Shown: positions 1-64,000 of the stretch, piece after piece | Layout of the letters: each line of letters begins with the position of its first letter | Position numbering within the stretch: position 1 is the first letter of the stretch | Assembly: GCF_034092375.1 (NCBI RefSeq) | Contig: NZ_CP139302.1 | Span: forward strand, 1,426,001 to 1,490,000 | DNA length: 64,000 nucleotides | Reading direction: 5' to 3' | Origin: Prochlorococcus sp. MIT 1300 | GTDB lineage: Bacteria; Cyanobacteriota; Cyanobacteriia; PCC-6307; Cyanobiaceae | Notes under the pieces: model-generated | Database searches by the model: none | Seen by the model: the letters and a program-made list of their open reading frames with translations, nothing else | Told to the model about the DNA's origin: nothing | Position numbers and translations under genes: made by a program

Positions 1-378
1 GATGCTGTTTGGGAACGTTTGCTTCCTATTTATGATTTTTGGCGAAAAAACTTACCAGAAGGTGGCGCAATACCTGAATCTGCTAAGCCTTATTTCTCTC
101 CAGGATTTTTATGGTCTCGCTTACCTCTAGACTCTGAGAGTGATAGGATTATAAAAAATATTTTGCTTCCAGCCTTTCATGATTACCTGAACCTTTATTT
201 GGATCTTGTTAATGGTGCACTAGAAGTTGATAATAGCATGTCAAATAAAATTAGTATAGGGCAGAAAAATTACTTCAACTATCGAGCGATAAATGATCCT
301 GCAAGAGGAATGCTGACACGTTTTTATGGAAGAGAGTGGACTGAGAAATATATTCACGACGTTTTATTTAATATTTAA
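1..378 (+). CDS. pebB: Phycoerythrobilin:ferredoxin oxidoreductase PebB (C-terminal part)
   Basis: The reading frame is open from base 1, so the gene starts before the window; about 125 residues are present. The end of the protein carries the ferredoxin-dependent bilin reductase signature, [13 protein letters not shown] followed by a YIHDVLF tail. Members of this family reduce biliverdin-derived tetrapyrroles with electrons from ferredoxin. PebB makes the second reduction, 15,16-dihydrobiliverdin to phycoerythrobilin. PebA is the main alternative; the DPARGM-FYG-EW ending fits PebB better, from memory of the family. In Prochlorococcus the pebA-pebB pair sits beside heme oxygenase, which would lie just outside the window. 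A phosphatase gene follows 100 bases downstream on the same strand. Confidence 0.78.
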
Positions 379-478
379 GCCTCCGGAGTAATGATGATTT
401 CTGGATAAAAAACACTTTAGGCTCTATCATCTGGGAAATCTACCTTAAGCAAAATTATTTGCTTAACTTTGTCTAGGT

Positions 479-955
479 ATGGTCAAAAGACTGCTTTTCG
501 TCTGTTTGGGTAATATTTGCAGGTCTCCTGCAGCAGAAGCTGTCTTCCTGCATTTGATTAATAGCAAAGGCCTGGCTAAGGATTTCGAAGTTGATTCTGC
601 TGGGACAGGTGGCTGGCATGTTGGAAGGCCCGCGGACTCGAGAATGTTGATGGCTGCTAACCGCAGAGGAATTGAAATCAGAAGTCTTGCTCGCAGGATT
701 GATGTAGAAGATTTCAGAGAGTTCGACCTCATTCTTACTATGGATCAGGATAATTACGATGCTGTACAGGCATTAAGCAAAAAGGCTGGGACCGCTTCAA
801 CCGCAACAATTAAGCCAATTTTGAGTTATTTAAGTAAAGGTGAATTACTCGAGGTCCCAGATCCTTATTATGGAGGGGAGGACGGATTTGAAAAAGTTTT
901 AGATTTATTGGAGGATGCATGTAAGGAGTTGATTGTAGAACTTAGTTCTTCCTAA
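479..955 (+). CDS. Low-molecular-weight protein-tyrosine phosphatase
   Basis: The 158-residue product has the complete active-site loop C9-LGNIC-R15-S near the N-terminus and the general-acid loop with D128 in PDPYYGG. Both are in the right place for the arsenate-reductase-like LMW-PTP fold, and the length is normal for the family. The enzyme removes phosphate from phosphotyrosine in the cytoplasm; bacterial relatives often act on polysaccharide-export kinases, but no such kinase is visible here. ATG start at 479. The 3' end overlaps the convergent panC-cmk gene by 14 bases. Confidence 0.93.
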   Translation: MVKRLLFVCLGNICRSPAAEAVFLHLINSKGLAKDFEVDSAGTGGWHVGRPADSRMLMAANRRGIEIRSLARRIDVEDFREFDLILTMDQDNYDAVQALSKKAGTASTATIKPILSYLSKGELLEVPDPYYGGEDGFEKVLDLLEDACKELIVELSSS

Positions 956-2492
956 TAGGCCAAACTTCCTCAGGAATTCTTTGGTGAAATAGATCAGTTA
1001 TGTCTTCAACCACCTCATCAATATTTTTGCCATCAGTAATAATTTCAATTGCATCTTTGGCTTTAATAAGAGGAGCGATTTCTCTGGAACTATCAAGATG
1101 ATCACGTTCCTTAATTTGTGCCTCGAGTTGACTTAAAGAAGGCACTTTGAAGCCCTTTTGCTTTAAGTCGAATGCTCTTCGTTTTGCGCGCTCTTTTGAA
1201 CTGGCAGTTAGAAATATTTTTAACTCAGCTTTTGGGAAGACCGCAGTCCCAATATCCCTACCCTCAGCAATAAGCCCTCCACTATTACCCATTTGTTTTT
1301 GCTGATTTGTAAGAGCATTCCTGACAGATTCTAGGGAGGCTATTTTTGAAACCAATGCAGTTACTTTTTGTGAGCGAATGATCTCAGTTACATCTTGATT
1401 GTTGACCCTTACCCTTGTAAGAGAAGAGTCGGAGTTGTCTAGCTCTAGATCTAATTTAGAAAGCAATTTATCTACTTCTTGCTCATTGTCAATATTCACT
1501 TGCTTGTTGAACATTAACCAAGTAACTGCTCTATACATTGCACCAGTATCTATGTACAACAGCCCAAGTTTCTTTGCTAAAGCACGTGTGACTGTGCTTT
1601 TGCCAGCGCCTGCAGGACCGTCAATGGCAATAATTGGCTTGCGTGTCATTAGGAATGCGTGATCGATAAGACGGGTTTCTCCGCAGCGGACTGCTGCTGC
1701 TAAAAGAGAGAGCTCTCCAGAGGGGTTGGTTGGTTTAAGGAGGTATGGATCAACTGTTTGCAAATATTCGACCTCAAGGCCACTTTCTTGCAACATGAAG
1801 TTTATGTCAATCAGGTTAATCTCTTTAGTTTTCTGATAAAGATCTGAAGCTTTTTTAAGCAATTTAGGCAATTTTCTTGCTTGGCTTCTTTGGAATGTAG
1901 TTAATTGCCGGTTCCTCGAGCTAAATGCAAGTCCATCTTGGTCACGAACTGTGGAGACACTGATTACACGAACAGATAGACTTAGTCTTTTAATGAGACT
2001 TTTTATTATCATTAATTGTTGCCAGTCTTTTTCGCCAAGTATTAAAGTCTTTGGTTTGATCAGCATTAGTAGGCGATTTATTATTGTAACTACACCATCA
2101 AAATGTCCTGGGCGAGTTCTGCCACACAGCTCTTTTTGAAGTTCTTCGTCGGCTTTAATAATATAGCTTTCGGGGTCTTCAGAAAAGATCTCTTTGACTG
2201 TTGGAGCCCATATCGCAGAGGCTCCTGAAGAGACAGCTAATTCATAGTCATTTGCCAAGTCACGTGGGTATCTTTCAAAATCTTCATTAGGGCCAAACTG
2301 CAGAGGATTGACAAAAATGCTTACTAAAACATTGCCTGGTCTTTTTTGGGTAAGTGCTTTGGCAGTTGCAATTAATGATGCATGCCCCTTGTGTAGGCCT
2401 CCCATTGTGGGGACAAAGTTAATTGGACTACCTTGTTGTTTTTGCCAGAGCCTTAATTCTTCTTGGGTTTTGAGGATCGGATAGCCCATCAT
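942..2492 (-). CDS. panC/cmk: Bifunctional pantothenate synthetase / cytidylate kinase
   Basis: One 516-residue protein with two enzymes. Residues 1 to about 280 are PanC: PTMGGLHKGH at 28-37 is the nucleotidyltransferase-type HxGH motif, and GEKDWQQ near 153 is also typical. It condenses beta-alanine and pantoate for coenzyme A. Residues about 285-516 are CMP kinase, with the P-loop GPAGAGKST at 292-300 and the DTGAMYRAV segment that follows it in Cmk. The PanC-Cmk fusion is a known cyanobacterial arrangement. Two ATG codons occur in tandem at the start; the first is used here. The gene ends inside the tail of the phosphatase gene on the other strand. Confidence 0.95.
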   Translation of the reverse strand: MMGYPILKTQEELRLWQKQQGSPINFVPTMGGLHKGHASLIATAKALTQKRPGNVLVSIFVNPLQFGPNEDFERYPRDLANDYELAVSSGASAIWAPTVKEIFSEDPESYIIKADEELQKELCGRTRPGHFDGVVTIINRLLMLIKPKTLILGEKDWQQLMIIKSLIKRLSLSVRVISVSTVRDQDGLAFSSRNRQLTTFQRSQARKLPKLLKKASDLYQKTKEINLIDINFMLQESGLEVEYLQTVDPYLLKPTNPSGELSLLAAAVRCGETRLIDHAFLMTRKPIIAIDGPAGAGKSTVTRALAKKLGLLYIDTGAMYRAVTWLMFNKQVNIDNEQEVDKLLSKLDLELDNSDSSLTRVRVNNQDVTEIIRSQKVTALVSKIASLESVRNALTNQQKQMGNSGGLIAEGRDIGTAVFPKAELKIFLTASSKERAKRRAFDLKQKGFKVPSLSQLEAQIKERDHLDSSREIAPLIKAKDAIEIITDGKNIDEVVEDITDLFHQRIPEEVWPIRKN

Positions 2493-2624
2493 AATTTTTT
2501 AGTATGACAGCCGTCTATGTCTTTATAGATCGCGAGGTTGTCTATGAGATTCAGGAACTAGTGCTTTTTATCCAATAAGCAAATACCTTTAGGTGATATG
2601 CAAGTTTTGGGGTCGGTAGAACCT

Positions 2625-3662
2625 ATGGACTACAAGACCTCTGGGGTTGATGTAGAAGGTGGAAGGGAGTTTATTGAACGAATACGTTCAAGTGTTGAGA
2701 GCACGCATCGCTCTGAAGTGATTGGGGGGCTTGGAGGTTTTGGTGGCTTGATCAGATTGCCAAGTGGGGTAAAGAATCCATTATTGGTCGCAGGAACAGA
2801 TGGTGTTGGTACCAAACTTGAGCTCGCTCAGGAACATAAATTTCATCAAGGGGTTGGGATCGATTTGGTGGCGATGTGTGTGAATGATGTGATAACAACA
2901 GGGGCTCAGCCTCTGTTCTTTCTTGATTACATTGCTACTGGCAAGCTTGGCCCTCTTGAGATGGCCGAAGTTGTGGATGGGATTGCTGAAGGATGCAGGT
3001 TGAGCAGATGTGCTCTTTTGGGGGGCGAAACAGCCGAGATGCCAGGGTTTTATCCTGCTGGTAGATATGATTTAGCGGGTTTTTGTGTCGGAGTGGTTGA
3101 AGAAGAAGAGATTATTGATGGTCGAACTGTGAAAACTGGAGATCAAATAGTTGGTGTCGCTAGTAGTGGGGTGCATAGCAATGGATTTAGTTTAGTTAGA
3201 AAAGTCTTGGAGATCGCTCATGCGAATGAAAAAACTTGTTTTGGAACTCATAACAGTCCTTTAATTGAGACTTTGCTGGAGCCCACAACAATTTATTTTG
3301 AGTTGGTTAGATCCTTTTTAGATAACAAAATTCCACTGAAGGCAATTGCACATATAACCGGAGGAGGTTTGCCTGAAAATCTTCCTAGGTGTTTACCTGA
3401 TCATTTGGTCCCCTTTGTGGATTTGAGCAGTTGGCCGAGACCAGAGCTGTTTCAGTGGCTTCAAGACACAGGGGAAATTCCTGAGAGGGACATGTGCCAT
3501 ACCTTTAACCTTGGAGTTGGCTTGTGTTTGGTTGTAGCCCCAGAGCTTGCTGAAGATGTCATTCACCTTTGCAGTAGTAACGGACTAGCTGCTCGACTCA
3601 TAGGTGAAGTGGAATCTCTGAATGCTTCAGAACCCAGACTTTTGAGGGGTCTTCCTAATTAA
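2625..3662 (+). CDS. purM: Phosphoribosylformylglycinamidine cyclo-ligase (AIR synthetase)
   Basis: This purine-pathway enzyme uses ATP to close the imidazole ring, turning FGAM into AIR. The 345-residue product begins [16 protein letters not shown], the conserved PurM N-terminus, and has the [12 protein letters not shown]-site strand and [11 protein letters not shown]. An ATG at 2598 in the same frame would add nine residues with no family counterpart, so the ATG at 2625 is preferred. It is divergent from panC-cmk, with about 130 bases between for promoters. Confidence 0.95.
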
Positions 3663-3815
3663 ACGTTTCATTAGTGGTTTGCTTGGGTGGATTACTTCGG
3701 AGTAGTACGACGTGGTAATTCGTTTTACATTCTTCCTTCGATGCCTTTATCATTGAGATATGCAAACCGAAATTTTTCGGTAGCTGCGTAGTTAGATCTC
3801 GATTAATTCGATTCG

Positions 3816-4481
3816 ATGCCTTTTGATACTCCACAGCGTTTAACGCGTAGGCGTAGTTCTGCAGGACCAGTGCCCCCACGCAGACCCCTTGGCAATTCAA
3901 GCGATCCAAGCTTGTCTCATCGCCAAGGACCTCGACCAACTTTTCTGACTCTTCGAGATCATGGAAAGGTTTACGTCGCTGATATGCCCAATTTGTCTGA
4001 TGGGCAGTTGGCCCATGTTGGGAAGGAAGCGCAGGAAGTTTTGGAAAGCCTAGAAAGGCGTATTACTGATCTAGAAAGAGAATTAGGTAATGGTCTTGGA
4101 GATAGTGACACTTTTATTAAGGCTTCTACAAAACGCGACGTAACTAGGCGGTTCATTCGAGCTATTCAGGATGAACAGGAACATCGCAGGAATAATCCGG
4201 CATTAAGAGATGCCGCTACTGAATCATTGCCAAGGACTTTTCTTGAAGTTGCAAGACACCGACTCCCAGGAGCTACATTTGATTCCCTTTTGAGAGAGGC
4301 ATTGGCAGCATGTTCTCCAGAAGAACCTCCAGAGGCATCAACACAGCCACCGCAGCCAACCAACAAACAGCCTGTGCCTCCAGTCAAGGTTGTACCAATA
4401 CGCTCTTCCTCTGCAGCAGCAAATAGTATGCCAGTTGTGGTTAGCCCTGATCCAAACCTCAAGGATTCAACAAGTGCTTGA
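3816..4481 (+). CDS. Conserved-looking hypothetical protein, proline-rich tail
   Basis: I do not recognise a domain. The 221-residue product has a basic, proline-rich N-terminus (about 1-45), a charged helical stretch around 65-95 that could form a short coiled coil (EVLESLERRITDLERELG), a mixed helical middle, and a proline/glutamine-rich low-complexity tail from about 168. No signal peptide or membrane segment is visible, so a cytoplasmic role is likely. ATG start. Codon use is like that of its neighbours, and the opposite-strand readings are worse. Similar picocyanobacterial proteins of unknown function seem likely but could not be searched. Confidence 0.75.
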   Translation: MPFDTPQRLTRRRSSAGPVPPRRPLGNSSDPSLSHRQGPRPTFLTLRDHGKVYVADMPNLSDGQLAHVGKEAQEVLESLERRITDLERELGNGLGDSDTFIKASTKRDVTRRFIRAIQDEQEHRRNNPALRDAATESLPRTFLEVARHRLPGATFDSLLREALAACSPEEPPEASTQPPQPTNKQPVPPVKVVPIRSSSAAANSMPVVVSPDPNLKDSTSA

Positions 4482-4573
4482 ATTGGGAATTGTTTGGTAT
4501 CCCAAGGTTAATTTGGAGTAGTTAGTATGTTTTGGACTATTTAATGCAAAAAGACTTGCAAAGCTTTGGCCTT

Positions 4574-4717
4574 ATGTCAAAAAAAATAGAAGATAAGTCC
4601 AATCAATATATAGAACCATTAATTATAAAAGAAAAACTATTATGTAAATATTGTAAGCGTACGGCATATAATAATATCCATTGTCTAGGGATTTGTGTTG
4701 AGGAAAGTGGATATTAG
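4574..4717 (+). CDS. Small four-cysteine protein, possible zinc ribbon
   Basis: A 47-residue reading frame begins MSKKIEDKSN. Its second half has cysteines at 24, 27, 37 and 41 (CKYC, then CLGIC), a spacing that could bind one zinc ion. The frame can be extended 14 residues upstream to an ATG at 4532, but the lysine-rich start at 4574 looks more like a real N-terminus. Function is unknown. It runs toward another tiny cysteine-rich frame on the opposite strand. Confidence 0.5.
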   Translation: MSKKIEDKSNQYIEPLIIKEKLLCKYCKRTAYNNIHCLGICVEESGY

Positions 4718-4829
4718 TTTGTTAATTGTTTCATGAAAGAGGCGAATTAACTTCATTTATAGGCTGTATTAATGGGCTAAAATATAATTAATTAAATTAT
4801 TTGGCATCTAATTGTTGGCCATTCATATT

Positions 4830-4979
4830 TCAGGTTTGTTTGGGGGTCCAATGTTCGCATTTGATCCCTTTTAGTACTTCTGCAGGTACTGCGACACACC
4901 ACACTCTGCAAAACCCTCCATCCAAAGGGCAGCCAGTGAAATTTTTGCAGTTTGAGCAGCGAGGAAGATGAAAGGACAT
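4830..4979 (-). CDS. Small six-cysteine protein (49 aa)
   Basis: Reading the minus strand from an ATG at 4979 gives MSFHLPRCSNCKNFTGC and ends in KCEHWTPKQT with a TGA at 4830. Cysteines sit at positions 8, 11, 17, 24, 28 and 41, beginning with a CxxC. The residues between them (GCPLDGGFC, CEHW) look like a compact metal- or disulfide-dependent fold rather than random translation. A longer 69-residue frame overlaps it in another register but has no such pattern. Function is unknown. Confidence 0.55.
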   Translation of the reverse strand: MSFHLPRCSNCKNFTGCPLDGGFCRVWCVAVPAEVLKGIKCEHWTPKQT

Positions 4980-5120
4980 GTATTTCAATATGCACACTCA
5001 ATACTTTTCTATTCGCAAGTGGCGGTGTTGTGAGTAAGTAAAAATCCCTATTTAGGTATATGGATTTAGTTCGAAAATACTAGGTTTTAAAACATTACGA
5101 TTTCCTCAGTGAGTCCTTTA

Positions 5121-5149
5121 TTGACAACGTCTCTGCGTTCCATTAACTG
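5121..5149 (+). promoter_or_regulatory. Possible promoter of the recombinase-like gene
   Basis: A perfect -35 hexamer TTGACA lies at 5121-5126, with TAACTG 17 bases downstream as a weak -10. It sits about 55 bases before the recombinase-like gene. Only the -35 match is strong. Confidence 0.3.
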
Positions 5150-5201
5150 TTTTTTTTCATAGTAAAAAGAGGTAGTTTAAGCTAGTGTTTGATTTTAGGA
5201 T

Positions 5202-5837
5202 ATGGAGAAGCGTTTCAGGAGTTCTAAAAACTTTTTTGCAGCCAGCCATTCCTTTATGGCGAGAGCGAGGAAACGGTCTGTGGGTTATGCCCGTATTGGG
5301 ATCGATGATGTTGACGCCCAGCTGCAAGTTGCTGAGTTGAGGGCTGCCGGTTGCAAATATGTAGTCCAAGAATTGAGTAGCAGAGAGGATGGTCTCCCAG
5401 GAATTCGTTTAGAAGAAGTAGTCTGTTCCTTGGGCCAGGCCGATCAGCTGGTTGTGACGAAAATAAGTCGATTAGGCTTGAAGAAGATCGAACTTCTTTG
5501 GTTCCTTAGGGATCTTGAAAGTCAAGGCAAGCATCTCAAAACACTGGATGGATTTCTTGATACAAAGCTTTTAGAGGGATTCGCTGTCCCCATGCTTGGT
5601 TTATTGATTGGATGTAGTGATTTAGAACAGTCTTTAAATAAAGAACAAGCAATTGAGAATATTCATCTTCGACGGATTCAAGGGGGAAATATAAATATGG
5701 GAGGTCGACCAAAGACAAGTGCAATAAAGGAAGCGTTGGTCTTGCGACTAAGAGGTGAGGGATGTTCCTATAGATCAATAAGAGAGCAAACCGGCCTTGC
5801 TCTATCGACAATCCGCAGGATCATTGTGAGTAGTTAG
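5202..5837 (+). CDS. Serine-recombinase (resolvase) relative without catalytic serine
   Basis: The 211-residue product follows the resolvase fold: the first strand VGYARIGIDD (27-36), DAQLQVAELRAAGC, a middle with ADQLVVTKISRLGL (80-93), and a C-terminal Hin-like helix-turn-helix, GGRPKTS to TIRRIIVSS (about 167-211). The catalytic serine that follows YARV in active enzymes is Gly33 here. The second arginine of the DRLGR motif is Leu93, and the aspartate before it is Ser89. DNA cleavage is therefore not expected, while DNA binding may remain. ATG at 5202 is used; a second ATG at 5256 would give a more family-like N-terminus. No strong ribosome binding site decides between them. Confidence 0.8.
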   Translation: MEKRFRSSKNFFAASHSFMARARKRSVGYARIGIDDVDAQLQVAELRAAGCKYVVQELSSREDGLPGIRLEEVVCSLGQADQLVVTKISRLGLKKIELLWFLRDLESQGKHLKTLDGFLDTKLLEGFAVPMLGLLIGCSDLEQSLNKEQAIENIHLRRIQGGNINMGGRPKTSAIKEALVLRLRGEGCSYRSIREQTGLALSTIRRIIVSS

Positions 5838-5846
5838 GCTTTGGTT

Positions 5847-6065
5847 ATGAATGATGAAAACTGGAAAGAAGAGTACAAAAAACTTAAATCTCTTAGGCCT
5901 TACCAAATAAAGTTGCTTGAGGAAGGCGCAACTAGCCTTTCCCAGGCTTGGCTTTTGAACAGCATGTGGTGTGAATGGAAGGAGATAAAGGCTATGACGG
6001 AGACTAATTTGCCTTCTATTGAGGTCTTCTCGGTTGGGACCCCTATGGATCCCTGGGAGGGCTGA
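5847..6065 (+). CDS. Small hypothetical protein (72 aa)
   Basis: Not recognised. The product begins MNDENWKEEYKKLKSL, is charged and largely helical in its first half, and has no membrane segment. It lies 9 bases after the recombinase-like gene on the same strand, so the two are probably co-transcribed. A TTG six bases upstream in frame is a less likely start. Confidence 0.6.
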   Translation: MNDENWKEEYKKLKSLRPYQIKLLEEGATSLSQAWLLNSMWCEWKEIKAMTETNLPSIEVFSVGTPMDPWEG

Positions 6066-6178
6066 AAGCTAAATGGATATAAATTTAGAGTAATACTCAT
6101 GGACTATAAGATTGTCTTAAAGCCGTTTGGTGTTTATTTCTTTGCTAACTTTCAAATGAACAATTATCGGTAACTAAA

Positions 6179-6676
6179 TTGACTAAAATTAAAGCAATAC
6201 AAGACTTTATCTCTCAGACTTCTCCTCTGTACGATTACTGGTGTTCTGCTCAGGATGCAAACGATGAGAAAAAACGGTTGTTAAAGTCTAATACAAAGTC
6301 TCCCGCTGCTTATCTTTTTCAAGAAGAGCCTTATAAGTGGGAAAATTTATATCAGTGCATTGCAAGGGAGGTCTTGAAAGGTGATTTGTCTTCAATTAAG
6401 GGCATGAAAATTCTTCTTGGAAGTATAACTTTTGAGGAGAGAGAGAGGTTGTTAAAACGGTTCTCAGAGAGAGATCTTTTTGATCAAGATACTATTAACC
6501 TGTTTCGTGCCGAGGAAAACCTGCCTGTTGTTCCAAGGAAAAATCGCTTTAGATTCTTTAGAGTTCTACTTTCCATCTTCTTTAACCCTTATAATATAGA
6601 AATTAAGGGAAGGAAAAAGCACTTATATGAATATACAGGACATCTTGTTTTGACCTTGAGGAAACCTTTCTCGTAA
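6179..6676 (+). CDS. Hypothetical protein (165 aa)
   Basis: Not recognised. The frame opens after a TAA at 6170 and has no ATG near its start, so TTG at 6179 is taken. The composition is ordinary for a soluble protein until about residue 120, where a basic stretch (PRKNRFRFFRVLLSIFF) could touch a membrane or nucleic acid. It could also be the remains of a longer gene. It lies 113 bases after the previous gene. Confidence 0.55.
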   Translation: MTKIKAIQDFISQTSPLYDYWCSAQDANDEKKRLLKSNTKSPAAYLFQEEPYKWENLYQCIAREVLKGDLSSIKGMKILLGSITFEERERLLKRFSERDLFDQDTINLFRAEENLPVVPRKNRFRFFRVLLSIFFNPYNIEIKGRKKHLYEYTGHLVLTLRKPFS

Positions 6677-6830
6677 TAATTACTTGCTATTGTGCTCATA
6701 TTTAGAATATTTTGCCTTTAAGTAATGAATGTCTATAAGCCCCTTTTTTCATTCTTCTTTATTTAAGTTGCTTAGACCAATCGAGTCACGCCTCTTATTT
6801 CTCTAATGTGGTCCGTATGGAAAGGTAAGA

Positions 6831-6901
6831 AGGCGGCACCCAGATTCGAACTGGGGATAAAGGATTTGCAATCCTCTGCCTTACCACTTGGCCATGCCGC
6901 C
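6831..6901 (-). tRNA. tRNA-Cys (GCA)
   Basis: The minus strand folds into a full cloverleaf of 71 bases. The acceptor pairs GGCGGC with GCCGCC and is followed by discriminator U; the TψC loop is GTTCGAATC; the anticodon loop reads TTGCAAA with anticodon GCA. A U discriminator is characteristic of tRNA-Cys. CCA is not encoded. Confidence 0.96.
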
Positions 6902-6946
6902 GCTCGGGATTTTGAATTCCCCTCTGCGGATCGTATCAGTGAAGGT

Positions 6947-8188
6947 ATGCCACAACTGTTAGTTGTCAGCAATGGCCATGGTGAAGATTTGATCTCTTTA
7001 AGAGTTTTAGAGGCTCTTCACAGTATTCATCCCTGGCTATCTCTAAAGGCTTTGCCTCTGGTTGGGGAAGGGAAAGCTTTTGATAAGGCTGTAGCAGAAG
7101 GTTGGTTAAAGGTTTTAGGTGCTGCTCGCAATTTGCCTAGTGGAGGCTTTAGTAATCAGAGTTTAAGAGGATTGGTTTCTGATTTGGCGGCTGGATTAAT
7201 AGGAACTACCTGGCGACAGTGGAAATCAGTTCGATTTGCGGCAAAAGAAGGACATCATGTGCTTGCAGTGGGTGATTTGCTCCCACTTTTTTTTGCTTGG
7301 AGTAGTGGAGCTCACTTTGGTTTTATTGGTACACCTAAAAGCGATTACACATGGCGCAGTGGACCTGGTCATGCTCTGAGCGATTTATATCATTTTTGGA
7401 AGGGAAGTGAATGGGATCCTTGGGAGTGGAGTTTGTTGCGCTCAGCCCGGTGCAAGATGGTCGCGGTTAGAGATCCTTTGACTGCACGTGGCTTGAGAAG
7501 GCATGGGGTATCAGCGAGGGCGCCAGGGAATCCAATGATGGATGGGTTAGATGTCACTCCCACGCCTGAATCTTTGGCAGGGTTTAGGCGCTTAATTTTG
7601 CTTTGTGGAAGTCGAATGCCAGAAGCATCAAGGAATTTTGAATGTTTACTTGACGTGATAGGGCGACTGAATTTCGAGACCCCTCTTGCAGTCTTTATTC
7701 CTCTTAGCTCCCAGCCTTCAGTAGATCAATTAGCACCATCTTTGATTTCGGCTGGTTTTAGTCCTTCAGATTTTGACGACCATGGCTTAGAAGCGCAGGC
7801 TTGTTGGGTTAAAGATAAGAATTTTCTTTTCTTGGCTCAAGGAAAATTTGCGCGTTGGGCGTCTTGGGCAGAAATTGGTCTTGCAAATGCAGGAACAGCT
7901 ACAGAGCAACTCGTTGGTTTAGGGGTGCCTGCACTCTCCTTGCCAGGGGAAGGCCCTCAGTTCAAGATGGGTTTTGCTCGTCGCCAAAGTCGGCTTCTTG
8001 GTGGAGCCGTGACTCCTTGTACTACTAAAGGTTTGATGGCGAGGGCCCTAAAAAGATTGCTCGCAGATCAGTCACTACGTACTCGATTAAGTATTTTGGG
8101 TATGCGACGCATGGGTGCATCAGGCGCAAGTGCTGCCTTGGCAGGTTTAATTTCTCAATTGCTACTAAGTTGTGAGACTGAACATTAG
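6947..8188 (+). CDS. LpxB-related glycosyltransferase-like protein
   Basis: The 413-residue product begins MPQLLVVSNGHGEDL. It resembles the cyanobacterial family distantly related to lipid-A-disaccharide synthase (a GT-B fold), with the glycine-rich SNGHGED at the N-terminus and GNPMMDGL at the domain border. The C-terminal half has the ATEQLVGLGVPALSLPGEGPQ donor-site segment. The substrate is unknown; it need not act on lipid A. The frame stays open upstream across the opposite-strand tRNA-Cys, but a start there is excluded because that region is the tRNA; the ATG at 6947 matches the beginning of the fold. Confidence 0.85.
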   Translation: MPQLLVVSNGHGEDLISLRVLEALHSIHPWLSLKALPLVGEGKAFDKAVAEGWLKVLGAARNLPSGGFSNQSLRGLVSDLAAGLIGTTWRQWKSVRFAAKEGHHVLAVGDLLPLFFAWSSGAHFGFIGTPKSDYTWRSGPGHALSDLYHFWKGSEWDPWEWSLLRSARCKMVAVRDPLTARGLRRHGVSARAPGNPMMDGLDVTPTPESLAGFRRLILLCGSRMPEASRNFECLLDVIGRLNFETPLAVFIPLSSQPSVDQLAPSLISAGFSPSDFDDHGLEAQACWVKDKNFLFLAQGKFARWASWAEIGLANAGTATEQLVGLGVPALSLPGEGPQFKMGFARRQSRLLGGAVTPCTTKGLMARALKRLLADQSLRTRLSILGMRRMGASGASAALAGLISQLLLSCETEH

Positions 8189-8237
8189 GTGCTTTGCTCC
8201 TATCAGATTAATGCTAAAGAACTAAAGGTTTTTATTC

Positions 8238-8507
8238 ATGGCTATTATTGAAGATCATGCTTATTTAAAAATTTGTGCCTCGTTAGCGAGTTGCTTAAGT
8301 ATTAGCTTGGCTGCAGCAAGAAAAAAAGTAGAGCTTGCCTCTGCTAAAGCTGGTGTCCGAGATTTAGCTTCTCGTAAAAAGATTGCCGAAGACCTTTTAA
8401 ATCATGCTAAAACCTTATCTTTAGAGCAGTCCAATTCACCATCCAAATCATTAGACCGTTTATTGGAGGCATTGGCTGAGGACGAGAACTTTATGATTGA
8501 AGACTGA
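8238..8507 (+). CDS. Small hypothetical protein (89 aa)
   Basis: Not recognised by function. It is a helical, alanine- and lysine-rich soluble protein with an acidic end (AEDENFMIED). ATG start at 8238, 49 bases after the LpxB-like gene on the same strand. It stops 6 bases before the convergent RNase D gene. Confidence 0.72.
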   Translation: MAIIEDHAYLKICASLASCLSISLAAARKKVELASAKAGVRDLASRKKIAEDLLNHAKTLSLEQSNSPSKSLDRLLEALAEDENFMIED

Positions 8508-8513
8508 CAACTG

Positions 8514-9158
8514 CTAGTGCTCAAATGTATTTGTAAAGCGTAATATATCGAGCTCTGCTATTACTGGGATACACTTAAAACATCGTTTTGCAAGCTCGTA
8601 GCGACCTTCCCTAAGGAGCATTGATTCAAGCCGTTCTTTTGCTTTAAGTAGATATCTTGTGTCATTGGCTGCATATAAAAGTTGTTTGTCCGTAAGACCA
8701 CCATGGTTGCCCCAGTCGCTACTTTGGGCTTGTTTGTCAAGTTCAATGCCAACAAGTTCTAGTATTAAATCCTTAAGGCCATGCCGAGGCGTATAGGTTC
8801 TTGCAAGTTTGCTGGCTATTTTAGTGCAGAAGAGAGGACTTGTTTTAATATTTAGACCATTAAGTATTGCGGCAAAATCAAATCGAGCGAAGTGGAAAAC
8901 CTTCTCAATAGATTGACTCTCTAAAAGCTCTTTCAGCTTAGGCGCAGATTTTTGCCCAATGGCAATTCTGACACATGCAACTTGATCTGATGGGTCGCAA
9001 ATCTGAACTAAGCAGATTCTATCTCTTCCGTGAATCAGCCCCATGGCTTCGGTGTCTATAGCTAGTGCGGAGGCTTTGCGATAGTTTTCAAGCCAAGTAT
9101 CATCAAGGTCCCCATCAAAGATTGCAAATTCCTTAGGCCTAGTAGGGGGATTCTTCAT
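8514..9158 (-). CDS. rnd: RNase D-like 3'-5' exonuclease
   Basis: A 214-residue DEDDy exonuclease. Exo I is AIDTEAMGL (D35, E37), Exo II is HFARFDFAAIL, and Exo III is YAANDTRYLL with the tyrosine. These residues hold the two metal ions that cleave RNA from the 3' end, as in tRNA maturation. The HRDC domains of full-length RNase D are absent, as in the short cyanobacterial form. ATG start. Confidence 0.9.
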   Translation of the reverse strand: MKNPPTRPKEFAIFDGDLDDTWLENYRKASALAIDTEAMGLIHGRDRICLVQICDPSDQVACVRIAIGQKSAPKLKELLESQSIEKVFHFARFDFAAILNGLNIKTSPLFCTKIASKLARTYTPRHGLKDLILELVGIELDKQAQSSDWGNHGGLTDKQLLYAANDTRYLLKAKERLESMLLREGRYELAKRCFKCIPVIAELDILRFTNTFEH

Positions 9159-9465
9159 TTTTCAAAGAGGTTCCGCGGAGAAGTTTGCCTTGACAAGCCA
9201 ATAATTGTCTAGTCCTGGATGAACCAGGTAATGCTTTAGAAAGAATACTATTCATATTGAAACCAGTTTTGATTATTCCTTGTAAATGAACCTTTCGCTT
9301 TGTGTTTTGTTTAAGCTAGTTGTTGGGTGAGCTTTGTTTAGCTTGGGTAACTTTGCTCAAGCAAATAGCGTAAGGCCCTCAAAAATCCTTCTGCGTTCAG
9401 GTTTATTTTTCAAGGGTTGATAAACCGTTGGAGCATCTGGATGCATATCATTTTCATTATTGGGA
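9159..9465. other. Gene-free stretch between rnd and the complex-C assembly gene
   Basis: About 300 bases with divergent genes on both sides, so both promoters should lie here. I see no convincing reading frame, RNA gene or strong terminator. A 7-base inverted repeat (GCTTGGG and CTCAAGC at 9341-9362) is too weak to interpret. Confidence 0.5.
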
Positions 9466-10023
9466 ATGTCCAAAGTTTTTACTTCAACGCTTTTGCTCAC
9501 AGTCTTGCTTGCTATAGGACTGGTTTTTTTCTTGCGTGCGGCAAGTAAAGATAGAACCACTGTTGTTGATGTGCATTCTCCTAGGCCTCCTCTAGAAGTT
9601 TTAAAAGGGGTAAGCCTTTGGTTGGAAGAACGAGGGTGGCAGAGAGACGGCGGAGATTTAGAGCGGCAGTTGTTGCGTTTTAAGGGCAATGTCGATTCGA
9701 GTAGGCCTTTGGCATTCTTTTTGTCATTACTAGGAGGCCTTGGAGCTGCTTGTCTTGGTTTAGTTCTTAGGCAGTTGTATCCATGGTTGGGTTGGTGGCC
9801 TCTCTTGCTTGCTGCTTTTGGTGCACCATTGGCAGGCTTTATTTATAGGACTCGTGCTAGTCGTGAAGAGATTGTTGAGTTGAGATTAATGAAGGGTTTA
9901 GATAATGGAAGCAGTACCTTGCGGTTAAGAGCCCATCGAGATGAGTTGATTGCTATGGAGCTCGAGCTTGCAGACAAGTTGGAATTGGCTAGTGATGGTT
10001 CACTACTGTCTTCGCCTATCTGA
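9466..10023 (+). CDS. Cofactor assembly of complex C subunit B (CCB1-type)
   Basis: The 185-residue product resembles the cyanobacterial and plastid CCB1 family, which helps attach heme c(i) to cytochrome b6 in the thylakoid membrane. An N-terminal membrane helix (STLLLTVLLAIGLVFFL) is followed by a KDRTTV segment, a soluble stretch, and a hydrophobic pair (about 80-125) ending in GFIYRTRASREE. ATG at 9466 is chosen over a TTG six bases upstream. The amidase-like gene follows after 8 bases. Confidence 0.78.
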   Translation: MSKVFTSTLLLTVLLAIGLVFFLRAASKDRTTVVDVHSPRPPLEVLKGVSLWLEERGWQRDGGDLERQLLRFKGNVDSSRPLAFFLSLLGGLGAACLGLVLRQLYPWLGWWPLLLAAFGAPLAGFIYRTRASREEIVELRLMKGLDNGSSTLRLRAHRDELIAMELELADKLELASDGSLLSSPI

Positions 10024-10031
10024 GTAATTAG

Positions 10032-10817
10032 ATGGCGCATTGTGGGTTTTTATATAGGACTCCTAAGCTTTTTTTGGGCGCGTTTTTTATTGGATTAAGT
10101 ACCTGTGCGTTTGTTTTACCTGCTAAAGGCCCTAAGCCCCCAGAGAGTAAACATCCTTTAACAGGTTCATTTGTTAATTTAAAAGCAGAATGGATTGGCA
10201 ATATTGAGCTTCCCAGGTCAACCTCAATATTGTGTTTGGCAGGTCATGCAGATTCACAGGGAATAGATGGCGCTGGTACTCCAGGAGAGGCAGTTGATTT
10301 GTTTAATGCCTCTCCCATGGATTCCACAATGCGAGATGAGCTTTATTGGAATTTGAGAGTTTGCGAAGCTTTAGTGAAGTTGGGACGCAAAAAAGGATTA
10401 AATATAAGTTTTTATGACCCTAAATCCCGGCAAATTGTTGATGAAAATGATCCTCGAACTAATTGGTCAGTAGGTTCAAAATTTGCACAAAAAGGTGGAT
10501 ATGTTTTTGAAATACATTTTGATGCTTATCGGCATCATGGTTATGGATCTGGTTTGATTCCAGCTATATCAAGACCTCTAAATAGAATCGATGAGAGTCT
10601 TGCAAGAAGCTTTGGTCGCTATCCGAAATTATTTCGAGGAGGTCTTGGTGGGCCTAAGCGCAATATTGGAATTCTTGAAGTTGGGAAGCTTGAGGGGGTG
10701 TTGGAAAGAAGTCTCCGTAACCCAAGCTCAAGAGAAATCACGCTAAATGCTATTGCAATGCGTATTTTGATTGCTGTGATGGAAGGATTGCCTGTAGAAG
10801 AAGTTTCTAGTCAATAG
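10032..10817 (+). CDS. Secreted N-acetylmuramoyl-L-alanine amidase-like protein
   Basis: The 261-residue product has an N-terminal hydrophobic segment (about 11-30, a signal peptide or anchor). It then shows a pattern like zinc amidases of the Amidase_3 type: GHADSQG with H72, E103 in MRDELYW, H162 in FEIHFDA and E216 in GILEVG. The order would supply two His, one Glu and a catalytic Glu for peptidoglycan cleavage in the periplasm. Spacing differs from typical amidases, so the match is by motif only. Its end overlaps convergent hemF by 11 bases. Confidence 0.6.
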
Positions 10818-11835
10818 CTTCAAAAGGCCGACAATGCTCAGCAAGAGAAGTGTCCCCCAGCCAGTCTTGAGGTTTGGTGAATAGTTTTGTAAGTAATTCT
10901 TCTCGGGAACCTTCAGGTGGTTGGTAGCCATATTCCCATCTTGCAAGTGGGGGTAAGGACATCAGAATTGATTCCGTTCTTCCGTTGGTTTGCAACCCAA
11001 AAATAGTGCCCCTATCCCATACGAGATTGAACTCCACGTAACGTCCTCTTCGGTAAAGCTGGAATTCGCGTTCTCTATTCCCAAAATTTTTATTTTGACG
11101 TTTTTCAATAATTGGTAGATATGCAGGAAGAAAGGCTTTCCCACAGGCTTCTGCTAATTGAAATAACTGATCCCAAGTTTTAGTTGATGTACCTATTTCC
11201 TGAGAGGCTTTTGAGGCAGGCCCATTGGGACTTTGGCCTTTATATAAACCCCCAGAGCCATCTTGATAGTCGTAAAAGATCCCTCCAATTCCTCTAGTTT
11301 CTTGTCGGTGTTTTAAGAAAAAGTATTCATCGCACCAGAGCTTAAAAACTTTATGAAGTTCTGGGCTTACAGAGTTGCAAGCTTTTTGATGTTCTCTATG
11401 AAAATGGCGAGCGTCTTCTAAATAGGGGTAATAAGGAGTGAGGTCTGCGCCCCCTCCAAACCACCAAACAGGACCAGCTTCGAAATAACGGTAATTGAGG
11501 TGGACGGTTGGTATATAAGGGTTGCGGGGATGCAAAACCATTGATGTACCCGTAGCGAACCATGGATGGCCTTTAGCTTCTGGTCTTTGATTAATGATTG
11601 ATGGTGGCAACTCTTTCCCATGTACCTCAGAAAAGTTGACTCCACCTTGTTCAAAGATTTTCCCTTCAGTCATTACTCGAGATCTACCACCACCTCCTTC
11701 AGGGCGTTCCCAAGATTCCTCCTGAAACTTTCCTAGACCATCAATTTTTTCTAGTCCTTCACAGATCTCATCCTGGAGGTTTAGGACTAGTGAGCGCGCT
11801 TTTTCTCGTGAATCTGAGGGTGGCATTGAAGTCAT
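10807..11835 (-). CDS. hemF: Oxygen-dependent coproporphyrinogen III oxidase
   Basis: HemF makes protoporphyrinogen IX by two oxidative decarboxylations that need O2, on the heme and chlorophyll pathway. The 342-residue product shows the family blocks [42 protein letters not shown] and [18 protein letters not shown]. The frame continues to a GTG at 11865; ATG at 11835 ([14 protein letters not shown]) better fits related proteins. Confidence 0.95.
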
Positions 11836-12027
11836 TTTTGGCGGTCTTGGCTGAAGTCTTTTCACCAGTGAGGTGGCTAGGAGTGTCCGTTAACAGGCCC
11901 AAAAACAAACCACCTTTTATAAACTTTATAGGGATGCGCTTTTGCTTTTTTAAAACTCTGGAAGTAGTTACGCTCTGAATTATGTTCAATTAATTGGACC
12001 AGCCTCGTAGGATCTAACTCGTATTTA

Positions 12028-13110
12028 ATGCCAGTTATGACCCTTGCCGACCAGGCGAAAGTAGGCCTAGATCGTATTAAAGACTCCGGTAGCGGTAGAT
12101 CAGTGCTTGAACTGGGATGGGTTGATCAGATCAGAGTGGACCCCCCACGAGCAATAGTTCGGCTAACTCTGCCAAATTTTGCACTAAGTCAAAGAGATCG
12201 TCTTGCTAGGGAAGTAAGAACCTTTTTGGCTGATTTGGACGGCATTAGTGAAGTTCAAATTGAGCTGGGTGATTCAAGTACTCCAAGTGAGGGTCAAATA
12301 GGAAGTGCAGGCCATGGGCAAGTTGCTGAAAGACAAGCTATTAAGGGTGTAAAAAATGTAATTGCTATTAGCAGTGGGAAAGGTGGAGTTGGTAAGAGCA
12401 CTGTTGCTGTAAATCTTGCTTGTGCCTTAGTTAATCAAGGGCTCAAAGTTGGTTTGCTTGATGCTGATATCTATGGACCTAATACTCCCATCATGCTTGG
12501 TGTTGCAGACCAGACTCCAGAGGTCCAAGGAACAGGCTCTGATCAAAGAATTGTCCCTATAGAAACTTGTGGGGTTGGAATGGTTTCGATGGGGCTATTA
12601 ATTGAGGAGAGTCAGCCAGTTATTTGGCGAGGGCCAATGCTTAATGGAATTATTCGTCAGTTTCTTTATCAAGCTGATTGGGGTGAACGTGATGTATTGG
12701 TAGTAGATCTCCCCCCAGGCACAGGAGATGCTCAGCTCTCTTTGGCGCAAGCGGTGCCTATGGCTGGAGTAATTATTGTTACTACACCTCAAAAGGTTTC
12801 GCTACAAGATGCGCGAAGGGGCTTATCAATGTTTAAGCAGATAGGTGTAACAGTACTGGGTGTGGTTGAAAACATGACTGCTTTTATTCCTCCTGATCAA
12901 CCAGAACGTAGCTATGCACTTTTTGGTTCTGGTGGGGGTGAGCAACTGGCCCAAGAAAATAATGTTCCCTTATTGGCAAAGGTGCCTTTAGAAATGTTTC
13001 TTCAGGCAGGTAGCGATGAAGGTGCACCGGTCGTTCAATCACGACCAGACTCCTTTAGCGCTAAAGCTTTTGAAGAGTTGGCTAGTTTTGTTGTGCAGAA
13101 AGTTGTCTGA
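12028..13110 (+). CDS. mrp: Mrp/ApbC-type P-loop ATPase
   Basis: A 360-residue member of the Mrp/NBP35 family, which carries iron-sulfur clusters to target proteins. An N-terminal MIP18-like part (1-85) is followed by the deviant Walker A GKGGVGKST (117-125), DADIYGPN and VDLPPGTGD. The CxxC that binds the cluster in many relatives is absent: the segment after VVENM reads TAFIPPDQPERSY. I recall the same in other cyanobacterial Mrp proteins. rodA follows after 11 bases on the same strand. Confidence 0.92.
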   Translation: MPVMTLADQAKVGLDRIKDSGSGRSVLELGWVDQIRVDPPRAIVRLTLPNFALSQRDRLAREVRTFLADLDGISEVQIELGDSSTPSEGQIGSAGHGQVAERQAIKGVKNVIAISSGKGGVGKSTVAVNLACALVNQGLKVGLLDADIYGPNTPIMLGVADQTPEVQGTGSDQRIVPIETCGVGMVSMGLLIEESQPVIWRGPMLNGIIRQFLYQADWGERDVLVVDLPPGTGDAQLSLAQAVPMAGVIIVTTPQKVSLQDARRGLSMFKQIGVTVLGVVENMTAFIPPDQPERSYALFGSGGGEQLAQENNVPLLAKVPLEMFLQAGSDEGAPVVQSRPDSFSAKAFEELASFVVQKVV

Positions 13111-13121
13111 CCATTTTTATT

Positions 13122-14399
13122 ATGTTTGCCAGGCTTGAAAGACGAACTAAAGCATATTTCTACCGGCGAAGCGGCTTTACAAAAAAGTTGGAAGAAAACG
13201 ATTTAATTCTATGGGGATGCTCGATATTTCTTGTTGCCTTAGCCGGTATCTTGATTGCTAGTACTCAAAGACAGGCTAACTATGCTGATTGGTATCAACA
13301 CTGGATAACTGCTGGAGTAGGAGTCTTTTTAGCTATCCAACTTCAGAGAATTCCTTTGCATCTTATTCGCCCATTATTAATTCCAATTTATTGCTTAACA
13401 AGCTTTAGCTTGATAGCTGTCAGAATCATTGGCTCATCAGCTCTTGGAGCTCAACGTTGGATAAACATAGGAGGTTTTAATGTTCAACCTTCTGAATTCG
13501 CAAAATTAGCTGCAATTCTGTTACTTGCAGCAGTTTTAGAACGTTTTCCTATTGGGAAGGCTATAGATCTTTTAAGGCCTATTAGTGTGATTTCGATGCC
13601 TTGGCTGCTGGTATTTATTCAGCCTGACTTGGGGACTTCTCTTGTGTTTGGTGCTGTTCTAATTGCAATGCTTTATTGGGCAGGAATGCCATTGGAATGG
13701 GTTTTCCTTTCTTTTTCTCCATTGATAACGGCAGTTTTTTCAGGGATATTTCCATGGGCTTTGTTGGTTTGGATACCTTTGATCGTTTTTCTTGCCTATA
13801 GATCTTTCTTTAATAGACTTGCGGCAAGTTGGATCACTATTTTATTGCAGATAGTTGTTGCTTTTAGTACGCCCTGGATTTGGAATAACCTTCTGAAGGA
13901 TTATCAACGTGATCGCTTAATTCTTTTTTTGGATCCTTCGAAGGACCCGTTAGGGGGTGGATATCACTTATTGCAAAGCTCAGTTGGAATTGGTTCTGGC
14001 GGTATATTTGGTACAGGCTTATTGCAGGGTCAACTTACAAAGTTGAGGTTTATTCCTGAACAACACACCGACTTTATTTTTAGTGCTCTAGGAGAAGAAA
14101 CTGGTTTTGTTGGAACTATTTTTGTTTTAGTGGTATTTCTACTTTTTATTTGGCGTCTCTTGAAAATTGCGAGGCAAGCTCGGACTGATTTTGAATCTCT
14201 CGTAGTAGTTGGGATTGGAACAATGTTGATGTTTCAGGTAATAGTGAATATATCTATGACAATAGGTCTTGGCCCTGTGACTGGTATACCGCTTCCGTTT
14301 TTGAGTTATGGGCGCTCAGCTTTGTTGACAAATTTTTTAGCGCTTGGTTTTTGCCTTTCCGTTTCTCGTAGTTCACGCACTATCAGTAGAAACTGGTGA
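13122..14399 (+). CDS. rodA: Rod-shape SEDS peptidoglycan glycosyltransferase RodA
   Basis: A 425-residue polytopic membrane protein of the RodA/FtsW family, which polymerises glycan strands from lipid II. Family blocks include GAQRWINIGGFNVQPSEFAKLA, the QPDLGTSLVFG loop, LTKLRFIPEQHTDFIFSALGEE and PFLSYGRSAL. About ten membrane segments are visible. RodA is preferred to FtsW from the overall match. The stop overlaps the GTG of the next gene (GTGA). Confidence 0.93.
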   Translation: MFARLERRTKAYFYRRSGFTKKLEENDLILWGCSIFLVALAGILIASTQRQANYADWYQHWITAGVGVFLAIQLQRIPLHLIRPLLIPIYCLTSFSLIAVRIIGSSALGAQRWINIGGFNVQPSEFAKLAAILLLAAVLERFPIGKAIDLLRPISVISMPWLLVFIQPDLGTSLVFGAVLIAMLYWAGMPLEWVFLSFSPLITAVFSGIFPWALLVWIPLIVFLAYRSFFNRLAASWITILLQIVVAFSTPWIWNNLLKDYQRDRLILFLDPSKDPLGGGYHLLQSSVGIGSGGIFGTGLLQGQLTKLRFIPEQHTDFIFSALGEETGFVGTIFVLVVFLLFIWRLLKIARQARTDFESLVVVGIGTMLMFQVIVNISMTIGLGPVTGIPLPFLSYGRSALLTNFLALGFCLSVSRSSRTISRNW

Positions 14400-15775
14400 A
14401 CGATTTCATTACTCATAGTGCCATTCGCGAAAGAATGTCAGATGGTGTCCTCCAGGGTCGCGTAGATGATTCCATTGTCCGGAGGCTTTGGTGGGCAGCT
14501 CTTGAAACCTTGCAGGAAGACATATTGCTTCCTATGGAGCTAAGTGCAGGGTTATGGGTGGCTTCGCCTTTGCCTGCGCTATATGACTCCAGACTCCTAG
14601 AGCAATTACAAGGATGGGTGTGGGCGCCTGATCAATTAGAGGGCTTCCTTTTGCCGCAAGGGGGTTTGTTGCCCCCTGCGCAAGTGCGGACTGTGAAGGA
14701 AGAAACTCATTTGGGCTTTGGTTCTTATAAATGTTTCCCTCTTCGAGAGGATGATGGCCAAGATCCACTTTTATTGATTATTACCTCTGAGCTGCAAGTA
14801 GCCCTTGCAATAAAAGGTGAACCTGGCAAAAGGCAGTTGCTTATGCGGAGTGACCCAGAAACTTTGAGTGATTTGCTTGCCATGCTTGATAAGCGACTGA
14901 ATCAGGAGGACCCACAAGAAGCATTGGCATTGAGGGACAAACTTTCCAGCTTAGGTCGCTTGAAAAGCAACTTGGATTTAGAAAAGATCTTTTGGCCATT
15001 AGTGTCTGAGCGATTGGCAGGCATGGCTCCCAGCTTGACTTTGCAGCCTCTTCAAGAGACTTCTTCCTCGAATCCATCAAATGAAGAAATCAGCTCTGAA
15101 TTAACACTTTTGGAGGCTCTTACACATGAAGTCCGAACTCCTCTTTCGACTATTAGGACTCTTATAAGGTCTTTGCTTAGAAGGAAAGATCTTCCTGAGG
15201 TGGTTTTCACTCGACTTAAGCAGATTGACGTTGAATGTACCCAGCAAATCGATAGGTTTGGTCTCATTTTTAATGCTGCGGAGTTGCAAAGACAGCCGTC
15301 TTCCGAGAAATCTCTTTTAGCTCGCACTGATTTAGGGGAAATGCTTGTGATGCTCAATCCGGTTTGGAGCCAGCAGCTAGAAAGCCGTGGACAGACTCTT
15401 TTACTTGATATCACTCCAGATTTGCCTCAGGTTCTTAGTGACTCTGAAAGATTGGAGCCGATGTTAGGTGGTTTGATTGATCGCTGTAGTCGAGGTCTTC
15501 CTTCTGGTAGCAGTCTTTCTTTGCTTCTAAGAGCCGCTGGTCATCGTTTGAAGCTTCAAATTCTGACTCATGTCCCTAATGCAAGCAAGAACAGTTCTTC
15601 CGACAATTTTTCCAATTCTGAACTTGGTCCAGTTTTAAGTTGGAATCCAAATACAGGAAGCTTGCAATTGAGTCAAGCAGCTACTCAAAGAATGCTTGCG
15701 AGCTTGGGAGGAAGGCTGACACATCGCAGAGACAGGGATTTGACGATTTTCTTTCCAATAGAACATGAGAATTGA
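14396..15775 (+). CDS. Histidine kinase-like protein with degenerate ATPase domain
   Basis: The 459-residue product has an N-terminal region of unknown fold, a GAF-like guess at most. It then has a clear HisKA dimerisation helix with the phospho-acceptor motif LTHEVRTPLSTIR (H244). The C-terminal part lies where the ATP-binding domain should be, but I cannot find the N-box asparagine or a DxGxG motif; LEPMLGGLIDRCSRGLPSG is the nearest. It may accept phosphate from another kinase or work as a dimeric scaffold. GTG at 14396 overlaps the rodA stop; ATG at 14435 is an alternative start. Confidence 0.8.
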   Translation: MNDFITHSAIRERMSDGVLQGRVDDSIVRRLWWAALETLQEDILLPMELSAGLWVASPLPALYDSRLLEQLQGWVWAPDQLEGFLLPQGGLLPPAQVRTVKEETHLGFGSYKCFPLREDDGQDPLLLIITSELQVALAIKGEPGKRQLLMRSDPETLSDLLAMLDKRLNQEDPQEALALRDKLSSLGRLKSNLDLEKIFWPLVSERLAGMAPSLTLQPLQETSSSNPSNEEISSELTLLEALTHEVRTPLSTIRTLIRSLLRRKDLPEVVFTRLKQIDVECTQQIDRFGLIFNAAELQRQPSSEKSLLARTDLGEMLVMLNPVWSQQLESRGQTLLLDITPDLPQVLSDSERLEPMLGGLIDRCSRGLPSGSSLSLLLRAAGHRLKLQILTHVPNASKNSSSDNFSNSELGPVLSWNPNTGSLQLSQAATQRMLASLGGRLTHRRDRDLTIFFPIEHEN

Positions 15776-15814
15776 TCTCTTTTTGGAATGTCGCAATGTT
15801 GACGGGTGTGAAGG

Positions 15815-15868
15815 TTGACACCCACATGTGTCCTAGGTCATAAAGCACGGTGCTACTTTTCACATGTA
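15815..15868 (+). promoter_or_regulatory. Candidate psaD promoter region
   Basis: TTGACA at 15815-15820 could be a -35 element, with CATAAA (15839-15844) 18 bases on as a weak -10. An 8-base palindrome CACATGTG (15823-15830) lies in the spacer and a near copy CACATGTA at 15861-15868, a possible repeated operator. The second copy read on the minus strand begins GTTACA, one half of the HLR1 light-response motif known from photosystem I genes. Confidence 0.35.
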
Positions 15869-15896
15869 ACGCCATGCCGGTTTCTAGAGAACAGTT

Positions 15897-16322
15897 ATGA
15901 CAGAAGCACTAAAAGGAAATCTCCCACAGTGCATCGGCAGTACAGGAGGACTTCTAAACTCCGCTGAGACTGAAGAGAAATACGCAATCACCTGGTCCAG
16001 TTCAAAAGCTCAGGCTTTTGAACTGCCTACCGGGGGCGCGGCAATCATGAATGAGGGTGACAACCTCATGTATTTTGCTCGTAAAGAGCAATGCCTTGCT
16101 TTAGGTACTCAACTACGTACCTTTAAGCCAAGGATTGACGATTACAAGATTTACCGCATTTTCCCTGGTGGTGACACAGAGTTTCTTCACCCCAAAGATG
16201 GTGTGTTCCCTGAAAAAGTTAATGAGGGAAGGCCTATCGTGAATCACAATGCTCGTCGCATTGGTGAAAACCCTAACCCTGCCAGTATTAAGTTCACTGG
16301 TAAGAATACCCACGACGCCTGA
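15897..16322 (+). CDS. psaD: Photosystem I subunit II PsaD
   Basis: A 141-residue stromal-side subunit that docks ferredoxin on photosystem I and stabilises PsaC. Typical blocks are [64 protein letters not shown] and [18 protein letters not shown]. The length is normal for the family. ATG start about 75 bases downstream of the promoter-like elements; trpE begins 65 bases after the stop. Confidence 0.98.
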
Positions 16323-16387
16323 AGATATTCCCTTAATTTTGAGTAGGGGGTCCTTAAGTTCACAGCACGGGCTGCGAGGATTCCCCA

Positions 16388-17899
16388 ATGATCAGATCTA
16401 ATACTGCAGATTTCATGGATGCTGCTTCAGGTGGCTCCACTTTTGTACCGTTGGCTGAAAGTTGGCCAGCAGATCTTGAGACACCATTGACAACCTGGTT
16501 AAAGGTGGGAGCAGACAAGCCCCCAGGGGTTTTGCTTGAATCTGTGGAAGGCGGAGAGTCTTTAGGAAGATGGAGCGTTATTGCTTGTAACCCTTTATGG
16601 CAAGCAACATTTCGGGGAGAAAAATCAATACGTAACTGGAGAGATGGAACAATTGATGAGTCAATAGGTAATCCCCTTGAGATCCTGCGCAAATGGTTGT
16701 CTCTCTACAAGACTGAGCCATTACCAGGCTTGCCTCCCTTAGGCCAGTTGTTTGGGATGTGGGGATTTGAATTGATTGAATGGGTGGAACCCTCTGTGCC
16801 AGTCCATCCGAGAGGAAAGGATTCACAACCAGATGGAATATGGATGCTGATGGATGGCATCCTCATATTTGATCAAGTTAAAAGGGTGATCACTGCTGTT
16901 GCTTATGGAGATTTGACGAGCGGGCAATCCGTTGAAGAGGCTTTGAGAAAGGCTCAAGGGCGAATAAAGGAATTGAAATCTCTTATGGCTGCCCCTTTAC
17001 CTGCCGTTAGTCCATTGAATTGGAAGGCAGCGGGGAAGAAGCCTACCCCTACTAAAAGTAATTTTGGTCAGAAGCGATTTGAATCATCCGTACAAATTGC
17101 GAAGGAGCATATTGCAGCAGGCGATGTCTTTCAGCTTGTTCTTAGTCAGCGCCTGGAAGCAAAAGTATCGCAAAAACCAATTGAGTTGTATCGGAGTCTT
17201 CGTATGGTAAATCCCTCTCCATATATGGCCTTTTTTGATTTTGGTGATTGGCAACTTATTGGCTCTAGTCCAGAAGTGATGGTTAAAGCTGAGCCTTGTC
17301 AAGATGGAATTAGGGCAAGTTTGAGACCAATCGCGGGGACACGTCCTAGAGGCTCGAATAAAATAGAGGACCTGCAATTACAAAAGGATCTTCTATCTGA
17401 CCCCAAAGAATTGGCTGAACATGTGATGCTTGTGGATTTAGGGAGAAATGATTTGGGTCGTGTATGTAGTGCAGGGAGTGTTGAAGTCAAGGAATTGATG
17501 GTTATAGAAAAATACTCTCACGTAATGCATATCGTTAGTCAGGTTGAAGGCTTTCTCCAAGAGGGGAAAGATGTTTGGGATTTATTAACAGCTTCCTTCC
17601 CTGCAGGAACTGTTAGTGGTGCGCCAAAAATAAGAGCAATGCAACTTATTAATGAGTTAGAACCGGATGCTAGAGGGGCGTATTCTGGAGTTTATGGTTC
17701 AGTTGATTTGGTAGGTGCATTAAATACTGCTATCACGATTAGAACTATGGTTGTCACACCTAGTCCTGAAGAGGGCTTTATAGTCAGAGTCCAGGCTGGA
17801 GCAGGGGTTGTGGCAGACTCTATCCCTACCTCTGAATACGAAGAAACTCTCAACAAAGCCAAGGGAATGTTAACTGCTTTGGCTTGCCTTGAAAAATGA
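16388..17899 (+). CDS. trpE: Anthranilate synthase component I
   Basis: The 503-residue chorismate-using subunit of tryptophan synthesis. The N-terminal feedback-site motif appears as LLESVEGGESLGRWS. The catalytic part has DVFQLVLSQR, RPIAGTRPRG, LVDLGRNDLGRV, SFPAGTVSGAPKIRAM and the final VQAGAGVVADS. No glutamine amidotransferase is fused or adjacent. ATG at 16388; its stop overlaps the gshA start by 4 bases (ATGA). Confidence 0.95.
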   Translation: MIRSNTADFMDAASGGSTFVPLAESWPADLETPLTTWLKVGADKPPGVLLESVEGGESLGRWSVIACNPLWQATFRGEKSIRNWRDGTIDESIGNPLEILRKWLSLYKTEPLPGLPPLGQLFGMWGFELIEWVEPSVPVHPRGKDSQPDGIWMLMDGILIFDQVKRVITAVAYGDLTSGQSVEEALRKAQGRIKELKSLMAAPLPAVSPLNWKAAGKKPTPTKSNFGQKRFESSVQIAKEHIAAGDVFQLVLSQRLEAKVSQKPIELYRSLRMVNPSPYMAFFDFGDWQLIGSSPEVMVKAEPCQDGIRASLRPIAGTRPRGSNKIEDLQLQKDLLSDPKELAEHVMLVDLGRNDLGRVCSAGSVEVKELMVIEKYSHVMHIVSQVEGFLQEGKDVWDLLTASFPAGTVSGAPKIRAMQLINELEPDARGAYSGVYGSVDLVGALNTAITIRTMVVTPSPEEGFIVRVQAGAGVVADSIPTSEYEETLNKAKGMLTALACLEK

Positions 17900-19044
17900 T
17901 AGTGATGAATCAGTTGTTATTGAAAGGGTTTGAAGTAGAACTCTTTACTGGAAGTCCTAACGGTCAAAATGTTGGAGTGGCTGTAGAAGTTACACGTGAC
18001 CTCCATGATTTTGTAAAAGAGCCTGATCATCGCAATATTGAATACATCACTAGTCCAATAAAAGATTATGCTCTTTTGAGTGAGGCTCTTCTTGCCCCAC
18101 GAAGGAGATTGAGAGAATGGCTTTCTTTGAAAAATTTAACGATTCTTCCTGGCAGTACCTTGAGTTTGGGTGATAGTGAAAGGTTCGAGCGTTCCGACCC
18201 GGTTAACCCATATCATGATTTGATTGAAGCCACTTATGGAACGCGTGTAGTCACAGCCAGTATTCATATAAATCTTGGCATAGAAGATTTGTCTGTCTTG
18301 TTTGCAGCATTGCGATTAGTTCGTTGTGAAGCTGCTTTATTTCTTGCTCTTTCAGCTAGCTCGCCTTTTTTAAATGGCTTAAGTACAGGGATGCATTCAC
18401 AAAGATGGGTTCAGTTCCCTTTGACTCCATTAAATGTCCCACTATTTGCAAACCATGGTCACTATGTTAGTTGGGTTGAAGAGCAGCTTGAAACTGGGAA
18501 TATGACTAATGAGCGGCATTTTTGGACTTCGGTAAGACCTAATGGACCTAAACGTCCCTATCAGTTAAATCGGTTAGAACTTCGGATTTGTGACTTAATT
18601 ACTGATACAAATGTGCTCTTGGCTGTGACTGCATTGTTGGAGCTGCGAGTTTTGAGCATTGTTCGGAGTCCAAATCTCAACGATCCATTTCTAGCTAGTC
18701 AATTGGATAAATATGAGCTTGCAGAATTGAGCAATAAGAACGATGTTGCTGCCGCTGAAGCGAGTTTAAATTCAACATTGCATCATTGGCGCGATGGAAG
18801 TTCAATCGTGTGCAGAGAATGGCTTGATCAAATCCTGGAGGAGGTCACGCCACTTGCTGTTGAGATGGGGTTAAGTGATCAATTAAAGCCTTTGTATTCG
18901 GTTATCACTCACGGTAATCAGGCCATGCAATGGCTAGAAGCTTATTCAACAGGTCAATCGGTAGAAGCAGTGCTCCAGAAAAGCATTGTTGCTATGCAGG
19001 CAGAAGAAACGTTTACAGGCAGGGGAGGGGTGATGTTGGGATGA
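17896..19044 (+). CDS. gshA: Glutamate-cysteine ligase, cyanobacterial type
   Basis: This 382-residue product matches the cyanobacterial GshA family: [20 protein letters not shown] at the start, [30 protein letters not shown] and [10 protein letters not shown]. It joins glutamate and cysteine with ATP, the first step of glutathione synthesis. The gene is translationally coupled at both ends: ATG overlaps the trpE stop, and its own TGA overlaps the ppc start. Confidence 0.88.
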
Positions 19045-22000
19045 TCATGCTGCAGCCAGAATCTGATAATGCTTCCATGAAGCACTCCTCACCTCAATCT
19101 TGTCAGCAAGATCGCGATAGAGGTCAGGTATTGAGTGAGGAGACTTCAGGTCGGCTTTTGAAGCAACGCTTAGAGTTGGTTGAAGATCTTTGGCAGACGG
19201 TTCTTAGAAGTGAATGTCCACCTGAACAAGCAGAGCGATTATTGAGGTTGAAAAAGCTTAGTGATCCCATTGGTCTAGAGGAAGGAAACTCGAATAGTAC
19301 GAGCGTTGCGATTGTGCTTTTGATTCGAGAGATGGATCTGGCAGAGGCAATTTCAGCTGCAAGGGCTTTTTCTCTTTATTTCCAGTTAGTTAATATTCTC
19401 GAGCAACGGATTGAAGAGGATAGTTATTTAGAAAGTATTAATAAGATAAATACTAATGAAGATGAAGAGCTTTTTGATCCATTTGCGCCTCCATTAGCCA
19501 GTCAGACTGATCCAGCCACTTTCCGTGAATTGTTTGAAAGGCTTCGGAGATTAAATGTTCCTCCTGCCCAATTGGAGACTCTTCTTTCCGAACTGGATAT
19601 TCGTTTGGTCTTTACTGCTCACCCTACAGAAATTGTGCGACATACTGTGCGACATAAGCAGCGAAAGGTGGCAAGCCTTTTGCAGCAATTGCAATCTGAT
19701 AAAGTTTACTCTGACTCTGAAAAAGGAAGTCTTAGGCTCCAGTTAGAGGAAGAGATAAGGCTTTGGTGGAGAACAGATGAGTTGCATCAGTTTAAGCCTT
19801 CTGTGTTGGATGAGGTTGATTACGCACTTCATTATTTTCAGCAGGTTTTGTTTGATGCAATGCCTCAACTTAGTAGACGAATTAGTTCTGCTTTGCGTGC
19901 TAGTTATCCAGATGTAGATATACCTCAGGCGGGCTTTTGTACCTTTGGATCATGGGTGGGCTCTGATCGAGATGGGAATCCTTCAGTTACTCCTGCGATT
20001 ACTTGGCGTACAGCTTGCTATCAGCGTCAATTGATGCTTGAGAGATATGTAACAGCTGTTAAATGCCTTAGAGATCAATTAAGTATTTCTATGCAATGGA
20101 GTCAAGTGAGTTCTCCTTTGCTTGAATCTTTAGAGATGGATAGGCTTCGTTTCCCGGAAGTCTACGAGGAACGTGCCGCACGTTATAGATTGGAACCTTA
20201 TCGCTTGAAACTCAGCTATACGCTTGAAAGGTTAAGACTTACACAGCTTCGTAACCAACAATTAGCAGAGGCAGGTTGGCAGACACCTCCAGAAGTAATT
20301 AGCCCTCTAACTGCTACGAACTCGGCAGGCGAGTCTTTTCATTATGGATCTGTTGCTGAATTCCGTAGTGATCTGGAATTGATACGTAATAGCCTTGTAA
20401 GTACGGCTTTAAGTTGTGAATCATTAGACACTCTTTTGACTCAAGTTAATATCTTCGGCTTTTCTCTAGCAAGTTTGGATATACGTCAAGAAAGTACCAG
20501 ACATAGTGATGCCTTAGACGAGCTCACGCGTTATCTAAATTTGACTAAATCATATGGAAACATGTCTGAGGATGAGAAAGTTAGTTGGTTGATGGAGGAG
20601 CTGCAAACTCGAAGGCCATTAATACCTTCAGCTGTTGATTGGTCTCCAAGTACTTCTGAGACAGTTGCAGTTTTTAGAATGTTGCATCGATTGCAGGAGG
20701 AATTTGGGAGTCGGATTTGCGGAACTTATGTGATTTCAATGAGTCACACAGTTTCAGATCTTTTGGAAGTTCTTTTATTGGCTAAAGAGGCAGGCTTGGT
20801 GGACCCTTCAGCAGGAAATGCTGATTTATTAGTTGTTCCTCTGTTCGAAACTGTTGAAGACCTTCAAAGAGCTCCTTCAGTGATGGAAGAGCTCTTTAAG
20901 ACTGATATATATCGAAATTTGCTCCCTCGAGTTGGTCAGCAAGTACAACCCCTTCAGGAATTAATGCTTGGGTATTCAGATAGTAATAAAGATTCTGGTT
21001 TTCTTTCTAGTAACTGGGAGATTCATCAAGCACAAATTGCTTTACAAGATCTTGCTTCTCGACAAGGTGTGGTTCTTAGACTTTTTCATGGTAGAGGTGG
21101 CTCTGTGGGTAGAGGTGGTGGACCAGCATATCAAGCAATTTTGGCTCAACCAAGTGGGACATTGCAAGGTCGAATAAAAATCACTGAGCAGGGTGAAGTG
21201 CTTGCTTCTAAATATAGTTTGCCGGAGTTGGCTTTATATAATTTGGAAACTGTGACTACTGCTGTTTTACAAAATAGCCTTGTAAAGAACCAACTTGATG
21301 CAACTCCAAGTTGGAATGACCTTATGACCAGATTGGCCGCACGTTCTCGTGAACATTATCGTGCGTTAGTTCATGATAATCCTGACTTGGTAGCTTTTTT
21401 CCAGGAGGTCACTCCTATTGAAGAAATCAGTAAGTTACAGATTTCTAGCCGACCCGCGAGGAGAAAGAGTGGAGCTAAAGATCTTTCTAGTTTAAGAGCT
21501 ATCCCATGGGTATTTGGATGGACGCAAAGTCGTTTTCTTTTGCCTAGTTGGTTTGGCGTAGGAACAGCCTTGGCAGCTGAAGTTGAAGCAGATTCTGATC
21601 AATTAATTCTATTGCGCACACTTAATCAACGCTGGCCTTTTTTTCGAATGTTGATTTCTAAAGTTGAGATGACTCTTTCCAAAGTTGACTTGGAACTTGC
21701 TCATCATTATATGGCGAGTTTAGGGAGTGCAGATAATCGAGAGGCCTTTAATGGGATCTTCGAAATTATTGCTAAGGAATATGGCCTTACTAGGAAATTG
21801 ATTCTTGATATTACTGGTCACAAAAGACTACTTGGAGCAGATCCTGCGCTTCAGTTATCGGTTGACCTCCGTAATCGCACTATTGTTCCTCTTGGTTTTC
21901 TCCAAGTGGCATTACTTAAGAGATTGCGTGATCAGAATCGTCAGCCCCCTATAAGTGAATCTCCTTCCTCAATGTCAGATGGAAGAACCTATAGCCGTAG

Positions 22001-22067
22001 TGAGCTTCTTAGGGGTGCATTACTAACTATTAATGGAATTGCTGCGGGAATGCGTAATACGGGTTGA
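19041..22067 (+). CDS. ppc: Phosphoenolpyruvate carboxylase
   Basis: A 1008-residue enzyme adding bicarbonate to PEP to form oxaloacetate, which refills the incomplete cyanobacterial TCA pathway. Catalytic blocks are [48 protein letters not shown] and the glycine loop [14 protein letters not shown]. The C-terminal [10 protein letters not shown] is the canonical ending. The frame runs further upstream inside gshA; the ATG at 19041 overlapping the gshA stop is chosen, by coupling and family length. Confidence 0.97.
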
Positions 22068-22530
22068 TAAAACTTTGTTTCGTTTGACACCTAATTCTTC
22101 TTCGCCAGAACTCCCTATTGGCTTTAGCTTGGATTGGGAAAAAGTACCCAATCCTGATGATTTGAATCGATTACTTTCTTTGTGCCATGAATCAACACAT
22201 CCTAATGAGAAATTGACTTTAGCTTTACAAAGGAGTTTTTGCCATTTGAGTATATTAGAAGAAAAGACATTCAAGCTTGTTGGCTTCGTGAGAGCTACTA
22301 GTGACATGGGGTTAAATGCAAATCTTTGGAATCTTGTAGCTCTTCCTGGTCAACAGCAACATCATTTCTTTTCGGTGTTAATTTTTCAAATGCTTGGAAC
22401 TTTGAAGCGTCAGATGCCTGGATGTAGCATTTCTGTTTCTGGTTCCTCTATGGCGTTAGGAGCTTTGAAGGATTATGGTTTTTTAGTGGACCCAGGGGGA
22501 ATTAGAGCTATGGGGTTAAGGCTCAAATAA
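22033..22530 (+). CDS. GNAT-like hypothetical protein
   Basis: The 165-residue product has a faint N-acetyltransferase look: [25 protein letters not shown] could be the beta-strand before the acetyl-CoA site, with a helix and [10 protein letters not shown] after it. The canonical Q/RxxGxG loop is not clear, so activity is uncertain. The only early ATG, at 22033, makes it overlap the end of ppc by 35 bases in another frame. Confidence 0.75.
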
Positions 22531-22554
22531 GCCTTGTTGAATTTCAAAGATTTA

Positions 22555-22628
22555 CGAGCATGGAGGGACTCGAACCCCCGACCCTCAGAACCGGAATCTG
22601 ATGCTCTATCCAACTGAGCTACATGCCC
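22555..22628 (-). tRNA. tRNA-Arg (CCG)
   Basis: The minus strand gives a 74-base cloverleaf. Acceptor GGGCATG pairs with CATGCTC (one G·U) and is followed by G; the D arm has AGCTCAGTTGGAT; the anticodon loop is TTCCGGT with CCG; the TψC arm has GGTTCGAGTCC. CCA is not encoded. Confidence 0.96.
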
Positions 22629-22713
22629 TTGATAAGGCCTCGTACCACTAATAGAGCAAGACTCATCAGTGGCATATATCAAGTTACCTTAATCACAAGC
22701 TGCTAACACTTCC

Positions 22714-23823
22714 ATGCGGCTTCAACGGCTAGAACTAAGTGGGTTTCGAAACTATGAGAGCCTTCAGTTGGATTTGACTGAACGCAGGCTATTGATCACT
22801 GGACCTAATGGAACTGGAAAATCAAATCTCTTAGAGGCTGTAGAGCTCGTTGGTAGTTTGCGCTCTCACCGTTGTAGCAGAGATCAAGATCTTATTAATT
22901 GGGATTCAAATAAGGCGATAATTCGTGCGATTGCAAATGATAATGAAAGCCTTGAGCTGGAACTGAAACGAAAGGGTGGGCGCCAAGCAAGAAGAAACGA
23001 AAAGCTCCTTGGCAGGCAACTGGATTTAATTGGCCCCTTGAGGTGTGTTGGTTTTAGTTCTCTTGATCTTGAATTGGTAAGGGGTGAACCTAGCCTTAGA
23101 AGAAATTGGTTGGATCGAGTTGTACAGCAACTGGAACCAATTTATTCAGACTTGATTACGAGATATACCAAGCTTTTAAGACAAAGATCTCAACTATGGC
23201 GAAATTGGCAGCAATGGTCATCAATCCATGAGAGGGACTCGATGCTTGATGCTTTCGATGTTCAATTGGCCTTAGTAAGTACTCGTATACATCGTCGGCG
23301 GGCTAGAGCTTTGGCACATTTACAGCCATTGGCTGCAACTTGGCAACAGACACTTAGTAAAGGTCAAGAAAGTTTGGAGTTGGTTTATATGCCTGGAAGT
23401 TGTTTAGAGGGGGAAGAGGCTGAGCAGCCTTGGAGATTTTCCATTGAAAAGCAGCTATTAGCTCAGCGCGCAGATGAGGAGAGATTAGGCGCTTGTCGCG
23501 TTGGTCCTCATCGGGATGAAGTGGGCCTTTTACTCAATGGAGTTGTCGCTAGGCGCTTTGCTTCTTCCGGGCAACAACGCACTGTTGTTCTTGCATTGAA
23601 ACTTGCAGAACTTGAATTGGTTGGGCAGGTCTTTGGAGAGCCCCCTTTATTGTTGCTTGATGATGTGTTGGCTGAATTAGATCCGATGAGACAGATGCTC
23701 TTGCTTAAGGCTGTAGGGGAGACTCATCAATGTTTAGTAAGTGCCACCCACCTGCAATTGTTTGAGGGTGATTGGCAAAAGCATTCTCAAGTGCTTCGAG
23801 CTGAGTCGCTTAATTCAATTTGA
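22714..23823 (+). CDS. recF: DNA repair/replication protein RecF
   Basis: A 369-residue SMC-like ATPase that helps load RecA at gaps through RecOR. Walker A GPNGTGKS is at 30-37, the signature [17 protein letters not shown] and Walker [13 protein letters not shown] are near the end. ATG start 85 bases after the tRNA-Arg, divergent from it. Confidence 0.95.
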
Positions 23824-23861
23824 GGCGTCAGTTAAGGTAGTCAGCCTTTCCCCTTGGCCAG

Positions 23862-24359
23862 ATGGAGCACATTTTGTCTTGCCTGCATCCGAATCCAGGA
23901 TGGGACCATGCTGACTGTCAGGAGTTTTCTTGCTCAGCTGCTGATGGTTCGACAGATATGGTTGGCAAGCATTGCATCCTCGAATTGTATGAATGCGATA
24001 AAGCAAAACTGAATGACGAAGCGTTTTTGAGGACTTCTATAACATCAGCTGCAAAGGGGGCTGGGGCAACACTTTTAAATTTAATTACTCATCGATTTGA
24101 GCCCCAAGGGGTCACTGGTTTGGCTCTTTTAGCTGAATCCCATATTTCCATTCATACATGGCCAGAAAGTGGTTATGCAGCAGTCGATGTATTTACTTGT
24201 GGAGATCACACAATGCCAGAACTGGCATGCGAGTTTTTAAGGCGAGAGTTTTCTGCTAAAAGTTTCTCTCTAAAAAGCTTTAAGAGAGAAACGCCTGAAT
24301 CCTTAACAAAGGAAATTAGAACTCCAATAGAAACTTCTGGCAGATATCGCAACAGCTAA
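23862..24359 (+). CDS. speD: S-adenosylmethionine decarboxylase proenzyme SpeD
   Basis: A 165-residue pyruvoyl-dependent enzyme of polyamine synthesis. The chain cleaves itself at E92-S93 in [14 protein letters not shown], turning the serine into the pyruvoyl group; H98 and C113 ([10 protein letters not shown]) are the other usual active-site residues. The N-terminus is about 30 residues longer than the usual bacterial short form, and [11 protein letters not shown] starts at 35. An internal ATG at 23958 is the alternative start. Confidence 0.92.
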
Positions 24360-24390
24360 GATCTGAAAATTTATTATTTTTTAGATCTTA
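24357..24390. terminator. Bidirectional hairpin between speD and larE
   Basis: TAAGATCTGAAAA (24357-24369) pairs with TTTTTAGATCTTA (24378-24390) in a 13-bp stem with one G·T and an 8-base loop. It overlaps the stop codons of both convergent genes. The T-rich arm suits termination of speD and the A-rich arm suits larE. Confidence 0.6.
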
Positions 24391-25252
24391 TTTTGATTGA
24401 GCGGTTTAACTTTCCACTGATTAATCCTTCAAGATCTAAAGTTACTGTATTGAATCCTAGTTTAAGGAAATAGTCTACAATTTCTTTTCTATTTATGTTA
24501 TATAGGAAGTCGCCAATGCGCTCCGAAGGTAATTCAATAGATGCGCTTAAGCCTTGAACTCTTACTCTTGATATAGGGAATCCATTGTTTCTTAGCCAGC
24601 TTTCTGCTTTATTCACTTGAGATAAAAGTTCAGAGCTGATCATTTGCCCATATGGAAAGCGTGACGATAAACATGGTTGTGCTGGTTTTTCCCACCAGGG
24701 GAATCCAAGTGCTTTTGAAATTTTGCGAACACCAATCTTCGAGATGCCTAAATCTGCTAATGGTGAAATTACGCCTGCTTTTTTTGCTGCTTCGATCCCT
24801 GGACGATAATCGGCAAGGTCATCATGGTTGACTCCATCAATAACCTGTGAGCCTTGGGAGGCTTGTGCAATGACCTTCAAATGTGTATGCAGTTCCTTTT
24901 TGCATGCAAAACAACGATCTTCTGGGTTCTCGTTATACCCAGGATCTTTTAGTTCATTGGTTTCACACTCAATATGACGAATGCCTATCCATAAGGCTTG
25001 TTTTCTTGCTTCAACTAGAAGATGGGGTGCCAAGGCTGGAGATACACCTGTAATGGCTAAAGCATCTGTGCCTAGTTGTTCTTGCGCTATGGCTGTGACA
25101 AGAGTGCTATCCACGCCTCCTGAATAGGCAACACAAACATGCTTCAGTTGTGCAATATTCTTTCGTAAGAGATTCAGTTGGTCTTGTTCGAATTTCGGTA
25201 GAGCCTCCAATTGGCGAAACAAGCTACCTTTTGCATTTCGTTCAACCATCAT
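24374..25252 (-). CDS. larE: LarE-like ATP-dependent sulfur transferase
   Basis: A PP-loop ATPase of about 292 residues. The P-loop is YSGGVDSTLV. Three cysteines, C114 and C117 (CFAC) and C194 (QPCLSSRF), are placed like those that bind a [4Fe-4S] cluster in cluster-type LarE proteins; in the lactobacillar form a single cysteine gives up its sulfur. LarE builds the nickel-pincer cofactor of lactate racemase, but no larB, larC or larA is in the window. The frame extends to TTG at 25282; ATG at 25252 is preferred. Another sulfur-transfer role is possible. Confidence 0.82.
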   Translation of the reverse strand: MMVERNAKGSLFRQLEALPKFEQDQLNLLRKNIAQLKHVCVAYSGGVDSTLVTAIAQEQLGTDALAITGVSPALAPHLLVEARKQALWIGIRHIECETNELKDPGYNENPEDRCFACKKELHTHLKVIAQASQGSQVIDGVNHDDLADYRPGIEAAKKAGVISPLADLGISKIGVRKISKALGFPWWEKPAQPCLSSRFPYGQMISSELLSQVNKAESWLRNNGFPISRVRVQGLSASIELPSERIGDFLYNINRKEIVDYFLKLGFNTVTLDLEGLISGKLNRSIKIRSKK

Positions 25253-25300
25253 TTCTCTCGTCTTGTTCTGGTTAAGCTCCAAAAGTAAATCGATCCTTAG

Positions 25301-26509
25301 ATGGAGTCATCAACGGACAAAGGAAGCAATTCAACAACTAGTCAATCTTCTCGAGCCAAAAGGGCTAGAGGGATTGGGATTGTAACGGCTTCTGATAGTC
25401 AGGAGCGATTACAGGGCCAGCTTCACGTTTATGACGGTGATGGGAAGGGGAAAAGTCAGGCTGCCTTAGGTGTTGTTTTACGCACGATTGGATTGGGCAT
25501 ATGTGAAAAAAGGCGTACAAGAGTTTTGTTATTAAGGTTTTTGAAGGGGCCTGGGCGCTCTTACGACGAGGATGCTGCGATTGAGGCTCTGCAGCAGGGC
25601 TTCCCTCATTTAATTGATCAGGTCCGTACTGGACGGGGAGATTTTTTTACTGCTGAAGAGGTAACCAAATTTGATCTTCAGGAGGCTCGTCGAGGTTGGG
25701 ATATCGCAAAGGGAGCTATCGCAAGTGCTCTTTATTCGGTCGTTGTACTTGATGAGTTAAACCCTGTTTTGGACCTTGACTTGTTACCTGTAGAAGATGT
25801 TGTCCAAACACTTAAAAGTAGACCTGCAGGCATGGAAATAATTATTACTGGTAGAGCTGCGCCAAAGGATTTAATTCAAGTCGCTGATTTGCATTCAGAA
25901 ATGCGTGCACATAGGCGGCCTGAAAATAGTGAAATTAACATTTCAAATCTACATATGAATGGAGGAATTGAGGTTTATACAGGAGAAGGAAAGGGGAAAT
26001 CTACCAGTGCATTAGGTAAGGCTTTGCAGGCCATAGGTAAAGGAATTAGCCAGGATAAAAGTCATCGAGTATTGATTTTGCAATGGTTGAAAGGCGGAAC
26101 TGGTTATACCGAGGATGCAGCAATTGAGGCTCTCCGCGAGAGTTACCCGCATTTAGTTGATCATCTTCGCTCTGGGAGGGATGCGATTGTTTGGAGAGGG
26201 CAACAAAAACCGATTGATTATGTTGAAGCTGAAAGAGCTTGGGAGATAGCTAGGGCTGCAATAACTAGCGGACTCTATAAAACAGTTATACTTGATGAAT
26301 TGAACCCAAGTGTTGATTTAGAATTACTACCTGTTGAACCAATTGTTCAAACTTTGCTGCGTAAGCCAGCCGAAACTGAAGTGGTAATTACTGGAAGATG
26401 TAAAAATCCCCCCGCTTATTTTGATTTAGCAAGTGTCCATTCCGAAATGGTTTGTCATAAGCACTATGCAGAACAAGGAGTTGACCTTAAGCGGGGTGTG
26501 GATTATTAG
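25301..26509 (+). CDS. cobO: Tandem CobO/BtuR-type ATP:corrinoid adenosyltransferase
   Basis: The 402-residue product holds two copies of the same roughly 180-residue domain. Walker A is GDGKGKSQ (46-53) in the first and GEGKGKST (228-235) in the second; both have DELNP (151-155 and 332-336), EDAAIEAL and TGR near the end. CobO/BtuR transfers an adenosyl group to corrinoids for coenzyme B12. A fused double copy is unusual. The second copy keeps the standard KST; the first has KSQ. The 3' end overlaps the convergent moeB by 23 bases. Confidence 0.85.
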   Translation: MESSTDKGSNSTTSQSSRAKRARGIGIVTASDSQERLQGQLHVYDGDGKGKSQAALGVVLRTIGLGICEKRRTRVLLLRFLKGPGRSYDEDAAIEALQQGFPHLIDQVRTGRGDFFTAEEVTKFDLQEARRGWDIAKGAIASALYSVVVLDELNPVLDLDLLPVEDVVQTLKSRPAGMEIIITGRAAPKDLIQVADLHSEMRAHRRPENSEINISNLHMNGGIEVYTGEGKGKSTSALGKALQAIGKGISQDKSHRVLILQWLKGGTGYTEDAAIEALRESYPHLVDHLRSGRDAIVWRGQQKPIDYVEAERAWEIARAAITSGLYKTVILDELNPSVDLELLPVEPIVQTLLRKPAETEVVITGRCKNPPAYFDLASVHSEMVCHKHYAEQGVDLKRGVDY

Positions 26510-27656
26510 TTTCTGCATTCCATGCATCTATCCCTCCAATTACATTAATTCCTTTAATGCCATGGCGAGAAAGCTCTCGAATGGCTTTAAGGGACCTATG
26601 ACCACTTTTGCAATGGATAAAGAGTTTTCGCCCTTTAGCCATTGCTTTGATTTCTTCTACTAATTCCCCATTCTCTATTTGTGAAAGAGGGTATAGTTTA
26701 GCCCCTTTGATGGAAGATATTTGATTTTCATGAGGCATTCTTACATCTATAAGAATTATTGAGTCTGGGTTTTCCGACATCATAATTTTTAACTTTCCAG
26801 CTGATATGGTTTCAATCTGATTAGTGATTTCAAGATCTTTGCTTGTATCCTTTGATTGGCAAAATTTCTTGTAGTCGATTAAATTAGTTATTTTTGCACT
26901 ATTGGGATTTTTCTTGAGCTTTAGTTCTCTAAAATGCATATTTAGTGCATTAAAAACCAGCAATCTTCCGTTTAAAATGGATCCAATCTCTGTAATTATT
27001 TTGATAACTTCAGAGGCCTGTATAACACCAATTAATCCAGGCACTACTCCTATAACACCAGCCTGTGCACATGAAGGAATCAGTTCTTCTGGGGGAGGCA
27101 CAGGCAGTAGATCCCTATAGTTTGGGCTATTTTTCGTAAGATTAAATACTGAAACTTGCCCTTCAAACTGCTGGACTGAGCCATAGACATTTGGCTTCTC
27201 TAGGATCACACATGCATCATTTAATAAATAACGTGATGGGAAATTGTCTGTACAATCGCAAACAATATCATAGGGTTTAATTATTTCTAGAGCATTTGTT
27301 GGCGAGATCTTTTCATTGTATAAGTTTATCTGGCAAAAAGGGTTGATTTCAAGTAAGCGTGCTTTGGCAGATGCAGTTTTGTTTTCCCCTATCCACTCGG
27401 TTGAATGGATTATTTGCCTCTGAAGATTGGATTCTTCAACAATATCAAAATCTACTATTCCTATTTTGCCGACTCCTGCAGAAGCTAGATAAAGCAAAAG
27501 AGGTGAGCCAAGTCCGCCACTTCCTACGCAAAGAACTGAAGAGGCTTTGAGTTTCTTTTGTCCTTCAATCCCAATCTCTGCAAGTGAGAGGTGCCTTGCG
27601 TATCGCAGCAGCTCTTTATTACTTAAAGAAGTTTCGTCGGCAATGTCATGGGCCAT
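26487..27656 (-). CDS. moeB: MoeB/ThiF-type E1-like enzyme with rhodanese domain
   Basis: A 389-residue fusion. The N-terminal adenylating domain has GSGGLG (45-50), DFDIVEESNLQRQ, the NLQRQ motif and the active-site segment PSCAQAGVIGVVPG. The C-terminal rhodanese domain (about 280-385) has HCKSGHRS with its sulfur-carrying cysteine. Such proteins activate the C-terminus of a small ubiquitin-like carrier (MoaD, ThiS) and pass sulfur to it. The zinc CxxC pairs of many MoeB proteins were not found. It lies 31 bases downstream of the JAMM gene on the same strand. Confidence 0.92.
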   Translation of the reverse strand: MAHDIADETSLSNKELLRYARHLSLAEIGIEGQKKLKASSVLCVGSGGLGSPLLLYLASAGVGKIGIVDFDIVEESNLQRQIIHSTEWIGENKTASAKARLLEINPFCQINLYNEKISPTNALEIIKPYDIVCDCTDNFPSRYLLNDACVILEKPNVYGSVQQFEGQVSVFNLTKNSPNYRDLLPVPPPEELIPSCAQAGVIGVVPGLIGVIQASEVIKIITEIGSILNGRLLVFNALNMHFRELKLKKNPNSAKITNLIDYKKFCQSKDTSKDLEITNQIETISAGKLKIMMSENPDSIILIDVRMPHENQISSIKGAKLYPLSQIENGELVEEIKAMAKGRKLFIHCKSGHRSLKAIRELSRHGIKGINVIGGIDAWNAETNNPHPA

Positions 27657-27687
27657 TTATTTTGTCCTTGCTTTCACTATGCTCTTA

Positions 27688-28188
27688 CTAGTTCTCAAAA
27701 TGCGCCACTCGCTTAGGTGCAGAGGACTGGCCTCCTGGGAGCCACCAGGATTGAATTAGTCCAGTTTTTGAAAGAATCACCATAAGCCTTGGAGAAGATG
27801 CCCAGAAACGATCTGTACGTGAAGGTATAGCTTCTCCCAATGGGTGAGAGTGTGCTGACCCTAAAACTTCCCAATTGTGCTTCCGAGCCCAACGTTGTGC
27901 GTGTAATTGTTCTCTTGGGTCAATTAAAAAATGGTTGGCTTTGGAAAAATGGTCATCGCGGTTAAATCTTTGAGGATTGAGCCGTTCAATTAGGGCGAAT
28001 GAGTTGTCTCCCCAAATATTGCAGCATGGCCAGATAAGTCGAACATTCCAGATCTTCTTTGACCCTGATATATCAGATTTTTCGTGGTCTCCTACTAATA
28101 GTGCGCAGCCTTCTTGCGGTGCTACTGCAAGCAGACTTTCACGGAGAACTATCAGGCAATCGCCATCGAATTTCAGAACCCCTGGCAT
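27688..28188 (-). CDS. JAMM/Mov34-type metalloprotease
   Basis: The 166-residue product carries the JAMM motif HSHP (H113, H115), followed by S123 and D126 with HxHPx6Sx2D spacing, and an upstream glutamate, E26 in EGCALLVGD. These bind zinc and cut peptides or isopeptides next to ubiquitin-like domains. Bacterial homologues trim or process sulfur-carrier proteins and often sit beside MoeB, as here. The frame extends to an ATG at 28227, only 14 bases from the divergent CURT1-like gene; ATG at 28188 gives a usual N-terminus and leaves promoter space. Confidence 0.85.
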   Translation of the reverse strand: MPGVLKFDGDCLIVLRESLLAVAPQEGCALLVGDHEKSDISGSKKIWNVRLIWPCCNIWGDNSFALIERLNPQRFNRDDHFSKANHFLIDPREQLHAQRWARKHNWEVLGSAHSHPLGEAIPSRTDRFWASSPRLMVILSKTGLIQSWWLPGGQSSAPKRVAHFEN

Positions 28189-28241
28189 TACATAGATGTA
28201 TTCGATATTCTCAACACATATTTGCATTCAGTGTTGTGTTC

Positions 28242-28631
28242 ATGAGCGACTCAAGTCCTGAGGCAAGCAATGCCTCGACTAACGACACTTCCAGTATGGG
28301 CAATGAAACTAGCAACGGCGATGAGAACAGTTTCTCAGAGCGATACAGCCAGGTAATGGGATCAGTCAATCAGACCCTTAATCAAGTTGATTGGGGGCAA
28401 ATGGGTAAATACGGAAAAGCGGTTGGAATTATTGCTGTTGTAGTCATTGCACAGGTGATTATTAAAGGTGTAATTGACACCATTAATCTCCTGCCTGTAG
28501 TCCCAGGGCTTCTTGAGTTGCTGGGAGTTGTGGTTCTTGGGCAGTGGAGTTGGCAGAATTTGACTACTAGTGAAAAGCGCAACGCTGTCTTTGAGAGGGT
28601 TCAAAATCTCCGTAAGGAGTATTTGGGTTAA
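28242..28631 (+). CDS. CURT1/CAAD-domain thylakoid membrane protein
   Basis: The 129-residue product has an acidic, Ser/Asn-rich N-terminus (1-35), a helix, two adjacent membrane segments (about 65-105, with LLPVVPGLLELLGVVVLG) and a charged C-terminal amphipathic helix (EKRNAVFERVQNLRKEYL). This is the CAAD/CURT1 layout. Such proteins oligomerise at thylakoid edges and bend the membrane. The frame runs upstream across the opposite-strand JAMM gene; ATG at 28242 is the sensible start. Confidence 0.85.
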   Translation: MSDSSPEASNASTNDTSSMGNETSNGDENSFSERYSQVMGSVNQTLNQVDWGQMGKYGKAVGIIAVVVIAQVIIKGVIDTINLLPVVPGLLELLGVVVLGQWSWQNLTTSEKRNAVFERVQNLRKEYLG

Positions 28632-28653
28632 TTATTTAGGCTTTGCTTTCAAT

Positions 28654-29550
28654 TTAAAGTTTTGCGATTAGCCGTTCCAAACTTTTTAGTCTGGAATAGC
28701 ATTGTTTTTGATATGAACCACCAAAAAGATTTGCATGATTCAACAGATGATAGAAATTGTATAGCTCAATTCTTGTTTCGGCAGATTTAGGTAAAGGCCA
28801 GACTTTTTCATATGCAAGATAAAAATCCTGTGAGAATCCTCCGAATAATTTGGTCATTGCAATATCTACCTCTCTATCAGCCCACCATGATGCTGGATCT
28901 ATGAGCACACCTCTGCCATCTTCTAATGAAAAGGCATTACCACTCCATAAATCACCATGAACTAATGATGGTTTTGGTTGGTGATCATTAAGGAAATTTG
29001 TTAGACCTTCAAGTGTCTGCTTGATACCTGACAGCTCTAATCCCCAAGATCTTGCAAGACTTAATTGTGGATTTAATCTTAGTTTGACAAAACAGTCTCC
29101 CCAACATTTTTCCCAGCCTCCTGGCTGTGGCCCTGCACCAATAAATCCGTCTTCATTCCAGCCATAGTTGCCAGGGTTTTGTAACGCAGAAGATTGGTGT
29201 AATTTGGCAAGGCCACTCCCTAGAGTTCTTTGACTTTTGTTTTCTAACTTCAGCCAAGGTAGAACTAACACTGCTGAGTTCGAGATTTGCTGAACACATA
29301 TTGGCTGCGGAATATGCATTAAGACTGGATCAGCAAAGCGTTTGAGAATGTTCAGGCCCTCTGCTTCTACTAAGAACATTGGTAGAGCAGATTTTGGACC
29401 ACACTTCACGAACAGTTTTTCATCTTTTTCAAGGGTCAGCTTCCACGCCTGATGAAATGATCCTCCTGATATAGCTTCAGTTACTTTAATTTTTTTATTT
29501 GCCAAAGCTTTAGTGTTGGCAAATAGTTCTTCCCAAATTACTTTGTTCAT
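28654..29550 (-). CDS. Fructosamine-3-kinase-like protein
   Basis: The 298-residue product has the aminoglycoside-phosphotransferase/choline-kinase fold typical of ketosamine kinases: GGSFHQAWKLTL, FVKCGP with the ATP-site lysine, LVHGDLWSGN (catalytic HGD), and LIDPASWWADREVDIAMTKLFGGF. It probably phosphorylates sugar-modified lysines so that glycation is removed. ATG start; divergent from the desaturase gene 35 bases away. Confidence 0.88.
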   Translation of the reverse strand: MNKVIWEELFANTKALANKKIKVTEAISGGSFHQAWKLTLEKDEKLFVKCGPKSALPMFLVEAEGLNILKRFADPVLMHIPQPICVQQISNSAVLVLPWLKLENKSQRTLGSGLAKLHQSSALQNPGNYGWNEDGFIGAGPQPGGWEKCWGDCFVKLRLNPQLSLARSWGLELSGIKQTLEGLTNFLNDHQPKPSLVHGDLWSGNAFSLEDGRGVLIDPASWWADREVDIAMTKLFGGFSQDFYLAYEKVWPLPKSAETRIELYNFYHLLNHANLFGGSYQKQCYSRLKSLERLIAKL

Positions 29551-29585
29551 AAGATCATCTCTTTAGGTTTTTTCTCCGTTGGTTC

Positions 29586-31097
29586 ATGCTTGAGGAACCT
29601 GTCGTAGTTATAGGTGGAGGGGTTGCTGGACTCACTGCAGCAGCTTTGTTAGCGCATAAAGGTATTCAAGTAACTCTGTTGGAAAGTCATCATCAGGTAG
29701 GTGGTTGTGCAGGTACTTTTCAGCGGGGGCCTTATGTTTTTGATGTAGGTGCAACTCAGGTTGCTGGTTTTGAGCCAGGGGGTATCCACAGCAGAATCTT
29801 TAACTTTTTGAACTTACCTTTGCCTAATGCTGAGGTTTTAGATCCAGCTTGTTTAGTTGACTTGGGTGACGGGTCAGAGCTCATAAGGCTTTGGTATGAC
29901 CCTAAGCAATGGAAAGAAGAACAAGAATTGCATTTTCCTGGAGCGCAATCCTTTTGGAAGTTGTGTGCTGGTTTACATAAAAGTAATTGGGGTTTTGTTA
30001 GTAGGGATCCTGTTCTCCCTGTGCGTGATAGTTGGGATTTTGTACAGCTTTTGCAAGCACTGCGGATAGAAAATTTGCCTTCTGCATTGTTTAGTCGGCT
30101 TTCTGTTGGAGATCTGATGAGTTTGGCCGGTTGCGCCCAAGATGATCGACTCAGGAGATTTTTGGACTTACAACTTCGTCTTTATTCTCAAGAGCCAGCG
30201 AATCGCACAGCAGCTCTTTATGGAGCAACTGTATTGCAAATGGCTCAGGCCCCTCTTGGACTATGGCACCTTGAAGGCTCTATGCAGGTACTGAGTGAAT
30301 TGTTATTGGAGAGCTTTAAGAGAGATGGAGGTGAATTACTTTTAAATCACCGAGTAGTGTCTCTAGATATTATGTCTAAAGGCTTTGATTGGGAGTTAAA
30401 TGTAATCAGATTTAGACGAAATGCTGTTACTATTAATGCACGTGATGTTGTATTTAGCTTGCCTCCCCAGTGCCTTTTAAGTTTGGCTCCGCAACATTTA
30501 TTAAGGAAATATCCAGCATATTTCAATTGCCTTTTAGAATTACCTTGTCCTAGTGGAGCTCTTGTTTTATATGGTGCGGTTGAACGTCACTCACTGCCTC
30601 AACTCTCTTCTTCTCACATTCAACTAAGTAATGAAGATCTGGGCTCTATTTTTATTTCAATAAGCCGTGATGGTGATGGCAGGGCACCTATAGGTTATGC
30701 AACGATTACTGCAAGCATTTTCACTAAGGTTTCGGAATGGTCTGAACTGTCAGAGTCTGATTACCAGGCCCGGAAAAAAGATTCACTCTTTGCTATTAGA
30801 GGGGCAGTGGAATGTTGGTTGGGAATTCCATCTGATCACTGGTTGCACCAAGAGTTAGCTACACCGAAAAGTTTTGCCAAATGGACAGGAAGACCAAAAG
30901 GGATTGTAGGTGGATTGGGACAAACTCCAAACAATTTTGGTCCTTTTGGATTGGCCAGTAGAAGCCCTATAGATGGACTTTGGTTGTGTGGAGATTCTAT
31001 TCATCCTGGAGAGGGCACTGCTGGAGTTAGTCAATCTGCTTTGATGGCTATTCGTCAGTTACTTGCTAAGCGTGGCTCTCAATTATCTTTTCCTTGA
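29586..31097 (+). CDS. CrtD-like carotenoid desaturase / FAD oxidoreductase
   Basis: A 503-residue FAD-dependent amine-oxidase-fold protein. The dinucleotide motif is VVVIGGGVAGLTAAALLAHKG at the N-terminus, followed by LLESHHQVGGCAG. The C-terminal FAD segment is GLWLCGDSIHPGEGTAGVSQSA. It is close to the bacterial phytoene-desaturase and CrtD (C-3',4' desaturase) group, but the exact carotenoid substrate cannot be read from sequence. Its end overlaps convergent tyrA by 19 bases. Confidence 0.8.
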   Translation: MLEEPVVVIGGGVAGLTAAALLAHKGIQVTLLESHHQVGGCAGTFQRGPYVFDVGATQVAGFEPGGIHSRIFNFLNLPLPNAEVLDPACLVDLGDGSELIRLWYDPKQWKEEQELHFPGAQSFWKLCAGLHKSNWGFVSRDPVLPVRDSWDFVQLLQALRIENLPSALFSRLSVGDLMSLAGCAQDDRLRRFLDLQLRLYSQEPANRTAALYGATVLQMAQAPLGLWHLEGSMQVLSELLLESFKRDGGELLLNHRVVSLDIMSKGFDWELNVIRFRRNAVTINARDVVFSLPPQCLLSLAPQHLLRKYPAYFNCLLELPCPSGALVLYGAVERHSLPQLSSSHIQLSNEDLGSIFISISRDGDGRAPIGYATITASIFTKVSEWSELSESDYQARKKDSLFAIRGAVECWLGIPSDHWLHQELATPKSFAKWTGRPKGIVGGLGQTPNNFGPFGLASRSPIDGLWLCGDSIHPGEGTAGVSQSALMAIRQLLAKRGSQLSFP

Positions 31098-31966
31098 AAA
31101 TCATTTTTTTGCCTTTTAAGAAAAGATTTACGGGATCTTTGAGTTTGCTTTAATTCATTCTCTAATACTCCCCATTGTTCTTTTGATATTTCTTCTTCAA
31201 TAGCCCTTAAATTGAATTTATATTCATTTAGATACTCCAATATTGCTTTTGTATTGTTCATAGCCATTGAAGTCCCCAAAACCGGATTACCACCCCCTAC
31301 TCTTGTTGTATCTGCAAATCCACTGGAGGCAAGTCGCTCGGCTAACTCTCGCACTTCTGCGTCAGCTACTTCTTCAAGTGTACGTAGTAAAGCGGCACTA
31401 ACTAATACTGGAAGATGAGAAATAAGTGCGGCCGCCTGATCATGTTTTTCTGCTTTGGTAATTATCCACTCGCTTCCTAAACTATTGGCTAGTTGACATA
31501 CAACTTCCAATGATTCTTGATTGGTAGATTTCTCGGGAGTTGTGACCCAAGGTCGACCTTTGAACAATCCCTTTTGGCCTGCTTCGACTCCCGCATTATT
31601 TGTTCCAGCCATTGGATGACTGGCAACAAAATTGGGATGTAAGTCCCTCCAAACCTTAAGAACCGGTACTTTGACAGAACCAACATCGGTAATAACCCCC
31701 TCAGGGGGTAATGCCTGAATAAGAGCATCTTCTGGCTTCAATAGAGTGGCTAATGGTTGAGCAAGTATGACAAGACTGCAATCTGAAAGGACTTTTGGGT
31801 CTGTACTAATGACAGTCGCAAGTTTCCTGCTCTTTGCTTTTTCAGCTGTGCTTGCTCGATGAGTGAGTCCTTTGACTAGCCATCCATTGGCTTGCAGATC
31901 AAGGCCTATAGACCCGCCAATTAGTCCTAGCCCAACAATGCCAACTGACTTTTGTGGTTCCTTCAT
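31079..31966 (-). CDS. tyrA: Prephenate/arogenate dehydrogenase
   Basis: The 295-residue tyrosine-pathway dehydrogenase begins with the Rossmann motif GIVGLGLIGGSIG and has SHPMAG and HDQAAALISHLPVLVSAAL, the conserved TyrA blocks. In cyanobacteria the enzyme usually prefers arogenate and NADP; cofactor choice is not certain here. No chorismate mutase domain is fused. ATG start. Confidence 0.93.
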   Translation of the reverse strand: MKEPQKSVGIVGLGLIGGSIGLDLQANGWLVKGLTHRASTAEKAKSRKLATVISTDPKVLSDCSLVILAQPLATLLKPEDALIQALPPEGVITDVGSVKVPVLKVWRDLHPNFVASHPMAGTNNAGVEAGQKGLFKGRPWVTTPEKSTNQESLEVVCQLANSLGSEWIITKAEKHDQAAALISHLPVLVSAALLRTLEEVADAEVRELAERLASSGFADTTRVGGGNPVLGTSMAMNNTKAILEYLNEYKFNLRAIEEEISKEQWGVLENELKQTQRSRKSFLKRQKNDFQGKDN

Positions 31967-32051
31967 TAATTAAACGCTAAAAATGGGGTTTTATGTTGAG
32001 CTTCTTGACCAACATGGAGAACTACTTGATTGGGATTAATAGGTTTCCCCA

Positions 32052-33497
32052 ATGTTGGAAGCTCGTGTTCACTGTCAACTTAAGCATCTATTAGATGGGG
32101 AGACCTCTTCATGGCCTCATGATTTGACCTTGGGCCGCTTAATCGCCAGGAGCCTTAGGAGGAAGGACCATACCCTTATTCAAATTGGTCCTTTGAGTTA
32201 CGACTTTTGGTGGTTAGGTCTTTTGCTCCCACTGTCTCTAGAGGATTGTGGTGCTGTATTGGTTATTAGTGATGAACAAAGAAGGAATCTTTTGGGACAT
32301 CAGCTGTTAAGACTTCAGAGAAAAGGATTTATTTTGCAGGTTTGGGAAGATAAAAACCCTGCTCCTAATGATCAAATTTGGTTATTAAATTCAACAGAAT
32401 TAATTAACGCCTATCAAAATAATTTTCTTAATTCTAAGCAAATTATTATTCCTGAGGCACATTATTTAACACAAAGGCTCCGCGATGCAATGACTATATC
32501 AGTTAGTTCGGATGACTGGGATCAGTTGCTACTAAGTAATTATCAAATTGGACCTTTAATATTATCTTTATATGAGAGAATGAGCCGTAGGATTTTTGCA
32601 CAGGTTGGTCTTTATGATCGCAAAATAAGAGTCGATTTAAGTGAAATACATTTATTGCAAAAAGCTCTTAGTAATTCTTCTTTTTTGCCAGTCCCTTGGG
32701 AAGAGGTTTTAAAGGTCGACAACGACAACTGGGTAAGTTGGGTTGTCGTTGACCGTCATTCTTTGAGTTGGGATTTGAATATTCAGCCTTTAGAGCCATT
32801 GCAAAATCTTCCAGGTCTCTTGAATGAAAACCCTAGCCTATTAATTTCTGAGACTGGAAGGTCTGGGATTTTATTTGAAGAATTAAATGCCATAAATTTT
32901 TCTCCAAAAGTGCAGGTTAAACTTCAAAAGTCTGATTCTTTGAAGGCCATACCTTTATATGCACCTCAGGTGCAGCCTGTACCAAATTCTCCTGTTTACC
33001 CTCAACATATTCTAGAACAGTCTAGACGCCTCATTCTTGGACAATTAGGGATAACAATTATTTTATTAGACGATCTTGCTCTTTGTAGAAAATTGACTAG
33101 TGAGTTAGCTGCAGTATTTGGGAAAAGAGTAGTTCATGAGACGATATGTATTCAAGAAAATAGTGTTATTTGTTGTCGCTGTTCTTGGTGGTTAAGTCAT
33201 TGTGAGCAATTGCCTTTTCCTAAACAAATTATTGTTGCTTTGCTGCCTTTGCCAAGCTTAGAGTCACCTATTACTGCTGCACGCGTTGACGCTTTTAAAC
33301 GTGATGGTCGCGATTGGTTCCGTAGTCTTTTGTTGCCTGAAGCCTTGGCTTTGTTGACCCCTTCGATTGCGTCACTTCGAGTAAATCAAGGAAGATTAGC
33401 GATATTGGACGGACGTGTTCGTTTACGTAGTTGGGGTAAGCAAGTTTTGAGTACGTTGGAGCCCTGGATTCCGCTTCAACGTCTTCTGCCTCATTAA
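32052..33497 (+). CDS. DinG-like helicase relative with lost ATPase motifs
   Basis: The 481-residue product aligns in outline with cyanobacterial DinG-type helicases. The C-terminus, from about 417 (RVDAFKRDGRDWFRSLLLPEAL) to the GRLAILDGRVRLRSWGKQVL block, matches the end of DinG. I cannot find a Walker A; the N-terminus reads IQIGPLSYDFWWLGLLLPL where it should be. The Walker B DEAH is PEAH (134-137), and the motif VI arginine finger is not evident. It may bind DNA without unwinding it. ATG start. Confidence 0.7.
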   Translation: MLEARVHCQLKHLLDGETSSWPHDLTLGRLIARSLRRKDHTLIQIGPLSYDFWWLGLLLPLSLEDCGAVLVISDEQRRNLLGHQLLRLQRKGFILQVWEDKNPAPNDQIWLLNSTELINAYQNNFLNSKQIIIPEAHYLTQRLRDAMTISVSSDDWDQLLLSNYQIGPLILSLYERMSRRIFAQVGLYDRKIRVDLSEIHLLQKALSNSSFLPVPWEEVLKVDNDNWVSWVVVDRHSLSWDLNIQPLEPLQNLPGLLNENPSLLISETGRSGILFEELNAINFSPKVQVKLQKSDSLKAIPLYAPQVQPVPNSPVYPQHILEQSRRLILGQLGITIILLDDLALCRKLTSELAAVFGKRVVHETICIQENSVICCRCSWWLSHCEQLPFPKQIIVALLPLPSLESPITAARVDAFKRDGRDWFRSLLLPEALALLTPSIASLRVNQGRLAILDGRVRLRSWGKQVLSTLEPWIPLQRLLPH

Positions 33498-33538
33498 GCG
33501 TTCTAATCTTTGTGAGTTTCTAATCGCTCAATAATTCA

Positions 33539-33787
33539 ATGGGAGAAGCCAAACGCCGCGCCGATCAAGGCCTTCCTCCAAGACAGAGCAAAGCAACTAG
33601 ATCTAAGCAGGACACCTCTCCAAGGATTTTTCCTTGGTTACCTATTACTGAGAATCAAAAAAATCAGTTTTATGCAGTCACTATTCGTGGTGGCTGGATT
33701 GGTATTGGCCTCCTTGTCGCTGTTTGGGTTGTAGTGCGTTTTGTCGGTCCCGCAGCTGGTTGGTGGACTCCGGCTGATGCTAGATAA
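33539..33787 (+). CDS. DUF2839-type small membrane protein
   Basis: The 82-residue product begins MGEAKRRADQGLPP and has FPWLPITENQKNQFYAVTIRGGWIGIGLL, a pattern known from a cyanobacterial family of unknown function. One membrane helix (about 51-72) ends in FVGPAAGWW. ATG start, 41 bases after the DinG-like gene. Confidence 0.85.
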   Translation: MGEAKRRADQGLPPRQSKATRSKQDTSPRIFPWLPITENQKNQFYAVTIRGGWIGIGLLVAVWVVVRFVGPAAGWWTPADAR

Positions 33788-33842
33788 TTATTAATAGGCC
33801 ATAGATGACCTAATTGAATCCAATATTTCTTGTTTTCAAGTA

Positions 33843-34979
33843 TCAAGCGGCTGTGGCTACAGCATTTACTACTGGCTTTGTTGCAGCTGTTCGTGCAGCT
33901 GCCGCAAGAGGCCGCATGGAATTTGCGGTAACTTCAGAACCTTCGGTCAGTTTTTTTCTGACAAGGACTTCAATTTGATCACAGGCCGCAGAGTTTTGTT
34001 CTAACCAGGTGATCGTGTTATCGCGTCCTTGCCCAATGTTATCTCCCTCGTAGCTGTACCAAGCACCTTTGCGGGTAACGACAGAAGTTTCTTCAGCTAG
34101 ATCCAATAAACAACCCAAGGTGCTGATGCCACGGCCAAAAAGAATGTCGAATTCGGCTATTCGGAAAGGAGGGGCCACTTTGTTTTTGGCAACTTTTACT
34201 TTGGCTCTAATACCAAATTCTTCTGTGCCCCTTTTCAGGGTTTGAATTCGCCGAATGTCGAGTCGAACAGAGGCATAGAACTTCAGTGCATTACCACCGG
34301 TTGTTGTTTCCGGGTTGCCGTAAGTCACCCCAATTTTGAGTCTTAGTTGATTGAGGAAAATCACCGTGCAGCCTGATTTGCCTATGTTGCCGGTAATTTT
34401 CCTCATGGCTTGGCTCATCAGGCGCGCTTGACTTCCCACAGCCAGGTCGCCCATTTCTCCTTCTATCTCTGCTCTGGGAGTTAGTGCGGCAACTGAGTCA
34501 ACAACAACTATGTCGACAGCGGCAGATCGAACGAGTTGGTCAACTATTTCAAGGGCCATTTCCCCTGTATCGGGTTGAGAAACCAGCAGGTTTTCAATAT
34601 CTACTCCTAATGAGGCTGCGTAAACGGGATCGAGTGCATGTTCGGCGTCCACAAAAGCTGCCACACCCCCCTTGCGTTGGACTTCGGCGATTGCATGCAA
34701 GGTAAGAGTGGTTTTGCCAGAACTTTCTGGTCCATAGACTTCTACAACTCTGCCTTTTGGATACCCACCCCCTAAGGCAAGATCCAGTGTGAGGGCTCCT
34801 GTAGATATGGTTTCTACACGCATGCGGGATGCATCTCCCAGTCGCATGATCGAGCCTTTTCCGAAGTTGCGTTCGATTTGGCCAAGCACAAGATTAAGAG
34901 CCTTGTCTCGTTCTCCTGAACGTGCGCCTGCTTTGGAACCGTTCGTATTTGGGTTCACGTTTTTTGTGTCGACTGGCAT
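33843..34979 (-). CDS. recA: Recombinase A
   Basis: A 378-residue DNA strand-exchange ATPase with Walker A GPESSGKT (83-90), Walker [10 protein letters not shown] and the DNA-binding loops [19 protein letters not shown] and [20 protein letters not shown]. The C-terminal domain ends in an alanine-rich tail. A LexA-type operator lies about 90 bases upstream. ATG start; no good Shine-Dalgarno sequence is seen. Confidence 0.98.
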
Positions 34980-35067
34980 GGTAGAGGTGTTAAGGAAGGA
35001 GCCAAAAGTGCACTGTCTGTCTTGAGTGGCTGAAATTGCGCTTCAGCAAGCAGCAGGCTTCTTTAGT

Positions 35068-35081
35068 AGTACAAGCGTACC
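35068..35081 (-). promoter_or_regulatory. LexA (SOS) box upstream of recA
   Basis: On the minus strand the site reads GGTACGCTTGTACT and fits the cyanobacterial LexA consensus RGTACNNNDGTWCB at every fixed position. It is in the spacer between the HAD gene and recA. TACTAA just downstream could be a -10 element, so LexA binding would block recA transcription. Confidence 0.6.
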
Positions 35082-35089
35082 CTAGCTAA

Positions 35090-35866
35090 TTAAGTCCATG
35101 TCGCCAAGGGGGTCGTTAGTGTTTCTTGTTTAAGTAATTGAATGCCGTCTGGTAGTGCTTGACAATCTTCTGGCTTTAGATATCCCCAATTAGCTAAATA
35201 GCAAGCAAGAGAGGTTAGGCCAGGAGTTTGGAGTATTTTTTCGAGTGTCTCTCGACGGTCTTCTACAAAGCCAAGCAATGATCTTTGAAGAGATAATTGC
35301 AAAAGGACTTCAGCTTTGCTTCCGGCTTCATGACCGAAGAGCATGGAAGTCTTGAGGTGGAAGCTTTGTAGTAGCTGATGGGTGAAATCGGTGCCTTTAG
35401 TGGTTAGGACAACTAACTCGATGCCTTCATCCCTAAGGCTCTGCAGGTGTTTCACAACGATAGGGAAGGGTTTATGAAGATCAAGCCAATGGGCTTTATC
35501 TTCAGTCAATGCTTGTTGGCGAACATTCTCAAGGGCTGCTTGCAGTTGATTGGCAGTCCACCCTTGTGCCTCTAGTGCTTGTTTACATCTCAGTTTGTAG
35601 TTGTTTGCAAAATCTTTGATTCCTTTGCGAGCCAGTGAACTTTCAGGTCGCAATATCTCAGTAGCGATAAGAACCATCTCCCAGCCATGATTAACCCAAG
35701 GCCTTAACTGTCGAAATGACTTTGGTACAGAAGTAGCAGACGCCTGTTTGACTTCAGCACCTAATAAGTCAATGCAGGCTTTTCTTGCACTCCACCAATA
35801 TTCCAACATTCCATCGACAATGACACCATCGAAGTCAAAGACTAAGAGTGGTGAGGGAGAAGCCAC
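35090..35866 (-). CDS. HAD-superfamily hydrolase
   Basis: The 258-residue product has the nucleophile motif VFDFDGVIVDG (DFDG 11-14), motif II VLTTKG, and the acidic motif GFVEDRRETLEK. These belong to a phosphatase-like HAD domain with a helical cap (about 40-130). The substrate is unknown. ATG start; its stop precedes the recA SOS box. The tRNA-Gln on the same strand lies just upstream of it. Confidence 0.88.
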   Translation of the reverse strand: MASPSPLLVFDFDGVIVDGMLEYWWSARKACIDLLGAEVKQASATSVPKSFRQLRPWVNHGWEMVLIATEILRPESSLARKGIKDFANNYKLRCKQALEAQGWTANQLQAALENVRQQALTEDKAHWLDLHKPFPIVVKHLQSLRDEGIELVVLTTKGTDFTHQLLQSFHLKTSMLFGHEAGSKAEVLLQLSLQRSLLGFVEDRRETLEKILQTPGLTSLACYLANWGYLKPEDCQALPDGIQLLKQETLTTPLATWT

Positions 35867-35882
35867 ATGCTGATTTGAAAAA

Positions 35883-35954
35883 CTGGGGCGCTAGGATTCG
35901 AACCTAGGAATGGCGAGACCAAAACCCGCTGCCTTACCGCTTGGCGACGCCCCA
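35883..35954 (-). tRNA. tRNA-Gln (TTG)
   Basis: A 72-base cloverleaf on the minus strand. Acceptor TGGGGCG pairs with CGCCCCA, discriminator G; the anticodon loop is TTTTGGT with TTG; the TψC arm has GGTTCGAATCC. CCA is not encoded. Confidence 0.95.
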
Positions 35955-36288
35955 ATGAGCTAGAGAAACACCTGCATAAAGGTGTCTTCACCAGTATCCA
36001 ATAGTTACACATCGCTTGTCCAGATTAGTCAATTCATTCATGACTATGAATTTTGTATGAGGTTATGAAGTTATCGGAATACGAGCTCTTGGCTTGATCC
36101 CTTGCCATGTTGGTTCTTAGGCCATCATGGTGATTAAAATGAAATTGGTCTTAGCTGTTTTTTTGACTTTGCGGCTCTACCCCTAAAAGAAGATCAAAGC
36201 TTGCGATGCCTTTGCGCTAGAAAAGTATTTACTTTGTTAGATGAAGGTCGATGCATTGTGATCATTTCAGCGAAAGTCTTAATCCAAT
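35955..36288. other. Gene-poor stretch between tRNA-Gln and ycf45
   Basis: 334 bases without a supported gene. A small hairpin ACACCT-GCATAA-AGGTGT lies at 35968-35985, a possible weak terminator of ycf45. A plus-strand open frame from about 36142 past 36290 has no ATG and follows a run of seven T; it could be a decayed gene but is not called. Confidence 0.4.
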
Positions 36289-37701
36289 TTAATCAACCTT
36301 TAATTTATGTTTTTCTAAGAGCTTCCCTAGAGCTCTCTCTACTTGAGTAGGTGTGTTTGATTTGATTACTAAGATAGGTATATGTTCTTCGCGGGCTTGT
36401 TTCCTAAGTGTATTCTCTGCAGCCAGGTTGTTTTTGGCGCTGAGTAACACGTCTGCTTCTTCTAATTTGTTGACACAGATTATTGGCCAATCATGTTGAT
36501 TAATTACTTCCTCTAATAAATGTTTGGATATACCACAACTTAGTATTTTCATTGCTGTAGAAAGTCCATTGGAATTGATTTGACCATTAAGTGATTTTTT
36601 GGGTTCATTGCTGACGTTAGATGAATTAATAGACTCTTTGACTGGAGATGGTTTTTTGACTTCTATATTTTTTATCCCTGGATGTTTTACCATAGGGGAC
36701 ATATCTATTAATTTTATTCGGCCATCCTTGTCGATTTTTCGTTTTTGCGGCTGAGGAATTTCCCCTCTCAGTATTAAATCTATTGTTGCCGCTACGTTGG
36801 TATGAATAAACCAAGAGTTCCTATTAGCTATTTCTACTGCTACTGGGAAAGTTGGATCAGCAGCTCTTTCAAGGACGCTTTTTTGAGTGCGGCGACGTCT
36901 GGCCTCTTCATCGCTTAGTGTCACAGATTGGATGCCTCCAACAAGGTCACTTAGGGTTGGATTTTTGATTAAATTTGAAAGTGAGTTCCCATGGGCTGTA
37001 GCAACTAGTTGTACTCCTCTTTCTGCAATTGTTCGTGCTGCATTGGCTTCAAGCTCTGTTCCGATTTCGTCAATTACTATTACTTGCGGCATATGATTCT
37101 CCACAGCTTCAATCATTGTTTGATGTTGATATTCTGGTTTGGCCACCTGCATGCGTCTTGCTCTTCCAATTGCAGGATGTGGAATATCACCATCTCCAGC
37201 AATCTCATTACTTGTGTCAATAACTACAACTCTTTTTTGCAGGTCTTCAGCAAGAACTCTTGCAATTTCTCTAAGCACAGTGGTTTTGCCGATGCCTGGA
37301 GGTCCCATTAGTAAAAGAGATTGTCCGCTATTTAGTAAATCTCTAACTAATTCCACTGTCCCAAATATTGCTCTTCCTACTCGGCAAGTAAGGCCAATAA
37401 TTTCTTGCTGACGATTGCGAATTGCACTGATGCGGTGCAGTGTACGTTCGATCCCTGCTCGATTGTCTGTTCCAAACTTTCCTAGGCGATTTACTATCGC
37501 TTGTAGATCATATTTTGTTATATATTTATCGCCTAAAGCTAAGACTTTGTCTGGATAACGGGCCTCGGGAATCCGGCCAAGATCTAGCACTACTTCTAAC
37601 AGTTCATCTTGTTGACCGGAGTTTGATAGAGATTTTTGAACTCCAGGAGGCAATAGCCCCAACATTTTGTCAAGGTCATCTGTAATGCGTTTTGGTTTCA
37701 T
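36289..37701 (-). CDS. ycf45: Ycf45-type AAA ATPase (SpoIIIAA-like)
   Basis: The 470-residue product has Walker A GPPGIGKTT (133-141), Walker B VIVIDEIGTELEA and an ATAHGNSLSNLIKNP sensor region. This is the SpoIIIAA-like ATPase also encoded in some algal plastids as ycf45. A low-complexity Ser/Asn/Lys linker (about 340-385) leads to a small C-terminal domain, which in this family can be an R3H nucleic-acid-binding module. The biological role is unknown. ATG start. Confidence 0.88.
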   Translation of the reverse strand: MKPKRITDDLDKMLGLLPPGVQKSLSNSGQQDELLEVVLDLGRIPEARYPDKVLALGDKYITKYDLQAIVNRLGKFGTDNRAGIERTLHRISAIRNRQQEIIGLTCRVGRAIFGTVELVRDLLNSGQSLLLMGPPGIGKTTVLREIARVLAEDLQKRVVVIDTSNEIAGDGDIPHPAIGRARRMQVAKPEYQHQTMIEAVENHMPQVIVIDEIGTELEANAARTIAERGVQLVATAHGNSLSNLIKNPTLSDLVGGIQSVTLSDEEARRRRTQKSVLERAADPTFPVAVEIANRNSWFIHTNVAATIDLILRGEIPQPQKRKIDKDGRIKLIDMSPMVKHPGIKNIEVKKPSPVKESINSSNVSNEPKKSLNGQINSNGLSTAMKILSCGISKHLLEEVINQHDWPIICVNKLEEADVLLSAKNNLAAENTLRKQAREEHIPILVIKSNTPTQVERALGKLLEKHKLKVD

Positions 37702-37756
37702 TGTCGAAACCCCAACATAGATAAGTGGTGTAGATCTTGAGTTAGTTTTAGCAAAT

Positions 37757-38791
37757 TTAGAGAGAGACTCGTCGGGTTGCCCATGGATTAATTAAGTCTT
37801 TGGCTGTTTTAACTGCTAGTTCTAACCCTTCTGGCCAATCTCTCAAGTTCATTTTTTTTTCCTGGGCTTGTGACAAATACGGTTGTATGAGTGCACGTGC
37901 CATGCCGCCAAAAGCGATGCCCGAAGGGCCAACATTGTTGTTTATGTGCTCAATTGTGTGAGAGTTTGTTCCCCCTGCTATTTGTATTGGGCCTGGGGGC
38001 AATAGATGTTTCATTTTTTCCCAAAGCGCAATGGAAACTCTGGATGTTCCTTTGCCTAAATCACCACTCATTGGACGACCATCTAATTGCCAAAGTGGAT
38101 TTAGTCCAAATCTGGTTATGGAAGAGTGCCTTTGCCAAAGTTCTCTGGCTAGAGAATTTACTGTGAGGTTGTGACCTTCTAACCCACAACTAACTGCTAA
38201 CCGCCTGAAAGGCACTTCAGCTGATATTAATTCTGCAATTATTGCTTCAAAGTTTTTACTTCTTCCAGAAGATGTGTGGATTTCAACCGCATCTGGCTTG
38301 ATGTTAGAAATGAGATGTTTGTAATCACCAATTACTAGATTTGTTTCTTTTTCACGGATTAGTCCCAGTGGACATGCTGTTAAACAGCGACCACATCCAT
38401 AGCATTTATTTGCGTTGACCCCTTGATTTTCTTCGATTGCTTCCGCGGGACAAATCTTTTCACATGGACGAGGACATTCCTTTGGACAAAGCTTTGGATT
38501 AAATGAGGCTTTGCGAAAATGTACATCTTTCCCATCGCTAATGCTGATCATTAACCAAGGTCGATTGCCATAATTATTTTTTGCCCAATCCAATCCTTTT
38601 CTAGCTGCTCGGACAACTGCTATATCTGCGGCTACATCTACGCAATGGACTCCAGCAACAGCATATACAGCACATAAATCACTTATAGATAAAAGATCTT
38701 GATTGCTTGCTCCGCAAATTAATTTCACCCATGCCCCATGGGCTAGGGCATTATTTCCAGAAAGTACTTTGTGTTGATTGTTAACGCCCAA
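37757..38791 (-). CDS. ldpA: Iron-sulfur protein LdpA (light-dependent period)
   Basis: A 344-residue protein of the cyanobacterial clock input. Cysteines at 102, 106, 110 and 114, then 130, 133, 136 and 140 (CYGCGRCLTACP), can hold two iron-sulfur clusters that sense redox state. N- and C-terminal parts match the LdpA family, which reports light intensity to the KaiABC clock. Prochlorococcus lacks kaiA, so the role here may differ. It is 8 bases downstream of ndhN on the same strand. Confidence 0.9.
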   Translation of the reverse strand: MGVNNQHKVLSGNNALAHGAWVKLICGASNQDLLSISDLCAVYAVAGVHCVDVAADIAVVRAARKGLDWAKNNYGNRPWLMISISDGKDVHFRKASFNPKLCPKECPRPCEKICPAEAIEENQGVNANKCYGCGRCLTACPLGLIREKETNLVIGDYKHLISNIKPDAVEIHTSSGRSKNFEAIIAELISAEVPFRRLAVSCGLEGHNLTVNSLARELWQRHSSITRFGLNPLWQLDGRPMSGDLGKGTSRVSIALWEKMKHLLPPGPIQIAGGTNSHTIEHINNNVGPSGIAFGGMARALIQPYLSQAQEKKMNLRDWPEGLELAVKTAKDLINPWATRRVSL

Positions 38792-38799
38792 TTTGGAAC

Positions 38800-39261
38800 T
38801 TATTTTTTTAGCAAAGCTTGCATTGGTTCCCAGCGAAGGTTTCTAGAGCCCCCCATTTCAACCACTATCTTCAAACGTTTTTCACGACTACATAAATCCT
38901 TTAAAGCGAGTAGTTCTGAGCGCGATAGAACTTGACCTTCGAGGAGCCAAAGTATTAATGGACTGCTTGCATCCATGAATTGGTTTAGTTGAGGTATGAC
39001 TTGTTGAACCTCTCCAACGGCAGCGTTTCTAGCAACATTTTGATGCCCTAGGTGTGGTGGTCGAATGCCATGAAGCTTTAGGAGGAATTCTTCTGGGTCG
39101 CCTAAACCTCTTGCCGTAAGAATTTGTGTGCGATATCCCATCTTCCTTAATCGACGGAGCAATCTTGTTTCGGCACCACCCTCAAGTGGTACGTGAATAG
39201 CAACACAGCCAAAGGCTTCTAGGTCATCGCGAAACCCTCTACCAGAGAGCAACAGCGGCAT
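38800..39261 (-). CDS. ndhN: NAD(P)H-quinone oxidoreductase subunit N
   Basis: The 153-residue product, [18 protein letters not shown] to the end, matches NdhN, a hydrophilic subunit of the thylakoid NDH-1 complex found only in cyanobacteria and plastids. It takes part in cyclic electron flow and respiration. ATG start; ndhN and ldpA form a two-gene unit divergent from the ribosomal cluster. Confidence 0.93.
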
Positions 39262-39659
39262 GGTTAGTAATTTAATTCGAAACTAAGTCTGGCAGGTTTT
39301 TGGTAAATCATCAGAAAACGATCAGCGGTGGTGTAGGGTTTTAGTTTGCTTGCCTTTCTGTGCCCGTCCGCTAGCCGGGCCTCCAGGAATTCAAGCAGAT
39401 TCGGTGATAGCACCGGATCCAATGGTCACAACGAAATTAAGGGCCCTGTTCTTTAAATTCGTCGGGAAACTGACCAACATTTTCGAATGTTGGAAAAGTC
39501 TCAGCCAGCTGATTCACTCGCTAGCTAAATCCGAGATCTCTAAACAAAGTCTGCTTTTAGCAGTGCTAATTAAGTTTTCGGTCATGACAGCTCTGCAAAG
39601 ATCAGCAAAAACCTTTTAGCCCTTTTTAAGGGGTTTCCACGCTGGCGTTAATTTCTCCA
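39262..39659. promoter_or_regulatory. Divergent promoter and structured leader before rplC
   Basis: About 400 bases between ndhN and rplC, with no supported gene. It contains a perfect 8-bp hairpin with a TTCG tetraloop (39474-39493: CCAACATT-TTCG-AATGTTGG). A second hairpin just before rplC pairs CCCTT with AAGGG (about 39618-39632). A long structured leader suggests control of the whole cluster. No certain -35/-10 pair was found. Confidence 0.5.
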
Positions 39660-40319
39660 ATGTCTATAGGCATCCTCGGGAAGAAATTGGGTATGTCCCA
39701 GTTCTTCGATGAAAATGGCAGAGCTGTTCCGGTCACTTTGATCGAGGCAGGACCTTGTCGAATTACCCAACTAAAGAGCATCGACACTGATGGTTATTCC
39801 GCAGTGCAGATTGGCTTCTGCAATATTCGCGAGAAGCTAATTAATAAACCCGCCAAAGGACATCTATCAAAGTCTGGCGATGCCTTATTGCGATATTTAA
39901 AGGAATATCGTGTCGAAGCTCTCGAAGGTTTTGAACTGGGTAGCGCAATTACGGTTGGTGATTTTGAGGCAGGTCAGAAAGTCGATGTAAGCGGAGACAC
40001 GATGGGACGTGGTTTCGCTGGTTATCAAAAGCGTCATGGCTTTAGTCGTGGTCCTATGAGTCATGGTTCAAAAAACCACCGCGAACCTGGATCAACTGGT
40101 GCAGGTACCACCCCTGGAAGAATTTACCCAGGCAAGAGGATGGCAGGTCGTTATGGCGGGAAACAAATAACTACACGTGGGTTAAAGATTCTGAAAGTTG
40201 ATAGTGAAAGGAATTTGTTGGTTGTTAAGGGTTCTGTCCCTGGCAAGCCAGGTTCACTACTTAATATCAAACCCGCTAAGCGTGTTGGTGTTCACATTCC
40301 TCAAGGGGGAGGTAAGTGA
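39660..40319 (+). CDS. rplC: 50S ribosomal protein L3
   Basis: First gene of the cluster (219 aa). L3 folds near the peptidyl-transferase centre and starts large-subunit assembly. [13 protein letters not shown] at the N-terminus and [21 protein letters not shown] are conserved. The TGA overlaps the rplD ATG. Confidence 0.98.
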
Positions 40320-40954
40320 TGGTTAATTGTGTTTTAAAAGACTGGAAAGGTAAGGATGCCGGTGAGGCAAGCCTAGATTTAAAGGTCGCCAAAGAGACCA
40401 CAGCTGTTGATCTAATGCATAGAGCTGTTCTGCGGCAGCAGGCTCATATGCGTCAAGGGACTGCAAGCACCCTTACGAGATCAGAGGTTCGTGGAGGTGG
40501 ACGAAAGCCCTATAAGCAAAAAGGGACTGGTAGAGCTCGGCAGGGCTCTATTAGAACCCCTCTTCGACCTGGGGGAGGAATTATTTTTGGGCCCAAGCCT
40601 CGTAGTTATTCATTGGCGATGAATCGCAAAGAACGTCGCTTGGCGTTAAGAACCGCGCTTATGGCTCGTGTTTCTGATCTTGTAGTTGTTAAGGGTTTTG
40701 GGGTCGATCTCAAAGCTCCTAAAACAAAAGAGATCACTGCCGCACTGCAGCGGTTGGGTATCAGTTCCGATTCCAAAGTCCTGATTATTCTTTCTGATCC
40801 CTCTGAGATCATTAGTCGCTCTGTGCGCAATCTCGAGAAGGTCAAATTGATTGCTGCAGATCAGTTGAATGTCTTTGATCTACTTCATGCCAACTCACTG
40901 GTTGTAGGTGAAAAGGCCTTGTCACAGATACAGGAGGTTTATGGTGATGACTGA
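40319..40954 (+). CDS. rplD: 50S ribosomal protein L4
   Basis: 211 residues. The extended loop ([20 protein letters not shown]) reaches the exit tunnel. In enteric bacteria L4 also represses its own operon; whether it does so here is unknown. ATG at 40319 shares bases with the rplC stop; a GTG three bases upstream is less likely. Confidence 0.97.
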
Positions 40955-41249
40955 GCGGTTTACTGGCAGGCTTGCAGATGTGATTAGGCGTCCCCTTATC
41001 ACAGAGAAGGCAACCACTGCCTTAGAAATGAATCAGTACACCTTTGAGGTAGACCATCGAGCAGCCAAGCCTGATATCAAGGCAGCAGTCGAACAAATGT
41101 TTGATGTTCGCGTTGTTGGTATCAGCACTATGAATCCTCCAAGGCGCACTAGACGCATAGGGCGTTTCGCTGGTAAACGAGCCCAGGTTAAGAAAGCTGT
41201 GGTTCGTCTTGCTGAGGGCAATTCGATTCAACTCTTCCCTGAGTCATGA
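40947..41249 (+). CDS. rplW: 50S ribosomal protein L23
   Basis: 100 residues, beginning [22 protein letters not shown]23 sits at the tunnel exit, where trigger factor and SRP dock. A strong AGGAGG at 40932-40937 gives nine-base spacing to this ATG; an ATG at 40941 is too close. Overlaps rplD by 8 bases. Confidence 0.96.
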
Positions 41250-41265
41250 GGTTTAGCTAAAAGAA

Positions 41266-42129
41266 ATGGCAATTCGTTCTTATCGTCCTTACACCCCAGG
41301 AACTCGTACCAGGGTAGTTACTGACTTCAGCGAGGTTACTGCTCGCAAGCCTGAACGCTCCCTTGTGGTAGCAAAGCATCGCCGAAAGGGGCGTAATAAT
41401 CGCGGGGTTATTACCTGTCGCCATAGAGGCGGAGGCCATAAGCGTCTATATAGGGTCATTGATTTTCGCCGTAATAAGCATGGAGTTACGGCCAAGGTTG
41501 CGGCAATCCATTACGACCCTCATAGGAATGCACGCTTAGCTCTTCTTTTTTATTCCGATGGGGAGAAGCGCTATATCCTTGCTCCTGCAGGGATTGCTAT
41601 TGGTCAAGAGGTTGTTTCCGGACCTGACTCTCCAATAGAGGTTGGGAATGCACTTCCCTTGTCCTCAATACCATTAGGTTCAAGTGTTCATAACGTTGAG
41701 TTGTATGCGGGTCGTGGAGGGCAAATGGCTCGCACAGCAGGAGCAAGCGCTCAGGTTATGGCTAAAGAGGGAGATTATGTAGCTCTTAAGTTGCCCTCCA
41801 CTGAGGTTCGCCTGGTTCGCCGTGAGTGTTATGCGACTCTTGGTGAGGTAGGGAACTCTGAAGTCAGAAATACCAGTCTTGGCAAGGCTGGAAGGCGTCG
41901 GTGGCTTGGACGGCGCCCTCAGGTTCGTGGCAGTGTGATGAACCCTTGTGATCACCCTCATGGAGGTGGTGAGGGTCGAGCCCCTATTGGGCGTGCCGGT
42001 CCTGTTACTCCTTGGGGCAAGCCTGCATTAGGACTTAAGACTCGCAAGAAGAATAAGCCTAGTAACAAGCTTGTCCTTCGAAAACGTCGTCGAACCTCTA
42101 AACGTAGTCGTGGCGGAAGAGATTCTTGA
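41266..42129 (+). CDS. rplB: 50S ribosomal protein L2
   Basis: 287 residues; one of the best conserved ribosomal proteins, needed for subunit joining and peptide transfer. The conserved [14 protein letters not shown] block near the end is intact. 16 bases after rplW. Confidence 0.98.
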
Positions 42130-42164
42130 TGTCACCTTTATTTTTTACTCTCACATAATTCGCC

Positions 42165-42440
42165 ATGGGACGATCACTTAAAAAAGGACCATTTATCTCT
42201 GACAGTCTTCTTAGGAAGATTGAGAAGCAGAATGCTGATGATGACAAGTCAGTCATTAAAACTTGGTCTAGGGCTTCCACCATCCTTCCGATGATGATTG
42301 GCCACACCATTGCTGTTCACAACGGCAGAGCCCATGTGCCTGTCTTCGTTACAGAGCAGATGGTTGGCCACAAATTGGGGGAGTTTGCTCCAACCAGAAC
42401 TTTTAAAGGCCACATTAAAGACAAGAAAGGAGGTCGCTGA
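42165..42440 (+). CDS. rpsS: 30S ribosomal protein S19
   Basis: 91 residues, beginning [10 protein letters not shown]. It pairs with S13 in the small-subunit head and touches the P-site tRNA. 35 bases after rplB. Confidence 0.98.
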
Positions 42441-42444
42441 GTCA

Positions 42445-42807
42445 ATGACAATGTCAACTTCAACGGCACAGATTGCCCAAGCACATGGCCGCTTTATTCG
42501 TGGCTCAGTATCAAAGGTTCGACGCGTACTTGATCAAATACGTGGGCGGACATATCGCGAGGCATTAATCATGCTTGAGTTCATGCCATATCGCTCAACT
42601 GGGCCTATTACCAAGGTTCTTCGTTCAGCTGTCGCGAACGCGGAACACAACCTTGGATTAGATCCAGCTTCTCTTGTGATTTCTCGAGCTAGTGCTGATA
42701 TGGGCCCACCCATGAAGCGCTATAGACCTCGTGCTCAAGGTCGCGCATTTGCGATTAAGAAGCAGACCTGTCACATCAGCATTGCTGTGACCACAACCGA
42801 TTCCTGA
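42445..42807 (+). CDS. rplV: 50S ribosomal protein L22
   Basis: 120 residues; its loop ([21 protein letters not shown]) lines the tunnel at the macrolide site. ATG at 42445 follows an AAGGAGGT at 42427-42434. The upstream extension of the frame lies inside rpsS and is not used; MSTSTAQ at 42451 is an alternative. Confidence 0.95.
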
Positions 42808-42828
42808 CCCCCCTAAGATTTCGAACAG

Positions 42829-43557
42829 ATGGGACACAAAATCCATCCAACTGGCTTACGACTGGGGATCACCCAGGAGCACCGATCCCGTTGGTATGCC
42901 CCCAGTAAGACTTATCCGATTCTTCTTCAAGAGGATGACAGAATCCGAACGTTCATCCATAAGAAGTATGGTGCTGCTGGTATTAGTGATGTATTGATTG
43001 CTCGTAAAGCAGATCAACTTGAAGTTGAACTCAAGACTGCCAGGCCAGGCGTTTTGGTGGGGCGCCAGGGAAGCGGTATAGAAGAACTCCGTACAGGCAT
43101 CCAAAAAACTATTGGTGATCGGAGCCGACAGGTCAGGATCAATGTGGTTGAGGTTGAAAGAGTAGACGCAGATGCTTTTTTGCTTGCTGAATACATTGCT
43201 CAGCAGCTTGAAAAGAGGGTCGCTTTTAGAAGAACAATACGAATGGCCGTTCAACGTGCTCAGCGTGCAGGAGTCTTGGGCCTAAAGATTCAAGTTGGTG
43301 GAAGGCTTAATGGCGCTGAAATAGCTCGCACAGAGTGGACTCGTGAAGGTCGAGTACCGTTGCACACTCTTCGTGCTGAGATTGATTATGCGACAAAGGT
43401 CGCCACTACTACCTACGGGGTTTTAGGAATCAAAGTATGGGTCTTTAAAGGTGAAGTACTAGCTAAAGAAGACCAACCAGTGCCTGTGGGTGCAAACCCA
43501 CGGCGGAGGGGTAACAGGAGACCCCAACAGTTTGAAGACCGTTCTAACGAGGGATGA
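42829..43557 (+). CDS. rpsC: 30S ribosomal protein S3
   Basis: 242 residues, with [14 protein letters not shown] at the start and a KH domain ([16 protein letters not shown]). S3 helps form the mRNA entry and its helicase. The C-terminal tail ([18 protein letters not shown]) is basic then acidic. Confidence 0.97.
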
Positions 43558-43573
43558 TCCAGAGGCCTAAATT

Positions 43574-44059
43574 ATGTTAAGTCCGAAACGCGTCAAATTC
43601 CGTAAGCAACAAAGGGGCCGTATGCGCGGTGTTGCTACTAGGGGCAACACAATTGCCTTTGGTAAGTTTGCCCTGCAAGCTCAAGAGTGTGGTTGGATCA
43701 CATCTCGCCAAATTGAGGCGAGTCGACGAGCAATGACCCGTTATGTAAAACGGGGAGGGAAGATTTGGATCAGAATCTTTCCAGATAAGCCTGTCACTAT
43801 GAGGCCTGCTGAGACTCGTATGGGTTCTGGTAAAGGTAATCCAGAGTTTTGGGTTGCTGTTGTCAAGCCTGGTCGAATACTTTTTGAGATGGGGGGCAGT
43901 GAGGAAATTACTGAAGCCATAGCTAAAGAGGCTATGCGTCTCGCTCAGTACAAGCTTCCGGTCAAAACAAAGTTTTTGTCCTTGGAGGAAGAAGAAAACA
44001 ATTCTTCAGTTGACTCTCAGTCTTCTGAAAGCTCAACCCTTACCCCCGCGGAGTCTTAA
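43574..44059 (+). CDS. rplP: 50S ribosomal protein L16
   Basis: 161 residues, against about 137 in most bacteria. The body ([36 protein letters not shown]) is normal; the extra is a C-terminal Ser/Glu-rich tail from about 138. L16 contacts the tRNA elbow in the A site. Confidence 0.97.
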
Positions 44060-44062
44060 CTC

Positions 44063-44275
44063 ATGGCTCGATCCGACACAGCTGAGGTGAGGAAGCTCAC
44101 TGATGCCGACATCACAGAACAGATTGACGGTCTTCGCCGTGAATTGTTTGATCTGCGCTTTCAGCAAGCTACTAGGCAGCTCACTAACACCCATCGTTTC
44201 AAAGAGGCACGCATCAAACTTGCCCAACTTTTGACGGTGCAGAAGGAGCGGAGTCGCTCCAGCTCTCCCTCCTGA
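44063..44275 (+). CDS. rpmC: 50S ribosomal protein L29
   Basis: 70 residues, a two-helix protein near the exit tunnel. [12 protein letters not shown]-type motif appears as [19 protein letters not shown]. Begins three bases after rplP. Confidence 0.95.
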
Positions 44276-44292
44276 TTCCCTTATTAGATCTC

Positions 44293-44562
44293 ATGGCACT
44301 TAAGGAAAGGCTCGGTACTGTCGTCAGCGACAAAATGGATAAAACGGTTGTCGTGGCAGTCGTTAACCGTTTCCCACATCCCATCTATCAGAAAACGGTT
44401 AGCAGAACTACTCGATATAAGGCTCACGATGAGGAGAACACTTGTCGTGTAGGGGATCGAGTTCGTATTACGGAGACTCGACCAGTAAGCAGGTCAAAAC
44501 GATGGTCTGTAGCAGAAGTTCTTAGCCACAGCTTTAAAGCTGAGGAGGAGGCCTCAAAATGA
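44293..44562 (+). CDS. rpsQ: 30S ribosomal protein S17
   Basis: 89 residues; [16 protein letters not shown] and [16 protein letters not shown] identify the OB-fold S17, a primary 16S rRNA binder. The stop overlaps rplN by 4 bases. Confidence 0.97.
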
Positions 44563-44924
44563 TTCAACAAGAAACATTCTTAACTGTTGCTGATAACAGT
44601 GGAGCCAAACGAATTCAATGTATCCGAGTTTTGGGGTCGAATAGACGTTATGCCCATGTCGGGGACGTAATAGTTGCCGCAGTAAAGGATGCGATGCCAA
44701 ATATGGGCGTCAAAAAGTCTGAGGTTGTCAAAGCAGTTGTTGTTCGTACTAAGGCAACTATGCGGCGGGATACAGGCAATTCGATTCGTTTTGATGATAA
44801 TGCGGCAGTACTTATTAATGACGATAAAAACCCTCGTGGTACAAGGGTTTTTGGACCTGTCGCGCGTGAATTACGAGAGCGTAATTTCACTAAAATAGTT
44901 TCTCTTGCTCCGGAGGTGATCTGA
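44559..44924 (+). CDS. rplN: 50S ribosomal protein L14
   Basis: 121 residues, starting [18 protein letters not shown]14 forms the intersubunit bridge near the GTPase site. One base separates it from rplX. Confidence 0.98.
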
Positions 44925-44925
44925 A

Positions 44926-45282
44926 ATGACAAATTCGACTCAAAAACCGACACCTTCTAAGCACGTCAAGATGCGTATTCGGAAGGGTGACACTGTGCAG
45001 GTGATTACTGGAAAAGATAAAGGGAAAACAGGAGAAGTTATACGAACAATTCCTCTTCAAAATCGTGTGATAGTGCAAGGTATCAATCTTCGTACCAAGC
45101 ACGTTAAGCCAACTCAAGAGGGGGAAACTGGTCGAATAGTTACTGAAGAGGCATCTCTCCATGCATCGAATGTAATGCTGTATTCAACTTCTAAAAAGGT
45201 TGCAAGTCGGGTTGAACTTTTTGTAGATAAAGATGGAACGAAGAAGCGTCGATTAAAGAAAACTGGTGAATTAATTGATTAA
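44926..45282 (+). CDS. rplX: 50S ribosomal protein L24
   Basis: 118 residues; the KOW motif is [18 protein letters not shown]. It starts large-subunit assembly near 23S domain I. A 92-base spacer follows, the longest in this part of the cluster. Confidence 0.96.
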
Positions 45283-45374
45283 TCACCGGTTCTCTTTAAA
45301 ACCTCTCTAATTCAAGTTCTTGCTTTCCCAACACAATCTTCTGACCACGTCCAGAAGTACTCAAACTCCAATCT

Positions 45375-45914
45375 ATGTCACTTAAAAAACGCTATAGAGA
45401 GAAAATTCAGCCAAAGTTGCTGAAAGATTTAAATCTCTCAAATATCCATCAAGTTCCAAGGGTGGTAAAAGTCACGGTAAATCGTGGACTTGGAGAAGCT
45501 GCCCAAAATGCTAAGTCTCTGGAAGCATCCATAAATGAATTAGCAACAATTACTGGTCAGAAAGTATTGGTGACTAGAGCCAAGAAAGCAATCGCTGGAT
45601 TTAAAATTCGGCAAGGAATGCCAATTGGCTGTGCCGTAACTCTTAGAGGGGAAAGGATGTATGCCTTTTTAGAGAGATTGATTAATTTAGCGCTCCCAAG
45701 GATTCGTGACTTCCGAGGCGTAAGCCCTAAGAGTTTTGATGGGCGTGGTAATTACACCCTGGGTGTGAGGGAGCAAATTATTTTCCCTGAGATTTCTTTC
45801 GACAAAATTGATGCAATCAGGGGAATGGACATCACCATTGTGACTTCAGCCCGTTCGGATGAAGAGGGCCGTGCCCTGCTTCGTGAGATGGGAATGCCTT
45901 TTCGCAATAACTGA
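45375..45914 (+). CDS. rplE: 50S ribosomal protein L5
   Basis: 179 residues, binding 5S rRNA in the central protuberance. [11 protein letters not shown] and [16 protein letters not shown] are typical. No structured element was found in the 92-base spacer before it. Confidence 0.97.
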
Positions 45915-45934
45915 GCTTTTCTTCGCAAACGACT

Positions 45935-46336
45935 ATGGCTAATCACGATCCAATTTCAGACATGCTGACTCGCATTCGCAATGCTAGTGAGAAGCGTCAT
46001 GAAACCACTAAGGTTCCAGCTTCACGCATGTCTCGCAGCATTGCGAAAGTTCTTCAGCAAGAAGGTTTCATTGCTGACATTAGTGAGGAAGGAGAGGGAG
46101 TCCGATCACAGCTAGTGCTTCAATTGAAGTACAGCGGAAAACATCGGCATCCAACAATTCGCTCAATGCAGAGAGTTAGCAAGCCAGGATTGCGCATTTA
46201 TAAAAACACTCGTGGACTTCCAAAAGTTCTTGGCGGTTTGGGAGTTGCCATCATTTCCACCTCTAAGGGTGTGATGAGTGACCGTGACGCCCGTAAACAA
46301 GGCGTTGGCGGAGAAGTCCTCTGCTACGTGTATTGA
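45935..46336 (+). CDS. rpsH: 30S ribosomal protein S8
   Basis: 133 residues, with MLTRIRNA and the C-terminal [11 protein letters not shown]. It binds 16S helix 21. S14, found before S8 in many bacteria, is absent, as is usual in cyanobacteria. Confidence 0.97.
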
Positions 46337-46351
46337 TTAGGAGTTAAAACT

Positions 46352-46891
46352 ATGTCTCGTATAGGGAAAACACCAATTCAGTTGCCAGAGAAAGTTGCCG
46401 TTACACTTGATGGCCTTTCTGTGACGGTAAAAGGGCCTAAAGGTGAGTTGAGCCGAACTCTGCCGGATGGTGTGAGTATTAGTCAGGTTGAAAACACCAT
46501 AGTGGTGGCACCAACCAGTGAGAAACGTAAGTCCAGGGAACGTCATGGACTATGCAGGACTTTGATCGCAAATATGGTCGAGGGGGTTAGTAAGGGTTAT
46601 TCCCGCAGATTGGAAATCGTTGGAGTTGGTTCTCGTGCTCAGGTGAAGGGTAAGACCTTGGTTGTGAGTGCTGGCTTTAGTCATCCTGTAGAAGTTGTTC
46701 CTCCCTCAGGCATAACTTTTGCTGTCGAGAACAACACTAATGTGACTGTTTCTGGGGCTGATAAGGAGTTGGTAGGGAACGAAGCTGCGAAAATTCGTGC
46801 AATTCGTCCACCTGAACCTTACAAGGGGAAGGGGATTAAATACCAAGGAGAACGCATAAGAAGGAAGGCCGGTAAATCTGGCAAGAAATAA
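46352..46891 (+). CDS. rplF: 50S ribosomal protein L6
   Basis: 179 residues; [15 protein letters not shown] at the start and [20 protein letters not shown] at the end. Located near the factor-binding site and sarcin-ricin loop. Confidence 0.98.
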
Positions 46892-46922
46892 GAGTTTTCT
46901 CTCAACTTTTTTAATTATCATC

Positions 46923-47291
46923 ATGTCAACTCTTTCTCGAAAACAGCAGACACAGAAGCGCCACAAGCGTCTTCGTCGTCATTTGAATGGGACTCCAAGC
47001 CGCCCTCGTTTGGCAGTTTTTCGTTCAAACAATCATATTTATGCCCAGGTTATTGATGATGAAGCTCAAAGCACTTTATGTGCTGCTTCAACCTTGGACA
47101 AGGCATTGCGCACTACGCTCAAAGCTGATGGGAGCAGTTGTGATGCATCGATCGCTGTCGGCGAGTTGGTTGCTAAACGTGCTCTTGAAAAAGGTATTCA
47201 ACAGGTTGTCTTCGACCGAGGTGGCAACCTTTATCACGGTCGGGTTAAAGCCCTAGCCGATGCAGCCCGGGAAGCGGGCCTTAAATTCTGA
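46923..47291 (+). CDS. rplR: 50S ribosomal protein L18
   Basis: 122 residues; binds 5S rRNA with L5. [18 protein letters not shown] and [25 protein letters not shown] are conserved. L30 normally follows S5 but is missing here as in other cyanobacteria. Confidence 0.97.
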
Positions 47292-47305
47292 CTCCTTCTC
47301 TGACT

Positions 47306-47944
47306 ATGACCGAATCAAATTCTAAAAACAAATCAAAAGACATTCCAGCGGCAGCTGATGTTCCTGCTGCTGCAGATGGGCAACAGCAGGAACAACGCCG
47401 TGGTGGTGGCAATCGTGAGCGCCGTGGTGGACGACGGGGGGATCGACGTGGCCATGAGCGTGATTCTGAATGGCAAGAAAGAGTCGTTCAGATAAGACGT
47501 GTCTCTAAAACTGTTAAAGGTGGTAAGAAGATGAGTTTTAGGGCAATAGTTGTTGTCGGGAATGAAAAGGGTCAGGTAGGTGTGGGTGTTGGTAAGGCTG
47601 GGGATGTTATTGGAGCAGTTCGCAAGGGAGTCGCAGACGGTAAGAAGCATCTCGTCAAGGTGCCTTTGACCCGCCATAGTTCTATTCCTACACTCTCAAA
47701 TGGCAGAGATGGCGCAGCAAGTGTACTTATTCGTCCTGCTGCACCAGGAACAGGTGTAATCGCAGGGGGTTCGATACGTACAGTGCTTGAATTAGCAGGT
47801 ATTAAGAACGTTTTGGCTAAGAGGTTGGGTAGCAAAACCCCCTTAAATAATGCTCGGGCTGCAATGGTGGCTCTAGCAGGCCTACGTACTCATAAGGAGA
47901 CCGCTAAAGAACGTGGAATCTCTCTTGAACAGATTTTCTCCTGA
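47306..47944 (+). CDS. rpsE: 30S ribosomal protein S5
   Basis: 212 residues, with an N-terminal extension of about 50 residues. Positions 31-50 are an arginine/glycine-rich stretch ([20 protein letters not shown]). The S5 core ([17 protein letters not shown]) is normal and shapes decoding fidelity. The extension may bind RNA. Confidence 0.97.
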
Positions 47945-47955
47945 TTGGATTTCAA

Positions 47956-48417
47956 ATGACACTTCAACTTGACTCTCTAAAACCAAATAAAGGCGCTAGG
48001 CGTCAAAAATTACGCAAAGGAAGAGGTATTGCTGCTGGCCAAGGTGCTAGTTGTGGTTTTGGAATGCGTGGACAAAAGTCACGTTCAGGTAGGCCTACAA
48101 GGCCTGGTTTTGAAGGTGGACAAATGCCTCTCTATAGGCGAGTCCCAAAGTTAAAGCACTTTCCTTTAGTGAATTCAAAGTCTTTTACTGTTGTCAATGT
48201 ATCAGCTTTGAATGACTTGAAGGCTGGAAGCACAATTAACCTTGATTCCTTAGTCAAGTCAGGCATCGTTACCAACCCTAAAAGTCCTTTGAAAGTGTTG
48301 GGTAATGGTTCTTTGAAAGTGAAGTTGAATGTTCAGGCAGCTGCATTCACCTCTACAGCTCGCAGCAAGATAGAAGAGGCTGGTGGAACATGTGAAGTCC
48401 TTGATCTTGGGAGTTGA
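47956..48417 (+). CDS. rplO: 50S ribosomal protein L15
   Basis: 153 residues; [24 protein letters not shown] and [17 protein letters not shown] are the L15 signature. An 89-base spacer with competing hairpins separates it from secY. Confidence 0.97.
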
Positions 48418-48457
48418 AGTTACTGACTCTTGTACAAGAAATGACTAGCAATCTATT

Positions 48458-48486
48458 ATTCTCTAGTTGCTAGAGAATATTCTCTA
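48458..48486 (+). promoter_or_regulatory. Mutually exclusive hairpins between rplO and secY
   Basis: Segment A ATTCTCTAG (48458-48466) pairs perfectly with B CTAGAGAAT (48470-48478) across a TTG loop. A third segment C, ATTCTCTA (48479-48486), could also pair with B. AAAAATTATTTT follows. The layout resembles an attenuator controlling secY relative to the ribosomal genes. Confidence 0.45.
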
Positions 48487-48506
48487 AAAATTATTTTGTA
48501 GTTTTC

Positions 48507-49826
48507 ATGCTCGTCAGTCGAGGCCGTAATCCCAGCGCCTCTGAAGTAATCACCCAGTTGGTCATAAATCAAGAGCTTCGTGGCCGAGTCTTGACCACTT
48601 TGGGGTTGTTGTTGCTTATCAGGCTAGGGATCTATATCCCAATGCCAGGAATAGATAGAGAGGCGTTTCAAGGGTTCTTAGAACAAGGTGGCCAGTTAAT
48701 TGGCTTTTTAGATATTTTTACGGGTGGAGGCATCTCTACTCTAGGAGTTTTTGCGTTAGGGATTCTCCCGTTTATTAATGCTTCTATTATCCTGCAGTTG
48801 TTAACGGCGGCGGTACCGCAGTTAGAAGATCTTCAAAAAAATGAGGGAGAAGCAGGAAGAAGAAAAATTGCACAAATCACTAGATATGTAGCGTTGGGAT
48901 GGGGCTTAGTTCAAAGTTTAGTTTTTGCTTCAATTCTTCGTCAATATTCAGTAGAAGGGCTTAGTGAAGCCGCATTTATTATTCAAACTGCCTTGGCGTT
49001 GGTCACAGGGTCAATGGTGGTTATGTGGCTTAGCGAGATAATTACGGAGAAAGGAATAGGTCAAGGTGCTTCGTTGGTTATCTTCTTGAATATTGTCGCT
49101 ACTTTGCCTAAGGCATTAAGTTCAACAATTGAAAAAGCACAGACTGGAGATAGGAGTGATGTCGTTGGAATAATTGTTCTTTTACTAGTTTTTCTATTTA
49201 CAATTGTGGGAATTATCTTCGTTCAAGAAGGCTCTCGAAGAATTCCAATTGTCAGCGCCAAAAGGCAGATAGGTGGCAGCAATCTTCTTCCTAATCGCCA
49301 AAGTTATCTTCCTTTAAAATTAAATGCAGGTGGAGTAATGCCGATTATCTTTGCTTCTGCCCTTATATTCCTGCCTATAACAATTGCCAATTTTACTAAA
49401 AATCAGTTCTTAATTAGGGCTGCCGGTTACTTGAACCCAAGTGCTGCAAATCCTTGGCCATATGCGATAGCTTTTTTTGCTTTAATTCTTGGCTTTGCAT
49501 ATTTTTATGCTTCTTTAACTATTAACCCTATAGATATAGCTTCTAATCTGAAACGTGGAGGTGTGGCAATCCCAGGTGTGAGGCCTGGTAGTGCTACTGC
49601 AAACTACCTTTCTGGTGTGCAAAATCGTCTTACTTTGCTTGGGGGTCTGTTCCTTGGATCGGTTGCAATAATTCCTGCAGCTGTGGAGCGAGCAACCAAT
49701 GTTCAGACTTTTCAGGGTTTAGGCGCGACCTCTTTGCTTATCCTTGTTGGTGTGGCGATAGATACCGCAAAGCAAGTTCAAACTTATGTGATTTCTCAGC
49801 GCTATGAAGGCCTAGTACGTCAATAG
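48507..49826 (+). CDS. secY: Preprotein translocase subunit SecY
   Basis: A 439-residue channel protein with about ten membrane helices, serving both plasma membrane and thylakoid. Typical segments are LGLLLLIRLGIYIPMPGID, GGISTLGVFALGILPFINASIILQLL and NLKRGGVAIPGVRPG. ATG start; adk follows after 41 bases. Confidence 0.98.
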   Translation: MLVSRGRNPSASEVITQLVINQELRGRVLTTLGLLLLIRLGIYIPMPGIDREAFQGFLEQGGQLIGFLDIFTGGGISTLGVFALGILPFINASIILQLLTAAVPQLEDLQKNEGEAGRRKIAQITRYVALGWGLVQSLVFASILRQYSVEGLSEAAFIIQTALALVTGSMVVMWLSEIITEKGIGQGASLVIFLNIVATLPKALSSTIEKAQTGDRSDVVGIIVLLLVFLFTIVGIIFVQEGSRRIPIVSAKRQIGGSNLLPNRQSYLPLKLNAGGVMPIIFASALIFLPITIANFTKNQFLIRAAGYLNPSAANPWPYAIAFFALILGFAYFYASLTINPIDIASNLKRGGVAIPGVRPGSATANYLSGVQNRLTLLGGLFLGSVAIIPAAVERATNVQTFQGLGATSLLILVGVAIDTAKQVQTYVISQRYEGLVRQ

Positions 49827-49867
49827 GCCTTCATTTGTAAAGCTGACTAAAACTCTTTTCTCGTTTC

Positions 49868-50416
49868 ATGAAAGACCGACTTCTCTTTTTAGGACCTCCA
49901 GGTGCTGGAAAAGGAACTCAGGCAGAACGACTTTGTAACGCTCATGGCTTGAATCACTTATCCACAGGTGATCTTTTGCGTGCTGAAGTTGATGCTAAGA
50001 GTGCCCTGGGCACGGAGGCTGCTGAATTAATGAATAAGGGTGAGTTGGTTAGTGACTCATTGGTTTTGGCAATAGTTAAATCAAGAATGAAAAGTCAATC
50101 TGGGGGATGGGTCCTAGATGGTTTTCCAAGAAATGTGAATCAAGCGAAAGCTCTTCAAATCCTTCTTGAAGAGCTTGATCAGCAAATTCAAGGTGTTGTT
50201 TTGCTAGAGCTGGATGAAGTGGCTTTGGTTCAACGATTGCTTTCAAGGGGGCGTACTGATGACAATGAAGATGTGATTCGGCATCGCCTTGAGGTTTATG
50301 CCGAACAGACTGAACCTCTTGTTGATTACTATTTAAACCAGGGGTTGCTTCTTAGAGTGCCTGCAAGCGGAGCTATCGAAGAGATTCAAACCCATATAGA
50401 GGATGTTTTGAGTTGA
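49868..50416 (+). CDS. adk: Adenylate kinase
   Basis: 182 residues, the short form without the long LID insertion. P-loop GPPGAGKGT (9-17), DGFPRN and SRGRTDDNEDVIRHRL are diagnostic. It interconverts AMP, ADP and ATP in the cytoplasm. The secY-adk link is common in bacteria. Confidence 0.97.
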   Translation: MKDRLLFLGPPGAGKGTQAERLCNAHGLNHLSTGDLLRAEVDAKSALGTEAAELMNKGELVSDSLVLAIVKSRMKSQSGGWVLDGFPRNVNQAKALQILLEELDQQIQGVVLLELDEVALVQRLLSRGRTDDNEDVIRHRLEVYAEQTEPLVDYYLNQGLLLRVPASGAIEEIQTHIEDVLS

Positions 50417-50462
50417 TCGGTGTAGTAGTATTGATCTTTAAAAAATTGACGAGAAACAACCT

Positions 50463-50576
50463 ATGAAGGTGCGTGCCTCAGTCAAAAAAATGTGTGAAAA
50501 GTGCCGTGTCATTAGAAGACATGGACGGGTAATGGTGATTTGCACCAACCCTAAGCACAAACAGCGTCAGGGTTAA
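50463..50576 (+). CDS. rpmJ: 50S ribosomal protein L36
   Basis: A 37-residue protein, [14 protein letters not shown] to HKQRQG, with C11, C14, C27 and H32 for one zinc ion, so the zinc-type paralogue. Starts 46 bases after adk. Confidence 0.97.
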
Positions 50577-50668
50577 ACCCTGATCTATCTGGCTTAAAAT
50601 CAAATGATTAGGGACGAACTTTCTTCTCTATTCCTTTTAGCCAGATATTTACTCACCGCCTTCGGTGA
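50567..50668 (+). promoter_or_regulatory. Structured spacer upstream of rpsM
   Basis: Three elements in series: TCAGGG-TTAAA-CCCTGA around the rpmJ stop (50567-50583); TATCTGGCTTAAAA (50586-50599) pairing with TTTTAGCCAGATA (50635-50647), one bulged T, enclosing 35 bases; and TCACCG-CCTT-CGGTGA (50653-50668). rpsM starts at 50698. It may be a regulatory leader of the rpsM-rpoA segment. Confidence 0.5.
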
Positions 50669-50697
50669 TTCCCGTTCCCCTTCATTTTTATTGTTAA

Positions 50698-51063
50698 GTG
50701 GCAAGGATTGCAGGCGTTGACATACCCCGTGAGAAGCGGGTTGAGGTTGCCCTCACCTATATCTATGGTATTGGACTGACACGTGCCAAAACCATTCTCT
50801 CTCAATCTGGAGTTAACCCAGATGTAAGAGTCAAAGATCTAGAGGATGGTGATGTCCAAAAACTGCGGACTGCCACAGAGACCTTCACTATTGAAGGGGA
50901 TTTAAGGCGTCAAGAGGGCATGGCTCTTAAGCGTCTGCAAGATATCGGTTGTTTGCGCGGCCGACGTCACCGCATGAGTCTGCCTGTCAGGGGTCAGCGC
51001 ACCCGAACAAATGCTCGCACCAGAAGAGGTGCTCGCAAAACTGTGGCTGGCAAGAAGAAGTAA
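50698..51063 (+). CDS. rpsM: 30S ribosomal protein S13
   Basis: 121 residues from a GTG start, [30 protein letters not shown] and [14 protein letters not shown] are the conserved parts; the tail touches P-site tRNA. No Shine-Dalgarno sequence is visible. Confidence 0.97.
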
Positions 51064-51129
51064 GCCTCACAACTAGTAGGACTTATTTAGTCCAATTATT
51101 CCTCCTTCATATTTAAAAGGCCCAACCAT

Positions 51130-51522
51130 ATGGCCACACCAGCAAAGAAATCAGGTTCCAAAAAGGCTAAGCGCAACGTCCCTAATGGCGTTGTACATAT
51201 TCAGAGCACCTTCAATAACACTATTGTCTCAATTACAGATACCTCTGGAGAAGTGATCTCCTGGTCATCTGCCGGAGCGAGTGGCTTTAAAGGTGCTCGA
51301 AAAGGCACCCCTTTTGCTGCACAAACAGCGGCTGAAGCTGCTGCTAGACGGGCCTTGGATCAGGGAATGCGTCAAATTGAGGTTCTCGTAAGAGGTCCAG
51401 GGTCAGGTCGTGAAACAGCCATCCGTGCTTTACAAGTGGCTGGTTTAGAGATCACCCTTATTAGAGACGTCACTCCTTTGCCTCATAACGGCTGCCGTCG
51501 GCCTAAACGTCGTCGCGTTTGA
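51130..51522 (+). CDS. rpsK: 30S ribosomal protein S11
   Basis: 130 residues; [18 protein letters not shown] and [16 protein letters not shown] identify S11, at the platform near the E site. 66 bases after rpsM. Confidence 0.98.
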
Positions 51523-51582
51523 TTTTCCCCGATAGGCAAGCTTCATTCTCCAGCCCCAATTCCCCTTCTCCCGCTTTAGACC

Positions 51583-52521
51583 GTGCTGCAATACCAGATC
51601 GACAGGATCGAACATCAAGTTGCTGACGATCGCGCTCAAACCGGCGTGTTCCTTATTGGCCCTTTAGAACGAGGCCAGGCAACGACTCTTGGGAATTCCT
51701 TAAGAAGAGTTCTTATGGGTGGCCTTGAAGGTAGTGCCGTTACTGCTGTTCGCATCGCAGGCGTGAACCATGAATATGCGACAGTGCCAGGTGTGAGGGA
51801 GGATGTATTAGATATTCTTTTAAACTGCAAACAACTTTCTGTTAATAGTCGAACTCCAGAACTAGAAATAGGGCGATTAGTTGCATCTGGTCCTGTTGAG
51901 GTTAAGGCAAAGGATTTGCAATTTTCTTCACAAGTTCAAGTTGTTGATGGAGATAGGCCTATAGCGACTGTGCATGAAGGACACAGTCTTGAACTTGAGG
52001 TTCATGTAGAGCGTGGTGTTGGGTATCGGCCTGTTGATCGACATCAAGAAGATGTGAGTGCAATTGATTTATTGCAAATCGATGCCGTTTTCATGCCAGT
52101 GCGGCGCGTGAATTTCACTATTGATGAAACTGCGGTCGCTGAAGGCGGCTCAACAAGAGAAAGGTTGCGTATGGAAGTGGTAACTGATGGTTCTACCACT
52201 CCCGATGACGCCATTGCAGAGGCAGCTAACCAACTGATTGAGCTTTTTCAGCCTTTAGCGACAGTTACAATGGTTGAGGAAATTCCAGTGGAGCCTGAAC
52301 CTTCAGCTGAGGCACAAATTCCACTTGAGGAGTTGAATCTTTCTGTGAGAGCTTACAACTGTTTGAAACGTGCCCAAGTCAATTCTGTATCAGATTTAAT
52401 GGGCTTTAGCTATGAGGACCTTTTAGAGATTAAGAACTTCGGTTCTAAATCCGCTGACGAGGTCATTGAGGCTCTAGAGAGGATTGGCATCTCAATTCCT
52501 CAGAGTCGAACCTCTGCCTGA
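51583..52521 (+). CDS. rpoA: RNA polymerase alpha subunit
   Basis: 312 residues from a GTG. The N-terminal domain has [25 protein letters not shown] and the C-terminal domain [36 protein letters not shown], which contacts regulators and UP elements. Follows rpsK by 60 bases. Confidence 0.98.
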
Positions 52522-52553
52522 TTTCTCTAAATAGTTCCCCAAGAAGCAGAACC

Positions 52554-52904
52554 ATGCGTCATCAATGTCGAGTCCCTCAGTTAGGTCGTCCTGCTGATCA
52601 ACGAAAAGCAATGTTGCGAGGATTAACCACTCAGTTAATCCGCGAAGGGCGTGTTACTACTACAAAGGCTAGAGCTAAAGCCCTACGAGATGAAGCTGAA
52701 AGGATGATTACTCTGGCTAAGGAAGGAAGCTTGGCTGCAAGGCGAAGAGCAATCGGATATATATATGACAAGCAACTAGTCCATGCATTATTTGATAAGG
52801 CACAAGATCGTTATGGGGATAGAAATGGTGGATATACCAGGATCATTAGAACTGTTCCTCGGCGTGGTGATAACGCGCAGATGGCAATAATTGAACTTGT
52901 CTAA
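52554..52904 (+). CDS. rplQ: 50S ribosomal protein L17
   Basis: 116 residues, [24 protein letters not shown], a standard L17 next to rpoA. Located near the tunnel exit. Confidence 0.97.
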
Positions 52905-52944
52905 AGTCTTTCTCTGATTTTCATGAGCTGGCAAGGATCAGCTA

Positions 52945-53835
52945 ATGATTACTGAATCATTGTCCAATGCGCCTGAGGGGAAAAGTTTCAGGCGTGTTGC
53001 GATTTGTTTGCAGTATGACGGATCTGGTTTTAGTGGATGGCAGTTTCAGCCCCATAGGCCCAGTGTTCAAGGTGTTTTACAGGAGGCCATTCAGAGCCTT
53101 GATCCATATAGGCCAATTAAAGCTATTGCTGCAGGAAGAACAGATGCAGGCGTACATGCAGCAGGTCAGGTAGTTCATTTTGATTGCTCTGGTCGGATAC
53201 CTAGTGATCGTTGGGTATCTGCCTTGAATGGTCGCTTGCCTAAAACCATTAGGGTTCGAGAAGCAATTTCAATGCCAAGAAGATGGCATGCATGTCATTC
53301 AGCTAATTACAGGAGATATAGGTACACGATTTATAACGGCTGTAGACCTAATTTATTTCTTGATCATTGGACATGGCATAGATATCAAATCAGACTTGAT
53401 GATGCATTGATGAGAAAGGCATTAGATGGGTTGATTGGCTACCACGATTTCTCTGCTTTCCAGCGATCTGGTAGTAAGCGGGCAGATGGATTTACCACTA
53501 TTCAGGCTGTAGATATTGAAAGAGAAGGTGATTTAGTTGTAATTGAAATTCAAGCCACTGGTTTTTTATATGGAATGGTGAGATTGCTTGTTGGCCAGTT
53601 GGTGATGTTAGGTGAGCATCGACTGGCTTTAGATAGTTTTGAAAGAAGGTGGAAGCAGCAGCGGCGGCAGGAAGTTAAAGAGTCTGCTCCTGCCAAGGGT
53701 CTTTGCTTGCTTCGAGTGGGGTATGAGGAGCAATTGTTTTCAGAAGTTGGTTGGTTCGAGTCTTTTCCAAAGTATGTACTCTCAATAAGTGATCCTCCAG
53801 CAGACCCTTTGGAGATCAAATCGGGGCCCGGCTAA
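52945..53835 (+). CDS. truA: tRNA pseudouridine synthase A
   Basis: 296 residues; the catalytic aspartate is in [15 protein letters not shown]. It makes pseudouridine at positions 38-40 of t[16 protein letters not shown] and [14 protein letters not shown] are conserved. A 200-base spacer follows with a CCGG-CCTG-CCGG hairpin close to rplM. Confidence 0.95.
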
Positions 53836-54035
53836 GCATTGTTCATATTGGTCTATCCCGAGAAATTGATTGCTACTTTGATCCTGTGTTGGTCATCTGG
53901 AGCTTGGGATTGTGAAGACGAGAGTGTAAGCTGTTGAATTGAGCTTTATTGATCCTAGTAAATGGGTCCTAAGGCTCTATTAACCAGCACTGTCGCTTGC
54001 GATTTTGTGCAAATTCGAACCGGCCTGCCGGCGTG

Positions 54036-54488
54036 ATGAACAAGACCTCAATCCCTTCTAATGATTCCATTAATCGCCAGTGGTATCTGGTAGATGCTGA
54101 GAATCAGACCCTTGGAAGACTTGCTTCCGAAGTTGCTGCTGTCCTCCGCGGTAAAAACAAACCGAATTTCACTCCTCACTTAGATACAGGAGATTTTGTA
54201 GTTATTGTGAATGCCGAGAAGATTCGTGTAACTGGGAACAAGCCTCAGCAAAAGCTCTATCGGCGACATTCAGGACGGCCTGGGGGGATGAAAGTAGAAA
54301 CCTTTGAGTCTTTACAGCAAAGAATTCCTGAGAGAATTCTTGAAAAAGCTATTAAAGGGATGTTGCCTCACAACGCTCTTGGGAGGCAGCTCTTTCGGAA
54401 ATTGAAGGTCTATAAGGGACCTGAACACCCTCACTCGGCTCAGCAACCACAGATTATTACTTTAGATTCTTCGAATTCTTCTCAATGA
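54036..54488 (+). CDS. rplM: 50S ribosomal protein L13
   Basis: 150 residues, with [19 protein letters not shown] and the HSGRPGGMK loop. ATG at 54036 is chosen; the frame extends 13 residues upstream to a start within the hairpin-rich spacer. Overlaps rpsI by 4 bases. Confidence 0.96.
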
Positions 54489-54895
54489 CTAGTTCTTCTA
54501 ATAACAGTGTCGTTTACTGGGGTACTGGTCGCCGCAAGACTTCAGTAGCTCGTGTTCGTTTAATTCCTGGGAAAGGAAACGTCACTATTAATGGTCGCCC
54601 AGGAGACCATTATTTGAATTTTAACCCTGCATATATAGCTGCAGTAAAGGCACCTTTGCTGACTCTGGGACTAAATAATGATTATGACATTCTGGTAAAT
54701 GTCCATGGTGGTGGACTGACTGGTCAGTCTGATGCCATTAAGCAAGGCGCTGCACGTGCTTTATGTGAGCTTTCGTTAGATAATCGCAAGCCTTTAAAGA
54801 CTGAGGGTCATTTAAGTAGAGATCCCCGTGCTAAAGAGAGACGTAAATATGGATTGAAGAAGGCGCGTAAAGCTCCTCAATTCTCTAAACGCTAA
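54485..54895 (+). CDS. rpsI: 30S ribosomal protein S9
   Basis: 136 residues; [16 protein letters not shown] and the C-terminal [18 protein letters not shown], whose final arginine reaches the P-site tRNA. Coupled to rplM. Confidence 0.98.
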
Positions 54896-54924
54896 ATCAA
54901 TTAGTTTTTTTGCTTTTCCTTCTT

Positions 54925-55209
54925 ATGCCTAAACCCGATATCCATCCAACTTGGTATCCAGATGCAAAGGTTATTTGCAATGGCGAAGTCGTTATGACCA
55001 CTGGGTCTACTCAGCCAGAAATTCATGTTGATGTCTGGAGTGGTAATCATCCCTTTTTTACGGGAACCCAGAAGATTTTGGATACTGAAGGAAGGGTTGA
55101 TCGATTTATGCGGAAGTACGGCATGGGTTCTACTGATGCTGGTGCAGATGTGAAGCAAGCTAGTTCTTCCAATCAGAAATCTGATGAATCCAAGGTTGAG
55201 AAAGCTTAA
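54925..55209 (+). CDS. rpmE: 50S ribosomal protein L31
   Basis: 94 residues, beginning MPKPDIHPTWYPDAK. Only one cysteine (VICNG) remains, so this is the zinc-free form; the NHPFFTGTQKI motif confirms L31. The tail is Ser/Lys-rich. ATG at 54925; the frame extends five residues upstream. Confidence 0.95.
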   Translation: MPKPDIHPTWYPDAKVICNGEVVMTTGSTQPEIHVDVWSGNHPFFTGTQKILDTEGRVDRFMRKYGMGSTDAGADVKQASSSNQKSDESKVEKA

Positions 55210-55255
55210 ATAGTCTCATTTATTAGGCGATGACTGTGCTTGGCCTCTTTAAGAG

Positions 55256-56353
55256 ATGAGTATGGATTCTTCTGCTTTCAAGACAAGATTAGATACAGCA
55301 ACCTCTACTTTTCGCAGTTTGGAGAGACAGCTTGCTGATCCTGATGTTGCTTCAGACCCGAAGCGCTTAGAAAATATTGCTCGGGAACGAGCCCGGTTAG
55401 AGCCCTTAGTTTTGAATTTTCAAGCACTTCGTAAAGCTGAGGAGGAATGGGATCAGGCCAAGGATTTGTTGCGCGAGATGAAAGGGGATCAAGATATGGA
55501 ATCTTTAATTCAGGAGGAATTGCAGCAACTTGAGGAACTTAAGAAAAGTCTGGTAGAAAAGTTGACTTTGGCTTTGTTACCCCAAGACCCTAGAGATCAA
55601 CGAAGTGTAATGCTAGAGATTAGAGCTGGCGCAGGAGGTGATGAGGCATGTTTGTGGGCTGGAGATCTTGCGAGAATGTATGAAAGGTATGGGCAGCGTG
55701 TTGGCTGGTCTGTTCAACCAGTTACTGGTACAGATGCTGAGATGGGTGGTTTTCGAGAATTAATTCTTTCTGTGAAAGGGGATTCAGTTTTTAGTCAACT
55801 TAAGTTTGAAGCCGGTGTTCACAGAGTTCAACGAGTTCCAGCGACTGAATCGCAAGGCAGAGTGCATACTTCTACCGCCACTGTGGCTGTTATGCCTGAA
55901 GCAGATCCAGTAGAAGTTCAAATAGACGCATCTGATATAGAAATGCATTCCGCTAGATCTGGAGGCGCTGGTGGACAGAATGTTAATAAAGTAGAAACAG
56001 CCGTTGATTTAATTCATAAACCAACCGGTATAAGAGTTTTTTGTACTCAAGAAAGATCTCAACTGCAAAATAGAGAGCGTGCTATGGAGATCCTTAGGGC
56101 GAAATTATTTGAGCTTCAACTTGCTGAAGCAAATGCAAAAGAAAGTTCTGCACGAAGGGCCCAGGTTGGCACAGGGGATCGAAGTGAAAAGATTCGGACG
56201 TATAACTACAAAGATAATCGTACTACTGATCATCGTTTAGGTAGTAACTTTTCATTAGAGCCTGTTCTTCAAGGACAATTAGAAGAGGTTATTGGTGCAT
56301 GCTTAGCTGAAGAACAGCGAAGAAAAATTGAAGATTTAAGTAGAGAAGACTAG
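55256..56353 (+). CDS. prfA: Peptide chain release factor 1
   Basis: 365 residues; the GGQ motif is [14 protein letters not shown]. The PAT tripeptide ([15 protein letters not shown]) is of RF1 type, so it ends translation at UAA and UAG. 46 bases after rpmE, last gene of the cluster. Confidence 0.96.
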
Positions 56354-56367
56354 GCTAAAAGTTCTCT

Positions 56368-56871
56368 TTAGCGCCAGCCAATAACGTATTTACTCCACTC
56401 TTTATGATGGCCTGAGGCAATTATTTTGTTTGTTTGAAAGCTAAGGCTATTTAATGGTTTATGCGGAGGTTTTCGTAACTTCATATGTGCTTCGGCTGGA
56501 GTTCGGCTTCCTTTCTTTATGTTGCAAGGGAGACATGCAGTCGTAACGTTTTCCCAGGAATCGCTCCCGCCTCTGCTTCTGGGAATGACATGATCTATCG
56601 AAAGCTTATCTCCGTTATATCCACAGTATTGGCAGGAGGAGTTATCACGTTGAAGGATATTTTTACGAGTAAGTGGTAGTTCTCTAAAAGGCACCCTTAC
56701 GAATTGACGTAGTCGTATCACCGTGGGAAGCATGATGTCTTTACGAATCACTCGACTTGAATCTTGCTCCAGACTTTCTGCTTTACCTTTAAGCATCATC
56801 ACCATGGCTCTTTTCCAAGTGGTGATATTCAGCGGTTCGTAGGACGCATTTAAAACGAGAACCTGGACCAT
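56368..56871 (-). CDS. HNH endonuclease
   Basis: The 167-residue product has C80 and C83 (CQYC), the DH pair (D93, H94 in SIDHVIPRSRGG), N108 and C113/C116 (CLPC): an HNH fold with a structural zinc site. Starts MVQVLVLNASYEPLN; the frame extends upstream to 56922 but that N-terminus looks spurious. It is convergent with prfA, 14 bases away. Its biological target is unknown; cyanobacteria carry this gene widely without a mobile context. Confidence 0.9.
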   Translation of the reverse strand: MVQVLVLNASYEPLNITTWKRAMVMMLKGKAESLEQDSSRVIRKDIMLPTVIRLRQFVRVPFRELPLTRKNILQRDNSSCQYCGYNGDKLSIDHVIPRSRGGSDSWENVTTACLPCNIKKGSRTPAEAHMKLRKPPHKPLNSLSFQTNKIIASGHHKEWSKYVIGWR

Positions 56872-56943
56872 GCCAGCCCTTTGATTACGCGGCATGCTAA
56901 CTGCATTAAACGGACAGCGCATTCCGTTGCAAATTCATTCTTA

Positions 56944-58140
56944 ATGAGAGACGCCCTGGCTACTGTTCAAAATGATTTTTTGGGTAAGAAGCCTTTGGAT
57001 CTTGTTGAATCCGACCCTCGTCAGCGTGCTTGGGTTGAAGTTTCCCCGCAGGCTGTAGAAGCAAATGTAATCAACCTCAAACGTCATTTGGCAAAAGACT
57101 GTGAACTTATGGCGGTTGTTAAGGCTGATGGATATGGCCATGGAGCTGCAACAGTCGCAAGGGCAGCGTCCAAGGGAGGCGCTACTTGCTTGGGGGTAGC
57201 CACTCTCCAGGAGGGTATTGAATTGCGCAATGCTGGTGTCCAAGCTCCGACATTAGTTTTAGGGAACATCACAGATGTTGAGGATTTGCGTGCTTGTCTT
57301 TATTGGGAACTTATGCCCACTCTTAGCAGTCAAAGCCAGGTGGAAATTTGCCAACAACTAGCCCAAGAATCTGGACGTAAGTTTCTTGTTCATTTGAAAG
57401 TTGATACAGGTATGGCGAGATTGGGTTGTGATTTAAAAGATGTTCCTGACTTGCTAGATAAAGTCTATAAATGTAGTGAAATACAGCTCAAGGGAATTTA
57501 TAGTCACTTAGCACTTGCCGATGGCGATTTATTCGGGGAGGCGGCGAGATTTACTGAGTTACAGCGGCAGAGGTTTGATGATGTATTGAAACTATTACCA
57601 AAGGGTTCTGCTGGAATATCTAGACATCTTGCCAATTCTGCAGGCACTCTTCGCGACAGGAATCTTCATTACGACATGGTGAGAGTAGGGCTTTCTATCT
57701 ATGGGTATAACCCTTTAAATCAAGTAGGCGAGGCGTTAACTTTAAGACCTGCCTTATCACTTAAGGCAAGAGTTACTTTGATTCGTGATGTTCCTGCTGG
57801 AGTAGGTATTAGTTATGGCCATAAATTTATAACTCAGCGTCAAAGTCGTCTGGCGGTTGTTGGTATTGGATATGCCGATGGAGTTTTGAGAGCGCTTTCT
57901 AATCGCATTGATGTTTTAGTAAATGGTGAGAAGGTCCCTCAAGTTGGTTCAATTACCATGGATCAATTGGTCATTGATATAACAGACAATCTCAATTTAG
58001 AGGTGGGTGAGGTAGTTACTCTTTTAGGTCAGGATGGAAAAAATCGGGTCACGCCGCAGGATTGGAGCCAAATGAGTGGTTCAATTCCATGGGAGATTCT
58101 TTGTGGTTTTAAAGATCGTTTACCTAGGCTTGTGATTTGA
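56944..58140 (+). CDS. alr: Alanine racemase
   Basis: A 398-residue PLP enzyme making D-alanine for peptidoglycan. The lysine is in VVKADGYGHGA, and GISYGHKF holds the catalytic tyrosine. ATG at 56944 (MRDALATVQ); an open extension upstream overlaps the HNH gene and is not used. Divergent from the HNH gene. Confidence 0.95.
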   Translation: MRDALATVQNDFLGKKPLDLVESDPRQRAWVEVSPQAVEANVINLKRHLAKDCELMAVVKADGYGHGAATVARAASKGGATCLGVATLQEGIELRNAGVQAPTLVLGNITDVEDLRACLYWELMPTLSSQSQVEICQQLAQESGRKFLVHLKVDTGMARLGCDLKDVPDLLDKVYKCSEIQLKGIYSHLALADGDLFGEAARFTELQRQRFDDVLKLLPKGSAGISRHLANSAGTLRDRNLHYDMVRVGLSIYGYNPLNQVGEALTLRPALSLKARVTLIRDVPAGVGISYGHKFITQRQSRLAVVGIGYADGVLRALSNRIDVLVNGEKVPQVGSITMDQLVIDITDNLNLEVGEVVTLLGQDGKNRVTPQDWSQMSGSIPWEILCGFKDRLPRLVI

Positions 58141-58193
58141 GGTCTTGATCATTGGCTGCTGCGATAAAAGACTCTTGATAAAGTAACGAAGCT

Positions 58194-58282
58194 GGAGAGG
58201 TGGCTGAGTGGTTGAAAGCGGCTCCCTGCTAAGGAGTTACAGGAGGCAACTTCTGTCGAGGGTTCGAATCCCTCCCTCTCCG
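58194..58282 (+). tRNA. tRNA-Ser (GCT)
   Basis: An 89-base class II tRNA with a long variable arm. Acceptor GGAGAGG pairs with CCTCTCC, discriminator G; the anticodon loop is CTGCTAA with GCT. TψC arm has GGTTCGAATCC. CCA is not encoded. Confidence 0.96.
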
Positions 58283-58301
58283 TTCCAAGAAATCTTTAAA
58301 G

Positions 58302-58347
58302 AGTCTTTCGACCCTTTTAATTCGAACCCTTAAAACGTCGAAAGATT
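58302..58347 (+). promoter_or_regulatory. Long imperfect hairpin after tRNA-Ser
   Basis: TCTTTCGAC (58304-58312) pairs perfectly with GTCGAAAGA (58337-58345), extended by one G·T and one A-T pair; an inner TTTTAA/TTAAAA helix continues it. It lacks a downstream T run, so it is not a classic terminator. It stands between tRNA-Ser and a tiny membrane-protein gene. Confidence 0.45.
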
Positions 58348-58384
58348 GTGCGGAGGAATAGGATATTGCTTTCGCAAAAAGCAA

Positions 58385-58519
58385 GTGACTGAAAAAACCG
58401 GGAAGGAACTAGCGACCATATCTGTTTACTTGAACACAGGAATAGTCGTGGGGATCTTTGCGGTCGGGTTTCTGGTTTCAGCTGTTTTGTTTGCTGCAAT
58501 AACCCTTATTGCAAGGTGA
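58385..58519 (+). CDS. Tiny single-helix membrane protein (44 aa)
   Basis: From a GTG the frame reads VTEKTGKELATISVYL, then one long hydrophobic helix (GIVVGIFAVGFLVSAVLFAAI) and ends TLIAR. The size and layout resemble small photosystem or cytochrome subunits, but it matches none I know. GGAGGA at 58352-58357 is too far upstream to fit the GTG. It converges on the hydrolase gene, 26 bases away. Confidence 0.5.
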   Translation: MTEKTGKELATISVYLNTGIVVGIFAVGFLVSAVLFAAITLIAR

Positions 58520-58545
58520 TTGTCCTGCTCTTTTAAAGGATTCCT

Positions 58546-59445
58546 TTAATGCAGCTTGTTTAGTTCATGAGCTAGCGCTGGCAATAGAAAGGAGTCCTTT
58601 GCCCTTTCGCGCCCTTGGCAAAAGACTACGAGCATCATGGGTTTGCCATGTGGGGGGGACCACCATGCAGCATCGTGGCGAGCTTGACTCATCCAGCCTG
58701 CTTTGCTCCATAGACGACTTCCTATAGGCAAGCCCTCCCCCAGAAAACCATCTACTTGGTTCTCTGGGTCAGATTTTCTTTGAGATAAATCAATTGATCT
58801 TGAAAGAATTGTTTTGAGTCTCTTTGAAGCTTGAGCAGAAATCATATTGTTGGTCATTATTCCCTCAAGCATTCGAGCAGTGCCAGCTGTCGTTAGGAGA
58901 TTTCGATTTTTATTGCCTGCACCATAAAAATCTTTTTCTCTACCAAATGGGCCATCATTCCAGGTCTTTTGGCAGCAATTCACTGCTTCCAGTTCAGGCC
59001 AATTTAGAGAATTTAACCAGTTATTAATTAGGTTGCGTTGTTTTACCCAACTTTCCCATCTTTCTGGCTTTAGTGATTTGATTGATGGACCACTAGTTGT
59101 TCCAGTCAAAAGATCCACGATTAGGCTGGTTGCATCATTGCTCGATTGAGCAATCATTTCTTGCATTGCTCTTCGGAGTTCTTCGTTGTCCAGGATGAGG
59201 TCTTTTTTAAGCCAAGCTTCAATTGCTACGGCATAAAATAATTTGACTACACTTGCTGGATAAAGAGGACGTAGATCTGAAAAACCTGTGCCTAAACCGC
59301 TCCCAGGTACTGGAATTTGAGTCTCATAACGTATCCAAGTGATTGCAATGCTATCTGTTAAACCTGGTCGCCCTTCTGCAGTAAAACGATGCAACACCTT
59401 TTCTAGGTGGCTTTTCATTGCTGGATCGGAACGGTAAAACGCCAT
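58546..59445 (-). CDS. Class A beta-lactamase-like serine hydrolase
   Basis: The 299-residue product has the SxxK pair in PASVVKL (S65, K68), an SND motif (102-104) in place of SDN, and WSKAGW for KTG. This is the penicillin-binding/beta-lactamase fold. No signal peptide is obvious. It may be a housekeeping peptidase-like enzyme rather than a resistance gene. It starts only 18 bases from the divergent NlpC/P60 gene. Confidence 0.85.
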   Translation of the reverse strand: MAFYRSDPAMKSHLEKVLHRFTAEGRPGLTDSIAITWIRYETQIPVPGSGLGTGFSDLRPLYPASVVKLFYAVAIEAWLKKDLILDNEELRRAMQEMIAQSSNDATSLIVDLLTGTTSGPSIKSLKPERWESWVKQRNLINNWLNSLNWPELEAVNCCQKTWNDGPFGREKDFYGAGNKNRNLLTTAGTARMLEGIMTNNMISAQASKRLKTILSRSIDLSQRKSDPENQVDGFLGEGLPIGSRLWSKAGWMSQARHDAAWWSPPHGKPMMLVVFCQGRERAKDSFLLPALAHELNKLH

Positions 59446-59463
59446 ACCGCATGGAAAAAACTT

Positions 59464-60219
59464 ATGAAGAGACTAGGCAGCCCTATCGAAAGGCATTTGA
59501 TAGTTTGCAATTCCTACTGGCAACTTAAGGTAGGTGTGAACGGCTATGAAAATTCAACGACCCATGAGTTGGCTACTCAAGTTTTACCGGGTAGAACTTT
59601 TCGTGTGATTGAAGCCCCTGACTTGGAGGAAGGAAAAACTCCTGCAGTAACTAGGGTTAGGGTGAATTTGATGGAAGATGGATATTTATGTTGGCTAGAT
59701 CTTGCTGCATTATTTGGATCAGCTTTTCAAATAGATATTTGGAATCCAGTTCTTTTTAGTAAAGCCGAAATTTATCGGCGTTTACCTGCTGTATTGCATT
59801 GGGTCGAATCGGCCGCTAAAGCACCGAATCAATATTTGTGGGGGGGCAGCATTGGCCCTGATTTCGACTGTTCAGGTCTTGTGCAAACTGCCTTTGCCAG
59901 CCAATCTATTTGGTTGCCTAGAGATGCCTATCAACAGGAAGGTTTCTGTACTCAGATTCCTGTTGCTGCTAATGACTTCAGCCTTTTGCGACCTTGCGAC
60001 CTTCTTTTTTTTGGATCAAAAGATCATTGTGATCATGTTGCCCTTTATCGTGGTGATGGGTACTACTTGCATAGTTCCGGAAGGGAATATGGTCGCAACG
60101 GAATCGGATGTGATGGGTTGCATCCCAAAGACAATAATCCAATCGCAAATCATTATCGAGCCAGGCTTAGAGGTGTCGGAAGAGTCGAGCGTTGCCATGA
60201 TGGGACAACACTGTCTTGA
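59464..60219 (+). CDS. NlpC/P60 cysteine peptidase
   Basis: A 251-residue protein with an N-terminal SH3-like part (about 10-95) and a C-terminal NlpC/P60 domain: C136 in DFDCSGLVQ, H191 in DHVALYRGDGYY and H203. Such enzymes cut peptide cross-links in peptidoglycan. The frame extends upstream into the divergent hydrolase; ATG at 59464 is used. Confidence 0.88.
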   Translation: MKRLGSPIERHLIVCNSYWQLKVGVNGYENSTTHELATQVLPGRTFRVIEAPDLEEGKTPAVTRVRVNLMEDGYLCWLDLAALFGSAFQIDIWNPVLFSKAEIYRRLPAVLHWVESAAKAPNQYLWGGSIGPDFDCSGLVQTAFASQSIWLPRDAYQQEGFCTQIPVAANDFSLLRPCDLLFFGSKDHCDHVALYRGDGYYLHSSGREYGRNGIGCDGLHPKDNNPIANHYRARLRGVGRVERCHDGTTLS

Positions 60220-60260
60220 ACAATTTGTGGTGTGTTCGCCCGTGATTGTTAATTGATGGC

Positions 60261-61223
60261 ATGACTTTGCCCTTAGATCTCTCAGTAGTTGTTCCTATCT
60301 TTAATGAGGAGGAAAGCCTTGGCCAATTGGTTGAGCAATTACTGCTTGCCTTAAGACCTTCTGGTGAAAGCTTTGAAATAGTTTTAGTTAATGATGGCTC
60401 TACAGATAGCACTGCAAAGGTTATGGCATTGATAAGTGCTGAAGTGCCAGAGGTGGTTGGTGTTTTGTTACGTAAGAATTATGGACAAACAGCTGCTATG
60501 GCAGCGGGTTTCGATGTGGCTAAGGGGGAAATAATAGTTAGCCTTGACGGTGATTTGCAAAATGATCCAGCAGATATTCCTGTTTTGACTGCAAAGTTAA
60601 GGGAAGGTTATGACCTTGTCAGCGGGTGGAGGTTTCAAAGGCAGGACGCTGTTCTACGTAGAAAGCTGCCATCGAGAATTGCTAATCGACTAATTGGGCG
60701 CGTTACTGGAGTTCGCTTACATGATTATGGCTGTTCGCTCAAAGCATATAGAAAGGAAGTACTTGCGGATATGCGCCTCTATGGCGAACTCCATCGTTTT
60801 TTACCAGTCTTGGCCAATATCGAGGGTGCCAGGATTACTGAGGTGAAGGTTAACCATCGTGCGCGACAACACGGTATTAGTAAATACGGTATTGATCGCA
60901 CATTCCGAGTGCTGATGGATTTGCTGACAGTCTGGTTTATGAATAGGTTTTTAACTCGCCCAATGTATGTCTTTGGCTTTGCTGGATTACTTGCAATAGC
61001 AGGGAGTTTCTTGGCTAGTGCCTATTTGCTTGTTGTAAAGATTATGGGGGAGGACATAGGTAACAGACCCCTTTTAACTTTGGCTTTAGTTCTGGGCTTA
61101 GCTGGTGTTCAACTTTTCTGTTTTGGCTTGCTAGGGGAATTGCAGATTAGGACTTACCACGAGAGCCAGGGACGCCCGATTTATCGCATAAGAGCAACAT
61201 TGCGAGGTGGACGTATTTCTTGA
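60261..61223 (+). CDS. Family 2 glycosyltransferase, dolichol-phosphate-mannose type
   Basis: A 320-residue GT2 enzyme: VVVPIFNEEESL, VNDGSTDST, the metal motif LDGDLQNDP and a YGCSLKAYR block. Two C-terminal membrane helices (about 235-305) anchor it. It would move a sugar onto a polyprenyl phosphate. ATG at 60261; 41 bases after the NlpC gene. Overlaps the convergent HEAT-like gene by 43 bases. Confidence 0.9.
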   Translation: MTLPLDLSVVVPIFNEEESLGQLVEQLLLALRPSGESFEIVLVNDGSTDSTAKVMALISAEVPEVVGVLLRKNYGQTAAMAAGFDVAKGEIIVSLDGDLQNDPADIPVLTAKLREGYDLVSGWRFQRQDAVLRRKLPSRIANRLIGRVTGVRLHDYGCSLKAYRKEVLADMRLYGELHRFLPVLANIEGARITEVKVNHRARQHGISKYGIDRTFRVLMDLLTVWFMNRFLTRPMYVFGFAGLLAIAGSFLASAYLLVVKIMGEDIGNRPLLTLALVLGLAGVQLFCFGLLGELQIRTYHESQGRPIYRIRATLRGGRIS

Positions 61224-61660
61224 TTATTTTTGGCAAGTGTTCTTCCTCGATATTTGGAGATGGCAACAGCTGAGGATGTAACTACTCGACTATCTGAATC
61301 TCTAAGCCCTTGTCGAAGAATTTTCAAAACAGAGGAATGTCCCCAATATGCAGCAATTTGGATTGCTTCTAAGCGTTCCTCAGGACCAGCAGCCATTGCT
61401 TTTGTTAGTTGCCGTTGAAGTTCCAGTCGCTCTCTTGTGTTCGTAGGTAAAGCTAAAAGGCCATCTGATTGAGTTGTTCCGCTAGTGCTTCGCGGCTTTA
61501 AATCATTGTTGGATCTAACTAGGGTTGTTTGAACTTGCTGCAATTCAGTTCCTTGGGAGGAGGAACTTCCCTTAAGGACCTGAGGAGTGTTTTTCCTTCC
61601 TAAACCCCAAAGCAGTACTGAAAGTAGTAGAGCTGCAGAGCCTGCAAAAATCTCGTTCAT
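61181..61660 (-). CDS. HEAT-like hypothetical membrane protein
   Basis: The 159-residue product has an N-terminal membrane helix (FAGSAALLLSVLLWGLG), a low-complexity Ser/Thr/Gln linker, and two helical repeats (about 85-140; ERLEAIQIAAYWGHSSVLKILRQGL, then DSRVVTSSAVAISKY) like HEAT repeats. Function unknown. ATG start. Confidence 0.75.
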   Translation of the reverse strand: MNEIFAGSAALLLSVLLWGLGRKNTPQVLKGSSSSQGTELQQVQTTLVRSNNDLKPRSTSGTTQSDGLLALPTNTRERLELQRQLTKAMAAGPEERLEAIQIAAYWGHSSVLKILRQGLRDSDSRVVTSSAVAISKYRGRTLAKNNQEIRPPRNVALMR

Positions 61661-61799
61661 TGGGCAAATCGCTAATTGGGGCTTGAGAGGAAATTGGGAT
61701 GGGGAGTTCAGGATTGAACTTTTATGTCGTCAAAGGGTCTAATTTAGTTCGAAAAGAAGTGCAATCTATACAGTAACTATGGATCTATCGGCATATTCA

Positions 61800-61916
61800 A
61801 TGTCTACAGAATTTGCTGCAGCCTGGCTGCCCGCCGTTTTTGTACCTCTCATCGGCCTTGTGACCCCCGCGGTCTTCATAGTGCTTGTAGGTAGGCATAT
61901 CACTGCCACCGACTGA
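61800..61916 (+). CDS. psaI: Photosystem I subunit VIII PsaI
   Basis: 38 residues: MSTEFAAAWLPAVFVPLIG, one thylakoid helix, ending GRHITATD. PsaI helps organise PsaL. An in-frame ATG at 61779 would add seven residues (MDLSAYS); the shorter form is like other PsaI proteins. psaL starts 44 bases later. Confidence 0.88.
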   Translation: MSTEFAAAWLPAVFVPLIGLVTPAVFIVLVGRHITATD

Positions 61917-61960
61917 ACGGTCGCCTCAAGTAAATCAAGCCAATTCCGTTCTATTAACTC

Positions 61961-62560
61961 ATGACTGAATTTCAGGACCCATTCCTCAAATCTGGTAAGC
62001 CAGTTAAATTCCCAGAAAAGTACGTCGACAACACCGTCCGACCAGGTGACATCGGAGTGGCCGATCAGTGGGCTGTAAAGCCTGCTGCAGATCCTTGTGT
62101 TGGTGATTTGGCTACTCCTGTGAATAGTGGCTATTTCACTAAAGCTTGGCTTAACAACCTTCCTTTTTATCGGCCTGGGTTGTCACCAAACTTCCGCGGC
62201 CTAGAAATAGGTGCAATGTTTGGTTATGCCTTATATGGACCATTCGCAATAACAGGTCCATTCAGGAGTTCAGACTATGCATTGACAGCTGGTTTGTTGA
62301 GCACAATTGGTGCAGTCCACATCTTGACTGCTTTATTGGTTCTTTATAACTCTCCTGGCAAAGCACCGGCAGTTCAACCCCCTGATTGCACGATTGATAA
62401 TCCGCCAGCAGATTTGTTTACCAAACATGGTTGGGCAGATTTCACCAGTGGTTTTTGGTTAGGTGGATGTGGGGGTGCACTCTTTGCATGGTTACTATGT
62501 GGAACCTTGCATCTTGATGCATTACTGAGAGTTCCACTCAGTGCTTGGAGTGTTGGTTGA
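61961..62560 (+). CDS. psaL: Photosystem I subunit XI PsaL
   Basis: 199 residues; needed for trimerisation of photosystem I. Blocks include [38 protein letters not shown] and [18 protein letters not shown], plus two more membrane helices. ATG start. Confidence 0.97.
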
Positions 62561-62606
62561 CTTTAGAAAAACTAGTAATTTCTTCAGAACCAACTTATTT
62601 GCCTTT

Positions 62607-62643
62607 TTCCTGATGAGCCTAATGCTCATCAGGAATTTTTTTA
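62607..62643 (+). terminator. Intrinsic terminator of psaI-psaL
   Basis: A 12-bp perfect stem (TTCCTGATGAGC at 62607-62618 with GCTCATCAGGAA at 62624-62635), a CTAAT loop, then TTTTTTTAT. This is a textbook rho-independent terminator 47 bases after psaL. Confidence 0.92.
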
Positions 62644-62681
62644 TCATCTTTTGCCTGCAGGGCTAGAAATCAACTACCTTG

Positions 62682-62918
62682 ATGTTCATTTCGTTCAGCA
62701 AAGGTTGTATGCAGATGGCCTTTTTAGGCTCGTTATTTTTTAGTCAAGGCTCATCAGGAGAGCTAACAGCACAGCTTTTAAATATTACTCACCCTATAGA
62801 GGGTACTTTGTGTTTAGTTGTCCTCGGAGTAGTTGTCAGGTGGAGGTTTCCAGACTTTTGGAATCACTTGCTCGAAAAACTGTCTGTCGGTAATGATGAT
62901 ATAAATCCAGACCTTTGA
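62682..62918 (+). CDS. Possible small membrane protein (78 aa)
   Basis: A frame from ATG at 62682 in the psaL-psaB gap. It has an N-terminal hydrophobic part and one helix (EGTLCLVVLGVVVRW) with a charged end. It is not recognised, and the terminator before it means it would need its own promoter. It may be a chance frame. Confidence 0.35.
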   Translation: MFISFSKGCMQMAFLGSLFFSQGSSGELTAQLLNITHPIEGTLCLVVLGVVVRWRFPDFWNHLLEKLSVGNDDINPDL

Positions 62919-63093
62919 CTATAATCTTGTTTGATTTTTTCCCATAAGAGATTAGTGCTTAATTAGTTATTTGTTGTGAGCAAAAATAATTAACCTATCG
63001 ATTCTGAGAGCAGTTTTTGTGAATTTATCAATGTCTCGAATTTAGGGCTTCAAGTAAGCAGCTCTCGATTCTTTGAGTTAATTATTTAGGCGC

Positions 63094-63130
63094 AAAAAAA
63101 ACCTCGCCAGATTATCTGACGAGGTTTTTT
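63094..63130. terminator. Terminator downstream of psaB
   Basis: AAAAAAACCTCG pairs with CGAGGTTTTTT around an inner CAGA/TCTG helix, one C/A mismatch. The T-run on the minus strand suits psaB, and the T-run on the plus strand could also stop transcripts from the left. Confidence 0.85.
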
Positions 63131-63151
63131 GGAGCTTAAGGCAAATCAGTT

Positions 63152-64000
63152 TTATCCGAATTTACCAGCGGTGGATGCAATTACGAATGCAGCAAATGTG
63201 ACCGCCGTACCCACAACAAAGTGAGTTACTCCTACAAGTCGAGCTTGAACAATTGATAAAGCTACTGGCTTGTCTCTCCATCCAATCAAGTTGGCAATTG
63301 GAGTACGTTGATGAGCCCAAACGAGTGTTTCGATGAGTTCTTGCCAGTAACCTCTCCAGGAAATCAGGAACATGAATCCTGTTGCCCAAACCAGGTGTCC
63401 CCATAGGAACATAAATGCCCAAGGAGATAAAGCGTTAACGCCAAATGGGTTGTAGCCATTGATTAACTGTGAACTATTGAGCCACAAATAATCTCTAAAC
63501 CAACCCATTAAATAGGTCCCAGATTCATTGAATTGGGCAACATTTCCAGACCAGATGGCTAGATGTTTCCAATGCCAGTAGAACTGAACCCAAGCAATTG
63601 TGTTAACTGCCCAGAACAATGCCATGTAGGTTGCATCCCAAGCGGAGCTATCACATGTGCCGCCTCGACCAGGTCCATCACAAGGGAAGGAATAGCCGAA
63701 GTCTTTTTTGTCTGGGATTAACTTTGAACCCCTGGCATCAAGTGCACCTTTGATAAGGATTAATGCCGTTGTATGGACGCCGAGTGCAATGCCATGGTGA
63801 ACCATGAAGTCAGCGGGGCCTATAGGTAGGAAGTTGGTTGTTGCATCTGGCGCATTAACCAAATCCATCCAATAGTGATTGCCAGGTATGTTTGCTGCTG
63901 CAAGGGTGGCAGCGCTATTACTACTTGAAAGCAGTGTGTCAAAGCCATACATGACTTTTCCACTGAATCCCATAAGCATTTGAGCAAAAATTGGCTCAAT
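63152..64000 (-). CDS. psaB: Photosystem I P700 apoprotein A2 PsaB (C-terminal part)
   Basis: The frame is open to the edge of the window, so about 283 C-terminal residues are seen. [33 protein letters not shown] holds the cysteines that bind the FX iron-sulfur cluster with Psa[47 protein letters not shown] and [11 protein letters not shown] are conserved. The stop is at 63152; psaA should lie just beyond the window. Confidence 0.98.

Follow-up and report, generated by a model that had tools for sequence, protein, structure and literature searches.

The closest described relatives of the protein analyzed here are the resolvases of Tn3 and gamma-delta and the Gin/Hin invertases. The accessory subsites of res are bound by resolvase and are not cut, whereas Hin carries a GRP arm in front of its helix-turn-helix (HTH). 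TldR proteins are nuclease-dead relatives of TnpB that act as repressors. Tn3 resolvase acting at res is reported to repress tnpR and tnpA in addition to its role in strand exchange (PMC7157771). TldR is a mobile-element enzyme that lost cutting and became a transcription factor (PMC13418256); it is an unrelated, RNA-guided protein. A review of recruited mobile-element enzymes, in its accessible text, presents the serine recombinases as enzymes that are active, either in inversion or in resolution (PMC8987985). A family member from Prochlorococcus MED4, PMM1515, is tabulated as "Site-specific recombinase" in PMC7852597. A literature search, largely without subscription papers, returned no report on serine-less recombinases of picocyanobacteria.

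The window is a stretch of 64,000 nucleotides from Prochlorococcus sp. MIT 1300 (NZ_CP139302.1, positions 1,426,001 to 1,490,000, forward strand), and it contains the following features.

3816..4481, forward strand: orf3816, the left border gene of the slot
5137..5147, forward strand: GTTCCATTAAC box, putative binding site 65 bp before the start codon (matrix from intact copies)
5202..5837, forward strand: serine-recombinase relative without the catalytic serine, 211 aa (translation, Pfam, PDB, AlphaFold)
5286..5300, forward strand: codons Y29-A-R-I-Gly33, with Gly33 (5298-5300) at the serine position (translation, alignment with gamma-delta resolvase)
5466..5480, forward strand: codons S89-R-L-G-L93 replacing D-R-L-G-R, with Ser89 at 5466-5468 and Leu93 at 5478-5480 (translation, alignments)
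5562..5681, forward strand: long helix, residues 121-160 (AlphaFold model)
5697..5828, forward strand: C-terminal GGRPK arm and HTH, residues 166-209 (alignment, model)
5847..6065, forward strand: small ORF orf5841, 9 nt downstream of the resolvase-like gene, listed from TTG 5841
6806..8188, forward strand: lipid-A-disaccharide-synthase-related (lpxB-like) gene, TIGR03492, the right border gene
6831..6901, reverse strand: tRNA-Cys, right border of the slot

The window protein is the sole match to the Pfam Resolvase family (PF00239) at E <= 0.001 in the source genome, with 38.3 bits against a cut-off of 23.3. The Pfam model of the resolvase HTH, HTH_7, scores 15.2 bits, below its cut-off of 23.8, so that the HTH is assigned from the alignment of the family and from the structural model. 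A PDB sequence search matches Gin, which is the best hit, and gamma-delta resolvase, and the best PHROG is "DNA invertase"; in the PDB alignments, the catalytic serine of both enzymes pairs with Gly33, and the DRLGR motif pairs with S89-L93. The AlphaFold model (mean pLDDT 80.5) has the resolvase order of elements, namely, a mixed sheet-helix domain, the helix of residues 121-160, which by analogy we take to be the resolvase dimer (E) helix, and a three-helix C-terminal domain. The top PDB fold identified by Foldseek is gamma-delta resolvase on its DNA site (E 2.4e-10). Thus, the replacements at Gly33, Ser89 and Leu93 and the resolvase fold, as given in the original prediction, are borne out by translation, Pfam, PDB alignments and AlphaFold alike. 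Compared with small serine recombinases, the resolvase fold and the C-terminal HTH are present, the nucleophilic serine is absent, and the aspartate and the last arginine of DRLGR are replaced. The active-site residues R31 and R90 are retained, and R149 is missing in addition to D89 and R93. The protein therefore resembles the Tn3/gamma-delta TnpR proteins in fold, domain order and HTH but, unlike them, lacks the serine, the aspartate and the last arginine. The explanation that we favor, and hold to be reasonably probable, is that this is a former res-type resolvase that has lost cleavage, has kept sequence-specific DNA binding and probably acts as an autorepressor.

Matches were found in 120 of the 300 genomes sampled from the family, and a scan of genome contigs gave 47 loci. 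The alignment comprises 121 distinct long copies from 165 places in the collected loci: 52 serine-bearing copies, 11 serine-less copies from outside the high-light clade of Prochlorococcus (HL), 29 HL copies, 23 copies from a more distant outgroup, and 6 that are partial. All five of R31, S33, D89, R90 and R93 are kept in 44 of the 52 serine-bearing copies; given that the other eight have lost at least one, the presence of the serine is not equivalent to activity. In the serine-less non-HL set, R31 is found in one copy, S33 in none, D89 in two, and R90 and R93 in one each. The expectation that Gly33 would be conserved among homologs does not hold, as glycine occupies position 33 in 4 of these 11 copies and seven other residues (Val, Asn, Glu, Asp, His, Thr and Cys) occur once each. 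The structural residues G28, Y29, C51, D81 and L91 are unchanged in 11/11, as are many HTH positions.

Analysis of genomic contexts reveals one slot, with purM-orf3816 on its left and the tRNA-Cys/lpxB-like gene on its right, that contains or adjoins all 11 of the serine-less copies from outside HL, compared with 10 of the 52 serine-bearing copies (seven of the 52 have less than 5.5 kb of flank, and narrower flanks gave a biased count of 7/52). Fisher's exact p for serine loss versus slot is 5.7e-7, with related rows treated as independent and with the 6 partial and 23 outgroup copies left out, one of the latter having an lpxB-like neighbor. Serine-bearing copies in the slot include some with intact motifs (L035/L008, L041/L014, L015, L020, L021, L023) and some with motifs lost (L092, L101). 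Among the former, L035 from Prochlorococcus AG-409-N21 keeps the serine and DRLGR between orf3816 and the lpxB-like gene, an observation that the original prediction had named as counting against it. Thus, the family probably has active members in the same place, and the window protein is a derived member that is dead. Orientation of the gene inside the slot varies among genomes (e.g., L113, L125 and L028). The TIGR03492 match begins at residue 52 of the lpxB-like ORF, so that its true start is probably downstream, inside the ORF; the listed start overlaps the tRNA-Cys gene on the opposite strand. At 6179-6676, the window contains an ORF without a Pfam match, relatives of which also occur in this slot, in both orientations. 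The four neighbors scanned (3816, 5841, 6179 and 6806) yielded no transposase match and hence no tnpA, another difference from the Tn3/gamma-delta systems. The small ORF orf5841 belongs to a small cyanophage protein family, phrog_16908 (18 phage records), and its relatives lie directly 3' of some intact copies (L035, L040); judging by the spacing, orf5841 and the resolvase-like gene are probably cotranscribed.

All 29 HL copies for which flanks are available (29/29) share a second fixed slot, where the neighbors are radical-SAM (lipoyl-synthase-like), beta-lactamase-like, NlpC/P60 and PsaL genes. In most of the HL loci listed, the gene overlaps at its end with a small ORF that differs from orf5841. 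The HL copy is near-core, with a strong match in 82 of the 87 near-complete HL genomes and a weak one in one more. Three more diverged copies (L171-L173, 53-57% identity to the HL query) are also serine-less and have the same right-hand neighbors as the HL copies. Taken together, the tendency is for residents to be dead and for scattered copies to be intact, which is a pattern rather than a test because the rows are related. We take one HL genome (G151) to be MED4. Its copy (L105) is located at 1,457,104-1,457,661, and the PMM1515 amplicon of PMC7852597 lies at 1,457,449, which supports this assignment. PMM1515 is thus an HL member of the family of the window protein but differs from it in occupying the other slot, beside the lipoyl-synthase-like and psaL genes, in its downstream small ORF, and in retaining Y-A-R and D-R.

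Among 62 distinct HL copies (66 were examined), the serine position is occupied by Thr in 34, Ile in 25, Ser in 2 and Val in 1. The threonines and serines, along with R31 and R90 of the window protein, are what could be expected if these proteins were still recombinases that use a different nucleophile or work in an unusual way. However, the last arginine is found in only three of the 62 HL copies and never together with serine (0/62), and the window protein offers no candidate for a nearby residue as nucleophile, having no Ser or Thr at residues 34-38 in addition to lacking D89, R93 and R149. Such a mechanism appears extremely improbable.

The divergence of the dead copies is concentrated in the catalytic domain. 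Between the 11 dead non-HL copies and 21 chosen intact ones, mean identity is 35% in the catalytic domain and 72% in the HTH, versus 70% and 81% among the intact copies themselves; HL copies compared with intact ones show 33% and 73%, and the best values of the window protein against an intact copy are 40% and 91%. The genus of the window is represented by one genome, and dN/dS among copies accordingly refers to HL and to scattered LL copies. In HL (29 copies, 385 pairs), the catalytic domain has a median of 0.225 and the HTH one of 0.039; the values for the scattered LL copies are 0.099 and 0.028, respectively. By these ratios, the HL copies are under purifying selection. The constraint on the HL catalytic domain is weaker but clear, so that the fold is wanted and the active site is not; as the synonymous sites of the HTH have diverged (pooled pS 0.42 in HL), it is the protein rather than the DNA that is conserved.

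These values bear on the possibility that the window gene is a decaying pseudogene of a mobile recombinase that is open by chance. Some copies of the family carry stops, branches in the tree are long, and HTH-bearing fragments exist, some in the window slot itself (L071/L156, L152). However, the window frame is unlikely to be open under neutrality: with the whole distance to L008 taken as neutral, the probability of no stop in 136 codons is 0.003, and it becomes 0.013 with half and 0.075 with a quarter of that distance, and the HTH differs from that of L008 with dN of 0.10 and dS of 1.73. The confident fold, the selection on the HL clade and the location of 11/11 serine-less copies from outside HL within or next to a single slot also argue against decay, which we regard as unlikely. 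Remnants that bear the HTH and have lost most of the catalytic domain comprise L071 (5001-5207), L152, L154, L155, L074 and L077, some at the window slot. The proposal that the window encodes a domesticated DNA-binding protein rather than a recombinase is best compatible with the loss of catalysis, the retention of the fold and the HTH, and a like loss in relatives under selection; this much of the proposal stands, and the regulatory role is what we infer.

The possibility that all serine-less copies go back to one origin was also considered. The best tree, in which long branches meet, 5 of the 118 rows are unscored and all HL rows are scored as dead (though L117 has Ser at the catalytic position), needs four changes, and a serine-less copy, L028, falls within a group of intact ones (98/85 support). 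However, a tree with the serine-less copies in one clade, a group named after the tree had been seen, is not rejected (AU p 0.067). If L028 is placed rightly, there were at least two losses.

The box upstream of the window gene is of the GTTCC type (single p = 0.010; dyad p = 0.020, with a poor second half-site; 200 shuffles). Many intact LL copies have a GTGTTCCATTAA-like box about 55 bp before the start and a second one at about 137 bp, that is, two boxes about 80 bp apart versus one in the window and three dimer subsites in a res of the Tn3 type, whereas several Synechococcus and LLIV-type copies (the strain types being our presumption) have a dyad of roughly 30 bp with the same arms. In most of the tested genomes of intact relatives, the strong site occurs once, immediately 5' of the gene: this holds for 6 of 8 genomes in a first set, the window's own being one of the 8, and for 7 of 8 in a second set. 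Extra 2-mismatch hits in three genomes of the first set are at the control level. The dyad reaches p <= 0.05 upstream of 6 of the 11 dead non-HL copies and 5 of the 8 sampled HL copies and is not significant at 0.05 in the other five and three; the upstream regions of L126 and L128 contain neither the single box nor the dyad. The HL arms are mostly GTTCT rather than GTTCC. The HL dyad occurs in 16 of 30 upstream regions (one of them empty) versus 82 of 1948 tile-strands, with a pattern written after the same sequences had been seen and with related rows; a strict version, counted at any position, is found in just 6 of 61 HL genomes. At the window box, promoter prediction gave no call of the sigma-70 type.

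Under the favored explanation, the dimer would still bind a GTTCC-type site such as precedes the gene in its intact relatives. The resolvase-like gene and orf5841 would form an operon, and the window box falls within what is presumed to be its promoter region, so that binding would result in autorepression. With the dimer helix and the HTH kept and cutting lost, the protein would retain one of the two functions of Tn3 resolvase, namely, repression. From fold and box to repression, we argue by analogy: TnpR is reported to repress its own promoter at res (PMC7157771), and intact relatives have their strong site immediately 5' of the gene. Together, these features suggest that a mobile enzyme turned into a resident DNA-binding regulator. 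It could instead be a structural or accessory protein that bends DNA or works together with orf5841 and plays no part in transcription; the small ORFs 3' of the gene in many copies and the uncut accessory subsites of res fit such a role, but the box precedes the protein's own gene, as in an autoregulated operon, and we judge it highly unlikely.

Two further uses of the box were considered and found no support. The 17-mer GTTCCATTAACTGTTTT has no second exact copy in the source genome; allowing up to three mismatches, it gives 12+8 hits versus 8+8 for the control, and the looser dyad pattern gives six hits per strand versus seven, that is, it is no commoner than the control, so that no regulon is shown there. 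An invertase with paired inverted crossover sites is likewise not supported: the source genome has one exact box, and 13 of the 15 relatives' genomes, several of which are incomplete, have a single strong site. Thus, although the window protein shares with Gin/Hin the top PDB sequence match, the top PHROG and an arm before the HTH, it differs from these invertases in the loss of catalytic residues, and the tested intact relatives have one strong site per genome.

The HTH is common to dead and mobile copies, and some genomes hold both, e.g., G046 (L091 and L125) and G121 (L006 and L126). A dead resident might accordingly act in trans as a silencer that blocks synapsis or the promoter of intact mobile copies or poisons their tetramers. 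Against this, the window genome has no second PF00239 match, most of the HL genomes listed have one copy, and cross-binding is uncertain given the GTTCT arms in HL; such silencing seems quite unlikely. The broader scheme, in which repeated conversion in picocyanobacteria to resident non-cutting DNA-binders at fixed chromosomal slots would silence incoming mobile copies through the shared HTH and so amount to an immunity that is near-core in HL, is put forward as a speculation with the odds clearly against it.

Several observations concern the mobile copies. Serine-bearing mobile copies (L174, L175 and L176) occur in HL genomes G344 and G384 alongside the dead resident, and one in-frame stop is reported in two of the three and in one G384 copy. 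A phage home of the family was also considered and rejected: identity to 100 phage records is below 60% (27-29% among the 20 matches listed), and viral contigs gave two loci, matched in the HTH only. In one viral contig ORF (L170, 5824-6183), the C-terminal HTH is 56% like that of the window protein; its N-terminus is presumably HNH-like. Several intact mobile copies are preceded, at a distance of a few hundred bases and on the other strand, by Cyano-1 sRNA genes, which we take to be of the Yfr2 type.

L003, 1094-1160: Cyano-1 sRNA
L005, 1036-1102: Cyano-1 sRNA
L044, 4564-4631: Cyano-1 sRNA
L045, 4160-4224 and 4579-4643: Cyano-1 sRNA
L046, L048, L052 and L077: Cyano-1 sRNA

The motif ACTCCTCACACA, which to our eye resembles the Yfr1 core, recurs at about -214 of intact mobile copies, and Yfr10 hits in this region are under threshold.

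If the favored explanation is correct, a gene that is present in 82 of the 87 near-complete HL genomes carries a misleading annotation: the MED4 copy is listed as a recombinase, but no recombination of DNA is carried out by the protein. The family would then include conversions of an enzyme to a regulator with intact parents in related genomes, so that the steps of such a conversion would be directly testable.
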